NCBI GenBank assembly: GCA_016946835.1
Contig: JACVTC010000024.1
Location: 937,501 to 1,001,500, forward strand
Origin: Neocallimastix lanati (nom. inval.)
Lineage: Eukaryota > Neocallimastigomycota > Neocallimastigomycetes > Neocallimastigales > Neocallimastigaceae
Direction: 5' to 3'
DNA length: 64,000 nt
Position numbers and translations under genes: made by a program. The notes under the pieces were generated by a model, which saw only the letters and a program-made list of their open reading frames with translations, was not told where the DNA came from and searched no databases. Shown piece after piece: positions 1 through 64,000 of this stretch; position 1 is the stretch's first letter, and each line of letters starts with the position of its first letter.

Positions 1-209
1 AGAATATTGTATTTTAGAAAGGAATAGAAAAAAGATAAAAAATAAAAAAAAATTTTTTTTCTTCTTTCTTTATAATTAATAAGTAAAAATAAATATTTTT
101 TAAAAAAAAAAAAAAAAAATATATTACCTTATTTAAAAATAAATTTACTAAATAACATAAATAAAAAATTAATTATTAATTATTAATTATTATTGTTAAT
201 TATTAATTA

Positions 210-245
<36 letters not shown>

Positions 246-724
246 TTAACTATAGTATTTCGGTTTAATTTTTTAATTCTTTTTATTTCAACTAACCCAA
301 AAAGAAAATTGGTGAATAAGAAAGAAAAAAAAAAAAATATCTTCTATAATTTTATAAAAAAAAATTTTAAATTTTTTTTTTTTTTTTTTAACTTATAAAA
401 AAAATAAAATAAAATAAAATAAAATAAAATAAAAAAATAAAAAATAATAAAATAAAAAAATTGTACTGAATTTCATATGATTTTTGTATTCCATTATTTT
501 CCTTATTTTTAATTCTTCTGTATTTGCTTTGCTGTATTTGTTATTATTTCATTATTCCGGTAATTTTTATTATTATTAATGTTATTATTATTATTAATAA
601 ATAATGATTTAAAATTAAAATGGGGTTTTATTTTATTTTATTTTTTTTTTTTCTCATATATTGTATTGATGGATATGTTTTTTCTAATTTTTTTTTTCTT
701 TTTTTCCATTTATATGTTGTTTAT
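1..724. other. Intergenic region downstream of the Sec2-like gene
   Basis: I see no coding potential on either strand. The stretch consists of A- and T-runs, ATT/TAT triplet repeats near 205-245, and an AAAAT pentamer run near 405-435. It holds the 3' flank of the minus-strand gene that ends at 725. No RNA gene was recognised. Confidence 0.7.
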
Positions 725-3700
725 TTAATTTTGAAATTTAAATGTGATACCATTCTTACTGTAGAAAAGTTTTCTTTTAATATCTAATAAATCTGAATAA
801 ATAAGTTTTGGATTCTTCTTAATCATCTTATTTTGAATAAGACGTATATAACTATACCATTCACAAACATTTGCTAATTTTTCTCTGCAGTATGGACAAA
901 TATTTTCATAATTTGAATCATTTTCAGAAGCCTTAAACTTAAACCAATTAATTATTTCACTGTTATCTTTTTGTTGAAGTGAACAAAGAACACACTTAAG
1001 TTGAGAATCGTGTTGAGATTCAGCAACAGCAGTATCATCTGAACTTTCAGAGAAAGTTGTCTTTTTATTCATTGGTTCAATTAAAATAGTACCAGCTTTA
1101 GCATTATTCCAAAGCTTTCTATTGTTAAAGAAACCAGAGTATTCACCTTCAAAGGTTAAACAACCAGTAACTTCTTCATTTTCACAACGTTTAATAAACT
1201 TGGCATTAGTAATCTTATCTGGAACCTTTAATTTTTCAATAAAGTCAAGGTATTCAGTATTATCAGTTCTGAATTCCATTGTTCTCTTTTCAATCATCGT
1301 GGAAAGTTCTCCATCATTCATTTGTTTATAATCAGTATCAGTATCGTCATCTTCATCACTTTCTCCATCACTGACATCTTGAGCACTTAAAATGGATTCA
1401 ATAATATCAGCATTACTAGTTTGAATTGAAAGTTTTGGTAATTCTAATTTCTTATTATTATTATCGTTACCGTTACCGTTACTAGAGGAAGTGGTAGTAG
1501 TAGTACTATCCTTACTGGAACGACGTTCAATTTCAACTGGTTTAACATTTGCTTCTTCAACAACTGGAATAATTTCATCTTCAAATCCTTCTTCATCTTC
1601 TTCCTTTATAGTTTCAGTCATACCATATGGAAGAATTGGAGTCATATTCAAATCATTTTGATTAGTCATTAAAAGACTAGAAATGGATAAAGTAGTACTG
1701 GAAATACTGGCATTACTAGCTTTCTTACGAATAATATGTTTATGAATACTACTACTATCATCAGTATCTTCAATAATACTAGTGTTATTTGGTTCACCAA
1801 GAATTGGTGTTTCCTTAATACCCTTATCCATTGCATCATTTCCATTATTACCACTGTATGACATAATTTCAAAAGAGGTGTTTCCACCAAAGCCAGAAAC
1901 TGGACTTGAAACAGTAGCACTATTTAATTCACCTCTCATAAGACCCTTTCTTAGTATACGCTTGAACTTCTTATTCATATGTTCCATCTTTTTCTTTAAT
2001 AATTCAACTTCTTCCTCCTTAACATTATAAAGTACTTGTAATTCATCGTATTTTTTGGTGGTAGCATCTAATAATTTATAGATACTGTTATTTTCTTCCT
2101 TTACCTCATTAATTTGTTGTATAGAACGGTCAGTAATATTTTGAGTTTCGGTACTTAAAATCTTAATCTTTTGAATACTATTTTCCGATTCTTCCTTTAA
2201 AACTTGAATACTGAAACTAAGATCATCATTTCTTGATTTTAATTCATTAATTAATTTTTCCTTGCTTTCAATCTTGCTATTAGCATCACTTAATTGTTGA
2301 TTTAATTCACGATTACTATCTTTTAAAGTTCTATTTAAGAAGTTTAAGTCTTCAACACTTTCTTGGAAGTCCTTTGACTTTTCTAAAACACGATCAATAA
2401 CTTCTTCAGCATTCTTTCTTGATTCTTGTTCTTCTCTATATTTTTTTTCATATTCCTCAAGCATTTGTTTAACACATATTTGAAATCTTTCTGAGTTGGT
2501 CGTTTCTTCTTCAATTTGTGCCTTTAATTTTTCAATAACTTTTTCTAAACGTTTATTCTCTTCTATGGCCTTATTCTTTTCTTCACGTTCTTTTTGAAGA
2601 CGTTTTCTGGCATCTTCATCAATTTGACGCCAAATCTCACGTTCTTCTTCCAAGTGAGCATCATGTGCAGCTTGTAATTCCTTATATTTTTCTAAACTTT
2701 CATTTTGCATTTTATTGATACGATTATCCATAGATTCTTGTAAACGATGAGCATATTCCATAGTTTCACGAATTTTTAAATCAGACTTTTCCAGAGCTTC
2801 CTTCTTAATTTTTTCAGTTTCAATAATAGTATCATCTAAGGTATGTTGAAGAATAGTTCTAGCCTTAATTTCTTCAACAATACGTGAATTTAATCTATCA
2901 ATTTCTTTCTTTAAACTTTCAACAGAATTTTCATCTACCATTGGAATAACTTCATTATCTGAATTATAAGTATCATTTTCAATATTAAAACGAACAGTCT
3001 TCTTTGCCTTCTTATGTTTCTTAGATTTTGATTTTTTCAATGAAGATTTTGACTTGCTCTTATGTTTTTTAATAGCTTTATTAACAGCTTCTTTTAATTC
3101 ACTTTCTTCATATGGATAAATGGTTTGTTTAACATTATATGGATCAGTGACAATAATCTTAATATTATCATTATTTAATTGTTTTGTTTTTTGATTATCT
3201 GGAGTATTAAGAATAATTTTTATATTAACAGCATCATCATTAGATTCACTTTCAGTACTAGTTTCACTATCAGTACTTGAATCCATAGTATTTATTTGTT
3301 CAACAATAGATTCATCAACAGAATTTTCTTCAGTAAATTCTTGTAAACTTGAATGAATAATATCAGTAGTAGTACTTCCAACTATAAATGGATTATAACT
3401 ATTATTAATAGTTTCAATATTACCATTAACATTAACTTCATTAATTAATTCAACAGAATCATTTTCTATATTAATAATATAAAAAGTATTTTATATTTTA
3501 TAATATATAATTAAAAAATATTATTTTTATTTTTATATAAAATTTATAATAATATTAAAATATTTATAAATGAATAAAAAAAAAAAAATAGTTTTTAAAA
3601 TAAATATATATTTATAAATAAAATAGTTACATATATTAATTTATTAAAATTTTTTATATAAATTTATTTTTTTTTTTTTTTTTTTTTTTTGAATATTAAT

Positions 3701-4309
3701 AATAAGTTATTTACCTTCTGTTGAAGTGTTTATTTCAACTTGAGAAAAATCCGTATTAAGTTGTTCAGAAATCATTTTGTTAAGATCAATTTCATTTAAA
3801 CTTGAATCACTATTAGACACATCATTTTGTTCATTAATACTTTCAGTTGAATTTTCGATAGTATTAACTGTAGCTTCAGTTGATTCTTCATTTACTGAAT
3901 CTGTTATGTTTTCATTAGTATTACTAGGAATGGTATCTTCCAATTTAACGTTATCAATATCATCAACTTTCTTTAAATCGGCATCTGTGGTATTATCATC
4001 TTGAATGGTAGGAGTGGGTATATTTGTATTATCATCATTACTAGATAAGTTGACAATAGCAACTTCATTTACTTCATCATTCATTTTTGATTCTTGATTA
4101 TCTTCTTTATCTGAATCGACAACTACTGGAGTTGAATCTTCATTTTCATTAGTATCATATGTTTCAGATTCATTTATTTCAATAGAAAGGGATTCATTAT
4201 TTAATGTTAATTCATCATCATTGTTAACATTTTCATTTTTTAATATTAATTCATCATTCGTTATTGAGTTATTATTATCAACATCAACAATTGAGTTTTC
4301 AAGCGTCAT
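725..4309 (-). CDS. SEC2: Sec2/Rabin8-like Rab guanine-nucleotide exchange factor, two exons
   Basis: Exon 1 is 4309-3715 and exon 2 is 3465-725; the 249-bp intron is GT-AG and phase 1. The product is 1111 aa. Residues 1 to about 330 are acidic and rich in Ser, Thr and Asn. A Lys/Ser basic patch lies near 334-355. A long coiled coil covers about 380-700, as in the Sec2 exchange domain, which grips Rab8/Sec4. A Ser/Thr-rich linker follows. The last ~90 residues hold paired cysteines (CVLC near 1023) and CPYCREKLANVCEWYSYIR near 1055, which resembles the C-terminal domain of Rabin8/RAB3IP. By family knowledge it would activate a Sec4/Rab8 GTPase on secretory vesicles. The coding frame stays open upstream of an internal ATG at 3286, so the start at 4309 is preferred. 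The long acidic N-terminus is unlike yeast Sec2. The family call rests on the coiled coil plus the C-terminal domain. Confidence 0.7.
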
Positions 4310-5833
4310 TTTTTAAAATGTAATAATATTTACAAAACAATAAATTTTATATAGTACAAGTACCAAAATATATATTATTAAAATAAAAGTGTATAATTTA
4401 ATAAAATTAATATTTTATATTTTCTCAAAATATATTTTCTATTGAAAATAATATTGTTATTTATTTATATGTTTTTAAGTTTTCCGTTTTTCTTTTGTAA
4501 AAAAAAAAAAAAAAAAATACTATGCAAAAGAAATTGAAAAAGTTTTTATAATTATATTTTGAAAATTTATCAAAATATGTTAATAAGCAAACGGAAGTCA
4601 ATTTTAACTATATATATAAAACATATATTAGTATTAATACTAATTCTTTATATATTTAACAATAGTAATTATAAATTTTTATACGAAATTTTAAATTTTA
4701 ATTCAAAAACTTTAATATTCTTAATATATATAATATTATAGCAATTATACACTTTCTTAATATTAATATTTCTTAAAAAATACTAAAACATTTATTATAA
4801 GATTATTTATAAATAATTTCTAACGTATTTTAAATAAAAAAAAAAAAAAAAAAAAAAACATATTATATAACAAAAAAAATTAATAAAAAAAAAAATTATA
4901 TTCAACATATTTATAAATAACAATATAATTAATTATTTAATAAATACATTTTCCGTATGATTATTATTTATATTTAAAAAAAAAATAAACAATATATACC
5001 TGTAAATTGATTATTGCGAATATATTTTTATATTTTTCTTAAAATGAATTGAACAGTAGTTCTGTTTTTTTTTGTTTTTCTTGTTTTTTTTTTTTGATTA
5101 TTTAAAACTATATATTTAATATTTAATACAACTGTATTTCTTTTTGGTTAGTTTATTATTATTCGTTCTGTTTTAGATGTAAATATTTATAACGTTTTGT
5201 TAATTTAATAAATTATAAAAATTATTTAATAAATTTTAATTAAATAAATGAATAGGTTGTATTTCTGATTTTATTTTGATATTATGTAGCTTTTAATAAA
5301 AAGTATATATATGTTAATAAGTTGATACTATTCAAAAATTAATGTAAATAAAATGTTTTTCTTTTTTAAAAAGAATGTATATATATCAATCAATTCTTGT
5401 ATTTATGATATATATTGTCTATAGGTTTTATTAATTAATTATTATAATAATATCAAGGTATAATTTCTAATTTATTACAAAATATATATATATTTTTTTC
5501 TTCTTTTGGTTTTGCTATTTATTTTCACTTTTATATATATATATATAAATTAAATTGTTAAATTAAATTGTTTATTATTTCAAATGACAAAATATATATT
5601 TATTAAAATAATAATGAAAAAAAAAATATTAGTTTGTTAAAAATTGTTTATAAAAATTTACAAATGGACTCTATATTATTTAATAAATCTTTTGTCATTA
5701 CTTTTATTATCTTTCTAATAAATATATAATAAATTATATATTTATTTTCAAGATTTTTTTTTTTTTTTTTTATTTATTTACTTTTATTTAAAATTTAAAG
5801 AATAAAAAAAAAAGAAAAAAAAAAGAAAAAGAA

Positions 5834-5871
<38 letters not shown>

Positions 5872-8800
5872 AAAAATAAAACTTTTTCTTTTGAAAAAAA
5901 AAAAATCTTAATATTATTAAATTTTTATTTTAATAGAAAGATTTAATAAATAAAAAATTAATAAATAAAATTAAATATATTAAAATGTAATCATAATAAT
6001 TAATAATTAATAAACATCGTTTATAACTTTTATTTTTTATTTTTTTAATATTTTTAATTTTTTTTTTTTATTTTTTTTTATTTTTTTTTTTTTTTTCATT
6101 TATAAAAGCAAAAGTTAATGGTATCTTTATTAATAATTAAAATTATATATTATCAACACTAACAAGTACAATAACTATTATAAAATAAATTATTTTAATA
6201 AATAATAAATATTAAAATAATAATAAAGTAATAATTATTTAATATTAAATAATAAATATTATATATTAAATAATATAATTTAAGTAATAAATATTAGATA
6301 GTTTAAATTATTAAATAATAAACTAATTATTAATAATTAAATATTATATAATATTATAATACTATACAAAATAATATTGAATATTATATATAGAATTTAA
6401 CCAATATAATATTAATATAAAAACAATAATAATAATATATTTGGATATATATATTCTATTTGAAATATATTATATTGGTAAATTGAAATAATTATATTTA
6501 TTTTAATTTTTTGATTTGAACTTTAACATCTATATACATTGTACATAATATAATGTAATGTAATATAATATCATAAAATAATAAATGGAATTGAACTATA
6601 AATTGATTATAAAACCAATCTATTTAATTATATATATACCTATTAATAATGTAGTTAATATAATTTAATCTATTAGTTTAATATAAAAATACATTTTAAT
6701 TTAAAAATAATAAAAAAATAATATATCTTATAAAAAAAAAAAGAATATTACAATGCAATTATAAATAGTATTTATATTAATATGGGTAAATATATTAAGC
6801 ATTGTTTATCATGATCAAAATAAAAATAAAGACTGTAAATATAGAAATATCTATAGAGAAAATTGAGGGTCCTTTTACCTCTCATATATCTTAATTGATT
6901 ATATAAAAGATATTTTGTAAACTGATAGCATACTAATAAAACGTTTGTTTATTTTCTCTCTTTACATTTCCTCTTTATTATTATAAAAAGGTGAAATTTA
7001 ATTATCAGAAAGAATATCTTTAAATGCCCATTTAGAAAATATTTGTTTTTCCATATATAGTATACTTAACCTGGAGAAAAGACATTTCCAGAGTAGAAAT
7101 TCTAGTTAAACTTATAATCGTTCATTACTATTATAAAACATATGTATAAATAACTTTTAATGTTAAAAAAATTTTTTTATTTAATTATAATTGGTTAACT
7201 AATTATATTACAATATATTGTATTTAAATAAATTTATCGTTAATTATATTCCTATAAATTTATTTTTGTAATTTATTATTTTATATTAATTATATTTTAG
7301 TTATAACTTAATATTCTTTTTTAAATAAATATATATTTTTTTATATATTTAGTATAATATTTTATTATTTATTTATTTATTGGATAATTTATTTATTTGA
7401 TTATTTATTTATTTGATTATTGCTTATTTATTTACTTATTTATTCATTTAATCATTTATTTATATATTATAAGAATTTCAAGTATATATTTTTTATTTAA
7501 TTATAATATTTAAGTACTATGGGTTTGAATAATTAATAAAATATTATTTAATAAGCTTTTGAAAAAAGATAACATTATTATTTTTATAATTAATATTATA
7601 TAAAAAAAATAATGCATTGAGAAAGTAAATAACATATTTAATACAATATATATATAAATATATGGAATATATGGAATATAATGTAAAAAACGGTCAATTG
7701 AAATTATAATTATGTTTCAAATATTACTAAATATGGGTATTAGCCAAATTATTTAAAAATCAAAATAAATAAATAAATAAATATAACATGGGAAACGTTT
7801 TATAGTTAAAAAATAATAATTAATATTTGACTAGTAATTAATATTACTATATATTTAATAGATATAATTTAAGAAATAATAAATAAATAGTAAATATTCA
7901 CTTTCAGAAAGGATTATTATTATTATCTTATACTAAAAATAATCATTTTCTCAAATATATATGAATTTATTATTTAGTTCATCAAATAATGAAACTTCTA
8001 TTTGCTGTGATGATTAAAATATTATAAACAATTAAATCTACTGTAAATTATATTTATTTATATAAAATTCAACTTATTTTTAAAATTAGTCAAATAAAAA
8101 CAATATAGCCACCATACATAATGTGATAGTATTTAACACTTTTCATAAATATAAAACTTTTATTATTTCAGAAATATAATTTATATTTTTTTTTTATTAT
8201 TTTATATTTTCTTTTTTTTTTTGATTAAAAGTACAATAATATAAAAAAAAATACAGAAAAAAGTAAATAAGAACGAATAACTTTAAAACTATTGATTTTA
8301 TATAGTTTTCATTTATTTATTGTTTTTAACCATTAAAATATATAAAAAAATAAAAATATAGATATAAATATAAATATAAATATAAATATAAATATAAATA
8401 TAAATATAAATAAAAATAAATATTAAGAATTTTTTTTTATTAAGACTTAAGGAATAAAATAAAAATTATGAATAAAAAAAATTATTGGTAAATTTATATT
8501 AGAATATAAATAAATAAATTATAATATATGGTGTATATATATTAATTTAATTTTTTGTCATACTTAAAAACAAATTAAAAAAAAAAAGTTTAAAAATTAA
8601 AATGTCGAAAATTTTAATAAAAATTAATATTAATCGGAAAATAAAAAAAGATAAATTATATAAAATTGAATAAATATATTACAATTAATTGATAATATAT
8701 GAATTAATAAAAAAATCAAAGATTTAATATAAATTTATTAAAATAATTTTAACAAAATAAAAAAAAATAAACGAAATTATATTTTAAAAATTTTATAAAT

Positions 8801-10428
8801 ATAAAATAACAAGCAAAATATAAAAAAAAACTATTTCATTTTTAATTTGATAATAATAATAATAATAATAAATCAGTTATTTTTATTATTCTATTTAATA
8901 TAAATATATAAATATTTAACTAAACCTTCCTTAATAATTTATACAAAACAAATTAAGTTAAAAGAAAAGGTTAATAATAAAATTAAAAATAATAAAAATA
9001 GATATCAAATTATTACTATTGATAAATAGAAATTAAAATTTTATTTAAAAAAAAAAAAAAGCTTTCATACTCATTAATTATCCATTAAGAGGGAACAAAA
9101 ATTTGATAACAAGTTTTACTTTTTTTTAATATTAAAAACTATTTCAAAATATTCTTAAATATATGTTATATTAATATATCAATGAATTATAATAAATAAA
9201 TAAATAGATAAATAAATAAATAATGGTGCCAATTTATAAAGTTAACTTTAAATAATCATATAAAAGCTATTTCTATTAATTATCATTCTTTCATAAAATC
9301 CTAAAAAATTATAATTTATTAATTTATATTGTATTCTTTTTAGTATAAATTAATATTATATTTTATATACTTAATATTTAATAGTTTTTCTATTCAAAAT
9401 TTTCTATTATTAACTCAAATAATTAATATAAAACAATGAAACTATTTCATTATTAATAATTATTTTTATTATAACCCTTATGAAATTGATTGATTAAAAA
9501 TTAATGAGTTGATAAAATATTATAGATATATATTTTTTTATTATTATAAATTTTATATAATTACCCCTTAAAATGATAATGTTATAGGAGTAAGATCTAA
9601 ACGAATTTTTTTTTTTTAATATTATATAAATTTGATAAACAAATAATAATAATAAAAATGACTTGGAATTTTTTTTAATAATATATAAAATACATAATTA
9701 ATCAAATTTATGGATTATTACTTTTATAAAATAATGAACATAACAATATTAAAAGAAATTATTATACAAAATAATAAACAATTGAATTATCTTTTATAAT
9801 AATATTTTTGATATTTAATTTATTTTACAAAAACACATATAATTAGTTGAATATTTTTAAGTAAATATTTTTTTTTTTAATTCTTTTGTTTTTTTATTTA
9901 TATATATATATATATAAAATTTTCTTTAATTTTATTTTTCATTTTTTGGTAAAACTGAAATATTCTTAAAATTTATTAAACTTTAATAATTTTAATTAAC
10001 TATATATTATATTAATATAATATTTTATTATTGTTATTATATCGAGTTATTTAAAAATAATATATTTAATTAAATTTTCTATTTAAATAAAATAGTACTG
10101 CTATTCTATGGAGTAATACAAACATAAACAAATCTTGTCAAAATCTTCAACAGAAACTCTGATTATCCAACAATAATAATTATTATTTATTATATAATAT
10201 ATTATATTTTATTTTTAAGTATATACATCCAACTTTAAATAAAGAAAAAAAAAAAAAAAATGTAAAAATAAGCGAAAATGTTTAACAAATTCGATTTTGT
10301 TAAGATCTTAGTAATTCTTATCTAAACATTAATTAGATTAAATTTTATTAACATTTATTAATAATTTTATTAATAAAATAGATTTTTAAAATCAATAATA
10401 ATAATACTAATAATAAAAATTATAATAA

Positions 10429-10463
<35 letters not shown>

Positions 10464-12717
10464 TAAATAGATAAAATTTTTTTTATTTTTATTTATCTTA
10501 ATTTATTTAATGTCAATAATATTATATCATCATCATTAGTTAACTATTTATTTATTATTTATTATTCAATTATTCAATTATTCAATTATTTATTATTTAT
10601 TATTTATTATTTATTATTTATTATTTATTATTTATTATTTATTATTTATTATTTATTATTTATTATTTATTATTTATTATTTATTATTTATTATTTATTA
10701 TTTAATTATTAATTATTTATTATTTATTATTTATTATTTATTATTTATTATTTATTATTTATTATTTATTATTTATTATTTATTATTTATTATTTATTAT
10801 TCAATTATTTATTATTTATTATTTAATTATTTATTATTTATTATTTAATTATTTATTATTTATTATTTAATTATTTATTATTCAATTGTTTATTTATTTA
10901 TGAAAAATAAACCCAAAAAGTAAAATTTAAAAATTTAATGAATAATGATGAATAAAAAGATTATTCATTTTAATTATAGCCTTGTAAGGAAAAACTGATT
11001 AGCAATAATAAAAATAACCAAACTTTTTTTTTTTTAAATAAAAAAGAAATAAATAAACAACAGTACAAGTACAACAATAACAAACAAACAAAATATTAAT
11101 TAAAATGCTTAATTAAAAAAAAAATAGTAAATAAATAAAAAGTTCTTTAACAATCTAATTTTAACAATAGTTTTATTGATTGCAATTATTAATAATTAAT
11201 AATTATTGATTATCAACAGTTTTTAAAGATAAAATTAACAAAGAAATTAAAAGACTGATAATTTTAAGCTTTTGTATTTTAAATTTTTTAAATTTTATAA
11301 TTTCTATATTCCTAATTATAAGGAAGCAAATACAAAATTCATAAATCTCTTTTTTTGTTTATAATATAATCAAAAACTTTCAAAAAAACATTTTAGTTAT
11401 CCGAATAAAAAAATAAATCACAAACTATTTTAATATAAATGCAATAAAATTAAAATTAAAGTAATTATTATTGTTAATAATATAATAATTTTTTTATTAT
11501 AACTATCACTAATTTTATTATTATTAAATATTATTTTATTATAATTATCACTATTTTTATTATTATTACATATTATTTTATTATTTTATTATTATTATTA
11601 TTATTATTAAATATTATTTTATTATTTTATTATTATTATTAATATTAAATATTATTATTAAATGATATTATTAAATATTATTTTTATTTTTGAATATTAT
11701 TGTTTTATTAAATATCCCAAAATTATTAAAAAAGGGATATATTTATGTAAATTGAGAAATGAATAATATTATTATAATAATTAAAATATAATATTGATAA
11801 AGAAAAGAATATTAATAAATAATAAATAATAAATAATAAATAATAAATAATTGAATAATAAATAATAAAAAATAAATAATAAATAATAAATAATAAATAA
11901 TTGAATAATAATATAAAATATATAATTAAATAATAAATAATAAATAGAACATAATTAAATTGCAAATAATTATAATATTATTAAATAAAAATAAATAAAT
12001 ATAACATTATATTATATAATAAGATAAATATTTAATTAAATAACAAAATAAATAATTATATCATAATTAATAATAGTATTAGTATATTCTATAGAGTATA
12101 TGATAAATAAAAATAATAATTTATTATAATTTATTTTAATTAATATTTTTGTTAAATGTTTAAAAAGTATTATTAATATTTTCAAAATATGTTACATTGC
12201 GGTTATTATTTCATTGCTGTTTTTAATTATTCTCAAAAAAAAATTTTTTTTTAAAAAGTGGATCATTAATGAAATTGTTTCAGTTTTTTTTTTTTTTTTT
12301 TTTTTTTATTTTTTATTTTTATATTATTTTTATCATTTAATATTATAATAAAATAAAATATCCATATTTGTCCAAATTAAGTAACGGTCTGTTACCTCTT
12401 TTAACTAATTTTAATTTAATTACTTTTTTATTTTATATAAATAAATTATTAAATAAATTATATATATTTTTTTAAATATAATACTTTTTTTTTTTGTTCT
12501 GTGTTATTAATTAAATATAATTATTTAATATATTATTTCAAAAATGTATTAATTGAACACAAATATTATATATATAGTAAATAAATATATATTGTATCAC
12601 ACTTTATACGGATATTTTTTTATTATTTATTATTATTATTATTATTTTAATAATAATAATAATAATGAAATGATAAATAAATATATATACATGAATATAT
12701 AGTTTTACTGAATTTAT

Positions 12718-12759
<42 letters not shown>

Positions 12760-13106
12760 TTTCAATTTAAATAAAATATTTTGTGTAATATTAACATATA
12801 GTAACACATACAAAATATCAATTTTTCCTTGTATATTATTAATAATTAGGAAAAAATACTACATTAATCAGTTCTTTATAGAGTATTTTTTTTTTTTTTT
12901 ATAAAAATAATATTATGTTTTATTATTTGCTATTATTCATTATTTTTTACATTAAATATTTTTACTATTTCTTTTGAAAAATAATATTAAATAAAAAAAA
13001 AAAAAATTATTATTTTATAATTTAAATTAATAAAACATTGTTATGATATATAAATAAAAAGAAAAATAAATATAAAAATACAATAAATAAACATAATGAA
13101 TAATAA
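4310..13106. other. Gene-free, extremely A+T-rich desert
   Basis: Nearly 9 kb contains no reading frame that looks like protein; the few open frames are repeats of Ile, Asn, Lys and Tyr codons. It holds long A/T runs (for example 5838-5869 and 12719-12757), an AAATAT hexamer run at about 8355-8410, and a TTATTTA array at about 10546-10884. The stretch 6840-7130 is somewhat less A+T-rich and could be an old element relic, but I could not assign it. No tRNA or rRNA was recognised. Confidence 0.65.
10546..10884. repeat. Tandem (TTATTTA)n array
   Basis: A 7-bp unit, TTATTTA, is repeated about 40 times with interspersed CAATTAT and AATTATT variants. The reverse-complement unit (AATAAAT) recurs in shorter arrays at about 11811-11895. 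It is probably slippage-generated and shows no coding signal. Confidence 0.85.
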
Positions 13107-13357
13107 AATAAAAATTAAATTGGTTTTGTTAAAATATGAACTTTATATATTAATATATAATATATATAAAGATAATTACAAATTTACAAATTATAGGAAA
13201 ATACAAAATTATTTATACTAAATATGGCTTATGTAATAAACAATGAAGCTTATTAAACAATAAAAATAATGTATTTCAAATTCATTATTTTTTATAAATT
13301 TATTTATTTCAATTTATTTTACATTCATTATAGTTTAATTTATTTATATTCTAAAAT
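13107..13357 (-). repeat. 3' LTR of the copia fossil
   Basis: This ~250-bp repeat matches 16890-17127 over nearly its whole length, with the same order of blocks. A purine-rich tract lies immediately internal to it, as expected for the 3' LTR of a minus-strand element. The outer edges are approximate because both copies sit in A/T-rich flanks. Confidence 0.8.
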
Positions 13358-13482
13358 TCCCCTGTCAAACTTAATTGTTTGATTTATCAAAGATTATGTA
13401 TGAAAACTTGGTTATTTTGGGTCCATTGACGTTTTTTAGTTAACACATCAGCAAGTATGTTTTCAGTGTCAATATATTCTTA

Positions 13483-13564
13483 AGTTTAAAATTTTATTTT
13501 AATAAAGTTCATATTATAAATAAAAGATTGACTTAAGAACTTTATTAAAATAAAATTTTAAACT
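13483..13564. repeat. Perfect 28-bp inverted repeat with 26-bp loop inside the copia element
   Basis: The arms 13483-13510 and 13537-13564 are exact reverse complements (AGTTTAAAATTTTATTTTAA... and its complement). The loop is 26 bp. The structure lies beyond the RNase H remnant, near the 3' LTR. It could be a small foldback/MITE-like insertion or a templated duplication. Confidence 0.85.
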
Positions 13565-14648
13565 AATATGTTTTAATTATGTGTTTATTTGTCCGTTTTC
13601 GATTGTCTTTTTTACTTGATAAATTATCTGTATAAATTTTAATTGATTGTTTATAATTAAATAATTCCATCATAATGTTTATTATGGATAAGTCTTTTTT
13701 AGTGCTTTCAGTAGTTCCTATGTATTTTGCTTCCATTGTTGAGGTAGCAACAGTTGACTGTTTCTTGGAACTCCAATATATGGGATCTGTTCCTATTAAA
13801 ATAATACTTCCAGAGGTAGATTTTCTATCAGTAATCAGTAATACCTCCTCCAAGATCTGCATTTGTATAAGCAATTACTTCCCCCTGTTCCCTTGTAAGT
13901 GATTTGTAATTTTTGGTTGAATTTAAATATTTTAAAATATTTACAATTTTGTGCCAGTCCGAAATTGTTGGATTCTCAGAGGTTTTTGATGTTTTATTAA
14001 CTGCAAAAGATATATCGGAGTCTAGTACATTTTGATAAAATATGTTAATGACCCTAAAGCGCTCTTATAGGTTGTTTTGTTGAACGGAGGTTTTATTTTC
14101 TTCAAAGTTGTCACCAGTACAAAGTGTTTTAGCTCTTCTAGTATTATTAATTGTAAATTTTAAAAGAATATTTTGAATAAAATTAGTTTGAAAAATTGAA
14201 TAATAGTTACCTGATTTTTCAATTTTAATTCCTAATAGATAACCAATGGAGGAACATTTTGATATTTTAAATTTTCTTTTTAAAAAGATGTTAAACATTT
14301 AATATTTTCGCTTTTTATTCCTGTTATTATTATATTATTGACGTAAATTCCAATGATGCAAACAACTTTTTCATTTATTACTTTTTTTAAAAATATAGGG
14401 TTCCAAGATTAATTATTCAAAGCCTTTAGTATTTAAAAATGCTGTAATAGTTTTATTCCATTGCCTTCCGGATTTCTTCAATCCTTATACGGCTTTATTA
14501 AGTTTCCAGAAACCCTTTTTGTAATTTTTATCCCCTCGTGGTCAATACCTCTAATCTGGCTAAAACTTTTTGCAACCAAACGAGCTTTAAACTTTGTGAT
14601 ATTATTATTACTATCTCGTTTGACTGTAAAGACCTACTTTGTTCGGAT

Positions 14649-14679
<31 letters not shown>

Positions 14680-16085
14680 GGTAGATGTTTTTCAAATGTC
14701 ATAATCTGATTATCGTAAAAATTTTCTAGTTCATTATTGATTGCTTCTAACCAATCTTTATCTACTTTTACTGTTTAAAGTATCTTTAAAATTTATAGGA
14801 ATATCCAGTGAACTATTTATAACTTCTTTATAGTAATTTTCTTCTGTTATCATTATTGTTTGTAGTTTTTGATGATATTATTTCATTTGTTGAATTAATA
14901 TGAATCTTATATTCTTTTTGTCTTTTATTGTCTTTATTCTTGTTTATTCTTATCTTCATGTTTTCTTTTGGTGGATTCATTAAATTTATAGTGTTATATG
15001 TTTTTTTTTCTTTTTGTTTTTCAATTCTTTTTTAAATTCATTATTTTTTTTTTTTAGTAGACGGATTATAGTTATATTGATTTAAATTTTTTCTTTTGAT
15101 GTCAATTGAAGAGTCTATGTATTCAACGTTCCTTAATATTATGTAATTGAAGATACTTTGTAAGATCATCATGATAATAGTGACCTAATCGGCGATACCA
15201 AAGGTTTAAGCTTTTATCGTTAATACCGGATTTCTTGCTGTTAGTTAGAGCGTTAATAGAATATTTTAATTTTTTTTTTTAATAAGGATAACTGTAATGT
15301 TACTGTCGTTTGTGAAGAATTTTTCAATTATTTTATAACAATTTTTATTTTTTTTGGTTAATAGAGAGAAATGTTTTATCATTCTTAGTAGTCATATTAC
15401 ATGAGAATCCTAATTTAGTAAATTTAAAACCGCTAAAGAGATTTTTACTTACATTTTTAGAGTAATAAACTTTCTCTAACTTTATCGGAGTGTCATTAAT
15501 TGTTCCTTCAAAAGTTTCAATACCTTCAAATGTGCATGTTGTATTATTTGTGCATTTCATTTTTTGCATTTTCTTCCTTAAAAATTCTTAAGTATGCTCC
15601 AATCATTAGTAAGATGCTCGGAGCAACCAGAATCAAAAGTCCAGAAAGGGTAATCATTTTTATTTTGCCCTTTATTACGGTCTTCGATATTATTAATATA
15701 TTTATTTTCTTCATTATCATTGATTATTTCATTTTTTTTTTAATTTGATTATTTTCTTTCAATTGAGCTTTCATTATGAATTACTTCTATACAATTTGCT
15801 TCTATTTCTAAATTTTCTTTTTATTTCTTCGTAGCAAAGGTTATCTTCTTCTTGAGGTTCATTTTCATTAATAAACAAAGTGTGGAAAAATTATTTCTTG
15901 GTTTCTTTATTTTGGATTCTTTTTTTAGGTTCTTCAAGAGTTCCTTATAATTTTTTTTTTTTTTTTTAGATTTTTCATTATATCCGCACTCATCAAGTGA
16001 GTGTGTATTTGAATTACAGATATGGCAATATTTTTTTGTATTTTCTTTTTGAATATTTTGGTTTGTACTTTTATTGATTGTTAGT

Positions 16086-16142
<57 letters not shown>

Positions 16143-16605
16143 ATCAGTATCTATCATATCATCATTTTTAATGGGTTTATTTACTTTTCTAAGTTTCTTT
16201 ATTGAATCATCACTTTCATTGATATACGCTAATAGTTTAGCTGAGTTTGAAACTTCTTCAATAATATTTTCAATGCTTTCATTTTGGCTAATAACCACAA
16301 TAAGTTCTAAAACTTTCAGGAATAACAATTATGATATACTTTAATTTTCCCCAATCACTAAGAGTAAATCCTTTATCATTGATAATATTAAAAATATCAT
16401 TAATTTGGTTTAATACATCAGTACATTCACTATAGTTTTTAGCTTTTAGTTTATTTTAATTTGTTCATTCAATATGTTATTCTATTTGTACTGTTATTAT
16501 CATAATTCTTTTTATTTTTTTTCCATGACAAGATTGGGTTTTTTCTCAATGTTCTTGATTTTAATCATGACGTCATCGGTTAAGCTGTTAGCTAAAATTA
16601 TATAT

Positions 16606-16637
<32 letters not shown>

Positions 16638-16889
16638 CTGTTTCCTATAGCCGTATTTAAATCTTCAATGGTTGCCTTTTTTTTTTTTTTTTATCTCGTA
16701 CCTTTGCTCTAACTTCCATGACGATATCCTTCCCGAGATATTGTTCGAGGTTTTTCATTCATATGAACATTTTCTAATTTCCATTTCCAGGTTTCATAGT
16801 TGGATCCATTAAGTTTGTCTTTCTCAGAGAGATTTAAATTGTATGTCATTTTTAGTGTTAAGTAAAGTCTAATTGAAACTCTTAATCTG

Positions 16890-17127
16890 AAATAAAAATT
16901 AAATCGGTTTTGTTAAAATATAAACTTTATTTATTAATATATAAGATATATAAAGATAATTACAAATTTACAAATTATTGGAAATACAAAACTATTTTTA
17001 CTAAATGTGGCTTATATAATAAACAAAGAAGCTTATTAAACAATAAAAATAATGTATTTCAAATTCATTGTTTTTTATAAATTTATTTCAATTTATTTTA
17101 CATTCATTATATTTTAATTTCTTAATA
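16890..17127 (-). repeat. 5' LTR of the copia fossil
   Basis: This is the partner repeat of 13107-13357, differing by scattered substitutions and small indels. The gag-like region begins about 40 bp internal to it on the minus strand. Confidence 0.8.
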
Positions 17128-17344
17128 TTTTTACATAAAAAAAAAAAAAAAGAAAAAAAATAAATAAAATGAAGAAAAATATATATATAATATTATTTAA
17201 TACTATAAAAAAAAAAATACATATATATATGAATATTAATTAACTATCTATTTATTAATATATTTATGTATTTATTTAAATAATAAAATACTGATAATAC
17301 TACTATTTATATATATAATAATTTTTTATATCAATATTATCATA

Positions 17345-17830
17345 TCATAAGACTTTACATAAAACATTTTCTTTATCTATGTCTGCTTCATGTTCAACAA
17401 TAAATTTTAATAAAGAATTATTTTTACTCTTTCAATGTATTAAATAATGCCTAACCATAATTGCCATTCATTTCTAATTTATTTATATCTGCACCATGTT
17501 CTTATTATTATTATTATTATATGTCTGTTCCATGTTCAACTAAATATTTAATTTTTATAAATCTTTATCTTTATAACATATCGATTATATTTTTTAAATA
17601 AATATTTGTGGATTCATTTGATATACATTTATATATACTAAAGGATGAACCATTTAAATTATTATTATATTTATAATTATTCTTGTAAAATTTTATCAAG
17701 GAAAAATTTGTTTATTTAAATCGGATATAAATAAATATTGTTTTTATTTTTATTGCTATAATGTTTTAATAAATGTAACATAAATTTTTTTTATCATGAA
17801 ATATTTTATATATTATCAAAAAATTATTAT
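17345..17830 (-). pseudogene. Ankyrin-repeat gene relic A
   Basis: Read on the minus strand, the stretch contains ankyrin-repeat pieces such as IKYLVEHGTDI and HGADINKLEMNGN, plus an upstream segment with SSFSIYKCISNESTNIYLK. Stop codons and frame changes interrupt it. Large families of Asn- and Lys-rich ankyrin proteins are typical of gut fungi. A diverged second copy lies at 20355-20650 with the same upstream segment, so the two descend from one gene or duplicated as a block. No expression signal was seen. Confidence 0.72.
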
Positions 17831-17854
17831 CAAGAAAGAGTAAATTTTTTCATC

Positions 17855-17857
<3 letters not shown>

Positions 17858-17952
<95 letters not shown>
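17858..17952. repeat. (TTA)n microsatellite
   Basis: About 31 nearly uninterrupted TTA/ATT triplets lie at the upstream edge of ankyrin relic A on the minus strand. Confidence 0.9.
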
Positions 17953-18128
17953 TTTTCATTAAAATAGATGATAGATCAATATTATTTTATATAATTTTTC
18001 ATTTTATATTAAAAATCATTAGAAGAAAGATATGACCGGGGATGCATTTCAAGTATATATATTTATATTTTGGAAAAAAATAATATCATTTTTATTATTA
18101 TTGCTTTTATAAAGGGGTTAAGATTTTT

Positions 18129-18130
<2 letters not shown>

Positions 18131-18164
<34 letters not shown>

Positions 18165-18298
18165 GTGCAATTATTGCGAACTTTTAACTTTATTTTATTT
18201 ATTCAATTATTAATTACATGAATATTATTATTATTATTTTTTTTTTATATAAAAAAAAAAAAAAAAAAAAACACACACAAAACACACACACACACAAT

Positions 18299-18330
<32 letters not shown>

Positions 18331-19040
18331 TAAATATTATTTGTCCAATTGGAACATAATAATATTTAAAATAGTAATGTGAAATAAAAATTAAATATTT
18401 AAAATAAAGTATATAAATATATTCAGAAAAAAGAAAAAAAAAAAAAAAAAATATTCATTGGCAACGAATCTCACTTCCAAGATTATTAAGATTTCTGTTT
18501 TAATAGGGAATTCTTATTCCGGATTAGGGTTTGAATTGACTATCTGAAAGAAATTATGGTCTTCCCCCTTCAGAGGCATTGGACCCTGCTAGCTTGTCTT
18601 AATCTTAACTGCATTTTCAGCGTTGACGCTCCTTGGTTAGTTTGCGCTTATACCATAGGAGTAGTAACCTTTGTTGAGTTCCAGCTCTTGACATAATTTC
18701 GGTAAAGAGAAGTCAGAAATTACACTAAGAATGGCATTTTAGTATAATCACCAGAAATGATTTTTGGTTAGTAAACAAAACATCTCATTTCATTTTATAA
18801 TTTAAATCAATAATATCTGCATTTCTTCCAACAAGAAGGAAGTTATATAATCGGATACCCACGTCACATATATAATTAACACATTCATTATTCAGAATAT
18901 TACTTAATCAATCAATCCTTAGCATTGGAATTAGTAGTGTTGTTGAACTGTTCAATTATACTATCTTCTGAAAGTTCTCCATTTCCTAATTCTTCAGTAG
19001 GAACATCAAATTTATTGTGATCTGGAAAAAACAGTTCATT
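18131..19040 (-). mobile_element. Internally deleted LINE copy (family 1), minus strand
   Basis: The T-run at 18131-18160 is the A-tail of a minus-strand insertion. Next to it is a 3' end that reads TTCGCAATAATTGCACCTTT on the minus strand. The same 3' end closes the plus-strand copies near 28250 and 31450. Going inward, the 3'-proximal coding segment matches those copies (for example EIMSRAGTQQRLLL against EIMPKASTRQGLLL). Beyond it lies a block related to the endonuclease-RT linker of the copy at 29480 (EELGNGELSEDSIIEQFNN). The reverse transcriptase is absent between these two blocks, so this is an internal-deletion derivative. It has several stops and is not functional. Confidence 0.75.
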
Positions 19041-19934
19041 TCATTGGAGAAAATAAATAATAAATAATAATTAAATAAATAATTTAATAAATAATTAAAT
19101 AAATAATAAATAATAATTAATAATTAATAACTAAATAAATAACAAATAGTAAATCATTGAATAATAAATAAATAATTAGTATATAACATAATTAAATTGT
19201 AAATTATTAACAATTGGAATTTATAGGTTAACTTTATTAGATGAATATATTATGATAATAAGTTATATTTGTTTAAATATAGCATCATAATATTTAAATT
19301 TTAATATTTCTATCTATTCAGGAATAAGTTCCAAAATTTAATTTTGAATTCTCTTTATTATTTACTAAAATTTTCTTATTATAGTCTTCAACTATTTATT
19401 TTTACGTTTAAAAAAAAAAAAAAAAATTTAGACATATATAATGACATAACCATCCATTTCCCATTATGACCATAGTAGATATAACTGTTACGTGCGATAT
19501 TTACTGGCATACTAATACAGCGTCTCCCCTCCACACGTCGTTACTCGTCTCTCTGAGGCTGTATTCCTAATTCATTCCTACATATATCTCTATTGACCAT
19601 GAGAATCGGAATGGGAACCATTTATCCCTCTAGTGGTTGTAATCATTGAGGTGAGACCATAATATCATTAATACCTATAATTAAGATGTAGCGTAGTATC
19701 GTAGGGGTTGTGCCCTTTTTGCAGCCATGGGAAAGTCTTTTGGATACCACTGTGATTTTATGATACCCCAGGATTGAAACCTTGAGGCATATTATATGGC
19801 TGTAGATGATTATATTTGGCAGCTAGACTAAGGTAAGGTCATGAAATGCCCTTGATGTTTTGCTCTTCTATAGTTTTCCCTATATTATTTAAGGGTTCTG
19901 GACTTTAAATTAGTGCCTTCATTTTAAACCAAGT

Positions 19935-20079
19935 ACAAGTTAATAGTTTTAATTTCACAAGCAAGTTACGGTAAAAAATATTATTAAATTAGTTTTACCA
20001 TTAGGATAGAGTATGTTAGAGTCGGTACCGAAACAGCAAAGTCAATTATTAAAGTAAATTATAACTTATAAATCATACA
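19935..20079. repeat. 145-bp direct repeat, copy 1
   Basis: It is nearly identical to 20101-20245 and separated from it by 21 bp. Each copy contains a small foldback (GGTAAAA about 16 nt before TTTTACC) and the segment GTCGGTACCGAAACAGCAAA. Confidence 0.9.
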
Positions 20080-20100
20080 AACTAGGAAGGGTACCTTCAT

Positions 20101-20245
20101 ACAAGTTAATAGTTTTAATTTCACAAGCAAGTTATGGTAAAAAATATTATTAAATTAGTTTTACCATTAGGATAGATTATATTAGAGTCGGTACCGAAAC
20201 AGCAAAGTCAATTATTAAAGTAAATAATAACTTATCAATCATACA
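20101..20245. repeat. 145-bp direct repeat, copy 2
   Basis: It matches copy 1 at 19935-20079 with only a handful of differences, so the duplication is recent relative to the nearby relics. Confidence 0.9.
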
Positions 20246-20354
20246 TAAACAATGAGAATTTAGAAGTCCTATTGTACTACTCTCTCATTTTTTCCCAGTC
20301 AAAAAAAAAAAAAAAAAGGTTATTATTTCATTTAATTTTTAATGATTCAATTAT

Positions 20355-20650
20355 TGATGTTTCCCTATTCTCATTTTCTTTATTTATATCTATTCCACGT
20401 TAAACTAAATATTTAACTTTTATAATATTTATGACATCTTGTTTACATACATTAAATAAATATTTGTTGATTCCTTTAATACATTCATATTCACTCAATG
20501 AAGAACCAAAAATTACATTTATAATTATCTGTTTAAATTTTAAATTTATCATGGAAAATCTATTGATTTAAAATGGATGTAGAAATAGATGTTTTATTTG
20601 TTATTACTATAATGATCTAATAAATGGAAAATAAAAATTTTAATATAAAT
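20355..20650 (-). pseudogene. Ankyrin-repeat gene relic B
   Basis: The minus strand carries the segment KESTNIYL followed by an ankyrin-like KYLV...RGIDINKENEN, in the same order as relic A. It is interrupted by stops and more decayed than relic A. Similarity between the two relics continues past the coding part, to about 18100 and 20860, which argues for a segmental duplication rather than a retrocopy. Confidence 0.62.
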
Positions 20651-20869
20651 TGTCAAAAGTAATATCAAAAAAAAAGTAATATTTTATTACTTTTTTTTTT
20701 TTAAAAAAACAGATGATATTTCAAAATATTTTGTACAATTTTACATTATTTTAATTTAAGATGTTTAAAAGTAAGTAACGACCGAGTATACGTTTCAATA
20801 ATACATTTCAAAAAACAGTATCACTTTTATTATTATTGTTCTGACTTTTGATTAGTTTTTTTCAGTTTT

Positions 20870-23626
<2,757 letters not shown>

Positions 23627-25462
23627 ATGCGTTTTGGTTCTACTATTGCAGTTCTTTCTTTCTGTGCTGCCGCTTTTGGTAAAGTTTATTTCCATGAAAC
23701 TTTTGATGATGACTCATGGGAAAAACGTTGGGTTCAAAGTACCTTCAAGGATGACTATGGTAAATTTAAGGTAATGTATAAGAAGAAATTCAAATAAATT
23801 AAATATTAAATATAAAATTTATTAAATTGTTAAATAAATATATTTAATATTAGATTTCTAATGGTAAAGAATACAGAGCTGATGAAATCAAATCTCGTGG
23901 TCTTCAAACTTCAGAAGATGCTCACTTCTACTCTATTTCAGCCCCATTTGATGAACCATATAACAATAAGGATAACGATTTAATTGTTCAATTCTCTGTT
24001 AGACACGAACAAGTACTATTTTTTTTCTTAATGAATTATAAAAATTAAAATTAAAAAAAAATATTAATAATATTAAATGTATTAAATATATAATTTATAT
24101 TTGTTACTTATTTCAATTAAGAAAATTGATTGTGGAGGTGGTTACATTAAGATTTTACCACCAACTCTTGAGCCAGAAAAGTTTAATGGTGAATCTGTAA
24201 GTACTAAATAATTTTTATTTTTATTTTTATTTACTTTTTTTTAAATATATATATATATTTAATAATATTAATTATTATTTTACTTTGTTTATTATATTTT
24301 TTAAATTTTTTAATAAAAATATTAAAATATAGCCATACAATATTAGTAAGTATTTATATATAATTTTTAATTTATTTATTTTTTTAATATTAAAGATAAA
24401 TTAATGATTATTTACTTAAAATTTATTTCATAAATAAATTTGAAATTAGTGTTTGGTCCTGATATTTGCGGTGCTAACAAAAAGACTCACCTTATTTTAT
24501 CTTACAAGGGTAAAAACCATCTTATTAAAAATGAACTTCCAACTGAAGATGATGTCTACACTCACTTATACACTTTAATTATTAAGTCAGATCAAACTTA
24601 CACTGTTTCTATTGATAATGTTGAAAAGGCTTCTGGTACTTTTGAAGACTGGGACTTCTTAGAACCAGAAACCATTCCAGATCCAGAGCAAACTAAGCCA
24701 ACTGATTGGGTTGATGATGAATTTATTGATGATCCAAATGACAAGAAGCCAGATGACTGGGATGAAAATGAACCACAATACATTGATGATCCAGAAGCTG
24801 AAAAGCCAGAAGATTGGGATGATGATATGGATGGTGAATGGGAAGCTCCAAAGTCCGAAAATCCAAAGTATAAGGGTAAGTGGACTCCAAAGAAGATAAA
24901 GAATCCAGACTACAAGGGTAAGTGGGTTCAACCAGTTATTCCAAATCCAGATTATTTCGATGATAAGGAAATTTATGTCTATGACAGTGGTTTTGTTGGA
25001 TTTGATTTATGGCAAGTCAAGTCTGGAACTATTTTCGATGATATTTTAGTTACTGATGATATTGAAGAAGCTAAAACCTACGCTCAAGAAGTTATGGACA
25101 AAATTGCTGCCGAAAAGGCTGATGAAGAAAGAGTAGCTGCTAAAAGAAAGGCTGAAATGGAAGAAAAGAACAAGAGAGCTGCTAAGAAGGCTGATGAAAT
25201 GAATGAAAAGATTCGTAAATTGGAAAGAAAGAATCACCCAGATGCCTATGCTGATGAAGATAGTTCCAGCTCTAGCAGTGATGAAGAAGGTGACGAAAAG
25301 AAAGAAGAAAAGAAAGAAGAAAAGAAGGAAGAAGAAAAGAAGGAAGAAACTAAGGAAGAAGAAACTAAGGAAGAAGAAAAGAAGGAAGAAACTAAAGAAG
25401 AAGAAAAGAAAGAAGAAGCTAAGGAAGAAGAAAAGAAAGATAATGTAAAGGATGAATTATAA
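23627..25462 (+). CDS. CALR: Calreticulin, ER lectin chaperone, five exons
   Basis: Exons are 23627-23770, 23854-24012, 24122-24196, 24333-24345 and 24450-25462, giving 467 aa; all introns are GT-AG. Residues 1-17 form a signal peptide ahead of KVYFHETFDDD, the usual start of mature calreticulin. The N-domain carries the conserved cysteine pair C105 (IDCGGGY) and C137 (GPDICG). The P-domain (about 205-300) has three IxDPxxxKPxDW repeats followed by three GxWxPxxxNPxY repeats. The acidic C-domain is a run of KEE/EEKK units and ends in KDEL, the ER retrieval signal. By family knowledge the protein binds calcium and monoglucosylated N-glycans on folding glycoproteins. It is longer than the usual ~400-417 aa because of the acidic tail. 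Exon 4 is only 13 nt, and skipping it would shift the frame. Confidence 0.97.
24333..24345 (+). other. 13-nt microexon of calreticulin
   Basis: The sequence CCATACAATATTA lies between an AG and a GTAAG. It supplies Pro-Tyr-Asn-Ile and the first base of Met131, restoring the conserved PYNIMFGPDICG. Without it the frame breaks and the conserved motif is lost. Confidence 0.93.
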
Positions 25463-26049
25463 GCAAATTAAATCAATTTTAAAATATTTAATAAATCAAA
25501 AACCAAAAAAAAATTTTTTATACCAATATAATTATTTAAAACATAATAACAAGAATAATAATAAATAACAAAATAATATTCAATAAAAAAAAAAAAAATA
25601 AAAGTAAAAAATAAAATAAAATAAAAAAATAAATAATAAAAAATATAAAAATAAATAATAAAAAGATAAAACAAAAAAATATATAAAATAAAAAAAAAAA
25701 AGAAAATGAAAATTGAATATTTATATATATAAAATAATAAAAATTGAAAAATATGTATATATATATATATATTCTATTTAAAGAATATTAAAATATGTAA
25801 TAAGGAAAAAAAGTTATAATCATAGAAAAGAATAATTACAAAAGCAAATAAATAAATAAATAAAAATAAATAAAAAATAAGTAAATAATTAATTAATAAA
25901 TAAATAAATAATAAATAAATAAAAATAATATATATAATATAATTGATTATAATTTTACAGTGTGTATTACAGTGTTAAATAAGATAAAAATATATAATTT
26001 TTTATTGCTTTATTTTACTTTATTTTATTTTATTTTATTTTATTTTTTA
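25463..26049. other. 3' flank of calreticulin, no gene
   Basis: A/T-rich sequence with AAAAT and AAATA runs. No coding signal, RNA gene or clear element boundary was seen. Confidence 0.65.
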
Positions 26050-26127
26050 TTTTATTCAATCTGTGCTTTGTATTAAAATTTCTACTATTTATTTTACTTA
26101 TTCAATTTGTGATGGAAAAGGAAATTT
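26050..26127 (+). repeat. Dispersed ~75-bp repeat, copy 1
   Basis: It matches 26683-26757 closely (shared core ATTTCTACTATTTATTTTAC, ending TTTGTGATGGAAAAGGAA). Its first part is the reverse complement of the 46-bp minisatellite unit at 31851-32279. Confidence 0.8.
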
Positions 26128-26914
26128 CCTTCTTGGAGGAAGAAGTATTAATAACAGTACAAGGAAATGGAGGATCTATTTAAGTGGCAGATGAAATTAG
26201 GTGCTTATTCTGATACTCCATTCTTGGTGGTTACTGCGGCTCTTCTTCACTCGATTATACCTATTGCTATTGGCCAGCAATGGTCTTTGTTCATTAGGTT
26301 CAAATCGATTTGTACTACTACTACCAAGAGCGTCAATGCTGAAGAAACAGTAAGACAGGCCAGCAGGGCTAGCGCAACCAATGAAGATCATAATTTCGTA
26401 TCTTAAAATTATGATTAGCATTGTGAAGTCAAAATTAATTATTATACATCAGTACCCTTGTGAAGTTTTACAGATATTAATTAAATGAAACTAGAATATT
26501 TTATACCATTATTTTATTTTATTTTATTTTGTGTTTTTTTTTTTGTTTTGTTTATTTTTTTATTTTATTTTATTTTATTTTCTTTTTATTACAAGTATTT
26601 TATCAAATATTTAATTAATAAAGATGAAACAAGTTTGCTGCCGTTAAAAACAAAACAAAAAAAAAAATTATTTTATTTTATTTTATTCAATCTGTACTTT
26701 GTATTTAAATTTCTACTATTTATTTTACTTAATTCAATTTGTGATGGAAAAGGAATACATAATATTTCTGAACTTTTTTTTATTTTTTTATTTTTTAACT
26801 TTTGTTTTTATTTTTAATTTAAAATGTACTTTTCACCTACATGCATTTTTTTATAATAAAATTAATAAATTTATGGAAGTGTATTCTCTTCCTTGTCTAA
26901 AAAAAAAAAAAAAA
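26105..26914 (+). mobile_element. 5'-truncated LINE remnant (family 2)
   Basis: The open part 26167-26406 encodes SDTPFLVVTAALLHSIIPI followed by SVNAEETVRQASRA, which matches in layout the C-terminal end of the LINE copies near 27780-27960 and 31030-31200. FLLGGRS precedes it, as in those copies. Downstream the sequence differs from family 1. It ends near 26900 with CTTCCTTGTCTAA and an A-tract, as does the fragment that ends at 41295. The stretch between 26490 and 26830 is low-complexity A/T and contains the second copy of the 75-bp repeat, so insertion or rearrangement is likely. Not functional. Confidence 0.6.
26683..26757 (+). repeat. Dispersed ~75-bp repeat, copy 2
   Basis: Second copy of the repeat at 26050-26127, in the same orientation. 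The two copies flank the coding part of the LINE remnant. Confidence 0.8.
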
Positions 26915-27059
26915 ATTCAGGTGTATGAATTACAGTTTCTTGTAATTCTGACGATAATTAATGGTTATCCTTTCTTACGTAAATTCAATGTATTTTTTAA
27001 CTTCAGCATTATTTTCTATATATATTTTTTTCTTTAGTATTATTTAAACTCTTATGTAG

Positions 27060-28285
27060 CTAGGAAAATCAATCAAAGCAAAGGCTTATAAGAAAAATAA
27101 ATTTAAGAAAACTAGAGACTACCTTAAGCTCAACTTCAAGTATCCTGAATTTAGCATTGGCTTCCGAAGGGTACTTCGTACCAGATGTGGATATAAATTC
27201 GATGCTCGTGTTGCAAAAGCCGCCAAAATTATTGAAGAGGACTGTCCAATAGAAAAAATAGTAATCCTCGATTGGAACATTGATTTTTTAAATGCTATCT
27301 TTTCCATGAATTTCGAGTGAAATATTTTAAAGATATTGAAATTCTTTATGAAAAAATTTATTTATTTCTAAATATTGTCCAATATCAAATAGTAATGTAA
27401 ACATTGTTATTACAAATATGAATAATATTCTGATAGTAGTAACGAAGTTTATAATATTAATAATAATAACAATAGAAATAATATTGTTAATAATAGTAGA
27501 ATTAGTGATAGTGGAAATATTAATAATAATATTAGCGATAGTGATAATGTGATAATAATAGTATGGTTACTAATAATTTAGTGAAAAGTTCAATTGGTGA
27601 AAATCGTGTTAATTTAAGTAATTTTCTGAATAATGAGTGTGTAAATATTTACGTGACGTAGTACCGATTATATAGCTTCCTTCTTGGTGGAAGAGATGCA
27701 AACATTATTGATATAAATTATATAAAGGAATGGAATATTTTATTTAAGAACCAAATTATTTCTAGTGATTATTCAAAAACGCCATTCTTGGCGAGATCTT
27801 CGGTTCTCTTATCAGAAATTATGCCTAAGGCTAGTACTCGACAAGGGTTATTATTACGAAAATAAAAGCGCAAACTAACCAGGAGCGTCAACACTGAAAA
27901 TGCAGTAAAACAGGCTAGCAGGGCCAATGCCTCTGAAGGAGAAGACCATAATTTCTTTCAGATAGTCAATTCAAACCCTAATCAGGAATAAGTAATATGA
28001 ATATGATATTAATATGATCTTTTTTCTAAATTTATTTAGGCACTTTACTTTTAAATATTACTTTTTATTTCATGTTACTATTTTAAATATTATTATGTTT
28101 AAATTGGACAAATAATATTTATTTTTTTTATTAATCATCCTTTTTTTTTTTTTTTTTTTTTTATTTATTCATATATTTTGTATTAAAATTAAAAAATATT
28201 CATTTAATTTATTAATTAATTAATAAATAAATAAATAAATAAATAACGATTAAAGTTCGCAATAATTGTGCCTATAAAAAAAAAT
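27060..28285 (+). mobile_element. 5'-truncated LINE copy (family 1)
   Basis: An open run of about 85 codons (27060-27320) contains RRVLRTRCGYKFDARVAKAA. An Asn/Ser-rich linker follows. Then, near 27675-27960, comes a C-terminal segment with FLLGGRDANIID, TPFLARSSVLLSEIMPKAS and SVNTENAVKQASRANAS. The 3' untranslated part ends with TTCGCAATAATTGTGCC and a short A-run at about 28275-28285, the same end as the copies at 18131-19040 (minus strand) and 28286-31504. It lacks endonuclease and RT domains and contains stops. The first segment is assigned to the LINE from its position; I did not recognise it as a known domain. Confidence 0.7.
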
Positions 28286-31200
28286 CATGTAGCTATTGCA
28301 AAATGAAAATGAAGGAGATTGATTCACTCCAAAGCTTGTGTTTAAGACTTTATTTATTCATTTTAGATTCAAAAAATTCAAGAATAATATTTTGTCAGTG
28401 AAAAGAATTACTAAATTCAATGATAGTTTCTTTAGGATTAAAGTATACACTCCAAATTTTAAACATGAAAAATTTAAAGAAGTATTTGAAAAAGTAATAC
28501 CAGGAGTTAAAATTTCATATCATAAATGTTCCAAATGGAATCATTAGGTTTCTTTTCATCATTTAAAACAAAATTTAATATTTAATAGCACATCCAATAA
28601 TACAAACTCAGTATAAATCTCAATTGAACTAATTTAATAAATGTTATAAATGTCATTCATGAACTCAATGTTCCCAATATACATAATCTTAATTCTCAAA
28701 ATCCAATTTCTAACAGAGATAAGTTTTCTTTTTGACTTAGTTGGAATATCAATGGATGGAATTTTGTGAAAAAAGAGATTATTGAGTACTTCAACATGAT
28801 TTTTAAACTATTATTCTTATGTTTTCAGGAAACAGATAATGGTACCAATGATGCTAGATATCCATGTATAGTAACACTTCCCAACTAAAAATATTTCCAG
28901 AAAAGAATGGATCAAAATGCGCTAGGCTGTTTATCTCTTGGATGTCATGTCTCATGTCAATCAGTCATTGAAGAAAAATTCTATACATGTCTTGTTTCTT
29001 TAACAACATATAGTCTATGGAATCACTCTAAGTGTTCTGTGGGTAAATGTCTATATTCCCCCACAAAGAAACACTCATTACAAGTCCTATATGCATTCTC
29101 TGAAGTTTTCACATGACTTCAGAATCACAGGAATCATCCACCTATTCTACTTGGAGACTTTAATATGAGCACCTCTGATATACAAGATAAATTAACCAAC
29201 ATTAACTTTAGTAACTGGTTTATTTTTTCCGATTAATAGTTCACCTATTTTATGGACTAGAGGTAGATATTCATCAAATATTGATCATGAGTTAATCAAC
29301 TCAAGTAAGCTGAATTAAATATCAAGTGTTTATTTTGTTAATTTTCCTTCTGAATCTAATCATAGACCGCTTGTAGTTTATTGTAAGAAAACTTCCACAG
29401 ATAAATCATTTTTGTTACCAAAAAAATTGCTAGGAGGGATATTATATAAATGCCCTGAACTTAAGAAAGAAATTTGTGATCACAATAAATTTGAGATTCT
29501 TAGTGAAGAATTGGAAAATGAAGAACTTTCAGTAGGTTGTACAATTGAAAAGTTCATTAACACTACTAATTCCATTGCTAAGGATTTGCCGATTATATCC
29601 TCAACTGAAATCAGAGAAAAACGATGTTTAGAATGTCACCCAAAGTTTATTGTCTTCCAAAGATAAAACACATAAAATATAAATAAATTATGAGTTATAA
29701 ATCTGCAAGTAATTCCAATGATTATGCTTAAATTTTCGATTCATATAATGGAGTATGTGAATCAATTCATAAAAAATGGAACGAATTTAGGAAAAATGAA
29801 TATATATATTGGATTAAAATTGGATATTCGTTAGTTCTTAAAATTGATAGTAGGAAAGCATGGAAATGTGTAAAAAAGGATGCGAAAAATTAATAATCAA
29901 TTTTTCACGGTCTCTCATCCTATTAAAAGTAATAACAATGTACTTGTTTCTTCTAAAGATGAAAAATTAAAAGCTTGGCATTCTCATTATAAATTCTTAG
30001 GGTCGAATTCTTCAAGTCATAGTCTTTCTAAAGATTACTGGAAAGATTCCGATGCACTATGGAATTTGAAAAGTCCAAGGCAACAAGAATAGGATATTAA
30101 CGATGATATTAGTGATGAAGAACTTTGCGAAGCAATCTCATCTACCCCTAACTTTAAAGCTTGTGGTCCTGATGGAATTCTTCAAAACTTTGATTCCTTG
30201 TAAGATGATTCAGAAGAATCAAGTGAAAATAATAGTAAAATTTCATCTGGTTTTAAATGTCTCAAATCCTTAATCAATCGTATTTGGAATGGTGATTATC
30301 CAAAATCATAGAATAATGCGATGATTATTTCTATTCATAAAAAGGGCGATCCATCAGATTGTAATAACTATCGTGGAATCTCTCTTACCAATAATGTATT
30401 AAAAATTGTGGTAAAAATCATAACTTATAGAATCTCTAAATATGGAATTGATAAAGGATTTATAAAACCAGAACAATAGGGATTTCGTAACCGAGAAGAA
30501 TGTATAAGTCTTTACACTTCATCATTAAGAATTATATATCAGAGACGAAAATTTGAAAAGATACTTACATTGCTTTTTTGGACTTTAAAAAAGAGTATGA
30601 TTCTGTTCCTATATATAATGTATTAATGAAGATATATCACTTTGGTATAAGAGGTAAGTGTTATAAATTTATTTACAACTTATACTTATCTTCCAAGGCT
30701 TGTGTAAGGGTTGATTGACAGTTATCAGAATCATATAGTATTAAGAAAGATGTTCGTCAAGGTTGTCCCCTTTCACCAATTTTATTTAATTTGTTCATTA
30801 ATTATATTTTTAATAAACATGATAAATTTGGAATTTCTATTGGTGACAAACGTTATTGTGGAGGTCTCTATGCAGATGACATTGTGTTATGTGCTCCAAC
30901 AAAATCTCAACTTAAGAAATTGCTAAAGTTTGCCAGTAGATGGGATAGAAATAATGAGATGCAAAATGGTATCAATAAATGTGCCAGTTTAGTAGTACGA
31001 AGGGAAGTTTCAAGATTTCTTAATAATAACAACCCTTCTTGTGGCTCTCTTTACAGAAATTATGACTAGGGCTAGTACTTGACAAGGGTTGCTATTATGA
31101 CGATAAAAGTGAAAACTAACCAATGAACATCAACTCTGAAAATGCAGTAATACGGGCTAGCAGGAGCCAATGCATCTAAAAGGAGAAGATCATAATTTCT

Positions 31201-31504
31201 TTCAAATAGTCAATTCAAACCCTAATCCAGAATAAGAATTCCCATTAAACAGAAATCTTATATTCTTGGAGGTGAGGTTTATTGTATATGAACTTTTTCC
31301 TGAATTTATTTATACAATTTATATTGACTATTACTTTTTGTTTCACAGTACTATTTTAAGTATTATTATGTTCTTATCGGACAAATAAATATTATTTTTA
31401 TAAAAAAAAAAATATTCATGTAATTAATAATTAAATAAATATATAAATAAAGCTTAAAGTTCACAATAATTGTGGCGGTAAAAAAAAAAAAAAAAAAAAA
31501 AAAA
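28286..31504 (+). mobile_element. Non-LTR retrotransposon (LINE) with APE endonuclease and reverse transcriptase, decayed
   Basis: The most complete LINE copy here. APE-type endonuclease motifs occur in order: WNINGWN and LCFQET (about 28745-28840), LLGDFNMST (about 29150), IDHELINS (about 29280) and SNHRPLVV (about 29360). RT motifs follow: ACGPDGIL (about 30160), IHKKGDPSDCNNYRGISL (about 30335), QGCPLSPILFNLFINYIF (about 30760) and YADDIVL (about 30870). Several stops and frame changes interrupt it. After the RT region the sequence jumps at about 31030 directly to the last C-terminal segment, so the intervening C-terminal part is missing. The 3' UTR ends in AATTGTGGCGGT plus a poly(A) tail (about 31480-31504). 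A short open piece at 28338-28547 may be the end of an upstream ORF. Confidence 0.9.
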
Positions 31505-31562
31505 GTACTATTTATTTTATTCTATTCAATTTGTACTTTTCGTATTTAAATTTCTACTGTTT
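31505..31562 (+). repeat. Diverged single unit related to the minisatellite
   Basis: The core reads TACTATTTATTTTATTC, then CAATTTGTACTTTTCGTATT, the reverse complement of the minisatellite unit with changes. It sits immediately after the LINE poly(A) tail. Confidence 0.6.
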
Positions 31563-31850
31563 ATTTTTAATTTATATTATTTTACATTTTTTTTATTTTT
31601 ATTTATTTATTTATTTTTAAATAACTTATAATAAAAAAAAATATGTTTATTAATGTTTAATAATAATAATTTAATAAAAATATCCATTGATTGTTAAAAA
31701 TTAATTATTATGTGAAAAAAAAAAAAATACAAAAAAAAGAATAAAGTAAAATAAAATAAAATAAATATTGATGTAATAATATAAAAGTACAAGTATATAA
31801 ATTAAAATAAGTTAAAATAAAATAAAATAAAATAAAATAAATAAAATAAA

Positions 31851-32279
31851 TAGTAGAATATGAATATAAAGTACAGATTGAATAAAATAAAATAAAATAA
31901 AATAAATAGTAGAATATGAATATAAAGTACAGATTGAATAAAATAAAATAAATAGTAGAATATGAATATAAAGTACAGATTGAATAAAATAAAATAAATA
32001 AGTAGAATATGAATATAAAGTACAGATTGAATAAAATAAAATAAATAGTAGAATATGAATATAAAGTACAGATTGAATAAAATAAAATAAATAGTAGAAT
32101 ATGAATATAAAGTACAGATTGAATAAAATAAAATAAATAGTAGAATATGAATATAAAGTACAGATTGAATAAAATAAAATAAATAGTAGAATATGAATAT
32201 AAAGTACAGATTGAATAAAATAAAATAAATAGTAGAATATGAATATAAAGTACAGATTGAATAAAATAAAATAAAATAA
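31851..32279. repeat. 46-bp minisatellite, nine copies
   Basis: The unit begins TAGTAGAATATGAATATAAA, continues GTACAGATTGAATAAAATAA and ends AATAAA. Nine head-to-tail copies start at about 31851, 31907, 31953, 31998, 32046, 32092, 32138, 32184 and 32230. Copies 2 to 9 are almost identical and 46 bp long; copy 1 is longer because of an extra AAAAT run. It encodes no protein. Confidence 0.95.
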
Positions 32280-34630
32280 AATTAATATTTTTTTATTAAT
32301 TTATTATTTATGATTAATATTTTATTTTAAATTTTTTAAATATTAAAAGAAATTTAAAAATTTAAATAAAAAAATATAAATTCATTTTAATAAAAATGAA
32401 GGAATAACAGATAATATACATAACCATATTTCGATTTATCTATATTATTAATAAATTTTATATATTTAAATAAATTGTATAAAAGTTTTACATCTTTAAT
32501 TTTTATTATTTTTTATTATTATTTTTTTTATAAAAAAATTTTTTTTTTAATATTTTATATTAGAGTATAATTACCCTGTGTTAAAGTTCAATATAATATT
32601 TAAACTTTTGTACATTAAAGTGTTATAAATATTTATAAGTAATAATTTGTATATAAAATATAAAAAGAAAATTTTTTTATGAAATTAATATTTTGAGTCT
32701 TTTTAAATACTTTATTAAATCATATAAATTAATAAATAATAAATAAAATTTAATTGAATAATAATACATTTTGTAGTGTACAAATCATATCTTATATTGA
32801 CTCCTTAACACCCTGAAACCACCTCTTATTTTTTGTGGATCAATGGAAATTTTTTGCTTATTTCTTGAACCTATAATTCAACATTTGAATTTTAAATTTA
32901 TTGTTATTATTTTTTTAATTATATAAGAAATAATAATAAATAATATTATTATACATTATGTATAATAACAATTTTTTTTAATACATTCTAAATCTATTTT
33001 ATTTCTTTTATTATTAAATTGATATTAGTATTATGAAATTTATTCATGGTTAATCTTTAGGTTTTTAATTCTACATTGAAAAAAAAAAAAAAAGATTAAA
33101 AAAAGAAAATGTTAATTCAATATTTTTTTTAAAATTGAAGAATTTTTTACCAATCAAGTATTAGTTAAAATTTTAAATCTTTTTTTTTTTTTTTTTTTCA
33201 AAAAAAACTTTAATATATAATTGAAAATTTAAATTAATATAATTTATTAAAATTTTTTTAATCTATTTTATTATAAAATTTAAATTTTGAAAGTATTTAT
33301 TTATTATAGATAATTTTTTTCTTCTTTTTTAATTGAAATAATGAAAATATACCTTTTTAAAATTATTGCTTTAATAAAATTACTTTCAAAGATTTGTTCA
33401 AATAAAATAATAATAAGCTATAAAAAAATTTAGTTTAATTTTTTTTTTCCTTTTAATTATGGTAAAAATGAGAAGAAATTTAAGTTTTTATACTTTTTTT
33501 ATACTTTTCTGTATTTGTGTAACCTTTTTTTTAAAAAAAAAAATCATTCACATATAAATTATTATATATATTAATAATTAATAATAAATTTATATTTATA
33601 TTTAAATATATACAAAGTAAAAAGTACATATGTTTTCATAAATGAAAAGAATTAGACATTATTAATATTATTTTAATTTCATTTATTTTATTATATTTAT
33701 TTATTTCTTTAAAAAGATAATAATATAATTGATTCTCTATAAAAAAAATTAACAATATGTATTATATTTATATGATATACATATTCATATTCGTATTTAT
33801 TTAAAATTGCAACGAATTTTAATATATTTTTAAAAATAAAAAAAATAAATATTTATATAATTTTAAAATATTTAATTTTTATTTTTAAATAAGAAATAAA
33901 TAGATATTATACATTAGAAAAATAATAAATAATAGTATTTCAAAAATACTTACTTTAGAAATTTCTGATCACTAAAATTAGTAATTATATATAAATGTAT
34001 TATATCTAATAATTATTTACTTATGTATATATAACATTTATGAATTAAAGTTAATATTAAAAATATTAAAATCTATATATATTATTTTATTATTTTAGGC
34101 TTTTATTACATTAATAATCATAATAATATTAAATACAAATTGTATATACATAATTATATTAATCTTTAAAAAAATATCCAATAATATTTAAAATGTATGG
34201 AAAACCCATTAATGATTTTGGATTAATTTTGATTAAATTTTGAAATTTTTTTTTTTTTTTTTATATAATAATATTTCTGTTACTTCATAATTTTGGAATT
34301 TTGATATATTCAACTCAGTATTTTTGATAGGTATATAATTAATATGAAATAATGATATATCCATATCCATATTTATATTTATTTTTTTTTAAAAAAAATA
34401 AATAAAGATATTAAATTAATTATGAATAATTAGATTTATTATAAATATATTTAATTATAATTAATAAAGTAAATTTAAGAATAGCGAATAAATTATAATG
34501 ATTATAGTAATAATTATTAATATTTATATATTTAATTCAAAAAGCAAATTTCTAAATATTTTTATTTATCTATTTATATATATTTTAATAATATTTTTTT
34601 ATATAAATCATATAATAAAAAAAAGGGAAG
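32280..34630. other. Intergenic region upstream of eIF2A
   Basis: A/T-rich with many homopolymer runs. The stretch 32570-32870 is slightly less A+T-rich but shows no open frame. No coding or RNA feature was supported. Confidence 0.65.
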
Positions 34631-37339
34631 ATGCCAGGAAATATTCCTCAATTTACTGGTAATTATTGTTATTCTTACGGAATCATTTTAATTCAATTCA
34701 ATTTTTATTTTTTAAATCAATAATTTTAGAACAATATACATATATTTCTTTTTTCACATCTTTCAGATTTATAATTTCACACAAATCATCACAAATATTT
34801 AAAATGGAGCAACTTAAATACTTAAATAAATATTATAAATCATAAATATATATTAATAAATTATATAAAAAATACTATAAATCATAAATATATATTAATA
34901 AATTATTGAAAAAAAAATATTATAAATTATAAATATATATTAATAAATTATTGAATAAAATCAATTTTTTTTTAGTATTATTATAATAATATTATTATTA
35001 TTACTAAAAAAAAAAAAACTAGTATATATATATTATATCTTTCTTTATATATATATATATATAAAGTAATATAATCATTACAATCGAAAATGAAAATAAA
35101 TATGATAATAATTTGAATATTTATAAAAATTTTTAATATGAATTTTACCAATAAGAGAATTAAAATAAATTTTTGGAGTCATATAATTAAAATTTTGATA
35201 TAATAAATGATATAAGGATTTTGATTTATTAATTATAAAATAATATTGATTTTAGTTTTTATTATTATATGAATATTAGCAGTTTTTAAAAAAGATTAAT
35301 AATATATATAAAATATGAAATAACAATAAACTATATTTTTAAGTATTGGTATACAGTAACTAATATTAAAAAATAATCTTATACTTTATAGTACGTAGTG
35401 CTGCTGGTTTAAAAATTTATAATACTAGTTGTACTCCAAAGAAATACGAAACTACTGTTAATTTTAACAAGTAACTTTTATATACATATATTTCTTTTTT
35501 CCTAAATTTTTATTTAAATAAGATAATAATTTTTCTTAATTTTGGATTTCTTAAATTGAAATAATTTAATTTAAAATATATTTAGGGATGATAAAAATGT
35601 AAGAGTTTTTAAATATTCTAGTAATGGACAATATCTCGCATGGGCTACTGCTGATGGGTAAATATATATATATAAATTTAATAATAATATATATAATTTT
35701 AAAATTTTAATTTATTATTTTTATTTTAATTTATTACAATAAATTATTTTATTTTTATCTAGGGTATACGTTTTAGACACTGAAGATAACAAAATTGTTA
35801 TGGAAGTTACTAAAAGAGGAATTATGGATATTGATTTTTCACCAAGAAATACTTATATTGCTACATTTGAAAAATATGGTAAATATATATATATATTTAT
35901 ATTAAATATTTATTTAGTAATTTTGTATTAACTAATGTTTTATTAATTAAATAATTTATTAATTATTATTATTATTATTATTATTCTATTCTTTTTTTAT
36001 TATTATTCTATTTTATATTTATTATTATTCTATTTTATTTTTATTTATTTATATATTATTTAATTTTAACAGTTAAGGAAAGAGATCCAAACAAACCACC
36101 ACATAAAAACTTAATTATTTATGATATTGTTTCTGGTGAACAAAAGATGGACTTTATCCAAAAGAATCCAAAGAATTGGGAAGTACAATGGACAGAAGAT
36201 GAAAGTGTTGTAGCTCGTCTTGTTAATGATCAAATTGAATTTTACAATATTGCTGAAAAGAGTAATAATTTTTATAATTTTAATAAATATATTATATAAT
36301 ACATATATATATATTAACATAATACCTATTAATGTAATTTATATTTATATCTTCTTTTTTATTTAATTTATTAAAATATATAGATTTACTTAATAAATTT
36401 AAATTAAAGGGTATGACAGCCTTCTCTATTTCACCAGGTAAAACTCCTTATGTCGCTACTTTTGTTCCAGAAATTAAGGGTAATCCAGCTTCCGTTAAGA
36501 TTTACAGTTATAATAATTACAAAACTCCAGTTTCAGCAAAGAGTTTCTTCAGAGTTGATAATATTGATATGTATTGGAATAAAATTGGTAAATTTAAAAT
36601 ATTATATTAAAATATATATATATATCTATATATATATTATGGATTTATTTTATATATATATATATATATATAACATTTATCTTTTTATTTTTATTATATA
36701 CTTTTTTATTTATATTTTTGTATTTTTTTTTTTTTTTTATTATTACCTTTTTTATTATTATTATTATTTTTTTTGTTATTTTTTATTTTTTATTTTTTTT
36801 TATTTTTTAATTTATTTTATTTTTATTCGTTTCATATAATTCAATACTTTTTTTTTAATCATTTTTTTATAATATATATTTATATTTATTTTTATTATAG
36901 GTACCAACTTATTAGTTTTAACTCACACTGATGTTGATACCTCAGGTACTACTTATTACGGTGAAACTGCATTATATTTCTTAGCTATTGCTGGTAACTA
37001 CGATTGTAGAGTTGAATTAGGTAATCATTTAAGGATGTAATATATTTATATATATTTACAAATAATTATTATTAATATTATTATAATTTTATTATTATAA
37101 AATTATAAATTTTTTTCTCTAAATAATGTAATATTAAATTAAAAGAAACTGGTGCCCCAATTCATGATGTTGCTTGGAGTCCAAATTCAAGAGAATTTAT
37201 AGTTATTTATGGCTTTATGCCATCTAAAGCTATTTTATTTGATTATCGTGCTAAGCCAGTATTCGAATTCCCAAGAAATCACAGAAACTTTGTCAAATTT
37301 AATTGCCATGGAAGAGATATCCTTATTAATATATAACAA

Positions 37340-37374
<35 letters not shown>

Positions 37375-38816
37375 GGTATATATATATTATTATTCTTAAC
37401 TAATACTTACTTGTTTGTTTAGCTGGTTTTGGAAATCTCGCTGGTGAAATGGTATATATTATATAAATTATTTTAGTATATAACAAAATTTTTTTTATAT
37501 TTATTTATATTTTATTTTTACAATTCTAAAATCTATTAATTAACAATATATAATATATATATATAATATTTTAAAAAGGACTTCTGGGACTTAAAAACTT
37601 TAAAGAAGATTGGTTCTGCCCAAGCTTCAAATGCTTCTTATTGTGAATGGTGTCCAGATGGTCAACATATTATTACCGCTACTTTAACTCCAAGACTTCG
37701 TGTTGACAATGGTTATAAAATATGGCATTATACAGGTGTTAAGGTCTTCCAAGAAGAAATTAATGAATTATATCAAGTAAGTTTATTAATATTATATATT
37801 AATAAAAATATATGTAATTGTTTTTTTATTACTATAAATATAATTTTATTTATAATTAATATACAAATTTTTATCATCGTTTAATTTATTTAATTAAAAA
37901 AAAAAAAAAAAAGGTCCAATGGAAACCAATTTCTGTCGATAACTTTGTTGAAAAGACTAATCTTGCTCCAGCTCCAGAACCATTTGTTGGTGGTCCAGAA
38001 ACTGAAGTTAAAGGTAATAATTAATAAAATTAATAATTAAATATAATAAAATTAGATAAATAATTAAATAAATAATAATAAAACATTAATAATTTAAATT
38101 TTTTTTTTTTTTTTTTTTTTAATTTTGATGAAATTAATTAATAGTTGTTAAGAAGCCAGTTGGTGTTTACAGACCACCAGGTGCTCGTGGTAGAAACACT
38201 CCATCAAATATCTTACATAAGGATATTAAGACAGGTTCAACAGAAATTATTTCTGCCAAGAAAACAGCTGCTATTCCAGGTTTTGTTGTTGAAGGTATAT
38301 ACAAATATTAAAGATAATAATTAATTTTATAAATAAGTAAAATATATGTACGTATAAAAATAAATGTTTAAATCTTTGATATAAATTAATAATAAATATT
38401 TTTTCACCCTTAAATAAAACAGAAAAGAAAGAATTAACTAAGAGTCAAAAGAAAAATATGAGAAAGAATAGAAAGAAGGCCGAAGCAAAGGCTGCAGCTG
38501 CAGCTGCAGGTAACTCTGCACCATCAACTCCGGAACCAGCCGCTCCAGTTGATCCAGCTAAGAAACTTAGACAAGTTCAAAAGAAGTTACGTGAAATAGA
38601 AGCTTTAAAGGTCAAACAAGCCGGTGGTGCAGTTTTAGATGAATCACAAGTAAGATATAAGCATAAATTATTATTTATTTAATAATAAATTTTATCATAG
38701 ATAATTAGCTATATATATATATATATTAATTTATTTATTTATTATTATATATATAGCTTACTAAGCTTAAGCGTGAACCAGAATTACTTAAGGAATTAGA
38801 AAAATTAAAGATTTAA
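34631..38816 (+). CDS. EIF2A: Translation initiation factor eIF2A, fourteen exons
   Basis: Exons: 34631-34658, 35392-35470, 35586-35657, 35763-35878, 36073-36261, 36384-36587, 36901-37020, 37146-37316, 37411-37451, 37579-37776, 37914-38013, 38145-38294, 38423-38649 and 38757-38816. The spliced frame is 1755 nt, giving 584 aa, against 585 for human eIF2A. Residues up to about 430 form the WD-like beta-propeller. Recognisable eIF2A blocks are LTHTDVDTSGTTYYGE, AVYGFMP-like VIYGFMPSKAILF, GRVVCLAGFGNLAGEM and RLRVDNGYKIWHYTG. The C-terminal third has VYRPPGARG, then Lys-, Ala- and Glu-rich helices. By family knowledge the protein promotes Met-tRNAi delivery or alternative initiation at 40S ribosomes. 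Twelve introns are GT-AG; intron 8 is AT-AC. Intron 1 is long, at 733 bp. Confidence 0.97.
37317..37410 (+). other. U12-type AT-AC intron (intron 8 of eIF2A)
   Basis: The 94-nt intron starts ATATCCTTAT, the U12-type 5' splice consensus. It carries TTCTTAACT at 37393-37401, which fits the U12 branch consensus TTCCTTAAC, and ends TTAC, 10-11 nt past the branch adenosines. Splicing joins CAT GGA AGA G to TT GTT TGT TTA and gives HGRVVCLAGFGNLAG, matching conserved eIF2A. The intron has no GT near its 5' end, and reading through meets a stop within four codons. Confidence 0.94.
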
Positions 38817-39270
38817 AATGAATAATTATTTTTAAAATATATATATATATATTATTATAACGGTTAAATTTTTTTTAATAGTTTTTAAAATTTAGATCTT
38901 TAACTTTTGCGAACAATACCAATTAAATATATATATATATATATTCTTTTTTTTTTTTTATAACTTTAAATAATAATTAATTATAAGAACCTTTATAAAA
39001 TTTTTAAGTTATTTTTTATTTATTTTATATATATACATATAAAAATAAAAAAGTAAAAAATAACAAAAATTAAAAAAAAAAAAATAATAATAATAATAAT
39101 AAATTAATAAATAAATAAATTAAAAGATGAATAGAAATAAAGAATTATATGATTATGCATTAATTTATTTTAAAATAAAATAATAAAATAAAATAAAATA
39201 AACTATTATAACATAATAAGCACAATAATAATCTATAATAATTTCAAATCATTTTTATATAATTATTAAA
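38817..39270. other. 3' flank of eIF2A, no gene
   Basis: A/T runs, AT dinucleotides and AAAAT repeats only. No feature was supported. Confidence 0.65.
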
Positions 39271-39276
39271 ATATGG

Positions 39277-39321
<45 letters not shown>

Positions 39322-39376
39322 AAGAGGAAGAGATTGTCTGTGTAATATGCATATTATTAAATAACTATACAAAAAA

Positions 39377-39416
<40 letters not shown>

Positions 39417-39419
39417 TAT

Positions 39420-39550
39420 TGCTATTTTTATTTATTTTTTATTTCGCTAAGGGAAGTACCACCTTCTAAGGGTTCACTGAGGGAAGACCATCTTAATTCT
39501 CGTGGTATCAATAATAAAGGTAAAAAAAATCCAAACATTCCGCAATGAAT
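39420..39550 (+). pseudogene. Unassigned coding-like fragment
   Basis: After a poly(Lys)-encoding A-run and an ATT array, a short stretch reads LREVPPSKGSLREDHLNSRG and then NNKGKKNPNIPQ before a stop. Its codons are more mixed and less A/T-biased than the flanks. It looks like a piece of a protein or transposable element, but I do not recognise the family. Confidence 0.35.
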
Positions 39551-39559
39551 GTTTTTTGG

Positions 39560-39777
39560 CATAATTGCTTATTGCAGTTGTTTGTAATTGAAATTATTTA
39601 TCAAAATTATTAATTAACTTTTTTTTAAAAAAAAAAAAATAATAATAAAAAATTATGAAATAATCTCATTTTTTCTTTCATGTATCTTATTCCTTGTTAC
39701 ATAATGTATGAATAATTCATATATTGTACTATAATGTTATATTTATTTTGTATTTTTTTTTTTTTGTTTTTTTTTTT

Positions 39778-39815
<38 letters not shown>

Positions 39816-40370
39816 TTTTTGTTTTTTGTTTTTTGTTTTATTTTTATTTTTTTTTTTTTTTTTTTTTTGAATTGTTATGAAATTATGATACTTTTTTATA
39901 TTCCAATAGGAATTGATTTGTTCCATCACATGTACGTTTTTAAATTTTTTAATTTACTTTTGATATTTAACATTTAACATCCTTCAATACTTTTTTTTAT
40001 AAAAATAATTTTTTTTTTTATTAATATTTTTATTTCTTCACCAATAATTATATGATTATAGTATTTTTAGATATCATCGATCGAAAACCAAAAAAATTAA
40101 AACTTATTTTTTTTACAAATTTTTACATTTAAAACTATTCAATAACAATTTAATTTTTTTTTTTTTTTCTTTTTTTTTTTTTTGATTAGGTTTCAAATCC
40201 GAGTGAAATAAATACAATATATTTATATATATATATATATAATCTCGAAAGAAAAGACCACAGCAAATAATTTATTTTTATTTTCAATTTTTTTTTTTAC
40301 TTCAATTACTAATTTTTTTTATTTTATTTTATTTTTATAATTTTTATTTATTATAATAGTTTAAATTTTG
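39560..40370. other. Intergenic, T-rich
   Basis: The stretch 39747-39868 is an almost pure T tract with scattered G (TTTTTG units). No gene was found. The motif GGTTTCAAATCC near 40190 recalls a tRNA B-box but has no tRNA body around it. Confidence 0.6.
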
Positions 40371-40379
40371 ATTTTGAAA

Positions 40380-41295
40380 TGTCGACTATACGTAGAGTCT
40401 GAGACGTTTTGGTTCTGGCGATGAAAAAAAAAAAATAGTTTTCATTCATGACCTTGAATCTTGAACTAAAACTTGACTATGGGAATACTTATGTAAAAAA
40501 TTAAAAAATATCGAATTTTAACAAAATTAATCATGGAATTGTTAAAAAATACTATTTTATTATGAAAATCTACTTCATCCTAAGAGTTAACTGTAATAAT
40601 CGTACAGATTATTTGAAGGTTATTTATATAATTACAAAATATTTACCTATTAAAAAGAATAAATTGAAAGATTACTTCAAGGATTCGCACATTTAATAAT
40701 ATAAATTATAATAGAATCAGGTATTATTCTGAACCTATTATTCCTATCTCTGATAGTCTTCTATAGGCCAATCCCTTCTCGAATACCTCAATATTTTAAC
40801 CTCTGTGTTAGCTGGAATATTAATGATAGTATTAATTTTTACATAATGTGTCTCTTTCTTGGCGGAAAGGCAGTACATAAAGTTCTTAAAGATCGGCTCC
40901 AGGGAAAGGAAGGTGTTTTATTAATAATATTTTTCAATCACCTTCGAGAGAGTCTTCTTTCCTGATTTCATATTTTGTAGGTCTTGCTGAATTCCTTACT
41001 AATATTTTGCCTATTGCATTTATACTATGATCAATTTTTATACTATTAGATCTACCGTTGTCAAAAACGTCAACGTCGAAACATTAATGAAAAGAAGAAA
41101 TTTTAATTCAGGTTTGAATGTTAATATGTATGGAATTGTCATCGATGAATGGAAAGAGTAAGAGGCTGTTTCATCCTCAAAACTCATATCGTAGTTTTTT
41201 AATATTAATGCAAAAAAATTCATGTATTTATTTTCATGTATTTTTTTTAATAAATATTATTAAATAAAATTCACTCCTTGTCTAAGAAAAAAAAA
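40380..41295 (+). mobile_element. LINE-like remnant (family 2)
   Basis: The C-terminal pieces are laid out as in the LINE copies at 26-31 kb: FLGGKAVHKV near 40860, then an ILPIAF-like segment and LPLSKTSTSKH near 41050-41090. The 3' end reads ATTCACTCCTTGTCTAAG followed by an A-run at about 41286-41297. Almost the same end closes the remnant at about 26900. The 5' part (40380-40850) is open only in short pieces and is unassigned. It is broken by stops and has no RT. Confidence 0.5.
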
Positions 41296-41645
41296 AAGTA
41301 TTTATTTTTAATTTTGCTGAATAACAAAATATATATAAAAAAGTAATTACTGTCAAAAAAATTTTTTTCTAATAATCAAAAAAGTTTAATTTTAGCCAAT
41401 ACATTGTAAGATTTTTATCTTTTTTTAATTATCTATAAATATTAAAAAAAAAAAATTTTTTTTTTAATAATTAAATTATTTATAGAAAATATTAGAATAA
41501 AATAAAATAGTGTAACGTTTGAATACATAATTTTAAAAAAAATTTTTTTTTAAAATATATATAACTTTAAAAATATTTTATACTTTTTTTTTTAATAAAA
41601 ACTATAGCTTTCTAATATTTAATAAAATATATATAAATTTTTAAA

Positions 41646-42039
41646 ATGGAAACAAAGCAGGAAAATTCCGAAAAAAAGAATAGCTTTGTCTATTTAGATA
41701 TAGATGTTGGAGGAGAATATGGTATTACATAAAAATCCAAGCTTTTAATATTAAAATAATGTTATGTAATTAATATACATTTATATTTTTTTAATATTTT
41801 TGTATTATTTTAATTAATCAATTTCAAATGATTTTTCTTGAAATTTATATGTAAAATCTCTTTCTTTTACATTTTTAATAAATAGAGGGTAGAATTATTA
41901 TTGAATTATTTGAGAGCATTGCTCCAAAGACTTGTAAAAATTTTAAGGCTTTATGTACAGGTAACATAATTGTAATACTTTTTTATTTTTATTCTTTTTC
42001 CATTCTTCAATTATTTCTTTTTTTCTTCTATTTTTAAAA

Positions 42040-42090
<51 letters not shown>

Positions 42091-43049
42091 AACATAGAAT
42101 TATTATTAATTAGCTATTATTCTATTAATTAATATTTATATTTAATAAAATTTTAAATTTCATATTCATAAATGAAAATTTAATTAAAATAAAGGTGAAT
42201 GTGAAAGAAATGGAAAGAAATTGTCATACAAAGGCTCAATTTTCTATAGAGTTATGAAAGGTTTTATTATTCAGGGTGGTGATATTGATAATAATGATGG
42301 TACTGGTGGTGAATCAATTTATGGAAAATACTTTGATGGTTAGTACAAAAAAAAATATATATATATTATCAAAGTTATAAAATAGTAATTAGTTTAAAAA
42401 ATAAAATAAAATAAATAAATAAATAAATAAATAAATAAAAGTTTATTTATCTAAAAATATATGAAATATTATCAAAATGTTTTTTTTTTCTTTTTTTTTA
42501 ATTATTACTATTATTATTAAATATGAATTTTATATATTATTGTATTATTAATTTAATATTATTCATTTAATAATATATATTATATATATATTTTAAAATA
42601 TAAAAAATGTAAAAAGATGAAACATTTGAAATTAAACATGAAGAAGGTATTGTTTCTATGGCAAATAATGGTAAAAATACAAATGGTTCACAATTTTTCA
42701 TTGTTACAGACTATGACATTGCTGAAATTGATGGACAAAACGTCGCTTTTGGAAAAGTTTATTCTGGTATGGATATTGTAAAATCTATTGAATCTCAAAG
42801 AACTATATCTATTGAAGGAAGAGGTGAAAAACCAATTGATGATTGTGTTATATCTGATTGTGGTGTATGGGAAGAAGGAATGAAAAAAATTGGTCCAGAA
42901 GATGGTTATCCACTTTATCCAAGTAAGAATTTTAATAAATTATTACAAAAATAATATATTAATAAATAGTTAAATTTTAGTTTAAAGTAAAAATATGATC
43001 AATATAAATAATTAAATATATGCAAATATATACTAATATTAATATATAC

Positions 43050-43093
<44 letters not shown>

Positions 43094-43920
43094 TTTTAAT
43101 AAATTTATAGGATATTATGAAGCAGAAAATCCAAATTACCTTGAAATTGCTCAAGAAATAAAAAAAGATGGTAACAACAAATTTTGTACATCTAATTATA
43201 AATCAGCTGTTAAAGCATATAAAAAGGTAATGTTTATAAATAATATAACAATAATTAAGTAATTATTTTAATTCGCTCGAAATAATAGTTAAATTTAAAT
43301 AAATAAATAAATAAATAATGGTAATAATAATAGTAATGATACTAAAAAAAAATAAATAATAAATGATAATATAGGCTCTTCGTTATTTAATGTACTTTTC
43401 ATATCCAAGTTCTGAAGAAGGAGCTGAAATTGCTAATACTTTCCATAAACTTTCTATTTCATTACATTTAAATCAAGCTGCATCTTACATTAAAATGAAA
43501 GATTATGAACCAGCTATTACAGAATGTATTATTGTTCTTGATCATCCAAAAGCATTAAAAGGAGATAAAATTAAAGCAAATTACAGAAAAGGTGTATGCT
43601 TTTTTGAACAGCAAAAATATCAAGATGCTTTGGACAGCTTTAAAAAAGCTTCTGAATTAGATGGAGGAAAGGATTCAGCTATTAAAAAGTATCTCCGTGA
43701 AGCTACTGCTAAAGTTAAAGAAGAAAAAGAATTATTAAAAAATATGAGTAAGGGAATTAGTGAAACAAAAGATGATGAAAAGAGCAAAACTATTAACTTT
43801 AGTTTAGTTCCAGAAGATGATGCCAAAGACGAAAATGATACGGAAGAATCTAAAGATAATTTAGATAATGAAAAAGTTACTGAAGAATCAAAGAATGAAG
43901 TCAATGTTAAGGAAGCATAA
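41646..43920 (+). CDS. PPID: Cyclophilin-40-type peptidyl-prolyl isomerase with TPR domain
   Basis: Exons: 41646-41721, 41886-41960, 42195-42338, 42617-42922, 43111-43226 and 43375-43920; 420 aa, all GT-AG. Residues about 14-190 form the cyclophilin domain ([54 protein letters not shown]). Residues about 205-360 form TPR helices ([52 protein letters not shown]), the arrangement of Cyp40/Cpr6/Cpr7, which dock on the C-terminus of Hsp90. An acidic tail follows. The catalytic Arg, Phe and Gln of the [10 protein letters not shown] motif are kept. The positions equivalent to human CypA Trp121 and His126 appear to be Glu and Asn, so cyclosporin binding and perhaps activity may be reduced. The role as an Hsp90 co-chaperone is inferred from architecture. 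Confidence 0.95.
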
Positions 43921-44450
43921 ATAAATTTATATAATATAATCATTCAATTAATCAATTAATAATTATAACTAATATATTATTTTCATTATATAATTATCAC
44001 AACCAATTATGTTATTAATGATAAAAAAAATATTATATTTCTTTTCTTTTGTTTATTTATTTTTTTTTTTTTTTTTTTTTTTTTTAATAAAAAAAAAAAT
44101 AAAAATAAAAATGTAAATAATAATAAAAGCAATATTTTTTTTTGCATATAATCAAATAAAAAATAAAAATAAAAATAAAAATAAAATAAGATATAAATTT
44201 ATATTAATTATATATGAATATAAAATTAAAGGTAAAATTAAAGGTATTAAATAAATAGAAATTATTAAACAAAATAAATAATAAATAAATAAATAAAAAT
44301 AATTATAAACGTTATAAATATATATATATATATAAGTAAAAAAATTTTTTTGAAATTTTCTAAAATATTTTCTTTAAACAGTTGTTTTATTTTATATAAA
44401 ACATATATATATAAGATTAAATATGTATTAATATCTATAATTATATTTTT

Positions 44451-44499
<49 letters not shown>

Positions 44500-44805
44500 A
44501 CAAAAAAAGTAAATTTTTGATGTAGTAGTGAAATTTTTTTTAAAGAATTTTTTTTATTAATATAATGGAAAAAATCTTTTAAATTATTAAAAAATCAATA
44601 CATATTAAAATTACCATTAACAATAATAATAAATGAAATAAATTAACCGTAATTATTAATAATGTAATTTCATTATTTCATTTTAAATTTTTATTATTTT
44701 TATTTATATATAAATATGTATTTAATATATATATATTTTTAATGTTTGAAAATCAACTTTAAAATATTAATATAATTAATAATAAATAAAATAAATAAAA
44801 TTACA

Positions 44806-44845
<40 letters not shown>

Positions 44846-45347
44846 TACTTAATATAAAATAAATATTTAAAGAAAATGTTTTAAGAAATTGTAGTAAATA
44901 TCCAAAAAAAAAAAAAAAAAAAAACAATTAAAAAACAATTAAAAAACAATTTATAAAATAATAAAAAAACAAAACCAATATACCAAAATTTACTTAATAT
45001 ATAGAAGTATATTTTCGTAATCACTTTTATTACAATATTAACATAAATTAGAAATAAAAGAAATAAAAACTATTCATTAATGTAAATAAAATCATTAATT
45101 CTAATTTTTTTTTTAAAAAAAAAATATATATATATATAATATAATATAATATAATATAATATAATATAATTAACTATTTAATAAATTTCATTGATATATA
45201 CTTATAAAACACAATGTATATTTTTATATTTATATTTATTATTTTTATTCTTTTTTTAAACAAACAACTAAAAGAAAAAAAAGTAATATAATAAATAAAT
45301 AACCAATAAAATATCTGATTTATTATACATAAAATATATAATTGACA
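43921..45347. other. Intergenic, no gene seen
   Basis: Homopolymer and dinucleotide runs, including a ~40-nt T tract at about 44457-44498. No coding signal. Confidence 0.65.
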
Positions 45348-47001
45348 ATGCCATTAAGTTTAATACAAAAAGATGATTCAATACCTTTTTTTTTTGCCGG
45401 AATATTAGTTGGTTTATCAACAATAGTGGCGTATAATCTTTTACTTCCAAAAATAAAAATATTACAACAGGAAGTTCCGCATATATATACAAATATTGCA
45501 GAAAAATTTGAAGGTTGGTTTTATAGTACTAAGTTTAAAATCAAAATTAAAACCATTATATGAGTATACTAATATTGAATTTTTAAAAATTTTTAAATTT
45601 AAATAAAAACCAATAAAATAAAAGAAAAAAGTCGGTATAAAAATGAAAATGTAAATGAAGAAAGTAATATTAAAAAACAATCTTAAAAAAAATATATATA
45701 TAAATATATTTTATGTATTTTTTTATATGAAATTTAACATTATTGGAAATTATTAAATAAATAATACATCAAATTCAATTATGATAATAGGTGATGATAC
45801 AGAATATTCTAATGAAGATAGTTTTGCTGATTCAGAAGATGAAGATGATGAGGTTGACGATGACGATGAAATTGAAAATGGATATACCGAAGAAAGTCAA
45901 AGTTTATTAACATTACTTTATTCAATAGCAGAAGATCAAGCGAGAAAAGGTAATATGTGAAACAAAAGGAATAAAAAATATAAATTTATATTAATATGTA
46001 ATTTTTTTTTTATCAATATTTAAAATGATATATTTTAAGAATGAAATTTAATAAAATAAAAATTAGATAAAAAAAAGTAATAATTAGTTTTTATATTTTT
46101 TAATGACAATAGCAACGATAGCAATTGATTAATTTACTGATAATTTTTTATATTTTTTAATAACAATAGCAACAATAGCAATTAATTAATTTACTGATAA
46201 TATATTTTTTTATTTTATTAATAATATATTTAAATAGAGGGTTATATTCATCGTTCAATTATATGTAATAATTGTGGTGAACAAATTCAAGGTTTTAGAT
46301 ACAAATGTACAAATTGTGTAGATTACGATTTATGCGAAACTTGTGAAGCCTTAGGTGTTCATTACATAACTCATGTATTTTTAAAAATAAGGATTTCAAT
46401 TCCACCATTAGCAAATCCACGTTCTGCTCTTCTTCCAATATTCTATCCTGGAAATGATTTTATATCAAAATCATTAGATGAAAAGGAACTTCAAAGATTA
46501 CATTTAAAAACTCATTGTAATTATTAAATAATATATTTCTATTAGGTTTTAATAAAAAAAAAAAAAGTTTAAATAATATTTTATTTCTAATTTCATTTAA
46601 AAATATTAATTTTAAATAATATTTAGTTGATATCGTTGAATTAGAAGCCTTTTATGATCAGTATAATTCATTATCGACATTTGAAGGTGAAGGTGGAGGT
46701 ATTACACATAGTACATTTGAACTTTGTCTTGGTCCATTAAGTTTAGAAAAGAATTTAATTATTGAAAGGTTATTTAGATTTTTTGATCAAAATCATGATG
46801 GAATCATTAATTTTGAAGAATTAGTATGTGGATTATCAATATTATGTAAAGGAAGTTTAGATGAAAGAATTAAACGTACGTAACAAATGTTATAAAGTAT
46901 ATATAAGTATATATAATTAAAGTAAAAAAAAAAAAAAAAAAAAAAATATATCAAATATAGAAAATTAAAACTATTTATATATGTATATATATATGCTTTT
47001 T

Positions 47002-47040
<39 letters not shown>

Positions 47041-48019
47041 TATTATGTACATATATAATATATATATAAAAGATACATTTATTGGTTATGATTTAGATGA
47101 AGATGGTAAAATTAGTCGTTCTGAACTTCATAAAATGCTTACCGCTTACTTTAAATTGAGTATGAATTTAGTAAGAGATGTTGTTAAAATTATGGAAGAA
47201 GGAATTATGGAGAGTTTTGATGATGAAGCAAGTAAACCTGTATCATCAGTTTTTGCTGCGCCTATTCCTTCTAGTAATAACAATTTTGATGAAAAAGAAA
47301 AGAAAGGAAAGGGTAGTTATGGAGATAATGGTTCTATAGAAGATGAATATAGTGAAATTAATGTTAGTACAGGTGATCTTAATATTAGTTACGAAAAGGC
47401 TAAAGAAAAGACAAAGCTATCTAAAGAAATAAAATATGATAATGTTGAAGATCAAATATTTGCGGCAACTGCAGATATCGATAAAATAAAGAAAAAGTTA
47501 AATTTTGAAGATATAAATGAAGAGAATAATGGGAATGATATCAATTTCTCTAATACTAATAATAAGAAAACTGGGGTTTCATTAGTTATACCACCAAGTA
47601 ATAACAGTAGGATAAATAGTGGTAATAATAGTTCATTAGCATCAGCTTCAACGTCAGCCCCAACATCATCTAACCCATATAATAGACTTAGGCAAAAAAG
47701 AAGTAGTATAAGCCTATCAGCAGATGCATCAAAAAGAAATAGTCTATCTCTATCTGCAGATACATCAAGTGCGTTACAAACACAAGCTAACCTAATTACT
47801 AAAATAAATAAAAAACATCATGAAGTATATAACCGTTCAAACAATCTACCAGTAATGGAGGCTATGTCTCAAGATACTATAGAAGAAGTTGTTAATAAAA
47901 CATTTACTTTGGCAAATGCTAAAAATAAGGATTATTTAACATTTGAGGAATTCCAAAGAGTAGCAGAATCTGATATTACAATATTAGCTTGGTTTGAAGC
48001 ATTAGGATCCGTTTTTTAA
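45348..48019 (+). CDS. Membrane-anchored ZZ zinc-finger and EF-hand protein
   Basis: Exons: 45348-45513, 45791-45949, 46238-46516, 46627-46875 and 47073-48019; 599 aa, all introns phase 1. Residues about 13-35 form one hydrophobic segment (IPFFFAGILVGLSTIVAYNL), then an acidic stretch (57-85). A ZZ zinc finger lies at about 118-155 (CNNCGEQIQGFRYKCTNC, then CETCEALGVHYITH). Canonical EF-hand loops are at about 255 (DQNHDGIINFEE) and 291 (DLDEDGKISRSE). A Ser/Asn-rich, poorly conserved region precedes a final degenerate EF-like motif near the C-terminus (LTFEEFQRVAES). The order TM - acidic - LLYSIAEDQAR - ZZ - NPR...YPG - EF-hands recalls a conserved but little-studied fungal family. A calcium-responsive adaptor on an organelle or ER membrane is a plausible but unproven role. 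Confidence 0.88.
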
Positions 48020-48709
48020 TTTAATACTTTAAGGAAAATAATATTATTATTTTATTATTTCTACTGTTATTAATTAAAGTAACAATATAATTGTTAAACT
48101 TTTAATAATCATATTATTATTCACTTTTTTTTTTTTTTTCTTTACGTATTGACGTATTGACACTGATATATATTATCTTAAGTTTATATATACCAAATGT
48201 ATTAATAATGAAATTAAAATAATATTAAATATAAAATATTTAAATTAAAAACAAAAGTGTTAAGTGTTAATTCCAATTAAAATAAATAACAAATAGCAAC
48301 GAAATAAAACACAACAAAACAAAAAATAAAAACATTATGTTAAAAAAAAAATAAAAAAAAAAAAAAAAAGAAAAGAAAAAGAATATAAAAAATATAGATA
48401 AAGTAAATTTTAATTAATATAAATAAATAAAGATAAATGATAAAAATGATAAATATAATAAAATTTTAAATGATTTAAATAAACCAAAAATACCATCCAT
48501 TATATAATTAATGGAATAATAATTATAATTAAATCATCAATAAACAGAAAAATTAATAAAGTTAAAAATCCATTTATAACTAATTTTATAATATCAATAT
48601 ATATAATATATATATTTGAAAAATAATTTCCAAATATCATATGTTTTGAATTTTATATAATTTTACCAAATATTTCTTGTTTTATTTATTTATTTATTTA
48701 TTTATCTGT

Positions 48710-48745
<36 letters not shown>

Positions 48746-49000
48746 ATTTTATTTTATTTTTATTTTTATTATTATTTTTTTTTTTTTTTTTTTTTAAATT
48801 TATTCCTCATAGTATTTCTAATGAATTCTCTATTAACATAATCTATATTATAATATAGGTATTATATAAACAAGTTAAAAATCTATAAAAAAAAAAAAAA
48901 AAAAAAAAAGATTTAAATTTTTATTATTACTTAAATTAATTTGAAAATATATATATATTTTTAAATTATTATTCTTACTAATATCTTGTCTCTCTTCTTG
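48020..49000. other. Intergenic, no gene seen
   Basis: A/T-rich with TTTA repeats at about 48681-48745 and homopolymer runs. Nothing coding was recognised. Confidence 0.65.
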
Positions 49001-49019
49001 AGACTTTTAACTTCATAAA

Positions 49020-49674
49020 TCACTTTTAATACGGTGAAGATCTTCATTTACATGTTTCTCTATAATATATTCAACTAATTCAAGGGAAAAAATTTCATCA
49101 TGTTTTATTAAATCTTATGGTTTGTAGAAATCATTGTAATCTGTAAGTGGTTCCTCAGTATACTTCTTTTTATCTTAGCCTGTTATATTACAAAAAAAGC
49201 CTACAATATTTATCACCACAAGCCTTAGCAATTAATAGTTTAGAAAAAAAAATGTTAAATTACATAAAGATGTAACTGAACTTTTAATTCATTCCTATGC
49301 CTTTGAAAGTGATGTTCGTGGATTAAAGAAGCTTATTGATAAATTTTATCATAAAGCCTTCTTAAAGTTAGTTAAAACTAAAGAATCGAAAAAAAAAAAA
49401 AAAAAAAGAAAAAAATAATGAACCGAAAAAATATAAAATTAGATATTAATATGAAAAACTTGATGGATTATGGGTTTAGCACAGATTTTCATTTATGGAC
49501 CTTGGCTTAATATTGAATCTACTCTTGATAGATCATTATCTTATTACAATTCTATTAGCAAAAAGGGTTTCTCAATTTCACAATTTAATCAAACTGGTCA
49601 ATTTGGTAATGTAATGAAGGAAAGTTCTATTATTACTTATACTTTTACTAAATCTTTTTTATTAAAACATGATC

Positions 49675-49744
<70 letters not shown>

Positions 49745-50368
49745 CATATTCTTCTAATACGCTTCTATTCTTCTATTTATATGCATGTTCCAGAGGGTGC
49801 TACAACAAAAGATAGTAATATTATATATATATATATATATATATAATATTTATATATATTTAATTATATAATATTGATAAAGCAATATTAATTTTTTTCT
49901 ATTACTAAAAAATAATTATATATTTAAAAAAAAAAAAGAGCACTGCTGATTGTACAATTTTTACCGCGTTATTATCATTAGCAATGAATTAATCAGTGAA
50001 TGCTATGACCGATGAAATCACTTTAACTAGAAAAAATCTAAAAGATTCGTGGACTAAGAGGTAAAATAAACTAAATAAAATAAAATAAATAAGTGAATAT
50101 CACTCATTTAAATATTTAATACAATTTTTAATATTTTATTTTATCCGTTTAATAAAATATTTTTAAATAAAAAAAAAAAGAAAAAAAGAACTATTACTGC
50201 TAAAAGATCAGGTGTTAAATACATTTTATTCCCAGAAATGATTGGGATAAATTCACTGAATATATTAAAGTAGGTATTACTGGTATTCTAGTTGGTTGTT
50301 AGTTGATATGAAGAAATTTTCAATTTTGTCTTTGATAGAGATGATGTTAATATTAAGATTATAAAATA
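49020..50368 (+). pseudogene. Lon protease pseudogene (C-terminal half)
   Basis: Ordered fragments of an ATP-dependent Lon protease are visible. SDVRGLKKLIDKFYHKA (about 49310-49360) comes from the sensor/helical region. MGLAQIF and TGQFGNVMKESSIITYTF (49470-49665), MHVPEGATTKDS (about 49780), ADCTIFTALLSLAMN (about 49945), MTDEITLTRK (about 50010) and TITAKRSGVKYILFPEM (about 50190) come from the protease domain. The catalytic Ser of the PSAG motif appears to be Thr, and stops occur between and within pieces. A/T-rich spacers with AG and GT borders lie between pieces, for example before 49938 and at 50061, so this is a decayed duplicate that kept introns, not a retrocopy. The part upstream of 49250 is too eroded to assign. 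Confidence 0.82.
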
Positions 50369-50762
50369 AGAATAAAATTAACATTAAAAAATATATATAA
50401 TTTACAATATAGTAAACACATAAATAATCCTTGTGAATATAAATTACAGAATTAACAAATTTATATAATATACTATAAATAAAATATAAATATAATGATT
50501 CTATTATATTTTACTAAAATTTTGTATCAATAAATACAAATATTTAGTTAAAAAATATAAAAAAAAAAAAAAAATAAAAAATAAAAATAAAAATAAAAAT
50601 AAAAATTAAAATAATATTGAAATATAATAATAATAACTAAAATATATATAATATTAGAAATAGTATAAAAAAAAAATTTAATGATTATCTAATTCATTTA
50701 ATTCATTTAAATTAAATATTTTATTTATCCATTTAATTTATTAATTTATTAATAATCTTATA
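50369..50762. other. Intergenic between the Lon relic and the TPR gene
   Basis: A/T-rich sequence shared as 3' flank by a plus-strand relic and a minus-strand gene. No further feature. Confidence 0.65.
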
Positions 50763-51218
50763 TTATACATGATGATGCTTTATTATTTCATCCATCCAAT
50801 AATCTAAATTTTTATATCTTATTTCGTTAGCTGTTTCCAAATTTTTATTAATATTTCTACATTCTTTCCATTCATAAGCTATTTTTTCAAAAGTGTTAAT
50901 TCCATATATTTTAAGGGCTAATATGCAATAGTTATAAGTTATAGTAATATCATCTAAATATAGATTTATATACATAAAATATGAGTAATAATGTTAAAAA
51001 ATAAAATTATTATAATATAAAAATATACTAATACTAATAAATTATATATTTACTTGGTCTTAATAAATATGCCACTTTTGACGAATTAAAGGCTTGTCTT
51101 AATTTTCCAAGGGTATAATAACTATATGACAAATGCCAATGAACAATTGACTATATATTAACATAAAAATAATAATAATAATAATTAGTTATTTTTGATA
51201 TACATATGAAAATGGAAA

Positions 51219-51262
<44 letters not shown>

Positions 51263-52471
51263 TTTTCTTTTCTATATTTACCAATATATAATTTTGATTT
51301 GCTAAATTATCACAAAAATCTTTACATAATATCTTATCCATTTTCATGTACTTATATATGATACCATAATCTTTTTCGATATTTTCTTTTTCAAATTCAA
51401 CAGAAATATCATATTTGTCATTTGAATTTTGAATTTCTATTTCATTTTGACTTTCATTCCTATTTTTTATTAAAGTAGATATTAATTCATTAGAAAATAT
51501 AGCTTCGTCATTCTCTTTCAAAAAACTTTTATTTGAGGAGGAATTAACAAAATTTATATAATTTTTAATGTTTTCAAGAATTCTTATTCCTTTATTTAAT
51601 AATTTAAGATTGTTTTGATAGTATATTAATATTTCTGAATAATATATTGATCCAATAATATCGTATGGTTCATTACTTATTATTATAATAAATATATCAA
51701 GAGCTTTTTCAATATTTTTATTATCAATTAAATAACGTAAAACATTTCTAAATAAATAAAGAATGGAAACATCATCATTTTTATTAGATATTTTAAATAG
51801 AATGTCTTTTTTAAAGCTAATACTATTTATATAATCCATAATATCTTCTTCGTATTGAGTTTCACATAACAGTTGAAACATCCTTAAAAATACTAAATTT
51901 ATTGGTATATCTTGTATTATTCTCCCTTTTTGATATATAATCTTCTTTTAATAATATTAAAAAAAAAAAAAAAAATAAAAAAAAAAAAATAAAAAAAGAA
52001 TAAAAATAATTAATTGTATAAATTAATAAATGTCAAATTAAAACAAAAACAAAAAAAATAATTAATTATATAAATTAATAAATATCAAATTAAAACAAAA
52101 AATAAAAAAAAATAAAAAAAAATATAAAAAATATTAATAATAATACCTGTATTAATATAAATAAAATTTCCATTTGAGCTTCATTGTTATCTTGTTGTTT
52201 ATATATTAAATATAAATTCCATAAAGAATATTCATAATACATATTAGATTCAATGCATGCTCTAAATTTCATTATTGAATTATTAAATTTTTTCTTTATA
52301 TAAAATTTATTATGATAATTAATATTGTATAAATGCAAACAAAAATTTTATATCTATATGTAATTTATATTTATATTTATATTTATATTTAAATTTACAA
52401 AAACTTACAATATTATAGTAACAACATCCTTGCATCAGTGAAATAACTGAATCAAAATAATCTAACTTATA

Positions 52472-52502
<31 letters not shown>

Positions 52503-54731
52503 GAGTTATTAGAGTTATTATTATTAGAGTTATTAATATCATTATTAATATTATTATTATTCTCTTTATCAGTATCATTACTAATAATATTATTCACAAT
52601 ATTAATATTATTATTTTCGTTATTATTATTATAATTAACATTTATATTATCTTCAAAATTGTTCTTTTTTTGAATAAACCTCATTTTATAACAAAATTTT
52701 AGAATTTTTTTAGACTTTTTAAAAGAAAATAGTTTATAATACGAATAAGCTAATAGTAGCCATCCATTAAAAAAAATCTTCCCTGATTCTTTTAATGTAT
52801 TTAATTGTTTTTCAAAATACTCTAATTGATCGAATGATATATTAAAAAATTTTCCCCATGCTAAAATATAAATATTATAATAATTCGATATAATTGGTAT
52901 AATTATAGTATTTTGATAAGGAAAAAGATTTATGTTACAATTTATTACTTCAATATTAGGTAAAATTGTATCATGAAATATATTTGATGTAGGATATATT
53001 TTAGAATCATTAGAGTAATGTTCTAATTCATCATCAAGATGTTGATTAATTTCAAAAACACATTCTGATGAAAATATATTCAACTTTGATATATTACTTA
53101 ATAATTCCTGAAAAAAAAATATTGAGCTATCCTTTCTTTCTTGCCTAAGCATTAAACTTATTATTTTAATGTATATAAATACAATGTATTGAATCAATTC
53201 ATTACTCTTTCTTCGATTTCCATTTAAATTATTAATTAATTTCTCATCATCATTTTGTTGATGTTGAACAACAAAATTAAAAATTAAAAATAACTTCTCA
53301 GCTATAGGAATATTTAATAAATTTTTTATATCTTCATTGTTTAAAATATTTTTTAAATTAATTAAGTATTTATTAAATATATTATTATTATTATTATTAT
53401 TACTGAATTTTATTCGTTTAACACCTGTAATTGATATATCTGTTGTTAAATTATATTTTGTATTTAACCAACTTTTATTATATGATATTAATTGAATTAA
53501 ATAATTGGAATTAAAATAATCAAAAATATTTAAATATTTTATTCTGTTTTCTAATGAATCAGAAGATTGAATATAATTTTGATAAAAAATATGCATATAA
53601 AAAGAACCTAAAACAAAAATTATTTTTGAATATGTTTCTTCTGAATCTATAAAAATGAAAAAAAAAAAAAAAAAAAAAAAGAATAATAGAAAATATCAAA
53701 ATTAAAATTATTATTTCATTATTACTATTATTATTAATAATATAGTACTATTACAATTTCAAATTATGATAATACATTTAATGACATTAAGATAAATTTC
53801 AATTTCATTCAGTATTTTGTTTAGCTTTATTTCCTTTCTCTTTTATATTTACATTAATATTAATTATAAATATATATATATTAATAAGTGATATAAAATA
53901 CTAAAATTAAATATATATTAACAATTCTTATAAAATAATTCTTTACCTTAAATTTTATTAATAAATTGTTAATTCTAATATTCATTGAATCATATGATAA
54001 AGGATTAAATTCTAATAAGTTAATAATATTAAAAGAAATTATTTTTTATTAATTAATTTAACATCATAATTTCACAAACTTCTTGAAACTCAATTCTACT
54101 AACCATTTAATTTATTTTCCGAAATTTCATTAGCACCAAACATAAAGCATTCTAAATACCAATTTAATTTGTTTAATATTAAATTCAACTTTTTTCCATA
54201 AAGATTATTTAAATTATCACTAAGCCATGTTTTAATTACCCTAAATGCTAAATAATTGCCATTAATAGTTTCATCATTTTCGTGAAATAATTTCTTTTCA
54301 TCATTAATGTTATTATAATTTAATTCAATTCTCTTCTTTTTTCCTTCGTCATCTTTATTATTACTATTATCGGATTCCATTGGATTATGTTTATTATTAA
54401 CTTTATTTTGTATATTATGATTCATATCTTTAAATTCATTTGAAATTTCTTCTTTATCATTAATCAATATAATATCCTTCTTATTAAAAACTGAATAAAT
54501 TAATTTTTCAATTTCTTTGTCTATTTTATAATCATTATCATTTTCATCCATATAAATCATTAACAATTCAACATATATTTTAAAAGCATTTCTGTTTTTA
54601 ATTTTCCAAATATAATCCATAAACGAACAGTTACATTTTAATATATTATCACTAAAATTATTAATTGATAATGAATGTATGTTACATTTATAAAAATTAC
54701 ATTGGCTACATCTTTCTTCAACTAGCTCCAT
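50763..54731 (-). CDS. TPR-like helical protein, FANCG-like candidate, six exons
   Basis: Exons on the minus strand: 54731-54104, 53646-52409, 52293-52147, 51944-51282, 51150-51054 and 50953-50763; 987 aa, all GT-AG. It starts with a Cys-rich segment (CSQCNFYKCN) and has Asn-rich low-complexity inserts (near residues 300 and 580-610). TPR-like helices follow: FNGWLLLAYSYYKL, QGCCYYNIKKFNNSIMKFRA, YYEYSLWNLYLIYKQQ and HLSYSYYTLGKLRQAF. The order and spacing of the central and last TPR units resemble human FANCG (GSCHRKMGNPQRALLYL, then LYQQLGDTTAELESL; and at the end a TPR followed by EATALWWRL, here EKIAYEWKEC). FANCG belongs to the Fanconi anaemia core complex, which acts in interstrand crosslink repair. 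The resemblance is weak and was judged by eye; another TPR family remains possible. The gene model itself is well supported. Confidence 0.8.
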
Positions 54732-54960
54732 TATAATATATGTAATATTTTATATGCACTATTATATATTTAAAATATATATTTTTAACATTGAGAGATA
54801 CTTTTAAACTATATTTTTTAATAAAATGAGATTAAAATTACAAAATCAAATCAATCATATATATTTCTTATTTTATCCAAAAATTAAACATAATCATTTT
54901 TAAATATAAAAAAATTTTTTTTTCTTGCTAAGCACTTTTTTTATAAGTTTATTCACATTT

Positions 54961-54968
54961 TAATTAAT

Positions 54969-55047
<79 letters not shown>

Positions 55048-55098
55048 TTCATTCATTCATTCATTTATTCATTTATTCATTTATTCATTTATTTAATT
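54961..55098. repeat. (TTTA)n/(TTCA)n array
   Basis: About 22 TTTA tetramers pass gradually into TTCA and mixed TTCATTTA units, as in a slippage array that gained a point change and spread it. Confidence 0.92.
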
Positions 55099-55852
55099 AT
55101 GTTTATTATTAAAAAACTAAAAATTATTAAAAAACTAAACTAAAACTAAAACTCAATTGACTGAAAAAGTAGAATTGAATAACAGTAATAAAGAATGTAC
55201 ATTATATTAAAATTTGAACGCCATTCTTTTGAGTAATATCTTAATTTTTATCAAAGATATATTCTTTGATAATAGGTAAACAAGGAATATTCAGGAAACT
55301 AATTCCATTCTTTGTAAAGTTCTAATGATAATAATTATTATATTATTTAAAGACTATAATAATTTTTGAAATAATCCAAATTCAGAACTAATAATAGTAT
55401 AGAATCTGCTAACAAAAAAAAATTCAAAGTTCATATCTTATACAGAAAAGAAATATGACTTTAAAAATATAATAATTTACATATATAAATAATATTTTCA
55501 TTAAGAGATTGTTTGTTTTAAAAATATTAATTGTATAAATGTTTTAAAAAATTTTAGTTAATAATAATGAATCATAAGAACATTTTCATTTTTAATATTT
55601 TGATACTCCAAATATCAAAGTAAAAATTTACAATAATAATTATAGAAGAAATTTTGGTATTATTATAATAAGTAATAATGCATAATAATACATATTTATA
55701 TATAATTGTTTGTTTTAAGAAATATTTCTTCTTTATAAAATTTTTTATCTAATATTTTCAATCATTGAATATTTTTCTAAAATAAAAAAAAAAAAAAAAT
55801 AAAATAAAATAAAATAAATATAATAAAAAAATATAATAAATAAAAGGAAAAA

Positions 55853-55883
<31 letters not shown>

Positions 55884-56200
55884 TTAAATTATGTGATGTG
55901 ACTTTTTTCCAGTTAAAATTAATTAAAAAAAATAATATTTAAGAAATACATATTCATTAAATATGTTAAGCATTGATATTACGGTTTGATATAAATATTA
56001 TTTTATGATAATAACAGAAATCTATTTATGTTTTTTAACTTAATAGCAGCAGTAACAACAACAATAATAATAATAACTAAATATATATATATTATTATTA
56101 TTGTTGTTGTTATTGTTATTATTATCGTTATTATTATTATTATTTTCAGAAATAAATTTATGAATTTAATTTAAAATTTAAACTAATTGACCATATTTAC

Positions 56201-56301
<101 letters not shown>

Positions 56302-57389
56302 ATTTCATCTTTTTAAATGTAAATTAAAAAAAAAAAAAGGAATTCAAAAAATTTGTAATTAAAATATGTAAATATTTATTTTAAATACTTATTTAATTAT
56401 GTTATTCTGAGAAAGATAAAAAGTGGAATTATTTTATTATTATTATTCTGTTATTTTTTAATTTAATGAACATAAAATTAATTTATATTTTTTTTTTTTT
56501 ATTTATATATATATATAAAAAAAAAAAAGTAATAAAATTTAATTACCGAGAAACGAATATCTAAATTATTTTCTAATGTCGCTGTTAAATTAATTGAATA
56601 TATTATTTTTCAATCAGATTTTATTAAATATATCCTTGAATTTTCTATTTTAAAAAATAATCCTGGTCTGCTATTTATCATAAAAAAATTCAATAATAAT
56701 ATAATGTGAAATTTTTGATTATTAAGATATTGAAGAAATGATTTTTAAAGCAGAAACTTTAAAATATGTAACATAATTTTTAATAAATAAATCTTTAAAA
56801 ACTTTTATCAATAAATAATCAATTGTAAAAAATTATTGAAACAAACTATTTTGAATTTTATTTTACACTGCAATAAAAATCTAACAAATAGAAATTTATT
56901 AGATCTTTTATTATAATGAAAATATACAAAAAGAAAAATGAATGAAAAAAAAAAATTTTTTTTTAATAATTATATTTAATACATTTTTGATTTTGAAATA
57001 ATTTTTAAATTTTAAAAAAGTATAATAAATTATATATAATAAACTTTAAAGACTAAAAAAATGATAAATATATATATTTATATTATTATTTAAGATTTTC
57101 TGTTTATAGATTAATTAATTATAAAATTTTACGGTAAAACTATTAATCACTTTTAGTTAGGAAAAAATCGAAAAATAAAAGATAAAAGATATAATAAAAA
57201 GAATGAAATTAAACTAGACTGAAGGTCGAAATATAAAAATAAATATAAAAAAATAGCAATAACAATAAAAAAAAAAAAAAGAAAAAGTAACTTCAAAGTA
57301 TTATTGATTAATAAAATAATAATAATAATAATAAAATAAAGAAATTAAGAATTATTATATAATGGTATATTTTATAACATATCAATTAA

Positions 57390-57429
<40 letters not shown>

Positions 57430-57489
57430 ACCAAACTAATTAAATGTTATTTTTATTTTTCTGAATATTGAAATAATTGTATAATCAAA

Positions 57490-57939
57490 ATGAAAACAAA
57501 GGCTCATACATTACAATGGTATATTAAGTCATAACTATCATTTTTAATCATTTTTAAAAAAAAAAATTATTTTAATTACTAACAAAATTGAAAAAAATAT
57601 TCATTTTTCAACAATTAAATTAAGGAGTGATTTATCACTTCATCAAATAAACCAGTTTTATGACACATCTATACAACAAAACGCCATAAGGTATAATTTA
57701 TCATTTTTAAAATTTTTTTTTCTTATAATTATTATTACACTGAATATTACTTAATTTATATTCATATTTTTATTTCTGTTTATAATCTTATTATATTATA
57801 ATTAATAATTATAGTTTAATTGAATCATGGTTTCCTTCAGATGAAACTAATATCAAGAAGAGAGTTTTATATGATTTTTACTATTTTATATTAATGTATA
57901 ATGTTATATTTGTTATTTATTAATTAATAAATATGAAAA

Positions 57940-57994
<55 letters not shown>

Positions 57995-58706
57995 GCAACA
58001 ATAATTATTAAATATTCAATAAAAAAAAATTTTTTTTTTAATAATATTTTATTATATAAGGTTTGCAAAAGAAATAAATTTAGAGCCCATTCAAATATCA
58101 ATCTTTTTTTCAATAATGAAAAAAACTCATGAAGTTTCCATGTGTATATATAAAAATATATATCACCTTTAATTTTTTAATTATATGATATTATATATTT
58201 GTTTTTATATATTTTATTTATCGATAATATGTATATATACTCTATTAAAGCATCTCCCTATATGAGATTGGATGAAGATTATGCCTATTTCCAAAATTTG
58301 ATATTAATGCATAGTATTGATAGACCACCATATAGTAAAAAATATTTCAGTTTAGAACAAATAAGAAAAATAACAGAATATGCAACAAATACGTACAATA
58401 TCATTAAAATAATAATAATATTAATAATAATTTATAGTATCATTTAAAATTGATTTTATTTTATGAAAATAATATTAAAAATAATATATATATATAATTT
58501 CAATATTATAATTTACAACTTAATAGATATTTCAGACATTATACAATGTATAAATATACATTTACTAAACAACAAAAATTAACATTAAATACTGTTAATG
58601 TAAACAATGATCCAAAGATACCGGAAGAGGAAGAATTAAAAGAAGAGGAAGTCCAACAACAAGATAAAAATGAATTGGAAAATGTAAATACTTAAATTAA
58701 ATTCTA

Positions 58707-58754
<48 letters not shown>

Positions 58755-59351
58755 TTTATTTTATGATTTATTTATATTTACATAAATATAATTTATTATA
58801 TTAGATTTTAACAACAATTTTTTTTTATTACAATATTTAATAATAATTATTATAATTATGATCAAAAGGCCGAAGGAAATGAAGAAATTAGTATATTGGA
58901 AACTAATAAAACTGAAAAAACTGAAAATCCTGAAAAGGTAGAAGATGAAAAAGAGACAGAAAATAATAAAACAGAAGAAATTAAAAAGCCTGAAAATACA
59001 GAAAATAATGAAATGACTGAAAATATAGTGGATGATGCTAAGACAGAAAATGAAAGTGAAGAGAAAAAAGATGATGAACACAAGGAAGAAAATGAAGTAG
59101 AAGAAAGAGAAGAAGAATTAACCCCACGTGAAAAAGCTATCGTCGACTTAAAAGCATTAATTGAAAGTGCTATTGGACCAAAAATTCAAGAATTAAAAAC
59201 AACCCTCACAACGATGTTATCAAATTCAGAAGATCAATTAATTAAGCAAATTAAAAAAATGGATGACGCAAAGAAAAAAGCATCAAAAGAAGCAACAACA
59301 TCTAAAAGTAATGATAAAGATAAAAAAGCTTCAAAAGGAAAGAAAAAATAA
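57490..59351 (+). CDS. CFAP119: CFAP119 (CCDC189), flagellar central-apparatus protein, seven exons
   Basis: Exons: 57490-57518, 57625-57690, 57815-57895, 58061-58143, 58251-58392, 58527-58683 and 58869-59351; 346 aa, all GT-AG. The first 185 residues follow the CFAP119/CCDC189 pattern: LQWSDLSLHQINQF, DFYYFILMFAKEINLE, FFSIMKKTHEV, then YFQNLILMHSIDRPPYSKKY and TNTYFRHYTMYKYTFTKQQ. Human CCDC189 reads RRPPFS and NTYFRHFKLYKYVFT at the last two blocks. By established knowledge the Chlamydomonas homologue FAP119 belongs to the C1a projection of the central pair, with PF6 and calmodulin, and the mouse gene is needed for sperm flagella. The rest is a Glu/Lys/Thr-rich tail ending in a Lys-rich segment. 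The gene implies a motile flagellated stage. The start gives only a short N-terminus, so an upstream exon cannot be excluded. Confidence 0.92.
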
Positions 59352-59358
59352 AAAATAA

Positions 59359-59360
<2 letters not shown>

Positions 59361-59400
<40 letters not shown>

Positions 59401-59418
59401 TATTATTATTATTATTAC
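59361..59418. repeat. (AAT)n(ATT)n inverted triplet block after CFAP119
   Basis: About 12 AAT triplets run straight into about six ATT triplets, beginning about 10 nt past the CFAP119 stop. The transcript could form a hairpin in its 3' UTR. Confidence 0.85.
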
Positions 59419-60129
59419 TTCAAAATATTTTTATTTATATTTTTATTATCTTACATCTTATTTTCAAAATTTTATGTTAGTGTAAATTTCCATTCTTTAG
59501 ATTTAATATAAGACATATTTAATACATTATAATAAAAAATAAAAAATTAAAATATCTTTAACAAAAAGAATAAAAAATAAAAAATAAAAAAAAAAAAAAA
59601 AAAAAAAAAAGAAACATAAAAAATATAAAAATATAAAAATATTATTTGAAAAGTATTATATCATAAAACATTTTTTTTTATTTTTATTTTTATTTCATTA
59701 TCTAAATATAAAATTATATTTTAAAATAAAATATATTCAATACAATCTTTATAACTAAGTACATAAAAATATTTAAATTGTATTAAATAATAAAATATAT
59801 ATAAATATAAAATAACATATAAAAAATATTTTATTTACTTACTTTTATTATTACCCAAATAATTTTTCTTTTTTTTTTTTTTTTTTTTTTTCTTATTTTG
59901 TTTATTTTATTTATTTTTATTTTATTTTGTTTATTTTTATTTTATTTTTCTTTATTTTTTATCTTTTTTTTTAACTTTTTTATAAATAATTTGAAATATA
60001 ATAAATAATTTTTTTTTTCTATATAAAATAAATATAATTTATTCACTATATTACATATTCTATTGTTTTAATAAATAGTATAAAAAATTTAAAATTAAAA
60101 TTTGTTTTTTATATATATTAATTGCATAT

Positions 60130-60171
<42 letters not shown>

Positions 60172-60235
60172 AAATTATTTTTTTGTATTTTCTTTTTTTT
60201 TAATAAATTATTTTTTTGTATTTTTCTATTTTTTC

Positions 60236-60266
<31 letters not shown>

Positions 60267-60285
60267 TTAATTACAAATTCATTTT
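59419..60285. other. Convergent intergenic region
   Basis: CFAP119 (+) and the symporter (-) converge here, so both 3' ends and poly(A) signals must lie in this stretch. It is dominated by T- and A-runs, for example about 60130-60167. No gene. Confidence 0.65.
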
Positions 60286-62723
60286 TTAATCCTTTCTTAA
60301 GCTTCCATTTACTAAAGTTCTTATACCTGCAGAAACAAAAATTCCAAATAAAGTACCAAGCGGAGCAGCAAGGAATGCACCTAAACTTTCTCCTTCAACA
60401 CTCATACCAGAAGGTAATAGTAATAAGGCAAGGCCTTCATAGAAATCTTTATGGAAAATCCAACCGAAAATAGCAATAGATATGATACCAACAACCATAC
60501 CTATAACACAATCATAACCATTTATATAGAATTTTCTTTCTTCTCCATTAATTGCATATGTTTTATTTATATTTTCATTTTTACTATCAATGACAATACC
60601 AATATCTTCTTTACTATCACTTTTATCTATTAAAATAATTTTAAAATAATAATAAAATATAATAAAATAAAAATAAAAATAAAATAAAATAAAATAAATT
60701 AATGTTTTATATATATATGTAGATTGTAATAATAATATAATAAAATATATTCTTTTTTTTCATCACAATAATAATGAATTTTATTGATGAAAAAAAAAAA
60801 AATGAAAAAATGAAATTTACCTTTTTTTAATGAAAGTTCTTGCTTACTATCCTTTGATTGAGTAATTGTTTTATATTTCTTAAAACGATCAATAAAAGCA
60901 ATCATTACAACAACAGCTACAATTGTAGAATATAAATCAGCAATTAAGAATAATCTCATAATATCAGCATTCTTTGAGGCAAGAAAAACAATTGGAATAG
61001 TTAAAATAACAACACATAATCTAGCATAATTTACATGAATCTTATTATCAAAAACATCATTAACAATAGTAGCAGTTAAACCAATTTGAAGAGTATCAGT
61101 ACAAGAGCAGACAAGAGAAACAACTAAAATTAATACAATAACATTAATCCATCCTTTTTGAGGTAAGGTAAGAGAGAAGAAAACGTTATTATATTCAGCT
61201 TCATTGGAACAGCATAAATTACCCCAGATAGCAATAATACCAGAACTATATTTAACATATATAATATATAATTTTTAATAGTTTTAATAAGCTTATTACA
61301 ACATCTAATAAATAAAAAAATTCTTAAATTTAAATAAAATAAATATTTACAATCCTAAAATAGAGAAAGTTATAAGAATAAGAACACTAGCAACAAGAAG
61401 ACCAATAATTAAATCCTTATTACTCTTTGATGAATAGACTCTTTGCCAGTAACCCTTTAATAATTAATAAAAAAAATATTTAATATTAATAACAATATAA
61501 AAAAAATATAACAATATTAAAACAATATTAAAATATTATCAAAACAATAACAATATATATATATATATATATTTTTATTTATTATAACTATAAACATACT
61601 TGATGGAAAAGATTAGCACCAGTAATAGCAACAGTAAGAACATAGAATGATTCAATAGCAATTCTTGTTGGTTGTAACAAGCCAGAACTTTCAATAGTAT
61701 TTGAATCAATGTTAACATAATTAAATATTGAAGCAGAAACGATCACAATTAATAAAATAATCGCCCAACCTTGAATTTTATCAGTAAGCATTGAAGTTGG
61801 AAGACCACCATATGCTTTTTATATTATTTATATATATATATAATTTTTTATTTTAATATTAATATTTATTATTACAATAATAATATTGTTCGTTTGTTTT
61901 AATTATATATATTAAATAATAATAAATAAAAAAAAAAAAAAAAGAAAAAAAAAAAAAAAAATACCAGTATAAACAGTAGTAACTAAAGCTGTCATACAAA
62001 TTGGAATAATGGAGTTTAAACCATAAGTAGCAGTCATTGTGCTACCTAAAGCAGTTAATTCAGAAATATAAGTAATTGACATATAAAAAACAACCATTAT
62101 ACCAACGAAAGCATGACATAATCTTCCATATCTTTCCTTAATAAATTCAGTAATAGTAACACCATTTGGACACTTCTTACGAATAGCTGGACCAATAAAA
62201 ATAAGTACAATTAATGGAACAACGCAAGCAATTACATAAGCAATTAAACCATAAATACCATAATAAGCAGCTGTCGTAGGTAAAGTGAATAAAATCCAAC
62301 TACCAATACCTAAATTATAAATATATATATATTTTTATTTTTAAAATAAAAAAAATTGTTTTTTAATATATATAATTAAACAAAAATAAAAATAAATTAT
62401 TAAAAATAGAGTATTGATTATTTTCTTTTCTATTATTTTTTAATTTTTCTTATATATATATAAATTAAAACCATCTATACAACCATTATTATATAAATTT
62501 ATACATAATATTATTGATTTTTTTTTTGCTATGAATTTATTTTCAAGTTATATTTACCAGCAACATAAAAATTAATTCCAAGTGCTTTCCATGATTGTGA
62601 AGAACGAGCAGTTAAAAACTGATCCTTTGACATTTTTCCACCTTTTACCAGAACAATACCGATAATAAGGAAAAAAGCTAATGTCAGGTAAATTACAACA
62701 TTAGAAAGTGAATTACTAATCAT
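60286..62723 (-). CDS. Sodium:solute symporter (SSS family), six exons
   Basis: Exons on the minus strand: 62723-62558, 62309-61965, 61814-61600, 61454-61351, 61245-60821 and 60626-60286; 531 aa, all GT-AG. The product is a polytopic membrane protein with about 12-13 hydrophobic segments. SSS hallmarks include GINFYVAGIGSWILFTLP in helix 2, the cytoplasmic RKKCPNGVTITEFIKERYGR segment, AYGGLPTSMLTDKIQGWAI (the classical YGGxxAVxxTDxxQ motif) and TGANLFHQGYWQRVYSSKS. By family knowledge it couples solute uptake to an ion gradient at the plasma membrane. Fungal relatives include the urea transporter DUR3, but the substrate cannot be told from the sequence. The length is within the family's range, and a hydrophilic loop of about 50 residues near residue 430 is unremarkable. 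Confidence 0.92.
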
Positions 62724-63546
62724 TTTTTTTAAAGTATTTTTTTTTTTTTATATATTTTTAAAATTTAATTTTTTGTGCTTTTATTATAAATATCTATATT
62801 TATTCAGAAAGAAAAATTAAGTAAAGGTTATTTATAAATAAAAAAGGTTAATTTATATATATAATTTTTTTTATCTTTTAATTTTTATTATTTCTTGACA
62901 AAGATTCTTTTTTTTTTATTTTATACTAAAAAAAAAAAAAAAAAAAAAAAATTAATATATTAATATTATATTATCATATTATATATTATAAAATAAGTTA
63001 TCTAAAAAATTTATTTTATTTATATATTAATTATATATATTAAAATATAATTATTAATTATTGTTAATTAAATAAATTTAATTGTTCAATTTAATTTTTA
63101 ATAAAAGATAATATAATTATGATTTACATATAGAAATTATTTATATATAAATATTATAAAAAAAAGTAAATAAAAAAAAATTTTTTTTAAGGGAACTTTA
63201 ATATAAAATAAAATTAAAAATGATAATAAAACAAAATACAATATAATTGTATAATTTATACTAATTAATAATAATTAATAAATAATAAATAATAAATAAT
63301 AAATAATAATCGATAGTAAATAATAAATAATAATAAATAATAATAAATTATAAACAATAGTTTTTACTATTATTTATAATTCTCAATATTAAAACAGAAA
63401 AATATTTATACTATATTATATATATTATATAAAGCATTAATAGTATTTAAATAATTTTATGTTGTGTTGTTTTTTAACATTAAACATCATATAGTAAGAG
63501 ATTAAATAAAAACTTCAATTATTTTCATATTACATAATATTTCAAC

Positions 63547-63599
<53 letters not shown>

Positions 63600-63920
63600 T
63601 ATATGAATAATAAAAATAATTAATCTAATATTAATAATATGTTTTAAAACGAATAATTGTTAAACTATTAATATTAGAATTAATCATTTCTTATGATATT
63701 ATTTATAATATGTAATATATTGTATTACAAAGCTATATATAATAAGTTTCTCTTTTTTCTTATTATATCAATATGATAATCCGTATGTCTGTACATATCT
63801 ATAAGCTTTATGCTTTATTACAATTTTAAAAGTTTAAAAAGATATATGGGAAACTTATGTAGTATCCAGTAAAAGCATTCCAAAATTACAAAAAAAAAAT
63901 GTATGTATCATATATTATCT

Positions 63921-63966
<46 letters not shown>

Positions 63967-64000
63967 GTTTTAATTTTAATTTATATTTATATTTATATAT
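62724..64000. other. Upstream flank of the symporter, no gene
   Basis: This is the promoter side of the minus-strand symporter gene. It holds AT-rich runs, an AATA-type repeat at about 63270-63350, a ~46-nt A tract at about 63552-63597 and an AAT array near 63923-63965. The stretch 63700-63900 is slightly more mixed but has no open frame. Confidence 0.65.

Follow-up and report, generated by a model that had tools for sequence, protein, structure and literature searches.

Which spliceosome removes the AT-AC intron in the eIF2A gene of the gut fungus Neocallimastix lanati, and by which signals are its ends recognized? The gene lies in a 64-kb stretch of DNA (the window), from whose letters the original prediction had proposed a U12-type intron in eIF2A of a probable zoosporic fungus. 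We approached the question through the splicing signals, the reading frame, the small nuclear RNA (snRNA) genes of the 199-Mb genome and the records of relatives.

A minor-class intron in the eIF2A gene

The identity of the gene as eIF2A was confirmed (Table 1), and the assignment to a zoosporic, gut-inhabiting fungus is supported. Our assembly of the gene contains 13 exons and 12 introns, 11 of them GT-AG and one AT-AC. Of the twelve other introns that had been described as GT-AG, eleven are thus confirmed, the first exon not having been found. At the AT-AC intron, the upstream exon ends with CATGGAAGAG, the intron runs from ATATCCTTAT to TTCTTAACTAATACTTAC (its last letters being CTTAC), and the downstream exon starts with TTGTTTGTTTAGCTGG and opens with TTGTTTGTTTAGC. 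As predicted, joining the exons in phase 1 restores the conserved eIF2A stretch, HGRVVCLAGFGNLAG, in frame. The 5′ splice site agrees with RTATCCTT, the branch site agrees with YCTTAAC and forms a predicted duplex of -7.5 kcal/mol with the fungus's own U12, and the branch-to-3′ splice site distance, counted from the second branch A, falls within the 11-13 nt expected of U12-type introns. An earlier AC at 37405-37406, 7 nt past the second branch A, is not used.

Table 1. Features of the window; all positions are those of the 64-kb stretch
Feature	Position	Strand	Evidence
eIF2A gene, assembled from 13 exons without the first	35392..38816	+	Pfam eIF2A, 267.7 bits
Exon upstream of the AT-AC intron	37146..37316	+	exon assembly
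U12-type AT-AC intron of eIF2A, 94 nt, phase 1	37317..37410	+	sequence reading; same junction in P0001
5′ splice site ATATCCTTAT	37317..37326	+	complementary to AAAAAGGG, assigned as the U11 5′ end
Branch site TTCTTAACT	37393..37401	+	pairs with U12 GUAAGGA
3′ splice site AC	37409..37410	+	11 nt from the second branch A
Exon downstream of the AT-AC intron, 41 nt	37411..37451	+	exon assembly
Protein-coding region	725..3286	-	100% identical to a Neocallimastix sp. 'constans' protein; P. finnis relative named GDP/GTP exchange factor Sec2 N...
Open reading frame fragment, presumably of Ty1/copia RNase H type	13563..13874	-	resemblance

We then paired GT, GC and AT donors over positions 37295-37344 with AG and AC acceptors over 37380-37451. 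Among these pairs no GT-AG option was in frame and free of stops. There were 13 options with AT or GC donors, and the pair 37317/37410 restores the conserved stretch; an acceptor ending at 37422 offers an AT-AG option that is in frame with the same donor. Taken singly, the motifs show no enrichment over chance in the 64 kb (ATATCCTTW, 2 versus 5.4 expected; TYCTTAAC, 6 versus 5.8 expected). As an ordered triple of 5′ splice site, branch and AC, they gave 25 rows in the 199-Mb genome, many of which are repeats or coding sequence, versus 11 for the reversed pattern. Because the reversed pattern gives 11 in 199 Mb, chance matches to the triple are expected at about 0.004 per 64 kb, and the window intron also falls on an exon boundary. 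We consider it almost certain that a working minor spliceosome takes out 37317-37410 as an AT-AC intron of the minor class (U12-type); the intron itself is genuine and typical of that class.

Minor-spliceosome components are encoded in the genome

As the original prediction expected, genes for all four minor snRNAs were found in the 199-Mb genome (762 contigs). U12 (56.8 bits, cut-off 53), two copies of U6atac (57.4 and 56.4 bits, cut-off 33) and U11 (40.5 bits, cut-off 39) pass the Rfam cut-offs, and U4atac scores 47.2 bits, below its cut-off of 53. All 14 control genomes stayed below the cut-offs in the four minor snRNA searches. In U4atac, UCCUUAU pairs with AUAAGGA of U6atac; both are altered with respect to the Rfam consensus (ACAAGGA in Rfam U6atac), and the predicted U4atac-U6atac stem is kept through the joint change. 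The search for minor-spliceosome proteins covered two families. U11-48K, which had been suggested as a check, is encoded (match to the PDB 48K chain, 3.2e-9; the 48K family model was also above cut-off in 1 of the 14 control genomes), and so is U11/U12-25K (PDB 25K chain, 0.0011; 0.00011 for a mouse relative, 1v2y). Four copies of major U6 pass the cut-off, and the one that was read has ACAGAGA.

The 5′ end of U11 was assigned from sequence and fold. It reads AAAAAGGG at L013:1367, 134 nt upstream of the start given by Rfam, and folds with the rest of the RNA as a cloverleaf; U11 taken in this way is 268 nt long, about twice the 134-position Rfam model. The predicted duplex of AAAAAGGG is -5.4 kcal/mol with ATATCCTTTT and -4.3 kcal/mol with the 5′ splice site of the window intron. 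A diverged U11 starting at AGAAUAGG, as in the Rfam alignment, pairs badly (-1.8 kcal/mol) and was rejected, the canonical AAAAAGGG lying upstream. We take the Rfam start to be an artefact of long insertions and the predicted U11 to be canonical. An insertion of about 30 nt is also present in U12 (L001). U12 reads GGAUAA here versus GGAAAA in Rfam, with a matching A in TTATTCTTAAC of the window intron; an extended U12-branch pairing through co-change was nevertheless dropped, since the matching A is not general among the 19 minor introns described below.

Both U6atac genes carry an altered box

Minor splicing is held to depend on base pairing of U6atac with the 5′ splice site (title of Incorvaia and Padgett 1998). 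In both U6atac copies, AGCCGAGAGA stands in place of the Rfam consensus AAAGGAGAGA, departing from the usual complementarity to the 5′ splice site; over a wider stretch both copies read GUGUUGUAUGAGCCGAGAGACAGUUGGCAC versus GUGUUGUAUGAAAGGAGAGAAGGUUAGCAC in Rfam. In the register predicted for the canonical sequence, the letters facing positions +6 and +7 of the 5′ splice site are left unpaired, and pairing is still possible at +4, +5 and +9 (where T), and at +8 as G-U. The replacement of AAAGGAGAGA by AGCCGAGAGA therefore removes most of the predicted pairing with an unchanged 5′ splice site: -2.5 versus -6.8 kcal/mol for canonical U6atac with ATATCCTTTT, and -1.8 versus -5.4 kcal/mol with ATATCCTTAT of the window. 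Allowing up to three mismatches to the canonical pattern, a search of the 199 Mb returned just these two loci and no canonical copy, and a scan of viral contigs for the U6atac pattern found nothing. No 5′ splice site matching the new box (RTATCGGCT followed by the branch at 39-99 nt) was found genome-wide, nor was one in the control. The two genes (L004 and L005) have similar flanks on both sides and look like a duplication. At the level of sequence the altered box is clearly an unusual feature.

Branch motifs lie far from many 3′ splice sites

A scan of all introns had been proposed as a further check. We searched the genome for RTATCCTT followed by TYCTTAACT, leaving the 3′ splice site unconstrained. 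With the motifs 39-99 nt apart there were 42 matches versus 21 for the reversed control; at 100-160 nt there was no excess (28 versus 34). From the 42 matches, 30 loci and 9 of the 12 others were taken up and their flanks judged by eye; 14 were coding on both sides, of which 13 were used and L066 was held apart as an exception. From the 28 matches, 12 were examined and 6 used, the other 16 being judged on the printed letters alone. The 19 minor introns retained are 18 AT-AC introns and one GT-AG intron, and their phases are 1 in thirteen, 2 in three and 0 in three. L085 was left out as a repeat copy of L083, and L080, L082, L089, L090 and L091 as not convincing. L083 and L085 (on contigs C46 and C109) represent an AT-AC intron in a multi-copy gene family with the junction YYNDY/IENRSFPF; C535 and C607 resemble further copies and likely belong to this family, matching over 80 letters, and C631 looks like another copy of L088.

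Support for the individual junctions varies. Intron-free records or gene models show the junctions of L028, L071 and L052, and the exons of L077 are near-identical to those of L052. A Pfam domain crosses the junction in L029, L057, L081 and L066, and does so only below cut-off in L088 (Urb2), L053 (dynactin p22) and L027; in L073 CDC24 OB1 and OB2 lie on either side, also below cut-off, and in L049 an LsmAD domain lies solely downstream. The remaining introns are supported by frame alone, some having no Pfam match. Acceptors were chosen by open frame, and in L040 two AC sites fit, giving 82 or 91 nt.

The distance from the second branch A to the intron end is 11, 11, 11, 13, 13, 14, 15, 24, 28, 32, 33, 35, 40, 42, 62, 65, 74, 75 and 82 nt, that is, 11-15 nt in 7 introns, 24-82 nt in 12 and more than 55 nt in 5. 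The latter five fall outside the branch window of intronIC (-55 to -5; 2020 paper, PMC7367187, as excerpted). According to the excerpts of Turunen 2012 (PMC3584512), the optimum for minor introns is 11-13 nt without a distinct pyrimidine tract, and the short spacing is held to distinguish them; taking the motif to be the branch, the set in this genome does not follow that pattern. Beyond 8 nt from the branch, AG and AC are absent from the 471 dinucleotides before the 3′ splice site, versus 66 of 1703 upstream (Fisher p 1.3e-7; 19 introns; L066 and three AC within 8 nt of the branch, which were passed over, are left out of the count); the composition of the stretch itself predicts 8.3 (probability of none, 2.4e-4). 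The seven introns best backed by protein evidence gave 0 of 163 versus 14 of 533, a small sample by itself. T makes up 71% of this stretch in the 12 longer introns; upstream the figure is 48%, and for the final 40 nt of the GT-AG introns of the window's eIF2A gene it is 55%. In most introns the AC used is the first to occur about 10 nt or more beyond the branch, and the sole GT-AG intron uses the first AG; acceptors having been picked partly by frame, this first-AC rule is not wholly independent of the choice. L066 passes over an AC that lies 39 nt beyond the motif; its exon begins after an AC at 136 nt, with no AG between. The distant branch is an unusual feature that is moderately well supported. 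The signals had been expected to be held constant; this holds for the 5′ splice site and branch motifs, which recur, but not for the branch-to-3′ splice site spacing or the U6atac box that pairs with the 5′ splice site, both of which are off the norm.

Junctions in the records of relatives

The eIF2A protein P0001 (585 aa) aligns with 100% of the query at 94% identity and contains HGRVVCLAGFGNLAG. Its JGI record is 1758 nt, exactly 586 codons, so it could be a coding sequence plus stop rather than a transcript contig. At the corresponding position, the second eIF2A gene of N. lanati (L071, contig C423) also carries an AT-AC intron, whose branch motif lies 35 nt from the AC. IICIAGFGNL, the junction of that intron, occurs in two gene models, P0008 of N. 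lanati and P0004 of P. finnis, and in P0003 and P0006. The latter two (P0003 with 748 aa and a longest contig of 2610 nt, P0006 with 738 aa and 2319 nt) both read HSRIICIAGFG, and their records exceed the reading frames yet leave little room for introns. For L052, whose motif is 62 nt from the AC, the junction is matched by the POLR3C record P0133 (GNGDYYINFKEINN; 518 aa, with a longest contig of 1759 nt) and by the RPC82 model P0130 of N. lanati (GDYYLNFKQINNHMK). From the protein sequences and record sizes we infer that the longer records (P0003, P0006 and P0133) are transcripts. Two genes have intron-free records that support a distant-branch junction.

The Piromyces finnis eIF2A model P0002 reads HGRDILLILIFYILNKYKNMFCLAGFG in place of the window-gene junction. 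The predictor seems to have read into an intron there, the start of which is consistent with GATATCCTT; the window intron is therefore probably common to Neocallimastix and Piromyces. Two Piromyces models, P0002 and the RPC82 model P0135 of Piromyces sp. E2, are disrupted at or near sites where AT-AC introns were read here.

A proposed mechanism and its alternatives

Removal of the window intron would begin with pairing of U11 AAAAAGGG to the 5′ splice site ATATCCTT and of U12 GUAAGGA to the branch TTCTTAAC; the U4atac/U6atac.U5 particle would join next, and the AC 11 nt past the branch would then be used. U6atac would have to engage the 5′ splice site with most of the usual complementarity gone. 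The 3′ end appears to be reached by a search that starts at the branch and stops at the first AC no closer than about 10 nt, much as the major spliceosome scans for AG, and such scanning would account for the many sister introns whose branch lies 24-82 nt upstream, across a T-rich stretch that lacks AG and AC. U6atac is predicted no longer to pair at +6 and +7, and U11 may therefore be the main reader of the 5′ splice site; 18 of the 19 introns have T at position +9, and as many at +10, which would lengthen U11 pairing. We tentatively propose, as a plausible but far from settled reading, that gut fungi have a re-engineered minor spliceosome in which the 5′ splice site, extended to ATATCCTTTT, is read mainly by U11 and the 3′ splice site is reached by scanning over up to about 80 nt to the first AC.

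That the major spliceosome removes the window intron as a rare AT-AC intron of U2-type, its U12 signals being coincidental, is extremely improbable: AT-AC ends by themselves do not assign an intron to its class (PMC3584512, as excerpted), but both U12 signals stand in the right order and spacing at the low chance rate given above, all four minor snRNA genes are present, and 17 further AT-AC introns carry the same two motifs. Very unlikely, too, is an additional AT-AG isoform that uses the acceptor ending at 37422 and deletes VVCL. It would be in frame and stop-free; however, AGFGN is found in 103 of 120 listed eIF2A relatives, 101 of which keep the preceding four residues, P0001 has the AC junction, and AT-AG combinations are described as disfavoured (in the same excerpts).

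The two unusual features invite explanations of their own. The U6atac loci might be decayed copies, with a canonical gene missing from the assembly, as the altered letters lie in the element that pairs with the 5′ splice site and two nearly identical copies suggest duplication. We regard this as quite improbable, given that the three-mismatch search of 199 Mb returned only these loci, that their flanks, T-run end and U4atac-pairing letters are kept, and that major U6 is represented by four copies above cut-off, with ACAGAGA in the one read. The distant motifs (24-82 nt) might similarly be decoys, the true branch being a degenerate one nearer the AC at normal spacing. The TYCTTAACT motifs indeed fail to align between L052 and L077, which align near the AC, and between the two eIF2A introns; L066 skips an AC; and the search itself demanded the motif, its 100-160 nt matches not rising above the reversed control. 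Against decoys speak the lack of AG and AC more than 8 nt downstream of the motif, which neither upstream sequence nor the composition of the stretch would predict, and its enrichment in T, and we find them unlikely. A fungus that retains minor introns yet relaxes both U6atac pairing and spacing would offer a natural test of those rules; it would also suggest that such introns escape surveys confined to the final 55 nt or to gene models already made.

Comparison with known systems

The original prediction had supposed that minor splicing might be undescribed in gut fungi. This is not so: Larue 2023 (PMC10639083, as excerpted) reports minor introns and snRNAs in Neocallimastigomycetes (P. finnis and N. 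californiae), using the same four Rfam models for snRNAs and intronIC for introns. These are the same class of organisms and the same system as here, and the excerpts mention neither branch spacing nor the U6atac box in these fungi. Larue 2023 was also the one paper that a full-text search on U6atac in these fungi matched, and among the matches listed for gut-fungal minor splicing and minor branch spacing neither feature was reported (subscription journals fall mostly outside this search). The distant branch and the altered U6atac box look new.

According to excerpts of PMC3584512 and PMC10639083, U12-type AT-AC introns of animals, plants and Rhizophagus share with those described here the 5′ splice site ATATCCTT, the branch YCTTAAC, the AC end, a phase bias away from 0 and the snRNA set. 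The differences are that in 12 of the 19 introns of N. lanati more than 20 nt, with a T-rich tract, separate the branch from the 3′ splice site, and that AT-AC introns make up 18 of 19, versus about 26% in human. In the placement of the branch there is a likeness to U2-type introns with distant branches and AG exclusion zones (PMC1431707, as excerpted), where the branch is likewise far away and acceptor dinucleotides are excluded; the introns of N. lanati differ from these in having U12 signals and an AC acceptor, and in excluding AC besides AG.
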